The notes beneath the pieces were generated by a model. That model was not told the origin of the DNA. It made no database searches and worked only from the letters and a program-made list of their open reading frames with translations. The translations under genes were made by a program, and so were the position numbers. Of a stretch of DNA of 37,228 nucleotides, positions 1 through 37,228 are shown piece by piece. The first letter of the stretch is position 1. The number at the start of each line of letters is the position of its first letter. This DNA comes from Syntrophorhabdaceae bacterium (lineage in GTDB: Bacteria; Desulfobacterota; Syntrophorhabdia; Syntrophorhabdales; Syntrophorhabdaceae), in contig JAQTNJ010000009.1 of NCBI GenBank assembly GCA_028713955.1, positions 1 to 37,228 on the forward strand, in the 5' to 3' direction.

Positions 1-155
1 CGTGTTGCTGCGTCGACTACAAAAACCCCGGATTTGATGCTGGCAAAGATTTTATCCAACAAAGTTTTTGTCTTTATTGAAGATTCTTCGGCCGGTTTCC
101 GCTTGGCGGAGCCTTTTGCGGCTGTCTTTTTCCTGGTCTTATTCTTACTGTTCAT
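1..155 (-). CDS. N-terminal fragment of a PAS-domain protein (probable sensor kinase or regulator), cut by the window edge
   Basis: The minus strand is open from an ATG at 155 to the left edge, giving 51 residues. The first ~25 residues are Lys/Arg/Ala-rich and look disordered. Then comes LLDKIFASIKSGVFVVDAAT, which matches the start of a PAS domain (short helix, then a G-[VI]-x-V-x-D strand) as found at the front of many histidine kinases, GGDEF proteins and sigma-54 activators. The catalytic part lies outside the window, so the class of regulator cannot be told. No strong ribosome site is visible; a GGG lies directly before the ATG. The next upstream in-frame region has no better start. The plus-strand reading frame over the same bases has no recognisable protein character. 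Confidence 0.6.
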   Translation of the reverse strand, partial: MNSKNKTRKKTAAKGSAKRKPAEESSIKTKTLLDKIFASIKSGVFVVDAAT

Positions 156-341
156 CCCGTGTGATCCGAAAAAACATGTTATACACTACAAAATAACAAA
201 TAAAACGTCTGTCACAGAAACGATAATTATTCTGTCATCTGTTTTTACTACAGATTTTATGGATCGCGTTTCTCCCGAAATACGGAATCTTTTTATAAGT
301 CTTTGCAATGAATCATTTTTCACTAATATCATGGTAGTTTT

Positions 342-372
342 ATATTATTCAACGAATGGCTATGTTTGTCAA
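342..372 (-). promoter_or_regulatory. Putative sigma-70 promoter for the PAS gene
   Basis: On the minus strand TTGACA (372-367) is followed after 17 bases by AATAAT (349-344), with an overlapping TAATAT at 347-342. This would start transcription near 335 and leave a leader of about 180 nt before the ATG at 155. The -35 box is a perfect consensus; the -10 is weaker. It is a sequence match only. Confidence 0.35.
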
Positions 373-557
373 TACGAGGGTAACAATATCCATGTTAATC
401 CCGCCTTTTATCCTGGCGTGCGGAACTTCTTCATTACAGCCATCGTTTACAATGACCCGCCGGCGAAGCAACGTTATATTACCCACCTTGCGCATAGCGC
501 GAAATGGGTAATATAAGGAATGAGGAAATGGAATGAGGCGGGAGATCTAAGGACGAG

Positions 558-613
558 GTGCGTAGTGCGTGATGCGTGAAGCGGAAGGGGGTGGAGGTTA
601 CGAGGTAAGGACG
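558..613. repeat. Degenerate 7-bp tandem repeats, intergenic
   Basis: The tract can be read as consecutive heptamers: GTGCGTA, GTGCGTG, ATGCGTG, AAGCGGA, AGGGGGT, GGAGGTT, ACGAGGT, AAGGACG. The unit GGAGGTT is identical to the unit repeated at the start of fcl (34865-34892), and the 7-bp period is the same as in gmd and fcl, so this looks like an intergenic member of one repeat family. Confidence 0.5.
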
Positions 614-673
614 AAGAGGACTTTGTAACCGTTGGTGAGATTATTGAGGGGCTGCAACTACAGCATTATAGAC

Positions 674-704
674 AAAAAAACGGGGAGGGATCTCTCCCTC
701 CCCG
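674..704 (-). terminator. Rho-independent terminator of the degenerate repeat-protein gene
   Basis: A perfect 10-bp stem (CGGGGAGGGA at 681-690 pairing with 695-704) has a 4-base TCTC loop. It is flanked on the low side by seven A (674-680), so a minus-strand transcript carries a GC-rich hairpin followed by seven U. It lies about 80 bases past the stop at 785 and closely resembles the hairpin at 1951-1979. Confidence 0.85.
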
Positions 705-784
705 ATAAATAGGTTTTCTATAAACGGGTCTTTCAGGGCCTGCCAGTTATTCTACGAGCCCCACCTTCCGGTGTGTCCGCTAAA

Positions 785-1777
785 TCACGGAGGTGTGATC
801 ATCTCCGTCGGTACTACCGAATGCTGCTTGCTCCACGTACTCCCGTCGTGCTCATAAAGTCCTGACGGATAGGTAGCAAAGAAGTCAAATCTTGAGGTAA
901 ACATGTCCGTTGGAACCGTTGAATGGATCTTCGACCATGCGCTGCCGTCCCACATATAGAGCCCCGATGGCCAGGTAGCGTAAAGCCTGGAACCTACACC
1001 CACCATCTTCGTCGGAGCGCACGTATGGATCTTTGACCATGCGTTTCCATCCCAAAGATAGAGCCCCGATGGCCAGGTAGCGTAAAGGATGGGACCTAAG
1101 GCGACCATGCTTGTGGGGACCGATGAGTGAATCTTGGTCCATGATCCCGTGCCCTCATAATCGTATTTATAAAGGCCAAGTCCGGTGAAGTTCGCATATA
1201 ACGTCCTGCCGCGAAACCCATGGCGGGCCTTTGTCCAGGGCCTCGTAGCTTCAACCACCCACATATCTGACTGCTTCATCAGGCCAAAACCTTTTATAAA
1301 AAAGTGTTAAAAACGGGCGGGTGAGAAACTTCTTCCTGTATTTCATACCGGCGGACAGTAATCATAGCTCCGAACCTCGATACTGCAGCGATCTGGAACT
1401 TCACGCCATTCGTGTTATCACCATACGACCAACCGTATCCTCCCGGCTTCCCGACTTCAAGAAATTTGTACGCTATGCCGGTGCCGGTATTGCATTGCCA
1501 ACCCTTGGTCTCGATCACCCTGAGGTAATGCGATGTAGTTTTGCTGTCGTTGTCGTAATTCTTTTCATCTACCTTATAGAAATCGTTTCTCCCATATTGG
1601 CTTTGGCTGCCGGCGCCGATGGTCATTGTCACAAGCCAGTTTTCGCCATTCGATTTTTGCCTTGTATACTTGGTCGTATGCCCGGTCTTGAATATCCAGA
1701 ACGGTTCGGCAAACACTGCGGTGGCAATCAAAAGAAAAAAAGCCTGTTAACAAAAATACTTTTAATTTTGAGCACAT
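785..1777 (-). pseudogene. Frameshifted secreted W-x-S-G-[LI]-[YF] repeat protein, paralogue of 2046-3044 and 5858-6838
   Basis: The start is MCSKLKVF at 1777 with an AAGGGGG ribosome site 9 bases upstream, the same beginning as the intact plus-strand paralogue (MFSKLKVF). Two frameshifts break it. The first lies in a 7-base homopolymer (A at 1735-1741 on the plus strand): removing one base restores a proper signal peptide ending TAVFAEPFW. The second is near 1285-1297, between PPVFNTF and GFGLMK, where the paralogues read straight through. Otherwise the full family architecture remains: signal peptide, N-terminal domain (EPFWIFKTGHTTKYTR), linker (PWTKARHGFRG) and four repeats ending MITPP. 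A terminator follows at 674-704. It may be a decayed copy, a phase-variable gene or an assembly error in homopolymers; the conserved codons argue for recent breakage. Confidence 0.75.
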
Positions 1778-1950
1778 AATAGTTTTCCCCCTTTTAAAAT
1801 AAATTAATTTGGATTTTGTTGCTGAAATCTTGCCCCTGGCGGTGCGAGCTAATAAGCCCACTTTGATCTCTTTTATACTCTTATAGCACAAAAAAAGGTT
1901 TGTTCACTAAAGACGGGGTACTGTCAGGAAAGGGCAACATCGTGGGTAAT

Positions 1951-1979
1951 AAAAAAGGGGGAGGGAACCGTCCCTCCCC
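1951..1979 (-). terminator. Rho-independent terminator of the 2046-3044 gene
   Basis: GGGGAGGGA (1958-1966) pairs with TCCCTCCCC (1971-1979) around an ACCG loop, next to six A (1951-1956) that become a U tract on the minus strand. It lies about 70 bases past the stop at 2046. Stem sequence and distance match the terminator at 674-704, consistent with duplication of gene plus terminator. Confidence 0.85.
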
Positions 1980-2045
1980 GATATATTAGTTATCTTGAGG
2001 ACCCGTCGGTTATGCAGGTCGGGTATTCTCGACGTTCCCGCCCCA

Positions 2046-3044
2046 TCACGGAGGCGTGATCATCTTTGTTGGAATTGCAGAATGAATCTTGCTCCATGCT
2101 GTCCCGTCGTGTTGAAAAACCCCAACTGAAAAAGTGGCATAGAACATCAATCTCGATGCGAACATGTTGCTTGGGACCGTTGAATGGACTTTCGTCCACG
2201 TATTGGTGACGTTCGTCCACATATAGAGCCCCGATGGCCATGAGCAATAGATCCTGTTGCTCACGGCTACCATCTTTGACGGAACGGCCGTATGGATCCT
2301 GTGCCAAACGTTCCCGTCCCATAAGTAGATGCCCGAGGGCCAGACGGCGTATAGGATGGGGCCCGCGGCTACAATATCCGACGGAACAGAGGAGTGGACC
2401 TTCTTCCATTCTTTGGTTCCTTCATAATCATACACATAGATGCCCGATGGCCAGACAGCGTACATTGTCAGTCCGCGATTGCCGTGCTTCGCCTGCGTCC
2501 AGGGGGCATTGTCCGGCACCCACCGGTCCACTTCTTTTATGAGGCCGAAGCCCCGCTGGAAATGTGAGAAGTTGGGCGGGTTGGTCGTCACACCGTCGAC
2601 ATCGAGCTTGTAGGAGCGGATGGCGTAATTGTTTCCGCCGTTATACTGGGCGACGACCTGGTACTTCATCGTCCCTCCGCCCTCGGCAGGATGATCCCAG
2701 CCCGTCCCCTCCGGCCCTGTCTGGAAGAACTTGTATTCCGTGCCTCCTACGCACCGGAAGCCGGAGGTATCGTTCACTCCGAGCTGTATCGTTTCGGTTT
2801 CTCCGGTGTTTTCATAATTCCATTCATCCACTTCGTAATACTGGGCGCTGGTACAGGAGCCGCCGGGCGCCACCGCGTTCTTGACCGTCATCGTCACGGG
2901 CCAGCTTGTGCCGTCCCATTTCGCCCTGGTGTACTTTGAAACATGTCCCGTGTGGAATGCCCAGAAAGGCTCAGCGTCAGCAACAGCGGCAGCAGCAAAG
3001 AGAAGACATGAAACCAATATCAATACCTTAAACTTTGAAGACAT
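2046..3044 (-). CDS. Secreted W-x-S-G-[LI]-[YF] (tectonin-like) repeat protein, 332 aa
   Basis: A Sec signal peptide covers residues 1-24 (cleavage near VADA/EPFW). An N-terminal domain of about 150 residues follows that I do not recognise; it is rich in aromatic residues, includes FHTGHVSKYTRAKWDGTSWP, and has two cysteine-containing segments. After a linker (APWTQAKHGNRG) come four repeats of about 34-37 residues with the pattern [IL]Y-x-x-W-P-S-G-[IL]-Y ... W-x-[KR]-[IV]-H-[ST]-x-[VI]-P. Short aromatic repeats ending in W-x-K-[IV] recall tectonin-type beta-propeller blades, so a sugar-binding or adhesive role outside the inner membrane is a guess. The ATG at 3044 is preceded by a strong GAGGGAGGT site. 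Its own promoter and terminator make it a single-gene unit. Close paralogues flank it at 785-1777 and 5858-6838. Confidence 0.85.
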   Translation of the reverse strand: MSSKFKVLILVSCLLFAAAAVADAEPFWAFHTGHVSKYTRAKWDGTSWPVTMTVKNAVAPGGSCTSAQYYEVDEWNYENTGETETIQLGVNDTSGFRCVGGTEYKFFQTGPEGTGWDHPAEGGGTMKYQVVAQYNGGNNYAIRSYKLDVDGVTTNPPNFSHFQRGFGLIKEVDRWVPDNAPWTQAKHGNRGLTMYAVWPSGIYVYDYEGTKEWKKVHSSVPSDIVAAGPILYAVWPSGIYLWDGNVWHRIHTAVPSKMVAVSNRIYCSWPSGLYMWTNVTNTWTKVHSTVPSNMFASRLMFYATFSVGVFQHDGTAWSKIHSAIPTKMITPP

Positions 3045-3138
3045 ATTAAACCTCCCTCAAAGAAAGATTTTGTTGTAGATCGCTCTATCAACAACACAGC
3101 TTCGCTATCAGAGATATCCAACCCCACTATTCATATGT

Positions 3139-3166
3139 ATTGTAGCATAAAAAAGAAAAAGCGCAA
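3139..3166 (-). promoter_or_regulatory. Putative promoter of the 2046-3044 repeat-protein gene
   Basis: TTGCGC (3166-3161, minus strand) and TACAAT (3144-3139) are 16 bases apart, giving a leader of about 90 bases. The -10 context ATGCTACAA followed by ATAGTGG resembles the stretch ATGCTATAAATAGTGG upstream of the plus-strand paralogue (5753-5768), which supports a shared promoter element. Confidence 0.45.
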
Positions 3167-3327
3167 GTGCTTAACATATTAATACCTTAAAGAAACTGTC
3201 CGGCTTTTTTCCTCAATCATCACAAACATTTATCCAAGGTATACCGGTATCGTCTCTTCACCCCCCGTCAATACTATCCTGTCTGCCTCGATCAGGGGCC
3301 TCTCGCTACCGTACCTGTTCCTTTTCT

Positions 3328-5544
3328 TCAGTTCCCCGCCTTTATGTTCGTCGGCTCCGTGGAGTGGAGCCTGGACCAGGTGCTCCCGTTCCACTGGAAG
3401 AGGCCCGATGCCCAGGCAGCATATATGGTGTTGCTCCCTGCCGTCATGCTGGAGGGGACCGTTGCATGGAGCTTGGACCAGGCGCTCCCGTTCCACTGGA
3501 AGAGGCCCGATGGCCACGTGGCGTAGAGATTGGCGCTTCCTGCAACCATACCGGTGGGGACAGCAGCATGTATCTTCGTCCATGTAATGCCGTTCCACTG
3601 GTAGAGCCCTGATGCCCAGGTAGCGTAGAGGTTGGTGCTACCTGCAGCCATACCGGTGGGGACAGCAGCATGTATCTTCGTCCATGTAATGCCGTTCCAC
3701 TGGTAGAGCCCTGATGCCCAGGTAGCGTAAAGGGTGTTATTTCCCGCCGTCATTGCGGTGGGGACAGCAGCATGTATCTTCGTCCATGTAATGCCGTTCC
3801 ACGCATAGAGGCCCGATGCCCAGGTAGCGTAAAGGTTTGGACCTGAGGCGGCCATGTTTGTCGGAACAGCAGCATGTATCTTCGTCCATGTCGTGCCGTT
3901 CCACTGGTAGAGGCCTGATGCCCAGGTGGCGTAAAGGGCTGAGCCTGAAGCGGCCATGCTTGTCGGGACCATCGCGTGGAGCTTTGACCACGTGTTCCCG
4001 TTCTCTTGATAGAGGCCCGATGCCCAGGTGGCGTAGAGGGGGGAGGACGCTTCTGTGGTAAATCCTTTAAGACACACGTTGTCTTTATCATGGGTTCCAA
4101 GCGTTGTCAGGTCTGACCAGGGACTACCGCTGCTGCTGATGAAGCTCTGTCCGGCAGAGGCCGTAGCGCTACCCGAATAGTTCTCGATCCAATGCTCAAG
4201 CGAGATCGGATAGTTTGTGCCGGGCGCGGTCAGCTTGACGACGATGGAGAACCTTCCACCGGATGCGAGGTAAACCGGGGATGACAGGTCAATAGTCGTA
4301 TAGCCGGGATACTGTATCGTGCCTGTCTCCGTCGCGGCAAGCGTCCCGCTCCTGGGGACCCCTGCCGTTACCCCTGTGTAGATGTAGATCTCATAAGGAG
4401 AATTAGCCGAAGTATTGTGAAAACTGACGGCAACCAGACTTTCGCTCGCCTGTGCAGTAAAGATGTTGGCAAACCAGCCGGTTTCACTTGAATATCCTAT
4501 CTGAGACGTCCATCCAAGCGGGTCATATTGGTAGATGCGGCTGTAGTTTGTCACAGGTTCGGTATTGTAGAACAGGTAATTTGTTGTATATGCCAGCTTG
4601 GTATCATAATAGGAGATATAGAAATACCCCCCGTCGCCAAAACCAGACCCCCAGCTATTCCTGACAATAAAGGCTCCGTTCCCCGGGGGGGCGCTGGGAA
4701 AGTTTGCGCTGCTGTAATTATCATCCCAGCCCACGATTGCGACGGCATGGTTGGAGCCGGATGCACCGTAATAGTAGTAAGCGTATGTACCTTCATTATA
4801 ATAGCTTGCGTCCTGGCTTATATACATCGTTGCATAAACGGCGCCGGCCGACATGACGGCGTTCTTCAGATTGTCGTTGTCCGACGATGATGTGCGCTGC
4901 GGGATGTATATGACCCCCTGGACATGCTTCCTGGGCAAAAGCCCTGGAGGGGACACTCCTGAGCCGGCGTTGTAAGTATCGTCCGCTTCGTTGACGGGGC
5001 CGCTCCAGCGGGCGAGGTATGCCGTCGCCATGTCCCCGTTGCCTCCGCTGTCGTATCCCCAGTCGAACCCGTGCGTGTTCTTCATGTGGTTCTCGGAAAA
5101 ATCGTCTGTCTCGCCGGTGAGAAGGTTGGACTCCACCGAGCCATAGGTCGCGAAGGTCCAGCATGTATTGCCGGTACTCTGGTCCCTGACCGGCGTGAGC
5201 TTCCCCTGGGTTCTCAGGTCATACGAAACAGGAAATCCTAATCTGAGAGGGGCTTCTGCCAGCTCCTGGACCTGGGGGGCGCCAAAGATATTGATGCCTG
5301 CGAGGTAGTCAAGGTTCAGGGGCGAAGGGACCAACCCCAGGCCGCGGCCCTCATGGGTAACACCAGTCGCCATGACCCTTTCCTTCTGGAGGGCTTCCAT
5401 ATATGAAAGAAACTCAGGGTTCATCGGCGCGGAGACCAGCTCACCTTCCGCAAAGGCATAGCCGCCGCAGAGGGATTGCAACAGCATCAATGCAAAGGCT
5501 ATCAGAAGACAGGTTCTACAGATATTTCTTTTTGTTTTTTCCAT
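3328..5544 (-). CDS. Secreted C1A (papain-family) cysteine protease with lectin-like middle domain and seven C-terminal repeats, 738 aa
   Basis: Signal peptide at residues 1-32 (hydrophobic core, AFA cleavage site). A propeptide-like stretch runs to ~103. The peptidase domain runs from ~104 to 328: FPVSYDLR, oxyanion Gln122 and nucleophile Cys128 (DQSTGNTCWTFAT), catalytic His266 (SNHAVAIVGWDD) and Asn296 (VRNSWG), so all four active-site residues are present. Residues ~335-497 resemble the lectin-like beta-sandwich that follows many prokaryotic C1 peptidases. Residues 503-738 are seven consecutive 34-residue repeats of the type LYATWASGLYQWNG ... TWTKIHAAVP, the family shared with the neighbouring secreted proteins. 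The role is probably an extracellular or surface protease tethered by its repeats. A different frame stays open past the stop down to 3230 (see findings). Divergently arranged with the 5858-6838 gene. Confidence 0.9.
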   Translation of the reverse strand: MEKTKRNICRTCLLIAFALMLLQSLCGGYAFAEGELVSAPMNPEFLSYMEALQKERVMATGVTHEGRGLGLVPSPLNLDYLAGINIFGAPQVQELAEAPLRLGFPVSYDLRTQGKLTPVRDQSTGNTCWTFATYGSVESNLLTGETDDFSENHMKNTHGFDWGYDSGGNGDMATAYLARWSGPVNEADDTYNAGSGVSPPGLLPRKHVQGVIYIPQRTSSSDNDNLKNAVMSAGAVYATMYISQDASYYNEGTYAYYYYGASGSNHAVAIVGWDDNYSSANFPSAPPGNGAFIVRNSWGSGFGDGGYFYISYYDTKLAYTTNYLFYNTEPVTNYSRIYQYDPLGWTSQIGYSSETGWFANIFTAQASESLVAVSFHNTSANSPYEIYIYTGVTAGVPRSGTLAATETGTIQYPGYTTIDLSSPVYLASGGRFSIVVKLTAPGTNYPISLEHWIENYSGSATASAGQSFISSSGSPWSDLTTLGTHDKDNVCLKGFTTEASSPLYATWASGLYQENGNTWSKLHAMVPTSMAASGSALYATWASGLYQWNGTTWTKIHAAVPTNMAASGPNLYATWASGLYAWNGITWTKIHAAVPTAMTAGNNTLYATWASGLYQWNGITWTKIHAAVPTGMAAGSTNLYATWASGLYQWNGITWTKIHAAVPTGMVAGSANLYATWPSGLFQWNGSAWSKLHATVPSSMTAGSNTIYAAWASGLFQWNGSTWSRLHSTEPTNIKAGN
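3331..4038 (-). repeat. Seven tandem ~102-bp repeats encoding 34-aa modules
   Basis: The 3' third of the protease gene is a tandem array of seven 102-bp units. Several central units are almost identical at DNA level: the stretch around ATGTATCTTCGTCCATGTAA recurs in four adjacent units near 3569, 3671, 3773 and 3875. Such near-identity suggests recent expansion by recombination or slippage, and copy number may vary between strains or be misassembled. Confidence 0.9.
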
Positions 5545-5857
5545 GGTTTACCCCGACATAGTATGTTGCATTTGGCAATATTGTTATACAACCACTAACG
5601 TATGTCAAGCTGAAAAACAACCCAATATTTTCCTTTGGCAGTGGTAACTTCATTGTATGTTTGCGGGAACATTGAAAGATTACCGGGTAATTCAATTTCT
5701 TAAGGTATGCATATGTAAAACACTTGCTTTCCCTCTTTTATTGTGCTTAATTAATGCTATAAATAGTGGATTATATATTTTCTTTCAGCTCAGTACTAAA
5801 GGCACATTATCTGCACAAAATACACACCGAAATTTTTATAAAAGGAGGAAGAACAAT
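5545..5857. other. Divergent intergenic region between the protease and the plus-strand repeat protein
   Basis: No gene is seen. An open frame leads into the 5858 gene from 5657, but it lacks a ribosome site and would bury the signal peptide, so I treat it as leader. It holds the minus-strand promoter at 5580-5608. On the plus side, TATAAA at 5758-5763 in the context ATGCTATAAATAGTGG is a likely -10 with no good -35 at normal spacing; TTGCTT (5724) and TTGTGC (5741) are nearby candidates. Confidence 0.4.
5580..5608 (-). promoter_or_regulatory. Putative sigma-70 promoter of the C1A protease gene
   Basis: Minus-strand TTGACA (5608-5603) is followed after 17 bases by AACAAT (5585-5580), about 35 bases before the ATG at 5544. 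TATAAC lies 3 bases further up as an alternative -10. The -35 is a perfect consensus. Confidence 0.5.
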
Positions 5858-6838
5858 ATGTTCTCAAAACTAAAGGTATTTGCGCTAATTGGATGTTTTA
5901 TTTTTGTCGCTGCCGCTATTGCCGATGCCGCACCATTCTGGCAGTTCCACACTGGTCATACTATAAAATTTACCAGGGCAAAATTTGACGGCACGAGCTG
6001 GCCTGTAACGATGACGATCGGCGCTGGCGGCCAGAATCAATGCGGAAGAAGTGATTATTACCAGGTAAGTGAATGGAATTACGACAACGACGGCAATACC
6101 GGTTATAAGTATCTCAGGGTGACGGAAGACGCGGGTTATCAGTGCGACACCGGCGTGGAATACAAGTTTTTCCAGACCGGGCCGGAAGGGACCGGTTGGT
6201 CGTATGGTGATGCGACTAATGGCGTGAAGTTCCAGGTTGTTTCCCAATCGGGACAAGGAACTCAATATGTTATTCGCCGACAAGCAATAGAGGGTGGAGT
6301 TAATCAGCCTCCTGTTTTTAACCAATTTCAAAAAAATTTCGGTCTGATGAAAGAGGTCGACAATTGGGTAAGCGACAATGCCCCTTGGACGCAGGCACGC
6401 CATGGTAATCGTGGTAAAACGGCATACGCCACCTGGGCATCGGGGCTCTATGCGTTTGATTATGACGGCACCGGGACATGGACCAAGATCCATTCAGTTG
6501 CCCCGACAAACATGGCCGCTGCTGGTCCCATCCTGTATGCCACCTGGGCATCAGGCCTCTATGTGTGGGACGGGAGCACATGGTCCAAGATCCATACGGC
6601 TGTCCCGACAAAGATGGTGGTCCTTGCGGATTCCACGCTCTATGCTACCTGGCCATCGGGGCTCTATATGTGGGACGGCAGCGCATGGTCGAAGATCCAT
6701 TCAACGGTTCCAACAGACATGTTCGCCTCGAGATTTAATCTCTATGTCACTTGGGCATCGGGACTCTATACGTATAACGGGACTACGTGGAGTAAGCTTC
6801 ATTCGACAGTACCGACGGATATGATCACCCCTCCGTGA
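5858..6838 (+). CDS. Secreted W-x-S-G-[LI]-[YF] (tectonin-like) repeat protein, 326 aa
   Basis: I place the start at the ATG at 5858 because AAAGGAGGAA lies 8 bases upstream, the product then begins with a clean signal peptide (residues 1-24, ending IADA/APFW), and this matches the paralogues' starts. The N-terminal domain (FHTGHTIKFTRAKFDGTSWP, VEYKFFQTGPEGTGW) is the same unrecognised domain as in 2046-3044. The linker APWTQARHGNRG is followed by four repeats (YATWASGLYAFDYDGTGTW type) ending MITPP. The conserved C terminus [TK]DMITPP is shared by this gene and the pseudogene, so the array has a fixed end cap. It is the only large plus-strand gene in the window. Likely secreted; a binding function is inference. 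Confidence 0.85.
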   Translation: MFSKLKVFALIGCFIFVAAAIADAAPFWQFHTGHTIKFTRAKFDGTSWPVTMTIGAGGQNQCGRSDYYQVSEWNYDNDGNTGYKYLRVTEDAGYQCDTGVEYKFFQTGPEGTGWSYGDATNGVKFQVVSQSGQGTQYVIRRQAIEGGVNQPPVFNQFQKNFGLMKEVDNWVSDNAPWTQARHGNRGKTAYATWASGLYAFDYDGTGTWTKIHSVAPTNMAAAGPILYATWASGLYVWDGSTWSKIHTAVPTKMVVLADSTLYATWPSGLYMWDGSAWSKIHSTVPTDMFASRFNLYVTWASGLYTYNGTTWSKLHSTVPTDMITPP

Positions 6839-6886
6839 TTGAGCGGTACGCTGGAGGGTAGTGTTTAGCAACGGATCAAATAGATT

Positions 6887-6919
6887 AGGGCGTTCTTCAA
6901 TATTGCTCAAGAACGCCCT
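6887..6919. terminator. Hairpin between convergent genes, likely bidirectional terminator
   Basis: A perfect 11-bp inverted repeat (AGGGCGTTCTT at 6887-6897 with AAGAACGCCCT at 6909-6919) lies between the plus-strand repeat gene (stop 6838) and the end of the polysaccharide block (stop 6957). Neither side has a clear U tract, so it may be a barrier or an RNA-stabilising end rather than a classic terminator. Confidence 0.55.
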
Positions 6920-6956
6920 CAATTCAAACAAACCTATAATAGATTAAAATGGATAA

Positions 6957-7517
6957 TTAGTGGGTAACCCCTTCCCGCTTGACGACCTTCAGGAAGGTCA
7001 TGTATAAGATCTTCATATCAAACAAGAAGGATCGGTGTTGCAGATAATAATCGTCGTATTCTACTTTGATGGGGATCGTAAGGATGTCCCTGCCGTTCAC
7101 CTGCGCCCAGCCAGTAATCCCGGGAACAAGCATATGGATGCCCTTTTTTGTTCTCAGTTCGATCAGATCATACTGGTTATACAGCGCCGGCCTCGGACCG
7201 ACCAGGCTCATATCACCCTTCAGGACACTCCACAATTGAGGGAACTCATCGAGGCTGAATCTTCGCAGAAGTGGTCCAATGGGCGTAAGGTATTTATCCG
7301 GATCATCTAAAAGATGTGTAGCAATAGGAGGTGTCTCGATCCGCATTGTCCTGAACTTCGGCATCCTGAATATCGTGTTATTGATGCCCACCCTGTCCGA
7401 CCAGTGCAGCACAGGCCCCTTCGAGGTCAGCCTCACGAGCAAAGCGATGATCAGCAGCGGGATGCTGATAATCACCAGGATAACGATCGCCGCAAGAAGG
7501 TCAAAAATACGTTTCAT
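6957..7517 (-). CDS. Initiating phosphoglycosyl transferase (PglC/WcaJ-type bacterial sugar transferase), 186 aa
   Basis: Transfers a sugar-1-phosphate from a nucleotide sugar to undecaprenyl phosphate at the inner membrane, the first step of repeat-unit assembly. At 186 aa it is the minimal catalytic form: N-terminal re-entrant hydrophobic helix (residues 4-29), then KFRTMR (54-59), the catalytic Asp90-Glu91 dyad in SLDEFPQLW, GDMSLVGPRP (101-110) and PGITGWAQVNGR (132-143). It is the last gene of the block, 7 bases after the 7525-8502 reductase. A short PGT paired with a 4-keto-reductase-like SDR is typical of loci where the first sugar is QuiNAc or a similar 6-deoxy-HexNAc (WbpV/WbpL and WreQ/WreU pairs), but the sugar cannot be read from sequence. 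Confidence 0.92.
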   Translation of the reverse strand: MKRIFDLLAAIVILVIISIPLLIIALLVRLTSKGPVLHWSDRVGINNTIFRMPKFRTMRIETPPIATHLLDDPDKYLTPIGPLLRRFSLDEFPQLWSVLKGDMSLVGPRPALYNQYDLIELRTKKGIHMLVPGITGWAQVNGRDILTIPIKVEYDDYYLQHRSFLFDMKILYMTFLKVVKREGVTH

Positions 7518-7524
7518 TTCTATT

Positions 7525-8502
7525 TTAATTTCCTGAATCTTTATACCATGACACTTCTCGCTTTATTCCTTCTTCCAAACTTACATTAGTTTTAAAATCA
7601 AAAGCCTTACAAAATTTATCCCTATTGTAATAATCATCAGCCAACCACTTTTGTAGAGTATCGTATACAGTACTAAACTTGCCATGATTTAAAGAAAATC
7701 TTTTCAATATTTTAGCAAAACCTAACGCAAAAGATGAGGGTATATGTAATGAAGGCACTCGTTTTCCTAAAGCAGTAGCAATGGTTTCCACAATATCCTT
7801 CATAGTACAAGCTGGTCCAGAAACATTATAAATATTTATTCCAGGTTGAGGTTTGTTAATAGCTTCAACACATGCCCGAGCGGCATCCTCTCGATGAAGA
7901 AGGCTCTTAGGATTCTTACCTTTACCGACCCAGACAAATCGTCCTCGATCTATTGATCGAATAAGACGGGCCACATTGCCCGGATCCTCCTCACCGTAAA
8001 GTGTTGCCAGACGCAAAATTGTGAGATCCATCCCTTCTCTCTGGCAAAGACCGGTAAGCAGCTGTTCTGCATTCCATTTGCTTTCCGCATATGGTCCTTC
8101 CGGAAAACACTCTGAGTCCTCATTTTTTCCGTGTGACTCACCACCATAAACAGAAACTGAGCTTATAAATATAAAATGTTGCACTCCGGCTCTGATCGCA
8201 GCATGTGCAACATTTTTCGTACCTGCAACATTCACTTCATAGAAGGGCGCCCCTGACGCTTCATATTTGTTAAAGATATGCGCCAATCCCGCGACATGAC
8301 ACACGCAGTTCGCTCCATCGAATACTTTCGACAAACTGAGAGGATTAAGAATATCGGCGGGGATGTAATCAACACCAGAAAATTTCAATTTGCCAAACCG
8401 GTCAGTTGCAATTACCGACAAACCAGCGTTAACCGCTTGACGAACAATTGCCGAGCCCAAAAAACCATCAACACCGGTTACTAATATATTGCCACATATC
8501 AT
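7525..8502 (-). CDS. NAD(P)-dependent SDR, probable 4-keto-hexosamine reductase (WbpV/WreQ-like), 325 aa
   Basis: Extended short-chain dehydrogenase: nucleotide site GVDGFLGSAIV near residue 10, SSVSVYGG, catalytic YAESK with a typical upstream Ser, and NVSGPACTMKDIVETIA in the substrate domain. The order next to a minimal phosphoglycosyl transferase and the HLHREDAARA-like segment (LLHREDAARACVEA) match the enzymes that reduce UDP-4-keto-6-deoxy-GlcNAc to UDP-QuiNAc. The partner 4,6-dehydratase (WbpM/WreV) is not in the window and would have to be elsewhere. The start ATG at 8502 lies 6 bases from the stop of the GT4 gene, so the two are probably co-translated. Could instead be a 4-epimerase of the GalE group. 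Confidence 0.8.
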   Translation of the reverse strand: MICGNILVTGVDGFLGSAIVRQAVNAGLSVIATDRFGKLKFSGVDYIPADILNPLSLSKVFDGANCVCHVAGLAHIFNKYEASGAPFYEVNVAGTKNVAHAAIRAGVQHFIFISSVSVYGGESHGKNEDSECFPEGPYAESKWNAEQLLTGLCQREGMDLTILRLATLYGEEDPGNVARLIRSIDRGRFVWVGKGKNPKSLLHREDAARACVEAINKPQPGINIYNVSGPACTMKDIVETIATALGKRVPSLHIPSSFALGFAKILKRFSLNHGKFSTVYDTLQKWLADDYYNRDKFCKAFDFKTNVSLEEGIKREVSWYKDSGN

Positions 8503-8508
8503 GCTATT

Positions 8509-9738
8509 TTAGCTTTTTACCATTCCATCCATGATTGTAAGATAAGCATTTAAAATCTTTTTATAAGAATATTTACTTTCGGCCATATCTCGTGCTTTTT
8601 TTCCCATTTCTTCAATCAATGCAGGATGTGACTTTGCCATTAAAATAATATCAGCTATCTTAGCAGGATCATCAGGGGTGGCAACCCATCCCAATCTTTC
8701 TTCCTCCACTGTTAATGCTACTTCTGAATTCTCATCAACTATCGCAATGATCGGCTTTCCTGCTGCAAAAATATTATACATTCGACTTGGAACGGAAACT
8801 CCAAGCATTCCTGGCATCAATGAAACAACCGCTATGTCGCAGGCATTTAGAAAATTAACCTGATCACTTCGTGGCCTGTTACCAAGTACAGTTATATTTT
8901 TCATATTGCTCTTTTCAATTTGTTCCACAAGCCATTCCTTTTTTGCACCAGAACCAATAAATAAAAAATGAATGTCTTTATGAACTTTTAGTTGCTTTGC
9001 AACCGCAAATAGACATTCAATGCCTTGAACTCTCCCTATATTGCCTGCACACTGCACTACAAATTTGTCAAATAATCCGAGTTCTTTCAATAGATTATTA
9101 GTAGCTTTCGGGATAGGGCTAACCTCATCTACATCGGCCCAATTTGTTATTACATTTATACTATTGTTATTACCATTCATTTTGTTCGCAACAAGCGAAC
9201 GCATATCTCTTCCCAAGGTAATAATACAATCGGCTTTTTTATAAAGATATTTAGTGCTCCTATTAAGCATATTAAAAAGTATGCCATTCCTTGATATGAT
9301 ATCTGATACAACCAAAATATCGGGATATACGTCATCAATTCGAATTAAACATTTCGATTTTCGCATAAGACATGCAAATACTGCAATGTATGGCAATAAT
9401 GGTGGATTAGTAACCACTAAGACAATATCGCCTCTTCTCATTTTTATGATGCATGTTATAAAAATAGATAAACTTATTGTTACTATATTAATAATTCTCA
9501 AAAAAAGATTGTTTTTATTGAATGTAGTTGAAAAGCAACGATAAATTTCCACATTATTATGAATTTCACGTCTTGGAACGTATATTCCACGTGAAGCATA
9601 ATTAGGTTTGGAACTCAGAACTTTAACGCTTAATTCTTTTGCTAATGCCTCTGCAATCTTGGTCATATAATGTCCCGTTGATGTTTCCTCCGGATAATAT
9701 AATTCAGATATAACCCAAATGTTTTTGCTTTTTAGCAT
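8509..9738 (-). CDS. GT4-family glycosyltransferase, WbuB-like, 409 aa
   Basis: GT-B fold retaining transferase acting at the cytoplasmic face. The N-terminal domain starts IWVISELYYPEETSTGHYM and contains a hydrophobic stretch (residues ~80-115) typical of membrane-associated GT4. The C-terminal domain has CAGNIGRVQGIECLF, FIGSGAKKEWL and the donor-site region VPSRMYNIFAAGKPIIAI. The YYPEE...TG beginning and overall length match WbuB/WcaI proteins, some of which add N-acetyl-fucosamine as second sugar; the specificity here is unknown. The gene is AT-richer than its right-hand neighbours, suggesting separate acquisition. It is 6 bases from the following reductase. Confidence 0.88.
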   Translation of the reverse strand: MLKSKNIWVISELYYPEETSTGHYMTKIAEALAKELSVKVLSSKPNYASRGIYVPRREIHNNVEIYRCFSTTFNKNNLFLRIINIVTISLSIFITCIIKMRRGDIVLVVTNPPLLPYIAVFACLMRKSKCLIRIDDVYPDILVVSDIISRNGILFNMLNRSTKYLYKKADCIITLGRDMRSLVANKMNGNNNSINVITNWADVDEVSPIPKATNNLLKELGLFDKFVVQCAGNIGRVQGIECLFAVAKQLKVHKDIHFLFIGSGAKKEWLVEQIEKSNMKNITVLGNRPRSDQVNFLNACDIAVVSLMPGMLGVSVPSRMYNIFAAGKPIIAIVDENSEVALTVEEERLGWVATPDDPAKIADIILMAKSHPALIEEMGKKARDMAESKYSYKKILNAYLTIMDGMVKS

Positions 9739-9752
9739 AGTATTACCCTAAT

Positions 9753-10796
9753 TCATCTTTTTACAGTCACTCCAAATGCTGCAGCGGACATACCCGGAGG
9801 AAACTCTGCATCGCGACGAATGTTTTCCCAGTTGTCTTTAAACCATTGAATTGTGATATTCAAGCCGTCCTGAAAATTCATCTTCGGCTCATAATCCAAC
9901 AGTTCTTTGGCTTTGCCTATTGAGGCAAGTAGTCTTTTCTTTGTATCCCATATCCTCCGTTCAGCCCTGACGATCCCGGCCTTATTTCCGGTTAACTCGT
10001 TGATAAGTTCAGCCATCTGAAGTATATTCACTTCACTGCCTGATGCGATATTCATCTCCTGACCTATTGCTTGTTCGTAATAACTTGCCCGCAAGAGCGC
10101 ATCGACTATATCCAGAACATATGTAAAATCTCTTGTTTCATCGCCATTACCTGTAAAGGGTAAAGGCAATCCGGAGAGAGCTCTGAATATAAAATTTGGA
10201 ATTACATTACGGTATTGTCCGGGTACCTCGCCAGGTCCATATGAATTAAAAAAACGCGTTTTTACGATCGGCAAACCGTAATGATGATAAAAGAAATTCC
10301 CATATAATTCACCCAGCATTTTTGTTATTTGATATGGTGTTGTCAGATGCATGGACATAAAATCTTCCTTCAATGGCAATGGCGCAGCCGAACCATATAT
10401 CGAACAACCCGAGGAAGCATACACGAGCCTATCGGTTCCTGACATCTGGGCATACTGGTAAACAAGTAATGTGCCTAAACCATTGATAATTAAATCGTGT
10501 TGAGGAAAATCAACAGAATTTTGATTAGCAAAAAAGGCTGCCAGATGGTATGCGATGTCTGGTTTAAGTGCAAAAACACGTTTTAAGGCAACTTCGTCCG
10601 TGACCGAACCTTTCACGAAAAGCACATTTGGCAACGAAGGGATATTCCACTCATAGGCAGCAGACATATTGTCAAAAACAATAACCATTTTTGCGTTGAG
10701 CCCGGCTATCGCCTTTGTTAAGTTCGACCCAATTGCTCCGGCACCACCGGTAATCAAAACAATCTTGCCTTCATAATGTTTTTTATAATCTTCCAT
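9753..10796 (-). CDS. NAD-dependent epimerase/dehydratase (extended SDR), 347 aa
   Basis: Extended SDR of nucleotide-sugar metabolism: Rossmann motif ITGGAGAIGSNL (residues ~14-25), HLAAFFANQNS, SSGCSIYG and catalytic YQITK, with RFFNSYGPGEVPGQYRNVIP in the substrate domain and RDFTYVLDIVDALL. These place it near UDP-glucuronate decarboxylases and 4-epimerases, but the usual ASTSEVYG is replaced by ASSGCSIYG and I cannot assign the substrate. A second SDR lies immediately upstream (26-base gap), so the pair may act in sequence on one nucleotide sugar. Confidence 0.85.
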   Translation of the reverse strand: MEDYKKHYEGKIVLITGGAGAIGSNLTKAIAGLNAKMVIVFDNMSAAYEWNIPSLPNVLFVKGSVTDEVALKRVFALKPDIAYHLAAFFANQNSVDFPQHDLIINGLGTLLVYQYAQMSGTDRLVYASSGCSIYGSAAPLPLKEDFMSMHLTTPYQITKMLGELYGNFFYHHYGLPIVKTRFFNSYGPGEVPGQYRNVIPNFIFRALSGLPLPFTGNGDETRDFTYVLDIVDALLRASYYEQAIGQEMNIASGSEVNILQMAELINELTGNKAGIVRAERRIWDTKKRLLASIGKAKELLDYEPKMNFQDGLNITIQWFKDNWENIRRDAEFPPGMSAAAFGVTVKR

Positions 10797-10822
10797 AAAA
10801 TATCTCCTGCAACTTTTAATAT

Positions 10823-11743
10823 TTATTTATTATAAACTTTCCTTGCCCATGCCACGTAGCGCTTGATTCCTTCATATATATCTATCTTCGGATCATGTTT
10901 TAAATCCCTGCGTGACTTCGAGAAGTCAACAACCTTCACTCGTGTAGTAAATCCTTCTTCACCTTTGTATTCCGCCAAACTCGGACTGGCTCCAGTCTCT
11001 TTCAAAACAATATCGGCAAGTTCCTCGATACTAATTGACCATTCTTCCTTGCTACCGATATTATAGACTTCACCGGGAATAAAATTATCCGTAATGTTAG
11101 CAAAGGTCCTGCACGTGTCTTCAACATAGTCAAAGATTCTTTTATGACCTCTGTATACTGTGAATGGTTTGTTCATAAGACAGTGGTAAACAAAAATAGG
11201 GATAACACCTCTGTACCTACTGTAATACTCGTGCGGACCATAGCAACCTACAGGACGTACACGCACGACTTTGACGCCGAACATTGCTGTATGATTTAAA
11301 CATTGTAGCTCACCGGCCCATTTCGTTATTGCATAGTCATTCATTTGTTTTATTGGTATGCGCTCCATTACATCTTCTGACATAAGTTCTTCATAGTCAC
11401 CATACACCTCTGCGCTGGAAAAAAATATCATCTTGAACCGATGTTGTTCCTGTAATCGCAACATGTTTTTGGTTCCAATCACATTTGTACGCCAAAGGTT
11501 TTCGTAGTGGTCTTCGCCATTCCAGCGGCCGTATTCAGCCGCAAGATGATATACATAGTCAAATTTGTATTGCCTGCAAATAACATCCATTTGCTGATAG
11601 ACACCAGTATCTGCCTTCAGGTGCTGAAGGTCTTCTCCTTGCAAAATATCACTTGTCCATACATTATAACCACGTGATCGTAATTCATTTGTCAAATTGG
11701 TACCAATAAAGCCTCTTCCGCCTGTTAATAAAATATTAGCCAT
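10823..11743 (-). CDS. NAD-dependent epimerase/dehydratase (extended SDR), 306 aa
   Basis: Motifs: ILLTGGRGFIGTNL at the N terminus, HLAAEYGRWNGEDHYENLW, SSAEVYGDYEEL, catalytic YAITK and RVRPVGCYGPHEYYSRYRGV. The AEYGRW segment after HLAA is distinctive and differs from standard RmlB or GalE. It is a cytoplasmic nucleotide-sugar modifying enzyme; the reaction (epimerisation, dehydration or reduction) is not determinable. It lies in a tight run with the SDR at 9753 and the methyltransferase at 11764. Confidence 0.85.
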   Translation of the reverse strand: MANILLTGGRGFIGTNLTNELRSRGYNVWTSDILQGEDLQHLKADTGVYQQMDVICRQYKFDYVYHLAAEYGRWNGEDHYENLWRTNVIGTKNMLRLQEQHRFKMIFFSSAEVYGDYEELMSEDVMERIPIKQMNDYAITKWAGELQCLNHTAMFGVKVVRVRPVGCYGPHEYYSRYRGVIPIFVYHCLMNKPFTVYRGHKRIFDYVEDTCRTFANITDNFIPGEVYNIGSKEEWSISIEELADIVLKETGASPSLAEYKGEEGFTTRVKVVDFSKSRRDLKHDPKIDIYEGIKRYVAWARKVYNK

Positions 11744-11763
11744 TACTTACCTCTCTATTCTGT

Positions 11764-12534
11764 CTATTTTTTACAATACCATCCAACGCTTTCTGAGAAA
11801 AGATTGAATGGAATAAAACGTCTTATTGGATAATCTAACAAATTAATAAATGTCTGTATCCAGAAAGGAAATCTTACATGGTTTAAGGTGATTCCTCTAA
11901 TACAAACTTTTTTAAAATTTGTTTCAGTAAGTATTTTGTTTAAACAAAGTGGTGAGATAGGTCTTTCTCCTTCCACTTTTCCTGTAACGTTACCCATAAT
12001 TTTATGCAAATAAGCAAAAATCCAGCTTATTGGGTACAATGAGGAGGGTTCGAGAATGGCCAACACCCCTCCTTTACGTAAGATTCTATAATACTCTCTT
12101 ACGAAAGGTTCAAATCCAATATCATGAACATGATGAAGAAACAGAGCGCAAATAATAATATCAAAAGACTCATCTTCATAACCAGAAGTTAAAATATCCC
12201 CTTCTTTTTTTGTTACTACGTTCGGACATTTACTAAGAGCTATCGGCGAAAGATCAATTCCGCAAATATTTTTATAAATACCTTGCAGATATTGTAAATC
12301 ATAGCCATCTCCTAAGGGTGCCATCAAAACATCGGCGCCATTTTTATAATACTCTTTTTTAATAAACCTATACAAAAAACTATAAAATCTTATTTTTTTT
12401 ACATGATTCTGCAACCAGTGTCTTTCACGAGAAGCAAATAACGGATGAGATGTCCAGTGGCCAGAATCTATATAAAACTTTTGTTCATGCCAGGCTTTTT
12501 CTACATCGAAATCCTGTCTCTTCGTTTCATCCAT
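11764..12534 (-). CDS. Class I SAM-dependent methyltransferase (Methyltransf_11-like), 256 aa
   Basis: Rossmann-type methyltransferase. Motif I is degenerate (MAPLGDGYDLQYL instead of the usual GxGxG), followed by the acidic motif II in CGIDLSPIAL, motif III EDESFDIIICALFLHHV and LRKGGVLAILEPSS. C-terminal residues ~170-256 are variable and aromatic, fitting a sugar-acceptor site. It probably methylates a sugar of the glycan or a precursor. The gene is noticeably AT-rich. It sits 56 bases downstream of the DUF362 gene. Confidence 0.82.
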   Translation of the reverse strand: MDETKRQDFDVEKAWHEQKFYIDSGHWTSHPLFASRERHWLQNHVKKIRFYSFLYRFIKKEYYKNGADVLMAPLGDGYDLQYLQGIYKNICGIDLSPIALSKCPNVVTKKEGDILTSGYEDESFDIIICALFLHHVHDIGFEPFVREYYRILRKGGVLAILEPSSLYPISWIFAYLHKIMGNVTGKVEGERPISPLCLNKILTETNFKKVCIRGITLNHVRFPFWIQTFINLLDYPIRRFIPFNLFSESVGWYCKK

Positions 12535-12590
12535 CGTTTCGTTAATTCTCTCCTTGTAAAGTAATAGTATAGTTAAAGTATCGATAATAA

Positions 12591-13571
12591 TTACTGAATG
12601 GGTCTCGTTCTAAATAGATACATGATATCATGTAGCAGTTTTGCCCATCTTGAGAAATAAAAAAAGTGTGTCAGTTTTTTGGAATGAAAGGCAGCAAGGG
12701 CCGGATAATTCCAAATATCTCTCTTTAAAGTAAACTTTCTCTTTAAAGTTTCTATATCACCAATAATTTTGACATCTTCTCTTTTAGGCAAATACCCGTA
12801 GTAATCAGCCATTTTCAAGTGACCGACACGCCACCAATTAAACCCCATCATTTCTGTGACAACCATATCAAAGGCACCAAGTGAATTGGAGGCAACAAGC
12901 CAGTTGATTTCTATCGGATCTCCCATCATGGGGCCATTATTGTCTAACCCATATTTTCCATCTAAAAAAGCATAACGAAACTTAAGTTTTTCGCAGACCT
13001 GTCCTATAATCTCATCAAATACATAGTGATTCTTAATTCTCATTGTATCGGGAAGGCAACCCCATTGATTCTTGAACGAAAGGGTGATTCCGGTCATACA
13101 ATGCACCTTCGGAAGTGGGCATGTGATAGAAAAATCAATATCAGTAAAAAACAACTCCGGCAAACGAACAGGATAAGGTTTGCCATATGCTTTAAGTTCA
13201 ATTTCTTGTGATGGAAGTTCTGAAAGGTTAACTATTTCAACATTCGGGTATGACTTCTCAATATTGTAAAAACCCATATTATGCATGGCCTCTGTCATAG
13301 AAAAACTGTTGTAACCGCCTTCGCCTTCACCAATATAGATTTTTGTGGAAGTATTGATCTCCCGTAAAGCAGCGACAAGCGCTTCTATAAATTCCTTCCT
13401 TGTTGTTACACCTTTTTTGTAAGTATTATATGTAAGGTTAGGCTTGATAAAAACAGCTTTAGCTTTTCTAAAATCCTCTTCAAAAGATAACGATGAGAAA
13501 GACTCGCCAAATTGTTTCACAAGTAAGTCGGGCGGTTCCATAAGCCTTCTAATATCAACGATTGCTTTCAT
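12591..13571 (-). CDS. DUF362 domain-containing protein, 326 aa
   Basis: Recognised by the family pattern: AVFIKPNLTYNTYKKGVTT near the N terminus, IYIGEGEGGYNSFSMTEAM, VNLSELPSQEIEL, then CPLPKVHCMTGITLSFKNQWG in the core. DUF362 proteins have no established reaction; many are associated with iron-sulfur clusters, but this one has no C-terminal ferredoxin module or CxxCxxC motif. Residues ~265-326 have an aromatic/basic tail (FHSKKLTHFFYFSRWAKLL) that could touch the membrane. It lies 4 bases from the GT4 gene at 13576, so it is clearly within the glycan operon. A role in redox or acyl/phosphoryl modification of the glycan is speculation. Confidence 0.85.
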   Translation of the reverse strand: MKAIVDIRRLMEPPDLLVKQFGESFSSLSFEEDFRKAKAVFIKPNLTYNTYKKGVTTRKEFIEALVAALREINTSTKIYIGEGEGGYNSFSMTEAMHNMGFYNIEKSYPNVEIVNLSELPSQEIELKAYGKPYPVRLPELFFTDIDFSITCPLPKVHCMTGITLSFKNQWGCLPDTMRIKNHYVFDEIIGQVCEKLKFRYAFLDGKYGLDNNGPMMGDPIEINWLVASNSLGAFDMVVTEMMGFNWWRVGHLKMADYYGYLPKREDVKIIGDIETLKRKFTLKRDIWNYPALAAFHSKKLTHFFYFSRWAKLLHDIMYLFRTRPIQ

Positions 13572-13575
13572 TGTT

Positions 13576-14718
13576 TTATGAATTTTTTTTTAGTATCTTA
13601 CTATATAGCACAAGGTGCTTATTGATTATTTTTTCCCAAGTATAATTTTCGTATACATACTTACGAAGATTCCTTCCCATTGATTCCAACTGGCCTGGTC
13701 TGCTAAAAAATTCAGTTAGTCCCCTTTCCAATCCATCAACGGTTGCAGGTACTACTTTTCCGCCATTAATATCTTCCACAATATTAAAACCACAGCGGTC
13801 GGTTAATAATACAGGGGTTCCTGTAATACCAGCTTCAAGGGAGACTATTGACATGGCTTCCTGCCGCGAAGGAATTGCCAATAAATTTGCTGCATAGTAG
13901 GCATTTACCTTGTCAGTTCCACCCACATATCCTATGAAATGAACCTTATTGCCTACACTTTGTTCCTGAGAAATTTTCTTTAATTCAGGAAGCATGTCTC
14001 CATCTGGGCCTGCAAAAACCAAATGATAACCGATGTTTTGTGAATTTGTTACATTACAGAATGCCCTTAGAAGAAGATCTGGCCCTTTTATTGAAGTTAA
14101 TCTGCCCATAAACAAAACAAAAGGCTTGTCTCCTATATTAAACTTTTTACGAAAAGTATTTTCATGGACATCATAAAAATCATCGGGATTAATACCGTTA
14201 GGAATAATTGATATTTTATCGGTATGGACACCGTATTCACGAAACTGATCAATTTCATCCGGAGATATCGCAATACATCCATCTGCATTTCGAATTATCC
14301 GGTAACCAATAAGCAGGTTATAAATTTTTTTTATTTTTTCTGACCTTTTATGATATGGGAGGGAACCGGCGGGACATACAACATATGGTTTTTTCATGCG
14401 ACGTGCGATAATGTACACAACTGCATTTAAGAAGGTCCAATGATTCATGAGATGTATAATATCTATGCTCTTTACGATTTCTCTAATTTTTCTATATGAG
14501 AACATCGGAATATAAAATCTTTTCACCAAGGTAGAAAGCGCTATAACGTCTACTCCTTCCAATTCATTTATACGTTGGGGTGTCAAACCAATATCTGTCG
14601 TGACCACTTTACATTTTAACCCCGCCTTCACCAAATGCCGGCTCATTTGGAATGTTCTCTCAACGCTGCCTCCTCCACGAACAGGATCAAGCGACATATT
14701 CACATTCAATACCTTCAC
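13576..14718 (-). CDS. GT4-family glycosyltransferase, 380 aa
   Basis: GT-B fold. N-terminal RGGGSVERTF (acceptor-side glycine loop), then HLMNHW, PAGSLPYHKRS, SIIPNGINPDDF at the inter-domain hinge, FMGRLTSIKGPDLLLRAF and the E-x7-E donor motif EAMSIVSLE. It starts with GTG at 14718 (MKVLNVNMSLDP), preceded by GGGGTAAC; no ATG gives a better N terminus. Typically uses GDP- or UDP-hexoses; the donor is unknown. It follows a 296-base gap that contains gene-like remnants and may mark a recombination junction. Confidence 0.88.
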   Translation of the reverse strand: MKVLNVNMSLDPVRGGGSVERTFQMSRHLVKAGLKCKVVTTDIGLTPQRINELEGVDVIALSTLVKRFYIPMFSYRKIREIVKSIDIIHLMNHWTFLNAVVYIIARRMKKPYVVCPAGSLPYHKRSEKIKKIYNLLIGYRIIRNADGCIAISPDEIDQFREYGVHTDKISIIPNGINPDDFYDVHENTFRKKFNIGDKPFVLFMGRLTSIKGPDLLLRAFCNVTNSQNIGYHLVFAGPDGDMLPELKKISQEQSVGNKVHFIGYVGGTDKVNAYYAANLLAIPSRQEAMSIVSLEAGITGTPVLLTDRCGFNIVEDINGGKVVPATVDGLERGLTEFFSRPGQLESMGRNLRKYVYENYTWEKIINKHLVLYSKILKKNS

Positions 14719-15014
14719 TTTGAAGTTACCCCTATCAAACCGGACATCCTTTTAACTTAATCAAGAACCAGTCAAGTCTTTTCAGGCAGCATCCAACATT
14801 TTTTAAGTGGTTTGCTGCTTCAATTCATACCTCTGCCCTTCTTGAACTGTACGTTTCATTATATGTTACCTCTATACTGAAGGTTTACTGTTTTTGGGGG
14901 ACAGGTCAATTGCACCAAAAAATCACCACAAAAAGTAGCGTTGTATCTCAGAATCAATACCCCGTGCAGAACCAAGTCCGTCAATATCTGAAATAGGGCA
15001 TTGAGGATCCATTT

Positions 15015-16013
15015 CTACAATGTCGGATGCGAGCGCTCAATCCATTCCCATGCCAGCCGCTGCGGGAGACAAGAACCAAAGAACCTTTCCCGTATCAGCG
15101 CATTAGCGTAGCCAGATTGTAAAAGAGCTGTGCCGAAACTAAATGCGCCAGCCAGTTTGTTTCCTGCCGCAAAATACAAGGCTCGTGCATTAGCCCAGTT
15201 ACTACGCCTTTCAAATACCCCTGATTCTTGAATCCGCTTCTCAACCCAAGATAAAAACTCATTCCATTCATTTTCACTTCCATTGACAGATGGGTCTTTG
15301 TAACCCGCCTTTTGCATAAAATGGCAGATTGTTGCTAAGCTGCCATAAAAAAGCTGTCTCCGTCCGCGATCATCGTTAGAAATTTGAGCCGTATGTTTTC
15401 TGTTTCGAACAAGCGGAATAGGCAAGCAAGCAATTTGACCTCGCATTGACATTTCCAACCATAACCGCCGATCTTGTGCTCTGTGAAATCTCTTATTATA
15501 TCCACCTACCTGTCTTGCCGTATCGGAACGATAAAAAGCAGATGAATGAGGGAAAAACCGTTGCAACCTTTCCAGATGGCGCAATAGCACCTGGTGGTTG
15601 GTTGGATAGATATGTCTTTTAATCACACGGCTATTCTCATCGATTTCAAGAAAACCGGTGCCAAGAAGTATCACATCGGCATGTTTACGGACAAAGTTCA
15701 TCTGCTCCTCAAGCCGTTTCGTTTCGCAGAGATCATCCGCATCTAAACGGGCGATCCATTTTCCTCTGGCATGTGCAATACCCACATTGAGAGAATCGGC
15801 TAGTCCCGTATTGTTCTTGGATATGGCCACGATGCGTTCATCCCTATCGCGATAACTCTGTATTATTTTCCACGTTTCATCTGTTGAGCCATCATCAACT
15901 ATCATAAACTCATAATCTTCAAATGTCTGTGCCAGCACGCTGTCTATAGCCTCTCGCAACCAACGATCTGCATTGTGGCAAGACATAAGGACGGATATTT
16001 CCACGTATTGCAT
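15015..16013 (-). CDS. GT2-family glycosyltransferase, 332 aa
   Basis: GT-A fold inverting transferase: ISVLMSCHNADRWLREAIDSVLAQ, the first Asp pair in MIVDDGSTDET, the metal-binding ARLDADDLC motif, and the C-terminal helix with AQDRRLWLEMSMRG, which is the ED-like catalytic base region with Asp in AQD. A variable C-terminal segment of ~110 residues follows, as in many O-antigen GT2 proteins. Only 2 bases separate it from the radical SAM-GT2 fusion gene upstream, suggesting coupled translation. It ends with a TAG stop. Confidence 0.9.
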   Translation of the reverse strand: MQYVEISVLMSCHNADRWLREAIDSVLAQTFEDYEFMIVDDGSTDETWKIIQSYRDRDERIVAISKNNTGLADSLNVGIAHARGKWIARLDADDLCETKRLEEQMNFVRKHADVILLGTGFLEIDENSRVIKRHIYPTNHQVLLRHLERLQRFFPHSSAFYRSDTARQVGGYNKRFHRAQDRRLWLEMSMRGQIACLPIPLVRNRKHTAQISNDDRGRRQLFYGSLATICHFMQKAGYKDPSVNGSENEWNEFLSWVEKRIQESGVFERRSNWANARALYFAAGNKLAGAFSFGTALLQSGYANALIRERFFGSCLPQRLAWEWIERSHPTL

Positions 16014-16015
16014 TT

Positions 16016-18196
16016 TCAGATTCGCTTAATCCGATTAATTAGGCTGGAAAAAAATGAATACGAACTGGGAGGCAAAAATGTTGCACACCAAAAAATAAGA
16101 TATTTCAGACTACTATATTGTTTGAATGCATGGAAGAAGTGAGAGCGAGCTAAACGAAATTTACGAGCACGTAGTTTGGCTCTACCGAAGAAATAATTGA
16201 CAACAGCTTCTTCCTTTTTGCCAATTTGTCTCTGATCGGACCGACGGCTATGGCATAATGTCGACAGCCCTAGTAGATTATTCTCAAAACGAAGCTGTAA
16301 AGCTTGAAACACGAAAGTGGTATCAGCATTTGAACATTCAGTTCCTATAATAACCGATGGGAATACCCTTATTGGTTTATAACGCACAAGCTTTGCAATG
16401 AAATCCCAAAGATATGCTGTTCCAAAGATGCTGTCAACTCCACCAATCTGCCTAAAGTAGTAATTAGAACATCCCCATACTCTACGGTCTATCTGTTTTC
16501 CAAAATCAAACCAAGATCTTAACTCAATCAAACTATTTACCAATGTAGGCTTTCTTACGCCATCTGATCGGAAAACCCCTGAAACATTATTCATCAGTTC
16601 TCGTTGAAAGTCATGTAAAGTCTCGGCAGCAATATTTTCATCAAACTCTGCAAACAAAAGGTACTCTGATCTTGTTTGCAACACATTATTCAGCATATCA
16701 ATTTCCTGGGTGGGGTGCACGGTTCTGATGGTAAATGGATATTTATGGTTCAGTTTAGTCAATTCCAATACCACGTCATCGTCTCCGCTACAATTAATAA
16801 TGAACAAGTCAGGATTGCCTAATTTATTTTTAATATCAAGTATTTTATCCACTAAACCTTTGCAATATTTTTTGATAATTAGTACTAATGTTGTTATCGC
16901 AGCATTTTTGGAATGTTCTTTTCCCATTTTCTTCATTAGTACGGGCAGCATAACATTTGCGGTGTCTTCTACGCCAACCGGGATCTTATAATCTTCTCCT
17001 CCTACAAATCTATCAACTAAATCGTTGTGATTCTTCTGGTATATCATACCATTTGATGTAATCTTGGCGTAGTTATCATCCTGTATAAGCTGCCAATAAA
17101 AAGAGCTAAATGGTATACCAGTGAAAACACCCGTGCCAAAAGAGTATGGTTTAAGCCTGTGAGCAAAAAGGAAAGTCTCGTATCGTTCTTCGTCGGTCTC
17201 AGTTGGCACCCCGAGAACAAAACTTAAATAACAACGTATACCTGCTTTTCTCGACCAATTGATAACGTTTTCAACTTGTTCAAGAGTAATTCCTTTTCTC
17301 ATGTAATCCAATACTCGCTGCGATCCACTTTCGGCACCTATATAAAATCCCCGGCAACCTGCCATCCCCATTAGTTTGACCATATCTTCAGTTAATGTAT
17401 TTGCCCTCGTTTCACAAATCCATGGGAGATCTATGTGTCTTGACAACATCTCCCCGCAAAACTCTTGTATACGCTTACGATTCAGAGTAAAGTTATCTTC
17501 TCGAAAATATATGCCTTGAGCATTAAAGTCCTTTTTCAATCGTAATATCTCTTCAATGATTCTTACAGCAGACTGGTATCTATAACGATTACCCCATATA
17601 GAACTAACAGAACAAAATTGGCAAGAAAATGGACATCCTCGGCTAGTATTCAAGGTAAGTACACTGTTCTTATTAATCCACGCATTCCTAAAATCATAGG
17701 GTAATGAAATAAATTCTTCATAAGGTATAAACGGTAAGTTATCCATATCTTGAACTTTAATTCCATCTATGATACGGGAAAAATGTTCTCCATTCGCTAT
17801 TTGACAAATTTTTTCTTCACCTTCACCCTTAACAATATAGTCCACAAACTCCGGAATAGATTCTGGAAAGACAGAGGGGTGAGGCCCTCCTACAACAATC
17901 TTACCAGACCATTTTGTTTCTTCACGAAGTTTCTGGGCTATCTTTAGCAGAGCAATACCTCCCGCATAACATATTGTGTTCATAGAGACTGCAAAAAGGT
18001 CTATTGACTGACCGGCTAAAATTGACCCTATCTCACTGATGGAAGTTGAATTCAAATAGAGGTCCCTGAAAACAACTTTGTGGCCACTATTGCGAAGGAC
18101 TGAGATAAGGTACCCCAAGCCCAAGGGTGGCGTTTTTTCCAAAGTCGAAAATGAAGTTTGCTCAATTACAGGGGAAGTTGCTAGAAGAATTTTCAT
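16016..18196 (-). CDS. B12-binding radical SAM protein fused to a C-terminal GT2-like domain, 726 aa
   Basis: Residues 1-130 form a cobalamin-binding-like domain (PPLGLGYLISVLRNSGHKVV, KIVVGGPHPSVFPE; no D-x-H-x-x-G). The radical SAM core follows at ~180-400 with the 4Fe-4S cluster motif C188-x3-C192-x2-C195 (GCPFSCQFC), YFREDNF, AESGSQRVL and VLGVPTETDEE. From ~460 the protein becomes GT2-like: DLFIINCSGDDDVVLEL, EYLLFAEFDENIAAETL where transferases carry their Asp-rich motif, then SNYYFRQIGGVDSIFGTAYL and WDFIAKLVR, the pattern of the GT2 acceptor helix. Residues 660-726 resemble the helical tail (AVVNYFFGRAKLRARKFRLA) of GT2 proteins. B12 radical SAM enzymes of this kind typically methylate unactivated carbon or phosphorus. 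The fused domain may bind a glycan acceptor; its Asp motif looks degenerate. Confidence 0.85.
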   Translation of the reverse strand: MKILLATSPVIEQTSFSTLEKTPPLGLGYLISVLRNSGHKVVFRDLYLNSTSISEIGSILAGQSIDLFAVSMNTICYAGGIALLKIAQKLREETKWSGKIVVGGPHPSVFPESIPEFVDYIVKGEGEEKICQIANGEHFSRIIDGIKVQDMDNLPFIPYEEFISLPYDFRNAWINKNSVLTLNTSRGCPFSCQFCSVSSIWGNRYRYQSAVRIIEEILRLKKDFNAQGIYFREDNFTLNRKRIQEFCGEMLSRHIDLPWICETRANTLTEDMVKLMGMAGCRGFYIGAESGSQRVLDYMRKGITLEQVENVINWSRKAGIRCYLSFVLGVPTETDEERYETFLFAHRLKPYSFGTGVFTGIPFSSFYWQLIQDDNYAKITSNGMIYQKNHNDLVDRFVGGEDYKIPVGVEDTANVMLPVLMKKMGKEHSKNAAITTLVLIIKKYCKGLVDKILDIKNKLGNPDLFIINCSGDDDVVLELTKLNHKYPFTIRTVHPTQEIDMLNNVLQTRSEYLLFAEFDENIAAETLHDFQRELMNNVSGVFRSDGVRKPTLVNSLIELRSWFDFGKQIDRRVWGCSNYYFRQIGGVDSIFGTAYLWDFIAKLVRYKPIRVFPSVIIGTECSNADTTFVFQALQLRFENNLLGLSTLCHSRRSDQRQIGKKEEAVVNYFFGRAKLRARKFRLARSHFFHAFKQYSSLKYLIFWCATFLPPSSYSFFSSLINRIKRI

Positions 18197-18262
18197 CGCG
18201 TATTATTACTATAACTTATAAGACGTTATTACGAAAAATAACTTTTGATTCTCAAACAATGT

Positions 18263-19156
18263 TCATCCTAACAATTTAATCCAAGACTTGGGGAGCAACC
18301 CTTTAAATCCCCACATAGTAATGCCTTGTTGTATCTTATCGCCAGGACAAATTACAATTTTATCCGCACCTTTGCCCAACCATGCCCCCCACCAACTAAA
18401 CGTGCTGTTGGCAATAATGAAATGTTTGCATCTAGTCATCAGCCATAGATCAGCATAAGCGTTTTCATCTCCCCGATTATGTAAGACAAAAATTGCCCGG
18501 CGTTCGGGAAGAGCAAGTTTTGAACGGGTAGCCTCAGGATTATCTGAGAATACAAAGTAACATGGCGAATTGATCTTGCGTTCCATCATAGTAACGGCGT
18601 ACCGATAGTAATCGGCCACAATATTGTGGGATACTGTTCTTCCTGGTACATCAAACCAACGTACATGCAAAGCTACGGCTTGGCTGTTGCAAATTTTCTC
18701 AGCGATGTGCTGGTTCAAAGCATCTGTGGGGGGTATGATCCGTAGGTCTTCCCGGATAGTCTGCTCTATATCTTTGAAGTAGTTTTCACTTTGCCAAACA
18801 CCATCCATATAGAGCACCTTTTTTACCTTTAACGAGAGGAGCCGAGAGTCAAAATCCATCCCTTCTCGCACCAGGTATCGCCTTTCCGTGAACGGTTTCC
18901 CACGGGACCACCACTTTAAGACTCCTCGCCGATAGCGTTCAAAAGGTTCTAGCCGCTCGGCTGGCGTCGCCTTGCGGGCAGGGATGATAAAATGATCCAG
19001 CATGTAGCGTCGACCATAGAGCCTATCACGGACGAAACCCGACACGTCATCAATAACCAGTTCGGCATCATTGACAAGAGCCACACGGCGGGCTACAGCG
19101 TAGCAGAAGAGTTGGTTGCCAAGTCCGCCTTTGATGCGAGCGATAACCTTGATCAT
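18263..19156 (-). CDS. GT11-family glycosyltransferase (alpha-1,2-fucosyltransferase-like), 297 aa
   Basis: The start ARIKGGLGNQLFCYAVARR is the GT11 signature. The GDP-binding motif usually written H-x-R-R-x-D is HVRWFD here (residues 164-169), so the second Arg is Trp. The third conserved block ANSTFSWWGAWLG is intact (249-261), as is FVFSDNPEA. It would transfer fucose from GDP-fucose, which fcl and gmd in this locus can supply, onto a lipid-linked repeat unit at the cytoplasmic face. The HVRWFD form appears to be a recognisable bacterial variant, not necessarily loss of function. It lies 66 bases upstream of the radical SAM gene. Confidence 0.88.
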   Translation of the reverse strand: MIKVIARIKGGLGNQLFCYAVARRVALVNDAELVIDDVSGFVRDRLYGRRYMLDHFIIPARKATPAERLEPFERYRRGVLKWWSRGKPFTERRYLVREGMDFDSRLLSLKVKKVLYMDGVWQSENYFKDIEQTIREDLRIIPPTDALNQHIAEKICNSQAVALHVRWFDVPGRTVSHNIVADYYRYAVTMMERKINSPCYFVFSDNPEATRSKLALPERRAIFVLHNRGDENAYADLWLMTRCKHFIIANSTFSWWGAWLGKGADKIVICPGDKIQQGITMWGFKGLLPKSWIKLLG

Positions 19157-19183
19157 GATAAAAATTTTAGAAGATACGTTGCA

Positions 19184-19873
19184 TTATTTTTTTATCGCCA
19201 CGCAATGCCAGCCAAAACAGGCGAGATCATCCGCCTTCCTACCGCCCCGCACCTTAAAATACAATAAACCCAAGATACCCAAGACGTAGGCCAACGGCCA
19301 GTTCCAGTTACCGCACTGACGTTCCATTCCGCCCAGGCGTATGAGTTCCTGCCGGAGGTAGGCATACCAGTCCCCGTTGGGAATTAGCTCTACAATCTCA
19401 AAACCACACAGGTTCAAATGGTGCTCATACCAGTACTTGGAAAACCCCGTACAATAGTGGTACGGAGCCATGTGCACCAGCGAAGCAAAGGGGGCCGTAA
19501 GAATCAGGGTGCCTCCTGGTTTTAGCAATCGTGCAAATTCATCGAGGGCATGGGTGGGCTCGGGAATATGCTCCAGTACTTCACTGCACAGGATAGCATC
19601 GAAAGAGGAATTCGGTTCCGGGATTATGGCAATGTCGCACACCAAATCAATCTGGCTAGTATCCCATTTTCCAGTTTGCAGACCCTTGCCATCTCCCCCG
19701 CCCGCATATTGACAGAAGTCCTGAGAGACATAAGAAAGATGGTTGCACAGCGGTCGATTGCGCAACTCACCAGCCCCGACATCGATAATGCGCGCCCCTT
19801 TCGGCAGAATAGAAAGCGTTTTCTTCAACCAAGCTTGGCGATTATTTTCATTGATGTTAGTGTAAATCTTCAT
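19184..19873 (-). CDS. Class I SAM-dependent methyltransferase, 229 aa
   Basis: Motif I is IIDVGAGELRNRPL, motif II VSQDFCQYAGGG, motif III SFDAILCSEVLEHIPEP and motif IV LKPGGTLILTAPFASLVHM, as in Methyltransf_11/25 proteins. The C-terminal part (HHLNLCGFEIVELIPNGDWYAYLRQEL) fits families found in polysaccharide loci. A hydrophobic stretch near residues ~195-208 (PLAYVLGILGLLYFKV) suggests membrane contact. Probably acts on the glycan or a lipid-linked intermediate. It precedes the GT11 gene with a 27-base gap. Confidence 0.85.
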   Translation of the reverse strand: MKIYTNINENNRQAWLKKTLSILPKGARIIDVGAGELRNRPLCNHLSYVSQDFCQYAGGGDGKGLQTGKWDTSQIDLVCDIAIIPEPNSSFDAILCSEVLEHIPEPTHALDEFARLLKPGGTLILTAPFASLVHMAPYHYCTGFSKYWYEHHLNLCGFEIVELIPNGDWYAYLRQELIRLGGMERQCGNWNWPLAYVLGILGLLYFKVRGGRKADDLACFGWHCVAIKK

Positions 19874-20076
19874 GATTTAATACCTCTTTAAATAAACTTT
19901 CGGAATAAGTACCAGGTTAGTTCTACCACCTATCTTTTTTCAACCAAGCAACGACCTCATCCCGGCTTCCTGATCAGATACTAGCATTAGTGAAATCCAC
20001 TTGGGTGCTTAACCCAACCATGTTTCAGAGAAGGTAAAACGTAGATTATTTATTTCATTATAATAACGGGCACAAG

Positions 20077-21585
20077 TTATAAAGGACCCAGATTATTATG
20101 CCGCGAAGAAAGATATGAGTATGGACGCTGAACTGCTTTAAATACAAATCTATTATTTAAAAAGTTAACAGTAAATAATAGAAGTAGTGTAATCATAAAA
20201 TATCTAAAAAAGAAAAATGATGTTATATTCATCCATATAATAATAATCCATACACATGACAAATAAAATCCCGCGATTCTAAATCCTCTCACTGAAAAAA
20301 TATATTCTACTAACAAAAAAAGATACGTCATAAAAATAGTTCCTATAAATACCAACAGTAAATTTTTCGAAACATAAAGCAATCCGAGCATGCCGATTGT
20401 CATACCATATGCCCGCCCTAGGGTTTGTATATTAATATTATAAACATTGATCGGTATGTTTACATCGCCAGTATTAAAAAAAACTTGAAAGAATGTATAA
20501 ATACCAGCAAGAGAAGAACTCATGACTGCCATTAACTCTCGGGATCCCTCGATTCGTGAAGTCAACATTGACGCCATAAATGAAAAGGGAGCGCTTAAAT
20601 CAATAGAACTCAAAACATTAAAAAACAGGGTAACATCATAAATATCCTGTCCTTCTTGATAAATCATGCCTCTAAAAACCTCGATAATTACTGCTCCCGA
20701 CAATAAGACTAAAAAAATAACACTGCCACAAAGTAAATGTCTCGCTTTAAGGCCAAATTCATTTCTATTTGCAACCATATATAGAACAACAATCATACTT
20801 GGAATGAAAACGGAACTTCGACTTAAACTAAAAACTGCTATCAATCCAGTTAAGCCAACAATCAATGCAAGTATGAGATAGAATATGTTTTTTTCACGTT
20901 TGGTATGTGCAATATCAAGGAGTATAACTCCCATTGCCGGGAAAAACATTCCACGAAAATATAACATAATCCCAACGAGTTTGAATGGAAGTCTCTGTTC
21001 TTCCTCGGTAGCGAATCCGTGAATACCAATTCCCAGATATTTCATAAGTAAAATCAATGCGAGAAAAGCAACGAACCAACCAATAATAAGTTTCTTGAAA
21101 TACGCATTACTGATTCGGTTCTGCTTTTTAATGATTACACATTTAACTTTTGAAGAAACAAAATATTTGAAAGAAACCAACCCAAATAAAATGCCCGAGA
21201 ATCCAACGATTACAATAATATAAAGCTCCAAAAACTCCTTAAATGAGAAACCGAAATTACCAATAGCCATCCACCCAGATGTTTCCAATTCAGTATAGTT
21301 ATAGATATTGACAGCCAGCTTGAGTAAAAAGCCTATCGCAAAAAGTAACACCATTATTAGTGGCGACAGGAATGTTCTTTGCATGCTGACTACATATACA
21401 AACATCATAAAGATAATCACATACAGTGCCGTGATTATCGAAATATCCATGTCTTGAGTACAAAAAATACTTAGCAGGAGGCAGATTGAACTCAAAGCAC
21501 AAAATATGCGCACAATTCTTCTCAGCGTGACACTTTGTTGGTTGCACAACTCCGAGGTTGATATATAGGCAGGATTACTGTTCAT
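20077..21585 (-). CDS. wzy: O-antigen/oligosaccharide repeat-unit polymerase (Wzy-like), 502 aa
   Basis: Inner-membrane protein with roughly 11-12 predicted hydrophobic segments (for example SSICLLLSIFC, IIFMMFVYVV, FLALILLMKYLG, LLVFIGTIFMTYLFLLVEYIF) and a large loop in the second half (about residues 300-390, containing FRGMIYQEGQDIYDVT and SMLTSRIEGSRELM), the usual layout of Wzy. No conserved sequence motif exists for the family, so the call rests on topology, length and the presence of a Wzx flippase in the same operon. The ATG at 21585 is preferred over an in-frame TTG three codons earlier. The gene is AT-rich. Confidence 0.78.
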   Translation of the reverse strand: MNSNPAYISTSELCNQQSVTLRRIVRIFCALSSICLLLSIFCTQDMDISIITALYVIIFMMFVYVVSMQRTFLSPLIMVLLFAIGFLLKLAVNIYNYTELETSGWMAIGNFGFSFKEFLELYIIVIVGFSGILFGLVSFKYFVSSKVKCVIIKKQNRISNAYFKKLIIGWFVAFLALILLMKYLGIGIHGFATEEEQRLPFKLVGIMLYFRGMFFPAMGVILLDIAHTKREKNIFYLILALIVGLTGLIAVFSLSRSSVFIPSMIVVLYMVANRNEFGLKARHLLCGSVIFLVLLSGAVIIEVFRGMIYQEGQDIYDVTLFFNVLSSIDLSAPFSFMASMLTSRIEGSRELMAVMSSSLAGIYTFFQVFFNTGDVNIPINVYNINIQTLGRAYGMTIGMLGLLYVSKNLLLVFIGTIFMTYLFLLVEYIFSVRGFRIAGFYLSCVWIIIIWMNITSFFFFRYFMITLLLLFTVNFLNNRFVFKAVQRPYSYLSSRHNNLGPL

Positions 21586-21715
21586 TTGCTGCAAAACAAG
21601 TTTTTATTAAACCATGGCCTGGTAAAAATCGCAAGCGTAGTTTCATGCCTGCGGGACACCTTTATCCCATTGTCCCTGCGAACAGTTTTTTGCAAACTAT
21701 CAGATCAAGCTACTA

Positions 21716-22651
21716 CTACAATCTTCCTATTCCTACCAATTCTTCCCCTAGTCCACATTTTGCGGCAAGATAGCCTAAAGGGTAGCAAGCAAAAGAAAGC
21801 CAAGGGGGGTAGTAATATTTCGCTGCCGCTTGTTCTCGGTATTTCCACTGCATTATACTTGATGGCAGCCATGATGGGGGATTATAATCGTAAATCTGAA
21901 TATCTTTAAAACCCACTTTTGATAGCAACTGCTTTAAGGATTTACGCGTAAATAGTTGCAGATGAAATGGTATCCACGCAGAAATTGAGTTCCCTTTCAA
22001 AAGCCGCATGCTCAAGCTTCTGCCATGCGGCACGTAGATCATAAGTTGCCCCTCCCTACAAAGGAGGCGACGGCATTCCTTAATAACTTCTTTTGGATTC
22101 GGCACGTGCTCAAGGGCGTTATCAATACGAATATAATCAAAATAGTTATCAGGCAGATCGGCCTCTTGCAGTGCCCCTTGAAAAAAATGTCCCTGCGGCA
22201 GCAGATCCTTGCAAAGTCGGATGGCATCAACCCCAACATCCACACCCCATATTTCGTAACCACGCCCAGCAAACTCAAAAAGCTTTGCTCCGCTCCCGCA
22301 ACCCAGATCCAAAAACCGTTTATTTTCTAGCAACACCCGTTCTAACGGCCAGGAATGGGGCCGAAAACGACTTTTGCGTAAAGCCTGCTTCCATTTTGGC
22401 ACAAGTTGTTCAGCCTGTTGCCTTAATGTAACTGCATCTGCTTGTCCTGCGTTTGTGTTGTGGTCTTCATCCATCGAAGAATAATACTTCACGATCTCTT
22501 CCCACGGCGGCCGCTCCCGTAGATAGACCAAAGAACATTCTTTACATTGTACATAAGTACCGGAGCAGTCAATCTTATCTCGCCGATTGTGATCACGAAA
22601 AAGAAAACTAAAGTTAGAATTTCCGCAAACAGGGCAGTTCGTTTCTATCAT
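21716..22651 (-). CDS. Class I SAM methyltransferase with N-terminal zinc ribbon, 311 aa
   Basis: The N terminus carries a four-cysteine metal site (Cys6, Cys9, Cys36, Cys39: CPVCG ... CKECS), as in the Methyltransf_23-type proteins common in sugar loci. Motif I is FLDLGCGSGAKLFEF, motif II IWGVDVGVDAI, motif III YFDYIRIDNALEHVPNP and motif IV GQLMIYVPHG. The C-terminal part ends with hydrophobic and aromatic residues (YYPPWLSFACYPLGYLAA), possibly membrane-facing. It is 2 bases downstream of the GT4 at 22654, so the two may modify the same sugar. Confidence 0.88.
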   Translation of the reverse strand: MIETNCPVCGNSNFSFLFRDHNRRDKIDCSGTYVQCKECSLVYLRERPPWEEIVKYYSSMDEDHNTNAGQADAVTLRQQAEQLVPKWKQALRKSRFRPHSWPLERVLLENKRFLDLGCGSGAKLFEFAGRGYEIWGVDVGVDAIRLCKDLLPQGHFFQGALQEADLPDNYFDYIRIDNALEHVPNPKEVIKECRRLLCREGQLMIYVPHGRSLSMRLLKGNSISAWIPFHLQLFTRKSLKQLLSKVGFKDIQIYDYNPPSWLPSSIMQWKYREQAAAKYYYPPWLSFACYPLGYLAAKCGLGEELVGIGRL

Positions 22652-22653
22652 TC

Positions 22654-23805
22654 TTATAACGTATGCAGTCGATTTATTAAACCTTCGAAGGCTGTTTCAA
22701 ACCGGAGCTCATTTTCAAAATGGCTTATAGCTCCTTGTGAGAAAGAATCATAATCTGCAAGTATTGTTGCCACGGCATTTTTGACCTCATTGGGCGAATC
22801 TATAGCAACCCCGGAATGGTATTTACTCAGCCACTTTTCCCATCCGGGCATTCGATTAGTTATAACGGGCAGTCCGCACTGTAAATATTGCGCTAATTTG
22901 CCCGATGACTTACCCATATAAATCACATTGGGGGATCCAGGCATGTTATAGAGCGCAATACCTATATCGGCTGAACTAACCAATTCTGGTAATAAGTCAC
23001 CGGGGACTACCCGGTTCGCAACAAAAACCGTACCGTTTTCAAGAAGGTTACCAAAATAATTGCTCAATGAATCCTGACTATACCTAGATTGAAAAACCAA
23101 TTTCCAATTGGCCGGAAAGTGCTGCGCTACCTTTGCCAGATCACATGACCAGAAGTAGTCGGAGATACTGCCAGCATAAAAAAGTATCTTTCCTTCGTTG
23201 TCAAACCCATATTTTTTATGCAGGACAAATGTCTTATGGCGGAATGCAGGGCCTATGGGGGAATTGGGCAGAAAAACAAAGCGGTCCATCGGTATTCCGT
23301 TGTCTTCTGCCATCAGGCGAGCCCGCATTTCATCCTGGATAATGATTAAAGACGATCTTCTACTCGCCCAGACCTCCAGGTTTTTATAACCGCGATACAT
23401 GCGAATCGGATCTGTTGAAATGATCAATTCAAGCGAATGGTAAACCCACGGCACATGGAAAAACGATCCAAGGACCGCTGCGCTCACAAGACCGACCGGA
23501 TCAACACCGACAAAACAAGAAAACTGCTTCCCACGACATAGGTTTCCAGCCCAAACTGTAAAGGTGAAAATATTGGGTAGCCGACTCAACAGACAACCCC
23601 GTTTCGATTTCAAGGGTAAGCAATGAATTTTGATATTCTTTTCAGGCAACCAGACATCATTATTGTGAGTACCACTTTCAAGAATAAAAATTTCAACCAA
23701 TATCCCTTCTTTCGCCAACATGAGAGCCATGTTGCGTATACAGGGTACACTATCCAAGTAGCTCACGGGATACAGAATGCCGATACGGTAGCTTCGTTTT
23801 CGCAT
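22654..23805 (-). CDS. GT4-like glycosyltransferase, 383 aa
   Basis: GT-B fold inferred from SYRIGILYPVSYLDSVPCIR at the N terminus, WVYHSLELIIS, KILFYAGSISDYF and a donor-site region SADIGIALYNMPGSPNVIYM followed by GKLAQYLQCGLPVIT. The classic E-x7-E is not clear; the GSPNVIYMGKSSGK loop takes its place, as in divergent GT4 proteins of polysaccharide clusters. Inner-face enzyme with unknown donor. It is linked to the zinc-ribbon methyltransferase with a 2-base gap, and follows the GT2 gene by 11 bases. Confidence 0.8.
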   Translation of the reverse strand: MRKRSYRIGILYPVSYLDSVPCIRNMALMLAKEGILVEIFILESGTHNNDVWLPEKNIKIHCLPLKSKRGCLLSRLPNIFTFTVWAGNLCRGKQFSCFVGVDPVGLVSAAVLGSFFHVPWVYHSLELIISTDPIRMYRGYKNLEVWASRRSSLIIIQDEMRARLMAEDNGIPMDRFVFLPNSPIGPAFRHKTFVLHKKYGFDNEGKILFYAGSISDYFWSCDLAKVAQHFPANWKLVFQSRYSQDSLSNYFGNLLENGTVFVANRVVPGDLLPELVSSADIGIALYNMPGSPNVIYMGKSSGKLAQYLQCGLPVITNRMPGWEKWLSKYHSGVAIDSPNEVKNAVATILADYDSFSQGAISHFENELRFETAFEGLINRLHTL

Positions 23806-23816
23806 TACTACCCTTA

Positions 23817-24773
23817 TTACAGATAACTCATTTGAGTAGTGTGTCCTCTAAGTGTTGCAGACATTATTTGCTTCAGTCTTTGAATGCCCCTATACTGATA
23901 TCGTTTTGCCGCTGCCAGGTGTTGAATACGTCTGCCAACGTCACGCCGGTGCCGATATGCCTGACAACGATGATAGATAAGATACAATACAGACAGACCA
24001 CATCTCAACAACAGTCCTGGCATGGTTCGCCGGTGGTAACGCAAATCAGCGTATGCATCCTCAATACCTCCAATAGTATTTCGCCACTGAATGTATTTCT
24101 CCGTCATACGTTTACTTGGCACCCTATGTTCCAACCACGCATCAGGCGCATACCACATACCAAAACCTGTGTCATGTATTTTACGAGCCAAACCACATTC
24201 ACCATCACCACGGAAATTTATTAAGCTTTTGTCTCCGAAGGCATCAGGGTTGAACCCGCCTAAATCAAACAATACAGATTTGCGTACCGACATATTGCAA
24301 CCTACTGGTGATATATAAGGTTCTACCATACAAGACGTATCACCCAAATCAAGAGCACTAAGAATGCCACTGAACTGAAACAACCAGTTTGGTGGATCGG
24401 TTTCATAACGTAATATGACTTTCCCAGCTACCATTGCAATTTCTTGATTAGAATACGGCACCGCCATTGCAGTGAGCCATCCGCGGGGACATATCACATC
24501 ATCATCAATATAAACAAGTATCTCTCCCTTAGCAGCCTTTGCCCCCGCGTGACGGGCATTATGCAAACCATTTTTTGATTCATGTACATAATTAATTGAT
24601 GGATAGGCAAACGAATTTGCTAAATCGATGAGTTCTTGTGTTGGTTCCACCGCATTGTCCACAATTATAACTTCGTATTGATCTTTAGGAAAGTCCTGTT
24701 CTATTATACACTCAAGGGTTTCGCGTAAAAAATTAGTACGTTGATATGTAGGGATAATAACTGAGATTTTCAT
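23817..24773 (-). CDS. GT2-family glycosyltransferase, 318 aa
   Basis: Starts MKISVIIPTYQRTNFLRETL, the normal GT2 beginning; an in-frame ATG five codons earlier (24788) would overlap the upstream stop and add no family residues. Motifs: VIIVDNAVEP, the metal-binding YIDDDVICP, GCNMSVRKSVLFDLGGFN, and DGECGLARKIHDTG as the acceptor-side base region. The C-terminal ~70 residues are basic (AYRHRRDVGRR, AAAKRYQYRGIQRLK), fitting peripheral membrane attachment. It begins 5 bases after the stop of the methyltransferase gene at 24779, so probably reads by coupled reinitiation. Confidence 0.9.
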   Translation of the reverse strand: MKISVIIPTYQRTNFLRETLECIIEQDFPKDQYEVIIVDNAVEPTQELIDLANSFAYPSINYVHESKNGLHNARHAGAKAAKGEILVYIDDDVICPRGWLTAMAVPYSNQEIAMVAGKVILRYETDPPNWLFQFSGILSALDLGDTSCMVEPYISPVGCNMSVRKSVLFDLGGFNPDAFGDKSLINFRGDGECGLARKIHDTGFGMWYAPDAWLEHRVPSKRMTEKYIQWRNTIGGIEDAYADLRYHRRTMPGLLLRCGLSVLYLIYHRCQAYRHRRDVGRRIQHLAAAKRYQYRGIQRLKQIMSATLRGHTTQMSYL

Positions 24774-24778
24774 TAAAT

Positions 24779-25426
24779 TTACAGCCATGCCCAGTACATA
24801 TTGGGCATACGGCTTTCTCTTTTTGCATGCGGCCGAACAGACTCTTCAACAACTCGCTGGACTCCTTCGGCCCAACCAATATCATGAAAAATGACTATGC
24901 CGCCGTCATTGAGTTTCGGAAACCAGTCATCCACATCCGATTTAACGCCTTCGTATGAATGGTCTCCATCAATAAAAAGGAAATCCACCTTTTTGTAAAA
25001 ATTATTGGCTATTTCGTGACTTGTGCCCTTTAATATCACGATAAATTCCTCGTATTTTGCCGTATTTTTCCGAAATTCATCAAACGTATCCCGCTGTCCC
25101 TCGAACATACCCTCATTCTGCCAAGTATCTACGCAGTAAACCTTTACCTTCCCCTGTATTTCCGATGCAGCAGCAGCAAGAAAACAGGAACTCGCACCTA
25201 TGTAACTTCCAATTTCCAACAAGACACTATCCGGCGATTGATCGAGAGCAAGTCTGTAAAGTATTAACCGCTCTTGTTTGGTCATATGCGTAAAAATCTG
25301 CCAGGCCTGTTTGTGGCCATGCCATTGAAAACGCATATATTCCGGCAGAAATGGCAGCATATTCTTTATCTGGGCCACCATCGCCCGTGTTTTCCGAATC
25401 GTTTTTTTGATTAATGAAATAGACAT
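24779..25426 (-). CDS. Class I SAM methyltransferase (Methyltransf_24 type), 215 aa
   Basis: Motif I SVLLEIGSYIGASSCFL (~residues 66-82), VYCVDTWQNEGMFEG, and the characteristic FLFIDGDHSYEGVKSDVDDW with GGIVIFHDIGW identify the Methyltransf_24 (CmcI-like) group, which uses Asp/His residues of the IDGDHSY segment for metal or substrate binding. Members in glycan clusters usually O-methylate sugars. The start codon overlaps the stop of the next upstream methyltransferase gene by one base (TAATG), strongly indicating translational coupling of the two methyltransferases. Confidence 0.88.
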   Translation of the reverse strand: MSISLIKKTIRKTRAMVAQIKNMLPFLPEYMRFQWHGHKQAWQIFTHMTKQERLILYRLALDQSPDSVLLEIGSYIGASSCFLAAAASEIQGKVKVYCVDTWQNEGMFEGQRDTFDEFRKNTAKYEEFIVILKGTSHEIANNFYKKVDFLFIDGDHSYEGVKSDVDDWFPKLNDGGIVIFHDIGWAEGVQRVVEESVRPHAKRESRMPNMYWAWL

Positions 25427-26142
25427 TATACTTTACGGCATACAAAGATATTAATCATTGCTAGTGCCGGAACCGCCATTGGTTCCATCAAATCATGAAA
25501 CCACCGAAACCAGGCAGGGTGCCGGCAAATAATTCTTCGGTAAATGAAAGGCACTGTCAACGTAATTCCTTTAATCTGATAAATTTCGAAACCTGCCCGT
25601 TGAAGGAGCTGCCGGTTTTCTCTAAAAGGTCTTTCTCCAATATGGTTTGTCTCAATGTCCGTGCGATCCAATTGCCCAAAGAATGCCATCCTGAAACGTG
25701 AGTTCAAATGGGCAAGATTCGAGATGGATGCGATGAAACTACCTCTCTCCCGCAAAACTCGTAGAATTTCAGCCAGCGCGGCTGGTTGGTCAGCATAAGC
25801 TAAATGTTCAAAGACGTCCAAGAGGAGAACCAAATCAAATGTTTCATTCTCGTAGGGTATAGTCAAAACGGATCCACGTGTAACATATTGGCTCTCATAG
25901 TTCAGATCCAAACCCTCAATCTGATATCCATGCATACTGAAATCTTCCACCAATACGCCTTCGCCACAGCCGGCATCCAGTATTCTTGCATTCTTCCCCA
26001 TCTCCTGAATTTTTTGACGCACAAAAGTCATCTTTCGTAAATATGTTGGTGTGTATGACCAGTTCGGGTCAAGCTTACGGTGATAATCTCCAGTCTTTGC
26101 GTATTCCCAGCCACGATACATCGTCTTTTCGTCATTGTCCAA
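25426..26142 (-). CDS. Class I SAM-dependent methyltransferase, 238 aa
   Basis: Motif I ARILDAGCGEGVLVEDF (residues 52-68), motif II IEGLDLNYE, motif III ETFDLVLLLDVFEHLAY and motif IV RERGSFIASISNLAH. I place the start at TTG 26142 because GGAGG lies 4 bases before it and directly overlaps the end of the flippase gene; the first ATG (26121) is 25 bases from that site. C-terminal RRIICRHPAWFRWFHDLM resembles small O-methyltransferases of O-antigen loci. The stop overlaps the next start (TAATG). Confidence 0.88.
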   Translation of the reverse strand: MDNDEKTMYRGWEYAKTGDYHRKLDPNWSYTPTYLRKMTFVRQKIQEMGKNARILDAGCGEGVLVEDFSMHGYQIEGLDLNYESQYVTRGSVLTIPYENETFDLVLLLDVFEHLAYADQPAALAEILRVLRERGSFIASISNLAHLNSRFRMAFFGQLDRTDIETNHIGERPFRENRQLLQRAGFEIYQIKGITLTVPFIYRRIICRHPAWFRWFHDLMEPMAVPALAMINIFVCRKV

Positions 26143-26151
26143 GGTGCCTCC

Positions 26152-27615
26152 TCAACTTTGTACTGCTCGCATGAGCTGGCCTTTTATTTGAATTATGAAA
26201 GATCGATCCTTCAGCCATAAAGATCCAGCATAAACAATTATGCCTGTAATGATTAAAAGGGGAAGTGTCAGAAGGTTTTGCAAATCGGGCATGAAAATTT
26301 TCATACTGCTTTTTAGAATTGCGACAATAATCCCCATAAATAAAGTTGCCAGAATAATATTTTTCCCTGCATACCAGAGATAAAAAGAGGGGAACCCAAG
26401 CATACGCGTGCATAAATAAATGTGAATAGGTATAGCAACTAAGGCAACCACGAGGCGAGTGATTACAAAAGTCTTTAAACCAAATTGAGATGCAACATAA
26501 TACGCTGGTAGGTAGTACAATATTGCTACAAACATTAACTTTGTGTTTACATCCGGTCTACCCATAGCGCGGTAGAGTTCGGCATTTATTCCAACGATCC
26601 ACCCCAAACCCATCATAAAACCGATCACACTCACTACAAATCCTAACCCTTGCCATTTATTGCCAAACAGGAGATCGGCCAGTTCGGGACCGACGAGCAA
26701 AAGACCTACACCCATAGGTAGCGCCAGCGCCATGACAACCCTATTGACCTTGTGAAAAGTGTTTTTCAAAGCAGGCAAATCATCCTGAAGCCGGGAAAAG
26801 GTCGAATAGAGTACCGGAAGAAAGGGATTGAGGGTCAGTCCAAACAGAATTGTCACGAGCATCCAGCCTGTCTGGTACACACCGAGATCATGGACGCCGA
26901 GAAACCGGCCCACGATGAGGTTATCGCCCCATATAATCAGCCATGCGGCGAAACTCTCCAGAAGCACCCAGAAGCCAAAGGAAAATAATTTACGGGCTAA
27001 TTCTTTATTATAAGTAATTTTTGGTCGCCAGGCGCTTCGCCGCCACAACAGCCAGCAATTAAGGGCCTGCCCGGCCAGTGAACCGGCGACCAAGGCCCAG
27101 ACGCCGTAGCCGAAGATAGCCAGGGGGATAGAACACAAACCGGGGATAAAAGCGGTGAGTAGCTTGATCCAGAAAAGATTGCGAAAAGCGAGATCACGGA
27201 CGAACAGGGCCTGCTGCACGGACGAAAAAGAAGCGATTACGATCTGGAATCCCAAGACCCGAAGCACAGGCCCAGAAGCGGGGCTGTTAAAGAAAAGGGC
27301 GATGGCGGGGGCCAAAATGAAGAGAATACCATAAATCAGTACGCCCAGAAAGATGTTGGTCCAGAATACCACATGGGCCACATCTTCCGGTGCCTCTTTT
27401 GTTTGGATAAGGGCTTTGCTCAAACCCGCATCCCAGAACATCTGAGCAAAGCTGATTGAAATCATGGCCGTCGCTACAACGCCGAAATCGTCTGGCGTCA
27501 GAAGACGAGCCAAGATGATTAAGATGATTGGCGAGGCCGTCCGTGAAACGACCTCCATCAAGGCCGACCACTTCACAGAACGTGTCGCCTTGTCGGTTAC
27601 GGATTCAGTATTCAT
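26152..27615 (-). CDS. wzx: Lipid-linked oligosaccharide flippase (Wzx/WzxC-like), 487 aa
   Basis: Polysaccharide-export MATE-like protein with about 12-14 hydrophobic segments. N terminus KATRSVKWSALMEVVSRTAS followed by ARLLTPDDFGVVATAM is the typical start of the WzxC/lipopolysaccharide biosynthesis group; GLSKALIQTKEAPEDVAHVVFW is the conserved first loop. It moves the finished undecaprenyl-linked unit across the inner membrane, where Wzy polymerises it. The start overlaps the stop of the toroid gene (27605) by 11 bases. Confidence 0.92.
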   Translation of the reverse strand: MNTESVTDKATRSVKWSALMEVVSRTASPIILIILARLLTPDDFGVVATAMISISFAQMFWDAGLSKALIQTKEAPEDVAHVVFWTNIFLGVLIYGILFILAPAIALFFNSPASGPVLRVLGFQIVIASFSSVQQALFVRDLAFRNLFWIKLLTAFIPGLCSIPLAIFGYGVWALVAGSLAGQALNCWLLWRRSAWRPKITYNKELARKLFSFGFWVLLESFAAWLIIWGDNLIVGRFLGVHDLGVYQTGWMLVTILFGLTLNPFLPVLYSTFSRLQDDLPALKNTFHKVNRVVMALALPMGVGLLLVGPELADLLFGNKWQGLGFVVSVIGFMMGLGWIVGINAELYRAMGRPDVNTKLMFVAILYYLPAYYVASQFGLKTFVITRLVVALVAIPIHIYLCTRMLGFPSFYLWYAGKNIILATLFMGIIVAILKSSMKIFMPDLQNLLTLPLLIITGIIVYAGSLWLKDRSFIIQIKGQLMRAVQS

Positions 27616-28906
27616 GGGGCGCCGCCTGTTGTGTCCAAAACTGAAGACCGGAACTGTTTAAAAACGCCCACGGATACGTGGCAAGAGGGGTGTCCGTGAG
27701 CACCTTCCCCAGATAGGCAAGCGTCAACGTTCGAAACCAGGTGGGAAACATGGCGCTTTCCTCGGCCTCGGTCCGCATCTTTTCATGTCCGTACTGAAGC
27801 GCCTCAAGGCGACGGAATACCCAGCCTCCGTCGGGGTTTGCGTTCACCAGTATCCATGTAAATGCCTTTTTCAATGCTTGCCGAATATCCTGCTTCCGGT
27901 AATCCGTAAGGAAGGAAAAGCGAACGAGGGGATCGATGGAATCGATGTCCTCGCAGGCGCTTGAATTCAAGGGCACGCCAAAACCGCCATAGATATTTTG
28001 GGAGGCCAAGCAACTATCAATGATTCGTTCGATATGCCGGATGGGACGATTGTCGTAGAAATAGAGAAGCCAGAGGTGATAGCCCGTCTGTACGCCGGTG
28101 GATAAGCGTACGGGGTCATCAAAACGGTCTCCCCACAGGCCCGTTTCGGGGTCCTGCGTTCTATCCAGCCAGTCGTACATCTCTCGCAAGGTGTCGTTGC
28201 ACCAGGCTTCCCGCTGAAAATCCCTGGCGTACTGGAGCATGACAGCATAATTCTGAATTTCATTGCTCACCGAGGAGGAATCAACCTTCCAGTTTCGGGA
28301 TTTCAGCCAGCTGGACATGTAACCCTTCTTTTTAAATGGCCTTATCAGATCGAATGGTTTTTCGGCGACACCCCTCAGTGCGGTTAGGGCCATCAGGGCA
28401 TGCAAAGTCATATGGCGCCATCCCCACCAGTCAACTTCCTCCGCTAATGGGATAGAGATCACCGGATCACGGAACAGGCCATCATCCGCTTGGAAGCTCT
28501 GAATATATCTAATCCATTCATGGCGGGATGATTCGAATATTCCTGCAAGATCTTTGTAAAGATGTCGGGTTAGGGCCGCATAGCATGATGCGTAAAGGAT
28601 CGGTAATCCGCCGGGTTTGTAAGAATAAGTGCCTGCGTTGACCTCCGGTTTGTGATTCGATTCGATATACGCCAATGTATTGCTTCGGATCTCTTGAAAA
28701 TATTGGGTAGGCCGTTGCAATAGCTCAGCCTTCACCATTTCTAATCGTTTTGGCAGTTTCGTTTTGAGATCATATTGCTTTTTTAGATGAACCGGCAAAG
28801 AAGTCGCTCTCTGCGCGCCGACTCTGCAGATATGGTAGGCGGTACCCTTCAGTCCTTTCCTTTGAATGGCATTGCGAATCCTGCTGACGTAATTCAACCT
28901 GGTCAT
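27605..28906 (-). CDS. Alpha/alpha-toroid protein, squalene-cyclase/prenyltransferase-like fold, function unknown, 433 aa
   Basis: Four QW-like repeats of the terpenoid cyclase/prenyltransferase superfamily are visible: IRYIQSFQADDGLFRD (132-147), WLDRTQDPETGLWGD (246-260), DSCLASQNIYGGFGV (297-311) and WILVNANPDGGWVF (351-364). An acidic stretch ACEDIDSIDP (317-326) lies where cyclases have their acid motif. No signal peptide or clear membrane segment. The N-terminal ~90 residues are basic (KKQYDLKTKLPKRLE). The protein sits directly before the flippase, overlapping it by 11 bases, and after a methyltransferase, so it probably acts on the lipid-linked unit or on cytoplasmic glycan chemistry. 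I cannot assign a reaction; a polyprenyl-binding role is speculation from the fold. Confidence 0.75.
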   Translation of the reverse strand: MTRLNYVSRIRNAIQRKGLKGTAYHICRVGAQRATSLPVHLKKQYDLKTKLPKRLEMVKAELLQRPTQYFQEIRSNTLAYIESNHKPEVNAGTYSYKPGGLPILYASCYAALTRHLYKDLAGIFESSRHEWIRYIQSFQADDGLFRDPVISIPLAEEVDWWGWRHMTLHALMALTALRGVAEKPFDLIRPFKKKGYMSSWLKSRNWKVDSSSVSNEIQNYAVMLQYARDFQREAWCNDTLREMYDWLDRTQDPETGLWGDRFDDPVRLSTGVQTGYHLWLLYFYDNRPIRHIERIIDSCLASQNIYGGFGVPLNSSACEDIDSIDPLVRFSFLTDYRKQDIRQALKKAFTWILVNANPDGGWVFRRLEALQYGHEKMRTEAEESAMFPTWFRTLTLAYLGKVLTDTPLATYPWAFLNSSGLQFWTQQAAPHEY

Positions 28907-28925
28907 CTATGCCCCGTGTCTCTTC

Positions 28926-29726
28926 TCATGCGGTTTTCAGAACGAAACAAACACCCCAGGTATCACAACCAATTGCTTTCCCGAACAACCATTCCTCGGC
29001 ATGCAGGAATTGAAAACCGGCACGGGTTGCAATCCGCTCGATTTCCGGCTTGAAGAAATACCGCATGATGTGTGTTTCCTTCAATTCAGCAACGGTATTG
29101 GTGGCAATGTTGCGGACAAACACATGATAATTCACATCCACCCGGTTTTCGTTGGGATAAAGAACCGGCTCCGCCAGACGGGTAACTTCAGTCTGATCAT
29201 CCGCCATGCGTTTGATTCTGACGGATGGCCTTTCAATCAGCACCGCTGGTCCGTACCAGACGTCGAAGATGAAGACACCGCCTGGATTCAGATGATGCCT
29301 AGCCGTTTCGAATGCCGCGTTCACATCTTCGTTGGTTGCCTGATAGCTAATGACGTGAAACATGGCGATAACGGCATCGAAGGATTTAGGAAGGCGGGCT
29401 GTCCGGATATCGCCTTCGGTAAAAATCAGGAATGATTCCGGATGGTCCTGTTTGTGGATTTCAGCGAGATTCAGGGCGCGTTTCAACATCTCCAGGCTAC
29501 GCTCAATGCCGTGCACTGTGAAGCCTTTTTCAGTCAGCAGGGAGGCGTGGATGCCTGTTCCAGAACCCAACTCGAGGATGGATCGGGCCTTTGGGCGAAA
29601 TCGGTTGATCAGCCTAGTTATATAATCCACCTCCGCTTGGTAATCTTTGTCGCGGTAAAGCAGGTCATAATAGCGGGCGTAGTCGTTAAAAACGGTGGTG
29701 CGGTTTTGCTCTGTTTCTTTCACCAT
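28926..29726 (-). CDS. Class I SAM methyltransferase (TylM1/DesVI-like), 266 aa
   Basis: FNDYARYYDLLYRDKDYQAE at the N terminus, motif I SILELGSGTGIHASLL, motif II VHGIERSLEML, motif III KSFDAVIAMFHVISYQ and motif IV PGGVFIFDVWYGPAVL are the pattern of sugar N,N-dimethyltransferases such as TylM1/DesVI and related O-methyltransferases. A sugar N-methyltransferase would fit with the aminotransferase gene nearby, but this is inference. Start taken as ATG 29726 (MVKETEQN); the TTG two codons earlier lacks a ribosome site. It is 7 bases after the FkbM-like gene. Confidence 0.85.
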   Translation of the reverse strand: MVKETEQNRTTVFNDYARYYDLLYRDKDYQAEVDYITRLINRFRPKARSILELGSGTGIHASLLTEKGFTVHGIERSLEMLKRALNLAEIHKQDHPESFLIFTEGDIRTARLPKSFDAVIAMFHVISYQATNEDVNAAFETARHHLNPGGVFIFDVWYGPAVLIERPSVRIKRMADDQTEVTRLAEPVLYPNENRVDVNYHVFVRNIATNTVAELKETHIMRYFFKPEIERIATRAGFQFLHAEEWLFGKAIGCDTWGVCFVLKTA

Positions 29727-29733
29727 ATGCAAT

Positions 29734-30618
29734 TTACACGTGCAGGTAGTCCCAGTCTTTTATGGGTTCAAATAGCTTGTACCGTTCCTTGTTTCGTGGG
29801 TGCTGGAGGATGCTTTCAACGGAGACAGCAGGCAAAATGTCTTCACCGATACCATTCTTTATGTAAATTGTATTAAAACCATAGTTGTTGGCTCCCACCA
29901 AGCGATATCCTTTCCCCCGCGCAAGTTTTTCCATCGCTACGGGTGATGCACCATGATAATCGGGATGCTTCCCGGGATAAGAATAATCCTTGTCATAAGG
30001 GACGACGATACTATTCATACCGAACTCTATATGAGTTTCGATTATCACCACATGGGGTTCCACTACTGTCAGCGCATCCCATATCCAATAGTCGTTGCCA
30101 TCAATATCAATCGACATCAAATCTACCTCCCCGGCAAAACCATTGTCTCGAATCAGTTCGTTGATGTTTTCGCGCTGAATAAATGCTTGAACAAATGTTG
30201 GGGGGTAAAGGGCGGTGTCGGGATTGCCTGCGTAATATTTTTTTCCTCTGTCGATGTTTGTGGGATTGCCATCTATAAAAAGTCCCCGCCAGCCGAAATT
30301 AACGGCTAAGTTTGCGCAATTACTGTTAATCCCGTCCCCTGATCCGATATCGATAAAGGTTTTATATGGTACGCCTACAGCAGCGAAAATATAAAGAAGA
30401 ATCCCGTCTTCCTCAAATTGGGAATAGTTGCGGAAGCCCGTGTCGGATAGAGCGAAACGATGGCCCCGAGTGATGGCATACTGATAAAAGTTGAAAAGCT
30501 GTCGCTGACTGATTTTCACATCGGGAGAGCTTTTCGCGTCAAGATTTCGTGATTTCGCGCTATAAGCACCAATTTTGCCAAGCACTTTCTTGACTGATTT
30601 CTTTAATATTTTCTTCAT
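29734..30618 (-). CDS. FkbM-like class I methyltransferase, 294 aa
   Basis: SQFEEDGILLYIFAAVG, then motif I TFIDIGSGDGINSNCANL, GWRGLFIDGNPTNIDRG, VDLMSIDIDGNDYWIWD and PHVVIIETHIEF match the FkbM/Methyltransf_21 group found in polysaccharide loci. The N-terminal ~35 residues are strongly basic (KKILKKSVKKVLGK), which may bind membrane phospholipids. A good ribosome site (AGAGAGGCCTC) precedes the ATG at 30618. Separated by 111 bases from the aminotransferase gene, the largest gap in this part, so an internal start of transcription is possible. Confidence 0.82.
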   Translation of the reverse strand: MKKILKKSVKKVLGKIGAYSAKSRNLDAKSSPDVKISQRQLFNFYQYAITRGHRFALSDTGFRNYSQFEEDGILLYIFAAVGVPYKTFIDIGSGDGINSNCANLAVNFGWRGLFIDGNPTNIDRGKKYYAGNPDTALYPPTFVQAFIQRENINELIRDNGFAGEVDLMSIDIDGNDYWIWDALTVVEPHVVIIETHIEFGMNSIVVPYDKDYSYPGKHPDYHGASPVAMEKLARGKGYRLVGANNYGFNTIYIKNGIGEDILPAVSVESILQHPRNKERYKLFEPIKDWDYLHV

Positions 30619-30729
30619 AAGAGGCCTCTCTTTGATCCTGTATCCATTCGTGCCTTATTTGGTCTTATATCAAGTACATGTCATGGAAAGTCGTGTGGAG
30701 GTTATTTTATCTGTTCCCCTGATTTAGAA

Positions 30730-31857
30730 TCAAGCATCGTTGAATATTTTGCGCACGCATGTGATTACTGTTTCAATCTGCTCGTCCGTTATGGCCTGGC
30801 CACTGGGGAGATAGAGGCCGCGCCGGGCAATACGTTCCGTTACGGGCAAACAGTAATCCCTGAAAAGGCCGAGACGGTGATAAACGGTTTGTTCGTGCAT
30901 CCCCAGAAAGAATGGGCGAGTCTGGATACCAAGATTAAGAAGGCGACGGGCTAATTCGGCGGCGGCGAAGGATACATGGTCTTCCAGGACCACGGCGTAC
31001 ATCCAGATGGTGCTTTTCGCCCAAGGCTCAATGTGAGGTAGCCGAAGGGGTAAGTTTTTAAGCCCTTTGTTGTACCGGGCAGCCATATCCCATTTCCGCT
31101 TGAGAAATGCCTCAATATTCTCTAATTGGGCACAGCCGATGGCGGCCTGGAGGTTGGTCATGCGGAAGTTCCAGCCACGGTCCTCGTGGTGAAAACGCTC
31201 TATGGCGCCGAAGGCGAGGTTGCGGCGGTTCTGGAGCTTCTTCGTTATGTCTGTTTCGTCTGATAGAACCATCCCCCCTTCACCGGTGGTTATGTTCTTG
31301 TTAGCGTAGAAGGAAAAACAAGAAACATCTCCGAAAGAGCCACAACGGTGCCATCGATCGTGAACGCGGCATTCCGACCCATGTGCTTCCGCCGCATCCT
31401 CCACGACTTTCAAGTCGTGCGTACGGGCCAAGTCTAAGATTACCTCCATGTTTGCCGGGTGGCCGTAAATATGGACAGGCATGATGACGGCAGTCCGGGG
31501 CGTGATACGCCGCCTGACGTCTTCAACGTCCATGCAGTAGGTCCAAGGATCACAATCCACCAAGACAGGGGTAAGGTTGTTGCGGAGGACAGCTTCCAGA
31601 CAGCTCACGATAGTGAACGAAGGCAGGATAACCTCAGCCTTTTCGGGAAGATCAAGAACGGAGAGAGCCAACTCCAGGGCCACTGTCCCGTTACTGACGG
31701 CGATCCCGTACTTCCGGCCACAGTAGGCTGCCCATTCTTTCTCGAAGTGCTCGATATATTTGCCGGCAGAGGAGATCCAACCAGTGTGCAAGCAATCCGT
31801 GACATAGGCAATTTCTTTTTCGCCGATGAGGGGCTCATTGACGGGGATCACCGGCAT
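30730..31857 (-). CDS. DegT/DnrJ/EryC1/StrS aminotransferase, probable GDP-perosamine synthase, 375 aa
   Basis: PLP-dependent sugar aminotransferase: IPVNEPLIGEKE, DCLHTGWISSAGKYIEHFE, SNGTVALELAL, PVHIYGHPANM, EDAAEAHGS (cofactor Asp154) and the PLP Lys187 in FSFYANKNITTGEGGM. GWISSAGKYI, the HIYG segment and NYRMTNL-like NFRMTNLQAAIG closely resemble Vibrio cholerae RfbE-type perosamine synthase, which uses GDP-4-keto-6-deoxymannose and glutamate. That substrate is the product of the gmd gene a few kilobases upstream. Related C3/C4 aminotransferases on UDP sugars remain possible. Overlaps the cupin gene by 10 bases. Confidence 0.88.
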   Translation of the reverse strand: MPVIPVNEPLIGEKEIAYVTDCLHTGWISSAGKYIEHFEKEWAAYCGRKYGIAVSNGTVALELALSVLDLPEKAEVILPSFTIVSCLEAVLRNNLTPVLVDCDPWTYCMDVEDVRRRITPRTAVIMPVHIYGHPANMEVILDLARTHDLKVVEDAAEAHGSECRVHDRWHRCGSFGDVSCFSFYANKNITTGEGGMVLSDETDITKKLQNRRNLAFGAIERFHHEDRGWNFRMTNLQAAIGCAQLENIEAFLKRKWDMAARYNKGLKNLPLRLPHIEPWAKSTIWMYAVVLEDHVSFAAAELARRLLNLGIQTRPFFLGMHEQTVYHRLGLFRDYCLPVTERIARRGLYLPSGQAITDEQIETVITCVRKIFNDA

Positions 31858-32270
31858 TCCTCGTCGAAGCGGGTTTTATCGCCATCCCCGGCAAAGGGGC
31901 CCTGTTTGACCTCGATCATGGATGTTTCTTCTAACATTTCGAAGGCGTGACCGCCGCCGCAAAGAAGTATGAGATCCCCAGTTTTTAAAATTCGCTCACC
32001 TATTAATTCTTTATTTGAGCTATAGAGGTTCACTTTTATTTTTCCCTTGCGGATTATGAGAACTTCCTGGGTGTATAGAACCTGTCTAATCAAGAGATTG
32101 TGGACATGAGCGTCTATGCGATACCCTGCGGGATGCCGCATATATGCTACCTGCTGTGAGAAATTTTGTGGTGTAAAAAATTCAATTCCAGGTTGATCAA
32201 ATTCAGCACGAATAATTAATGCTATTGGCTCAAGACCGTGAATAATTGTTTCAAGATAAGAATTATTCAT
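31848..32270 (-). CDS. Small cupin-fold protein, 140 aa
   Basis: A single cupin barrel: AHVHN in the first metal-binding region, GKIKVNLYSSNKELIGERIL, TGDLILLCGGGHAFEML as the second, and a tail MIEVKQGPFAGDGDKTRF. Cupins of this type are often placed directly before DegT aminotransferases in glycan clusters; they may be isomerases or binding proteins, and the reaction is unknown. A strong GAGAGGGAG site precedes ATG 32270. The stop overlaps the aminotransferase start by 10 bases, indicating coupling. Confidence 0.8.
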   Translation of the reverse strand: MNNSYLETIIHGLEPIALIIRAEFDQPGIEFFTPQNFSQQVAYMRHPAGYRIDAHVHNLLIRQVLYTQEVLIIRKGKIKVNLYSSNKELIGERILKTGDLILLCGGGHAFEMLEETSMIEVKQGPFAGDGDKTRFDEECR

Positions 32271-32305
32271 ACTCCCTCTCTTCTTTGTTTTTCTTTTTTA
32301 CTCTA

Positions 32306-33391
32306 TTACTTGTACCCATAGTAATCTCTGTACCATTGAACAAATTTCCTTATTCCCACTTCGACAGGCGTGGATGGTTTAAACCCTACATCTTTCATAA
32401 GGTCTTCGACATTTGCGTATGTGACCGGTACATCTCCCGGCTGCATGGGAAGCATATTTTTACGCGTCTTTCCCCCAAGATTTGCTTCTATCAATTCTAT
32501 GAATCTCATCAGTTTCACGGGATTATTATTACCGATGTTGTATAGTTTATAAGGAGCATAACTTGATCCTGGGTCTGGATTTTTTCTATCCCAATTAGGA
32601 TTTGATTTAGGAATCTTATCAATTACATGTACAACGCCCTCTACTATATCGTCGATATAGGTAAAGTCTCGTTTCATTTTGCCGAAATTGAACACATCAA
32701 TGGTTTGCCTCTCTATGATGGCCTTCGTAAAAGAGAAGTAGGCCATATCGGGGCGGCCCCATGGACCGTACACCGTAAAAAATCTGAGACCGGTACAGGG
32801 TAGACCATACAGGTGCGCATAGGTATGCGCCATCAGTTCATTAGCCTTTTTTGAAGCAGCATATAGTGATACAGGGTGGTCAACATTATCGCTCACCGAG
32901 AATGGGACCTTGGCATTTATACCATAAATTGAGCTTGATGAAGCAAAAACAAGATGCTTGACCTTGCCGTGTCTACAACCTTCGAGTACATTGGTAAATC
33001 CTACAATATTGCTATCGATGTAGGAAAAAGGATGTGTCAGGGAATAACGTACACCCGGTTGGGCGGCAAGATGAATGACGTAATCAAATTTTCCAAGGTT
33101 GTCAAGCTTGCTGCGTTTGCATGGTATACTGGATTTATTACTATCATTTTGAGTCTGGTAGCTGAAGAGTTGCTCCATTTTTTTACGGTTAGCAATATTG
33201 ATTTTGCAAAAGGTAAAGTTTGGAGACTTGAGAAGAATTGCAAGGCGGTCTTTCTTCAGTCTTGGGTCATAGTATTTGTTTAGATTATCAATACCAACTA
33301 TAGTGTACCCATCCTCAAGAAGACGTTTGGAGAGATGAAAACCGATAAATCCAGCAGCACCGGTTACTAAGATTCTATTATTCTTGTTCAT
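32306..33391 (-). CDS. UDP-glucuronate 4-epimerase-like SDR, 361 aa
   Basis: [68 protein letters not shown], catalytic [26 protein letters not shown] and [13 protein letters not shown] are the full pattern of UDP-glucuronate 4-epimerases (CapI/LpsL type), giving UDP-galacturonate. An insertion near residues 83-95 ([13 protein letters not shown]) is longer than usual. I start at ATG 33391 ([11 protein letters not shown]): the longer frame to 33493 would add 34 residues translated from a 9-bp repeat region with no counterpart in the family. Confidence 0.88.
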
Positions 33392-33714
33392 AGAGTTTAT
33401 CCGGTTTTTCTGGTGTATCCTGTCTTTCTCCATGTGCTCTGCGTGCTCTGCGAGAGACAAGGCATTTAAGGCTTTTTTCATTCTCTCGCCCACTCCCTGC
33501 GGTCGTTCGAGACGCAGAGGGCGCAGAGGGAAGATTTCCTTTTGCCGATATGGGAGAAAGATTCATACCGGCAAATTCTCACACCCTTGCGGGTAAAATT
33601 TACTTCTGCCCTGACAAGGGCATGAAGTGTGGACAAAATTGAGCTTTCTCATAATTTTGGACACAGGCATATTGTTGTCTTTCTCTGCGAGAGATAAGGC
33701 AGGTGAACTCTGGT
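33392..33714. other. Intergenic region between fcl and the epimerase gene, rich in short repeats and inverted repeats
   Basis: No gene. It contains 9-bp repeats (33435-33452 and inverted at 33512-33529), a second copy of CTCTGCGAGAGAYAAGGCA (33446-33464 and 33683-33701), a hairpin TTTGCCG/CGGCAAA with four more pairs (33541-33575), a small hairpin TGCCCT/AGGGCA (33607-33622), and AAATT/AATTT pairing near 33640-33660. No clear promoter or U tract. Compatible with a recombination-prone repeat spacer. Confidence 0.5.
33435..33529. repeat. 9-bp tandem repeats in inverted arrangement
   Basis: TGCTCTGCG occurs twice in tandem at 33435-33452. The complementary type ACGCAGAGG, GCGCAGAGG occurs at 33512-33529, so the two arms could pair across 60 bases. 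The period is 9 bp, unlike the 7-bp family nearby. Confidence 0.55.
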
Positions 33715-34899
33715 TTATTTTGTTTCTCCTGTTGAGACATACCAGTCAATTGTCTTGCGGAGACCCTCGATAAATGGCGTCTTGGCTTGAAAACCAAACT
33801 CCTCCATGGCCCTGTTGGTATCGAGCATACGGCGGGGCTGGCCGTCCGGTTTAGATGTGTTCCACACAATAGACCCCTTAAAACCGATCAAATCAATGAT
33901 CACGTTCACGAGATCCTTGATGGATATCTCAAATCCGGCGCCGATGTTGACGGGATCGGGTTTATCGTAATTCTCTGTGGCCAATGCTATTGCTTGAGCG
34001 GCGTCCTTGACATAGAAAAATTCGCGGGTGGCGGAACCTGTGCCCCAGATTTCCACGGAGGGCGTAGGCGAGAGGCCGGAGGGAGAAGGCGAGAGGTTGG
34101 AGGCAGAAGGCTGGAGGCCGGAGGAATAGGAAATACCAAAATGCTTTAAAACTGCCAAAATTTCGTCTACCGGGGAATCGGGTTTTACCTCAAACCTCTT
34201 GCCTCCAACCTCTAACTCACCATCATTATTTCGGAGGAAGTCATCGATAATGCCTGTGAAATCGCCACGGGAGAGAAGATTGGCAAGGTGGAATTTGCGG
34301 ATAAGAGCCGGGATCACGTGAGATGATTTAAAGCTGAAATTATCACCAGGACCATACAGGTTGACCGGGAGGAGAAAGATGGAATTAAAATCATATTGTT
34401 GACGATATGCCTGGGATTGAACAAGCATCATCTTTTTTGCGAGGCCATATGGGGCATTGGTTTCTTCTGGATAGCCGTTCCAGATATCGTCTTCCTTAAA
34501 AGGAACAGGGGTAAACTTCGGATAGGCACAGATGGTACCGAGGGCAACAAACTTTTCAATGTTACGAAGGTATCCTTCATGCATAAGCTGGATGCCCATC
34601 ATGGCGTTTTCATAAAAGAGCGAGGCTGGGTTTTGCTGATTGAACCCGATACCGCCAACCTTGGCGGCAAGGTGAATGACAATGTCGGGTTTTTGCTCTT
34701 CGTACATACGGCGGATGTCAGAGAGATTGACGAGGTTGTATTCGGGAAGGTCTGCGATGGAAAGATGCCGGCAGCGGCGGGATTGGAGTGTACGGATGAG
34801 ATGCTGTCCGAGAAAACCTTTTCCACCAGTGATTGTGATACGTTTTGGTCTAAGATCTATTGTTGGAGGTTGGAGGTTGGAGGTTGGAGGATTAGACAT
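33715..34899 (-). CDS. fcl: GDP-L-fucose synthase with repeat-encoded insertions, 394 aa
   Basis: Converts GDP-4-keto-6-deoxymannose to GDP-fucose (3,5-epimerase and 4-reductase). Signature: [37 protein letters not shown] (active-site Cys), [10 protein letters not shown] (Tyr/Lys pair), [21 protein letters not shown] and [15 protein letters not shown]. At 394 aa it is ~75 residues longer than the usual ~315. Part of the extra ([15 protein letters not shown] to AVLKHFGI) occurs in a known long form of the family; the rest, residues ~259-281, is translated from ten 7-bp repeats (34057-34126). Residues 3-12 are encoded by four more units. Start is ATG 34899; a TTG four codons earlier also fits. 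It overlaps the S23 stop by 8 bases. Confidence 0.9.
34057..34126. repeat. Ten 7-bp repeats inserted in frame within fcl
   Basis: Plus-strand heptamers: GGAGGGC, GTAGGCG, AGAGGCC, GGAGGGA, GAAGGCG, AGAGGTT, GGAGGCA, GAAGGCT, GGAGGCC, GGAGGAA. The tract spans 70 bases, is in frame, and yields a Ser/Pro/Leu-rich peptide ([19 protein letters not shown]). It lies between conserved FGI and VEIWGTG of the enzyme. Confidence 0.8.
34865..34892. repeat. Four 7-bp repeats at the 5' end of fcl
   Basis: GGAGGTT three times, then GGAGGAT. In the fcl frame they encode [10 protein letters not shown] just after the start Met, before the conserved ITITGG strand. Confidence 0.8.
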
Positions 34900-35221
34900 G
34901 CCTACCTGCAAGAGAATTTCTTAATCCATTTAATTTTCTATCTATACCTTCTGATAAATCACGCAAAGCTAAACATGTTGACTCGTCAAATATTTTTCTC
35001 CTTCGAAAAATCTCAATCATTGTTATGGTTTCATAAAGGGACCCCTCTGCTACATAAAGAAACTGCGAAATCAATCTCAAATGTTTATTAGGTGGAATGT
35101 TTTCAAGGAGTTCTAATATTTTTTCTGCAAAATCAACTGCCATTCTCCAAACATCAAGTTTTTCAAATGGATATATAAATGCTTCTCGCCTCATACCTCT
35201 AACCTCTTCCCTCAAGTCCAT
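34892..35221 (-). CDS. S23-type four-helix-bundle protein, internally shortened, 109 aa
   Basis: [20 protein letters not shown] and [19 protein letters not shown] are hallmarks of the four-helix-bundle (23S rRNA intervening sequence, S23) family, whose role is unknown. Between [12 protein letters not shown] and FLYVAEG, family members normally have about 25-30 residues including the conserved NIAEG segment; here the two parts join directly and in frame, so one helix region is missing. It is likely a decayed or altered copy. The 5' end overlaps four 7-bp repeats (35185-35212). The first ATG at 35221 lacks a ribosome site; ATG 35194, 8 bases after AGAGG, is a good alternative and lies inside the repeat. 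It sits between gmd and fcl and overlaps fcl. Confidence 0.7.
35185..35212. repeat. Four 7-bp repeats at the 5' end of the S23 gene
   Basis: Plus-strand CTCGCCT, CATACCT, CTAACCT, CTTCCCT, i.e. the purine-rich strand is the coding (minus) strand here, opposite in orientation to the arrays in fcl and gmd. The repeat supplies both an AGAGG ribosome-site-like sequence and the ATG at 35194. Confidence 0.65.
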
Positions 35222-35228
35222 AGATTAT

Positions 35229-36392
35229 CTATTTCTCTCGGATTTTTTCGTTGGTAGCGAATGCGTGTTCCGTGTAATAGAAGTCTTTTGTCCGGCACGC
35301 GGCGATGCCTTCTCCCGGGGGAGTAAGGCCTACCATCTTTAGGTCGTAATCTACCATAATCTTTACAAGTTCATCGAATGTTATCCGTGGTTGCCAATCA
35401 AGTTGTTTGCGCGCCTTTGTGATGTCTGCCTGCAAAACATCCACCTCTGTAGGACGGAAATAACGAGGATCAATCTCGACGACTACGTCGCCAGGCTGGA
35501 GGCTGGAGGCTGGAGGCTGGAGGCGAGAGGAAGCGACTATTCCTTTTTCGGTGGTGCCGGTGCCCTGCCATTCGATCTCTATACCGGCATAGGCAAAGGC
35601 AAGATTGACGAATTCACGGATGGAGTGGCTTTCACCTGTTCCTACCACGTAATCATCTGGTCTTTCCTGCTGGAGCATGAGCCACATCATCTCCACATAT
35701 TCGGGCGCAAAACCCCAGTCGCGTTTCGCATTAAGATTGCCGAGATATATTTTTTTTTGATTGCCCGCGAGGATATTCCCTATAGCCCTGGTAACTTTTC
35801 TTGTAATAAATGTCTCCCCTCTTCTCGGAGACTCGTGGTTAAAGAGTATACCGTTACAGGCGAAGAGGTTATATGCCTCCCTGTAGTTTACAGTCATCCA
35901 ATACGCATAGACCTTTGCGGCGCCGTAAGGACTCCTTGGGTAGAAAAGAGTATTTTCATTCTGGGGAGGAGGAGAAACACCGAACATCTCTGATGAGGAG
36001 GCCTGGTAGAATTTTGTCTTAATCCCGCTTCTTCGAATAGCATCAAGCAGCCTCGTGGTTCCGAGGGCAGTGATATCCCCCGTATACTCAGGCATATCGA
36101 AACTTACCCTGACATGGCTCTGCGCTCCGAGATGATAGATTTCATCGGGTTGGATGTTATAGATAAAATTCGATAGCTGCCCGGAATCAGAGAGATCGCC
36201 ATAATGGAGGAAGAGCTTGTTGCCTTGTGTATGGGGATCGGAGTAGATATGGTCGATACGTCCGGTGTTGAAGGTGCTGGCACGGCGGATAAGGCCGTGG
36301 ACTTCATAATCTTTCGAGAAAAGGAATTCGGCAAGGTAGGAACCGTCCTGGCCGGTGATGCCGGTGATTAACGCTCTTTTCTTGCCCAACAT
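35229..36392 (-). CDS. gmd: GDP-mannose 4,6-dehydratase, 387 aa
   Basis: Converts GDP-mannose to GDP-4-keto-6-deoxymannose, the branch point for GDP-fucose (fcl) and GDP-perosamine (aminotransferase) in this locus. Family residues: [61 protein letters not shown] (catalytic Tyr/Lys), [16 protein letters not shown] and [14 protein letters not shown]. Residues ~288-300 ([13 protein letters not shown]) replace the short variable loop before [11 protein letters not shown] and are encoded by 7-bp repeats. I choose ATG 36392 ([11 protein letters not shown]); the longer frame to 36437 overlaps the end of manC and lacks conservation. The stop of manC is 7 bases upstream, so translation is probably coupled. 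Confidence 0.92.
35493..35530. repeat. 7-bp tandem repeats (AGGCTGG) inserted in frame within gmd
   Basis: Four perfect copies of AGGCTGG (35493-35520) plus AGGCGAG and a partial unit. Three units equal 21 bases, i.e. seven codons, so the peptide has a 7-residue period ([10 protein letters not shown]). It lies in a variable surface loop of the enzyme. Confidence 0.9.
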
Positions 36393-36399
36393 TCCATGT

Positions 36400-37140
36400 T
36401 CAACGTTCAAGGCTGACCCTCCCATAAATATCTTCAATTCTTGCTACATCATCCTCTTCAAGATATTCACCACACTGAACTTCTATTATTTCGAGGAGCG
36501 TAGATTCACAATTTTCTGCCCTGTGCCTAGCGGATACGGGTATGTAAACACTATCGTTCTCTTTATACAAATCCACAATACCGTCGACGGTGATTTTTGC
36601 CCTTCCCTTGACTACAATCCAATGTTCTGCACGGTGTTTATGAAGCTGAAGACTCAATTTCGCGCCGGGGTTAATCGATATTTTCTTTACCTTAAAACCC
36701 TTTTCTTCATGAAGAGTGGTAAAGCTTCCCCATGGCTTTTGGATGGTGCTGTGTTCAAGGGCTTCCTTGCGGCCTGCAGAAACAAGATTCTCCATGACGT
36801 TCTTTACCTTTTGTCCACTGCCTTTTTTTGCGATAAGGAGAGCATCGTCCGTGTCTACAACAATGCAGTCTTCAAGTCCCAGGGTAACAATTATCCGATC
36901 ATTCCCTATAACGATGGTGTTTTGGGAATCCATTAAAATGACTTTGTCATCGGCCTTCTCCTTATTACCATCGGGGAAACTCACTTCGAACATGGAATCC
37001 CATGACCCTATATCGTTCCAGGCAAGCCCCATCGGGACAACCGTCAGGTTTCGCGACCTCTCCATAACCGCATGGTCAACAGATATCGACGGCATGTTCC
37101 CGAATGACCCCTTCATTTCTTCAAACCCCAGATTAGCCAT
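36400..37140 (-). CDS. manC: ManC C-terminal part: mannose-1-phosphate guanylyltransferase end plus phosphomannose-isomerase cupin, 246 aa
   Basis: [11 protein letters not shown] and [12 protein letters not shown] belong to the end of the GDP-mannose pyrophosphorylase domain, and [17 protein letters not shown] to its left-handed helix part. Then [20 protein letters not shown] and [19 protein letters not shown] are the type II phosphomannose isomerase cupin with its metal site. ManC makes GDP-mannose, the precursor for gmd. This frame starts with ATG directly after an in-frame TAG (37143-37141) that separates it from the upstream part, so the natural gene is about 470 residues and is split. 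It may be translated by reinitiation at the abutting ATG. The C terminus is complete. Confidence 0.85.
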
Positions 37141-37228
37141 CTAGCCGATATCGGGCTCGAATCTGAGGAGTTCTTCTTTTATAGCCTTGATGGTAAAGGC
37201 AAACATGCCTGAGTTCCAGTAGTAGCTC
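37141..37228 (-). CDS. manC: ManC upstream part, ending at an in-frame TAG (cut by window edge)
   Basis: The 28 residues read SYYWNSGMFAFTIKAIKEEL then LRFEPDIG and stop. YYWNSGMFAF is the conserved WNSGMF motif of the guanylyltransferase domain. The stop TAG is in the same frame as the ATG of the 36400-37140 part, with no intervening base, so a single base change would restore one continuous ManC. The N-terminal nucleotide-binding loop lies beyond the window. Confidence 0.8.
   Translation of the reverse strand, partial: SYYWNSGMFAFTIKAIKEELLRFEPDIG

Follow-up and report, generated by a model that had tools for sequence, protein, structure and literature searches.

A B12-binding radical SAM protein joined to a degenerate GT2-like domain, from a radical SAM family usually followed by GT2 glycosyltransferases

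Introduction

In apramycin biosynthesis, AprD4 removes a sugar hydroxyl (deoxygenation) (PMC5461906), and in the gentamicin pathway GenK and GenD1 carry out cobalamin radical SAM C-methylation of sugar carbons (PMC4340712, PMC5461906). Branched-chain sugars are also found in bacterial surface glycans, such as the 3-C-methylmannose of a Helicobacter pylori O-antigen (PMC12961483). Flagellin, in turn, is glycosylated by Maf proteins, whose Maf_flag10 domain corresponds to pfam01973 (PMC11339370).

Here, we report the analysis of a gene encoding a 726-residue protein within a stretch of 37,228 nucleotides from a Syntrophorhabdaceae bacterium (assembly GCA_028713955.1, contig JAQTNJ010000009.1), hereafter called the window. 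A sequence-only reading of this DNA had proposed a B12-binding radical SAM enzyme fused to a degenerate GT2-like domain, acting either as a C-methyltransferase steered by a glycan-binding pseudo-glycosyltransferase or as a two-step enzyme. The features discussed below are listed in Table 1.

Table 1. Features of the 726-residue protein and its adjoining genes, with positions in the window
Feature	Residues	Position	Strand	Basis
Whole gene: B12-binding radical SAM unit and degenerate GT2-like domain	1-726	16016..18196	minus	frame, Pfam, codon usage
B12-binding domain (PF02310)	21-132	17801..18136	minus	Pfam, E 1.5e-10
Radical SAM core (PF04055)	183-344	17165..17650	minus	Pfam, E 1.4e-25, 90.8 bits
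CxxxCxxC [4Fe-4S] motif, C188/C192/C195	188-195	17612..17635	minus	sequence; invariant in family alignment
GT2-like (GT-A) core, catalytically eroded	426-660	16217..16921	minus	profile tests, aligned model
FAEFDENI; DxD position is E517-F518-D519	515-522	16631..16654	minus	GT2 alignment
AYLWD; L596 in place of the catalytic-base Asp, D598 kept	594-598	16403..16417	minus	GT2 alignment
Helical tail of the type seen at the C-terminus of GT2 proteins	641-726	16019..16276	minus	tail profiles
GT2 gene that follows the 726-residue gene after 2 bp; motifs intact		15015..16013	minus	Pfam, alignment
GT11-family gene directly upstream of the 726-residue gene; same order in L024/L033 and L031		18263..19156	minus	Pfam
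Class I SAM methyltransferase gene, upstream of the GT11 gene		19184..19873	minus	Pfam

Results

A single coding sequence with a class B radical SAM unit

The 726-residue frame is open throughout, with zero internal stops. Because the codon usage of both halves of the gene is that of the neighbouring genes in its own frame only, and because no GT2 fragment was found in the other frames of its C-terminal region, the gene is one real coding sequence; two genes joined by a frameshift or an artefact, a danger that the sequence-only reading had itself raised, are ruled out. The observation behind that reading is confirmed and its interpretation partly supported: Pfam domains at one end and the whole-domain profile test described below at the other show a single chain made of a B12 radical SAM unit and a degenerate GT2-like domain.

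The radical SAM unit (residues 1-412) has both features of class B cobalamin-dependent radical SAM enzymes, an N-terminal B12-binding domain (41.4 bits for PF02310, against a Pfam cut-off of 32.1) and a core with the CxxxCxxC motif. Compared with 33 other members of its family, the protein retains 56 of 58 near-invariant residues over residues 1-410, and its identity to the tight family is about 42-50% over ~410 residues. The best NCBIfam matches of the unit are the BchE, ladderane and hopanoid (HpnJ) enzymes, all far under their cut-offs, and the protein is also below the curated cut-offs of the AprD4 family NF033070 (93 bits against 500) and of TIGR04295, B12_rSAM_oligo (69.1 bits against 400). 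The nearest solved sequence to the family profile is that of AprD4 (PDB 6fd2, E 1.7e-34). Sequence alone decides neither for a methylase nor for a dehydratase/deoxygenase. In a maximum-likelihood tree the window unit sits on a long branch (1.03, the median being 0.2), which could mean that its function is altered or relaxed.

GT2 likeness of the C-terminal domain

Searches of Pfam, NCBIfam and PDB sequences found nothing that matches residues 413-726, the C-terminal ~300 residues of the protein, and PF00535 or related GT2 family models do not match residues 440-726. Local searches of the GT2-like core with HMMER, BLAST and hhalign gave nothing significant, hhalign with the single C-terminal sequence gave nothing, and pairwise global alignments with free ends gave no informative signal; the non-significant local profile matches of the domain nevertheless fall collinearly on the two correct places. 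No convincing homologue of the domain was found in 395 genomes of the phylum, in a GTDB pattern scan or in viral contigs. Among the weak matches in the 395 genomes, two that were examined in full (L118 and L120) have no GT2 core and were judged to be due to chance.

When its whole length is scored against a profile built from 133 GT2 domains, the C-terminal domain reaches z = 6.3 over its own shuffles, none of 1000 shuffles scoring as high, and it ranks third against 832 decoy pieces, both higher pieces also matching the GT2 profile in hmmsearch. With a profile of three GT2 proteins including their tails, picked by eye for similar-looking tails, it scores above all 825 decoys (z = 6.5). Profiles built on the first GT2 of the fused proteins described below, with stand-alone partners added, and on their second GT2 give z = 4.6 and z = 4.4, respectively. 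The three-tail GT2 profile ranks the window tail first (E 9e-5) and, when this tail is used as the query, five of the eight proteins matched at E < ~0.05 are GT2s, which make up 7% of the set. These tail tests are supporting and non-independent, since the three GT2s had been selected by eye and some of the set had been retrieved with the tail. A GG(V/F)D acceptor-side motif (GGxD) is also present and, with the helical tail, supports the sequence-only reading.

The AlphaFold check suggested by that reading had a mixed outcome. From the single sequence the domain was modelled with a pLDDT of only 34. With 25 GT2 rows in the alignment the pLDDT rose to 68.5, most of the first 110 residues scoring 76-89, and the model matched GT2 structures, but the rows bias it towards GT-A, making it a matter of consistency and not of proof. 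The best Foldseek match of this aligned model is ArnC (3e-8), VIA aligns it with chondroitin polymerase (K4CP; Z 16.4, 225 aligned, 3.6 A), and it also matches dolichyl-phosphate mannose synthase, SpsA and GtrB. Nearly all the Foldseek and VIA matches listed are glycosyltransferases, and no other fold is suggested by them. Because of the whole-domain profile test, the GT2-type tail and the alignment-guided model, we read residues 426-726 as a probable divergent GT-A/GT2 domain with a GT2 tail, for which there is fair support.

Eroded catalytic residues

Alignment with GT2 domains bears out that the Asp-rich motif is altered and adds two further changes. At the DxD position, E517 is a conservative Asp to Glu change and D519, the second and best conserved Asp (124/133 GT2 domains), is retained. 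The catalytic-base position is Asp in 125 of the 133 domains and Leu in none of them; in the window protein it is L596. Finally, the nucleotide-site Asp-Asp reads N468-C469. Since DxD has become ExD, the base Asp a leucine and the nucleotide-site pair Asn-Cys, the C-terminal domain is likely a pseudo-GT2. Some binding of metal or donor would be possible, with D519 and E517 remaining. The adjoining GT2 gene (15015-16013) retains LDADD and AQD.

Partial erosion of DxD recurs in clusters of this radical SAM family. DAGD replaces DADD in GT2s of L040 (10290-11285) and L056 (3530-4549), which are not directly beside the radical SAM gene, and EAQD replaces it in the first fused GT2 of L047; the base is kept in all three.

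A radical SAM family followed by GT2 domains or genes

A GTDB scan with an alignment of four members yielded 115 loci, of which 80 were kept and 33 form a tight family (~42-50% identity over ~400 residues); these counts, which come from exact-pattern scanning, are lower bounds. One locus (L057) is cut by a contig end, leaving 32 that are assessable. Eleven more loci of the family came from viral contigs, and L106 (4977-7817) and L108 (3-2726) encode rSAM-GT2-GT2 fusions on contigs classed as viral (IMG/VR).

The radical SAM unit and GT2 domains form an in-frame fusion in 16/32 assessable GTDB loci, and a GT2 gene lies directly downstream of the radical SAM gene in 12/32; the exceptions, with neither arrangement, are L040, L052, L056 and L059. 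This radical SAM family thus usually has a GT2 for its neighbour, be it the following gene or the following domain. The sequence-only reading knew of no described enzyme with this layout. We likewise found no description of an rSAM-GT2 fusion in the open-access literature, which was partially covered, but the basic layout is not unique to the window: the degenerate fusion is apparently the sole case of its kind in an architecture that recurs and that seems not to have been described.

The fused proteins range from about 1260 to >3100 residues. Pfam finds the radical SAM domain followed by GT2 in every one submitted, with a core unit rSAM-GT2-GT2 in all those so examined, and some add further GT2, other glycosyltransferase, TPR or methyltransferase domains. 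The first GT2 is intact in all fused GTDB members but L047. In two giant proteins, of L022 (5606-13915, 2769 aa) and L039 (5849-15184, >3112 aa), the B12 radical SAM unit is joined to five or six GT2 and other glycosyltransferase domains, together with TPRs in L022, a layout like a one-chain glycan assembly line. Immediately upstream of the radical SAM gene there is often a gene for a class I SAM methyltransferase (L026, L028, L032, L035, L044, L048, L054, L055), and a methyltransferase is fused to the radical SAM unit in L037 and L046.

When 44 radical SAM units are placed in a maximum-likelihood tree, 17 fused members form one clade (98/97) that excludes the window unit. The tree thus places the window gene outside the clade and speaks against its being a degenerate descendant of it. 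This is weakened by the long branch, given which the window fusion may share ancestry with the fused clade.

Flagellar neighbourhoods

In Nitrospirota, the gene for a fused methyltransferase-B12 rSAM-GT2-GT2 protein has flagellin/FliD genes on one side and a PF01973 (Maf-type) gene on the other (L037, 38-12250; L046, 136-12413). The fused rSAM-GT2 gene is also followed, a short way downstream, by a FliD-like gene in L049 (12241-12882), L050 (10843-11427) and L053 (10535-11197), L049 and L053 being Planctomycetota. That fused relatives adjoin flagellin, FliD and Maf-type genes suggests that the rSAM-GT2 module also serves flagellin glycosylation.

Neighbourhood of the window gene

The GT2 encoded at 15015-16013 is mostly 32-42% identical to the GT2 partners of relatives and is of the same type; in the window the family trait of a GT2 as next gene or domain is carried by this gene. 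The GT2-like domain is not a recent copy of it (BLASTP between them, E about 1). In a genome of the same family (G018/L024), a GT11 gene, a gene for a stand-alone radical SAM protein of 457 residues and a GT2 gene follow each other in the same order, and likewise in L033. Among the genes of the wider cluster are a weak polymerase match, a flippase, a phosphoglycosyl transferase, GT4, GT11 and GT2 glycosyltransferases, GDP-sugar genes including GDP-mannose dehydratase, epimerases and several methyltransferases; by its predicted gene content it is a lipid-linked surface-polysaccharide cluster. A DUF362-family gene also lies within it (12591-13571), and a DUF362 gene is found near the L037 fusion too (12400-13383). 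A papain-family peptidase with a lectin-like domain is encoded at the edge of the cluster (3328-5544).

Discussion

We propose that the 726-residue protein belongs to a conserved rSAM-GT2 module and is a B12 radical SAM enzyme that modifies sugars, in which a dead GT2 serves as a docking or glycan-holding domain, a proposal to which we give an even chance. The C-terminal domain would no longer transfer sugar. It would keep the radical enzyme close both to the partner GT2 (15015-16013) and to the lipid-linked glycan under construction, and might itself bind the acceptor. The radical SAM unit would alter an unactivated carbon of the glycan, by C-methylation or by a deoxygenation like that of AprD4, while the repeat unit has yet to be flipped and polymerised. 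As to its history, a radical SAM gene would have captured an additional copy of a GT2 that then lost catalysis, likely independently of the fused clade.

The GT2-like domain might have no function at all and be a decaying relic, the work being done by the radical SAM unit and the separate GT2. The loss of catalytic residues fits this, as do the absence of a homologue of the domain from the phylum genomes, the GTDB pattern scan and the viral contigs, and the fact that relatives work without such a domain. We nevertheless find it rather doubtful, as the frame has stayed open over 314 residues with normal codon usage, and the core pattern, the GGxD motif and the tail can still be recognised from end to end. 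That the domain is instead an active, if unusual, glycosyltransferase, making the protein the two-step enzyme envisaged as an alternative by the sequence-only reading, is very unlikely, because besides the change in DxD it has neither the catalytic base nor the nucleotide-site aspartates. The retained D519 and the conservative E517 would favour activity, and GT2s of related clusters vary at DxD too, but these variants (L040, L056, L047) retain the base, for which leucine has no precedent among the aligned GT2 domains.

It is just as improbable that the C-terminal region is an orphan domain unrelated to GT2. The lack of a significant local match in any library and the failure of the single-sequence AlphaFold model would agree with an orphan; the whole-domain scores exceed those of all shuffles and of nearly all decoys, the motifs are collinear and correctly spaced, and the GT2 tail was found separately. 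Another reading concerns the substrate of the radical SAM unit, which could be a lipid carrier, a nucleotide sugar or another compound of the cluster, the linkage to GT2 being incidental. The wider B12 radical SAM superfamily does act on many substrates, as the BchE, ladderane and hopanoid matches recall, but a GT2 is adjacent or fused in 28/32 loci and the neighbourhoods are those of glycan or flagellar genes, which makes this reading unlikely.

More broadly, the docking or glycan-holding proposal can be extended, tentatively and with less confidence, to a widespread undescribed module: a B12 radical SAM enzyme, physically joined to glycosyltransferases, would methylate or deoxygenate sugar carbons during chain building, on lipid-linked repeat units and on flagellin, and in the window the joined glycosyltransferase would have turned into a dead domain that holds the acceptor and steers the radical enzyme. 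The ties of this radical SAM family to glycosyltransferases by fusion and gene order provide concrete genes in which radical modification of glycans, including that of flagellin, can be tested. The degenerate domain is a candidate pseudo-glycosyltransferase targeting module and, if it is one, a way to give a radical enzyme its substrate.

Among described enzymes, AprD4 resembles the window protein as a B12-type radical SAM enzyme that acts on a sugar and as the closest solved sequence, but it has no GT2 domain, and the window protein is below the cut-off of its family. GenK and GenD1, likened here by description and not by sequence, are also cobalamin radical SAM enzymes acting on sugars, but stand-alone ones of antibiotic pathways. 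The C-terminal model is closest in fold to the bacterial GT2s K4CP, ArnC, SpsA and GtrB. These transferases are active and have both a metal-binding motif and a base, while the window domain has ExD and no base. The fused B12-rSAM-GT2-GT2 proteins (L028, L036, L037, L045, L053 and others), of deltaproteobacterial, Nitrospirota and Planctomycetota origin, share with the window protein the same radical SAM family (~42-47% identity over residues 1-410) and a GT2 as the next domain. They differ from it in forming a separate clade, in often having further GT2, TPR or methyltransferase domains and, L047 excepted, in a first GT2 that keeps its catalytic motifs.
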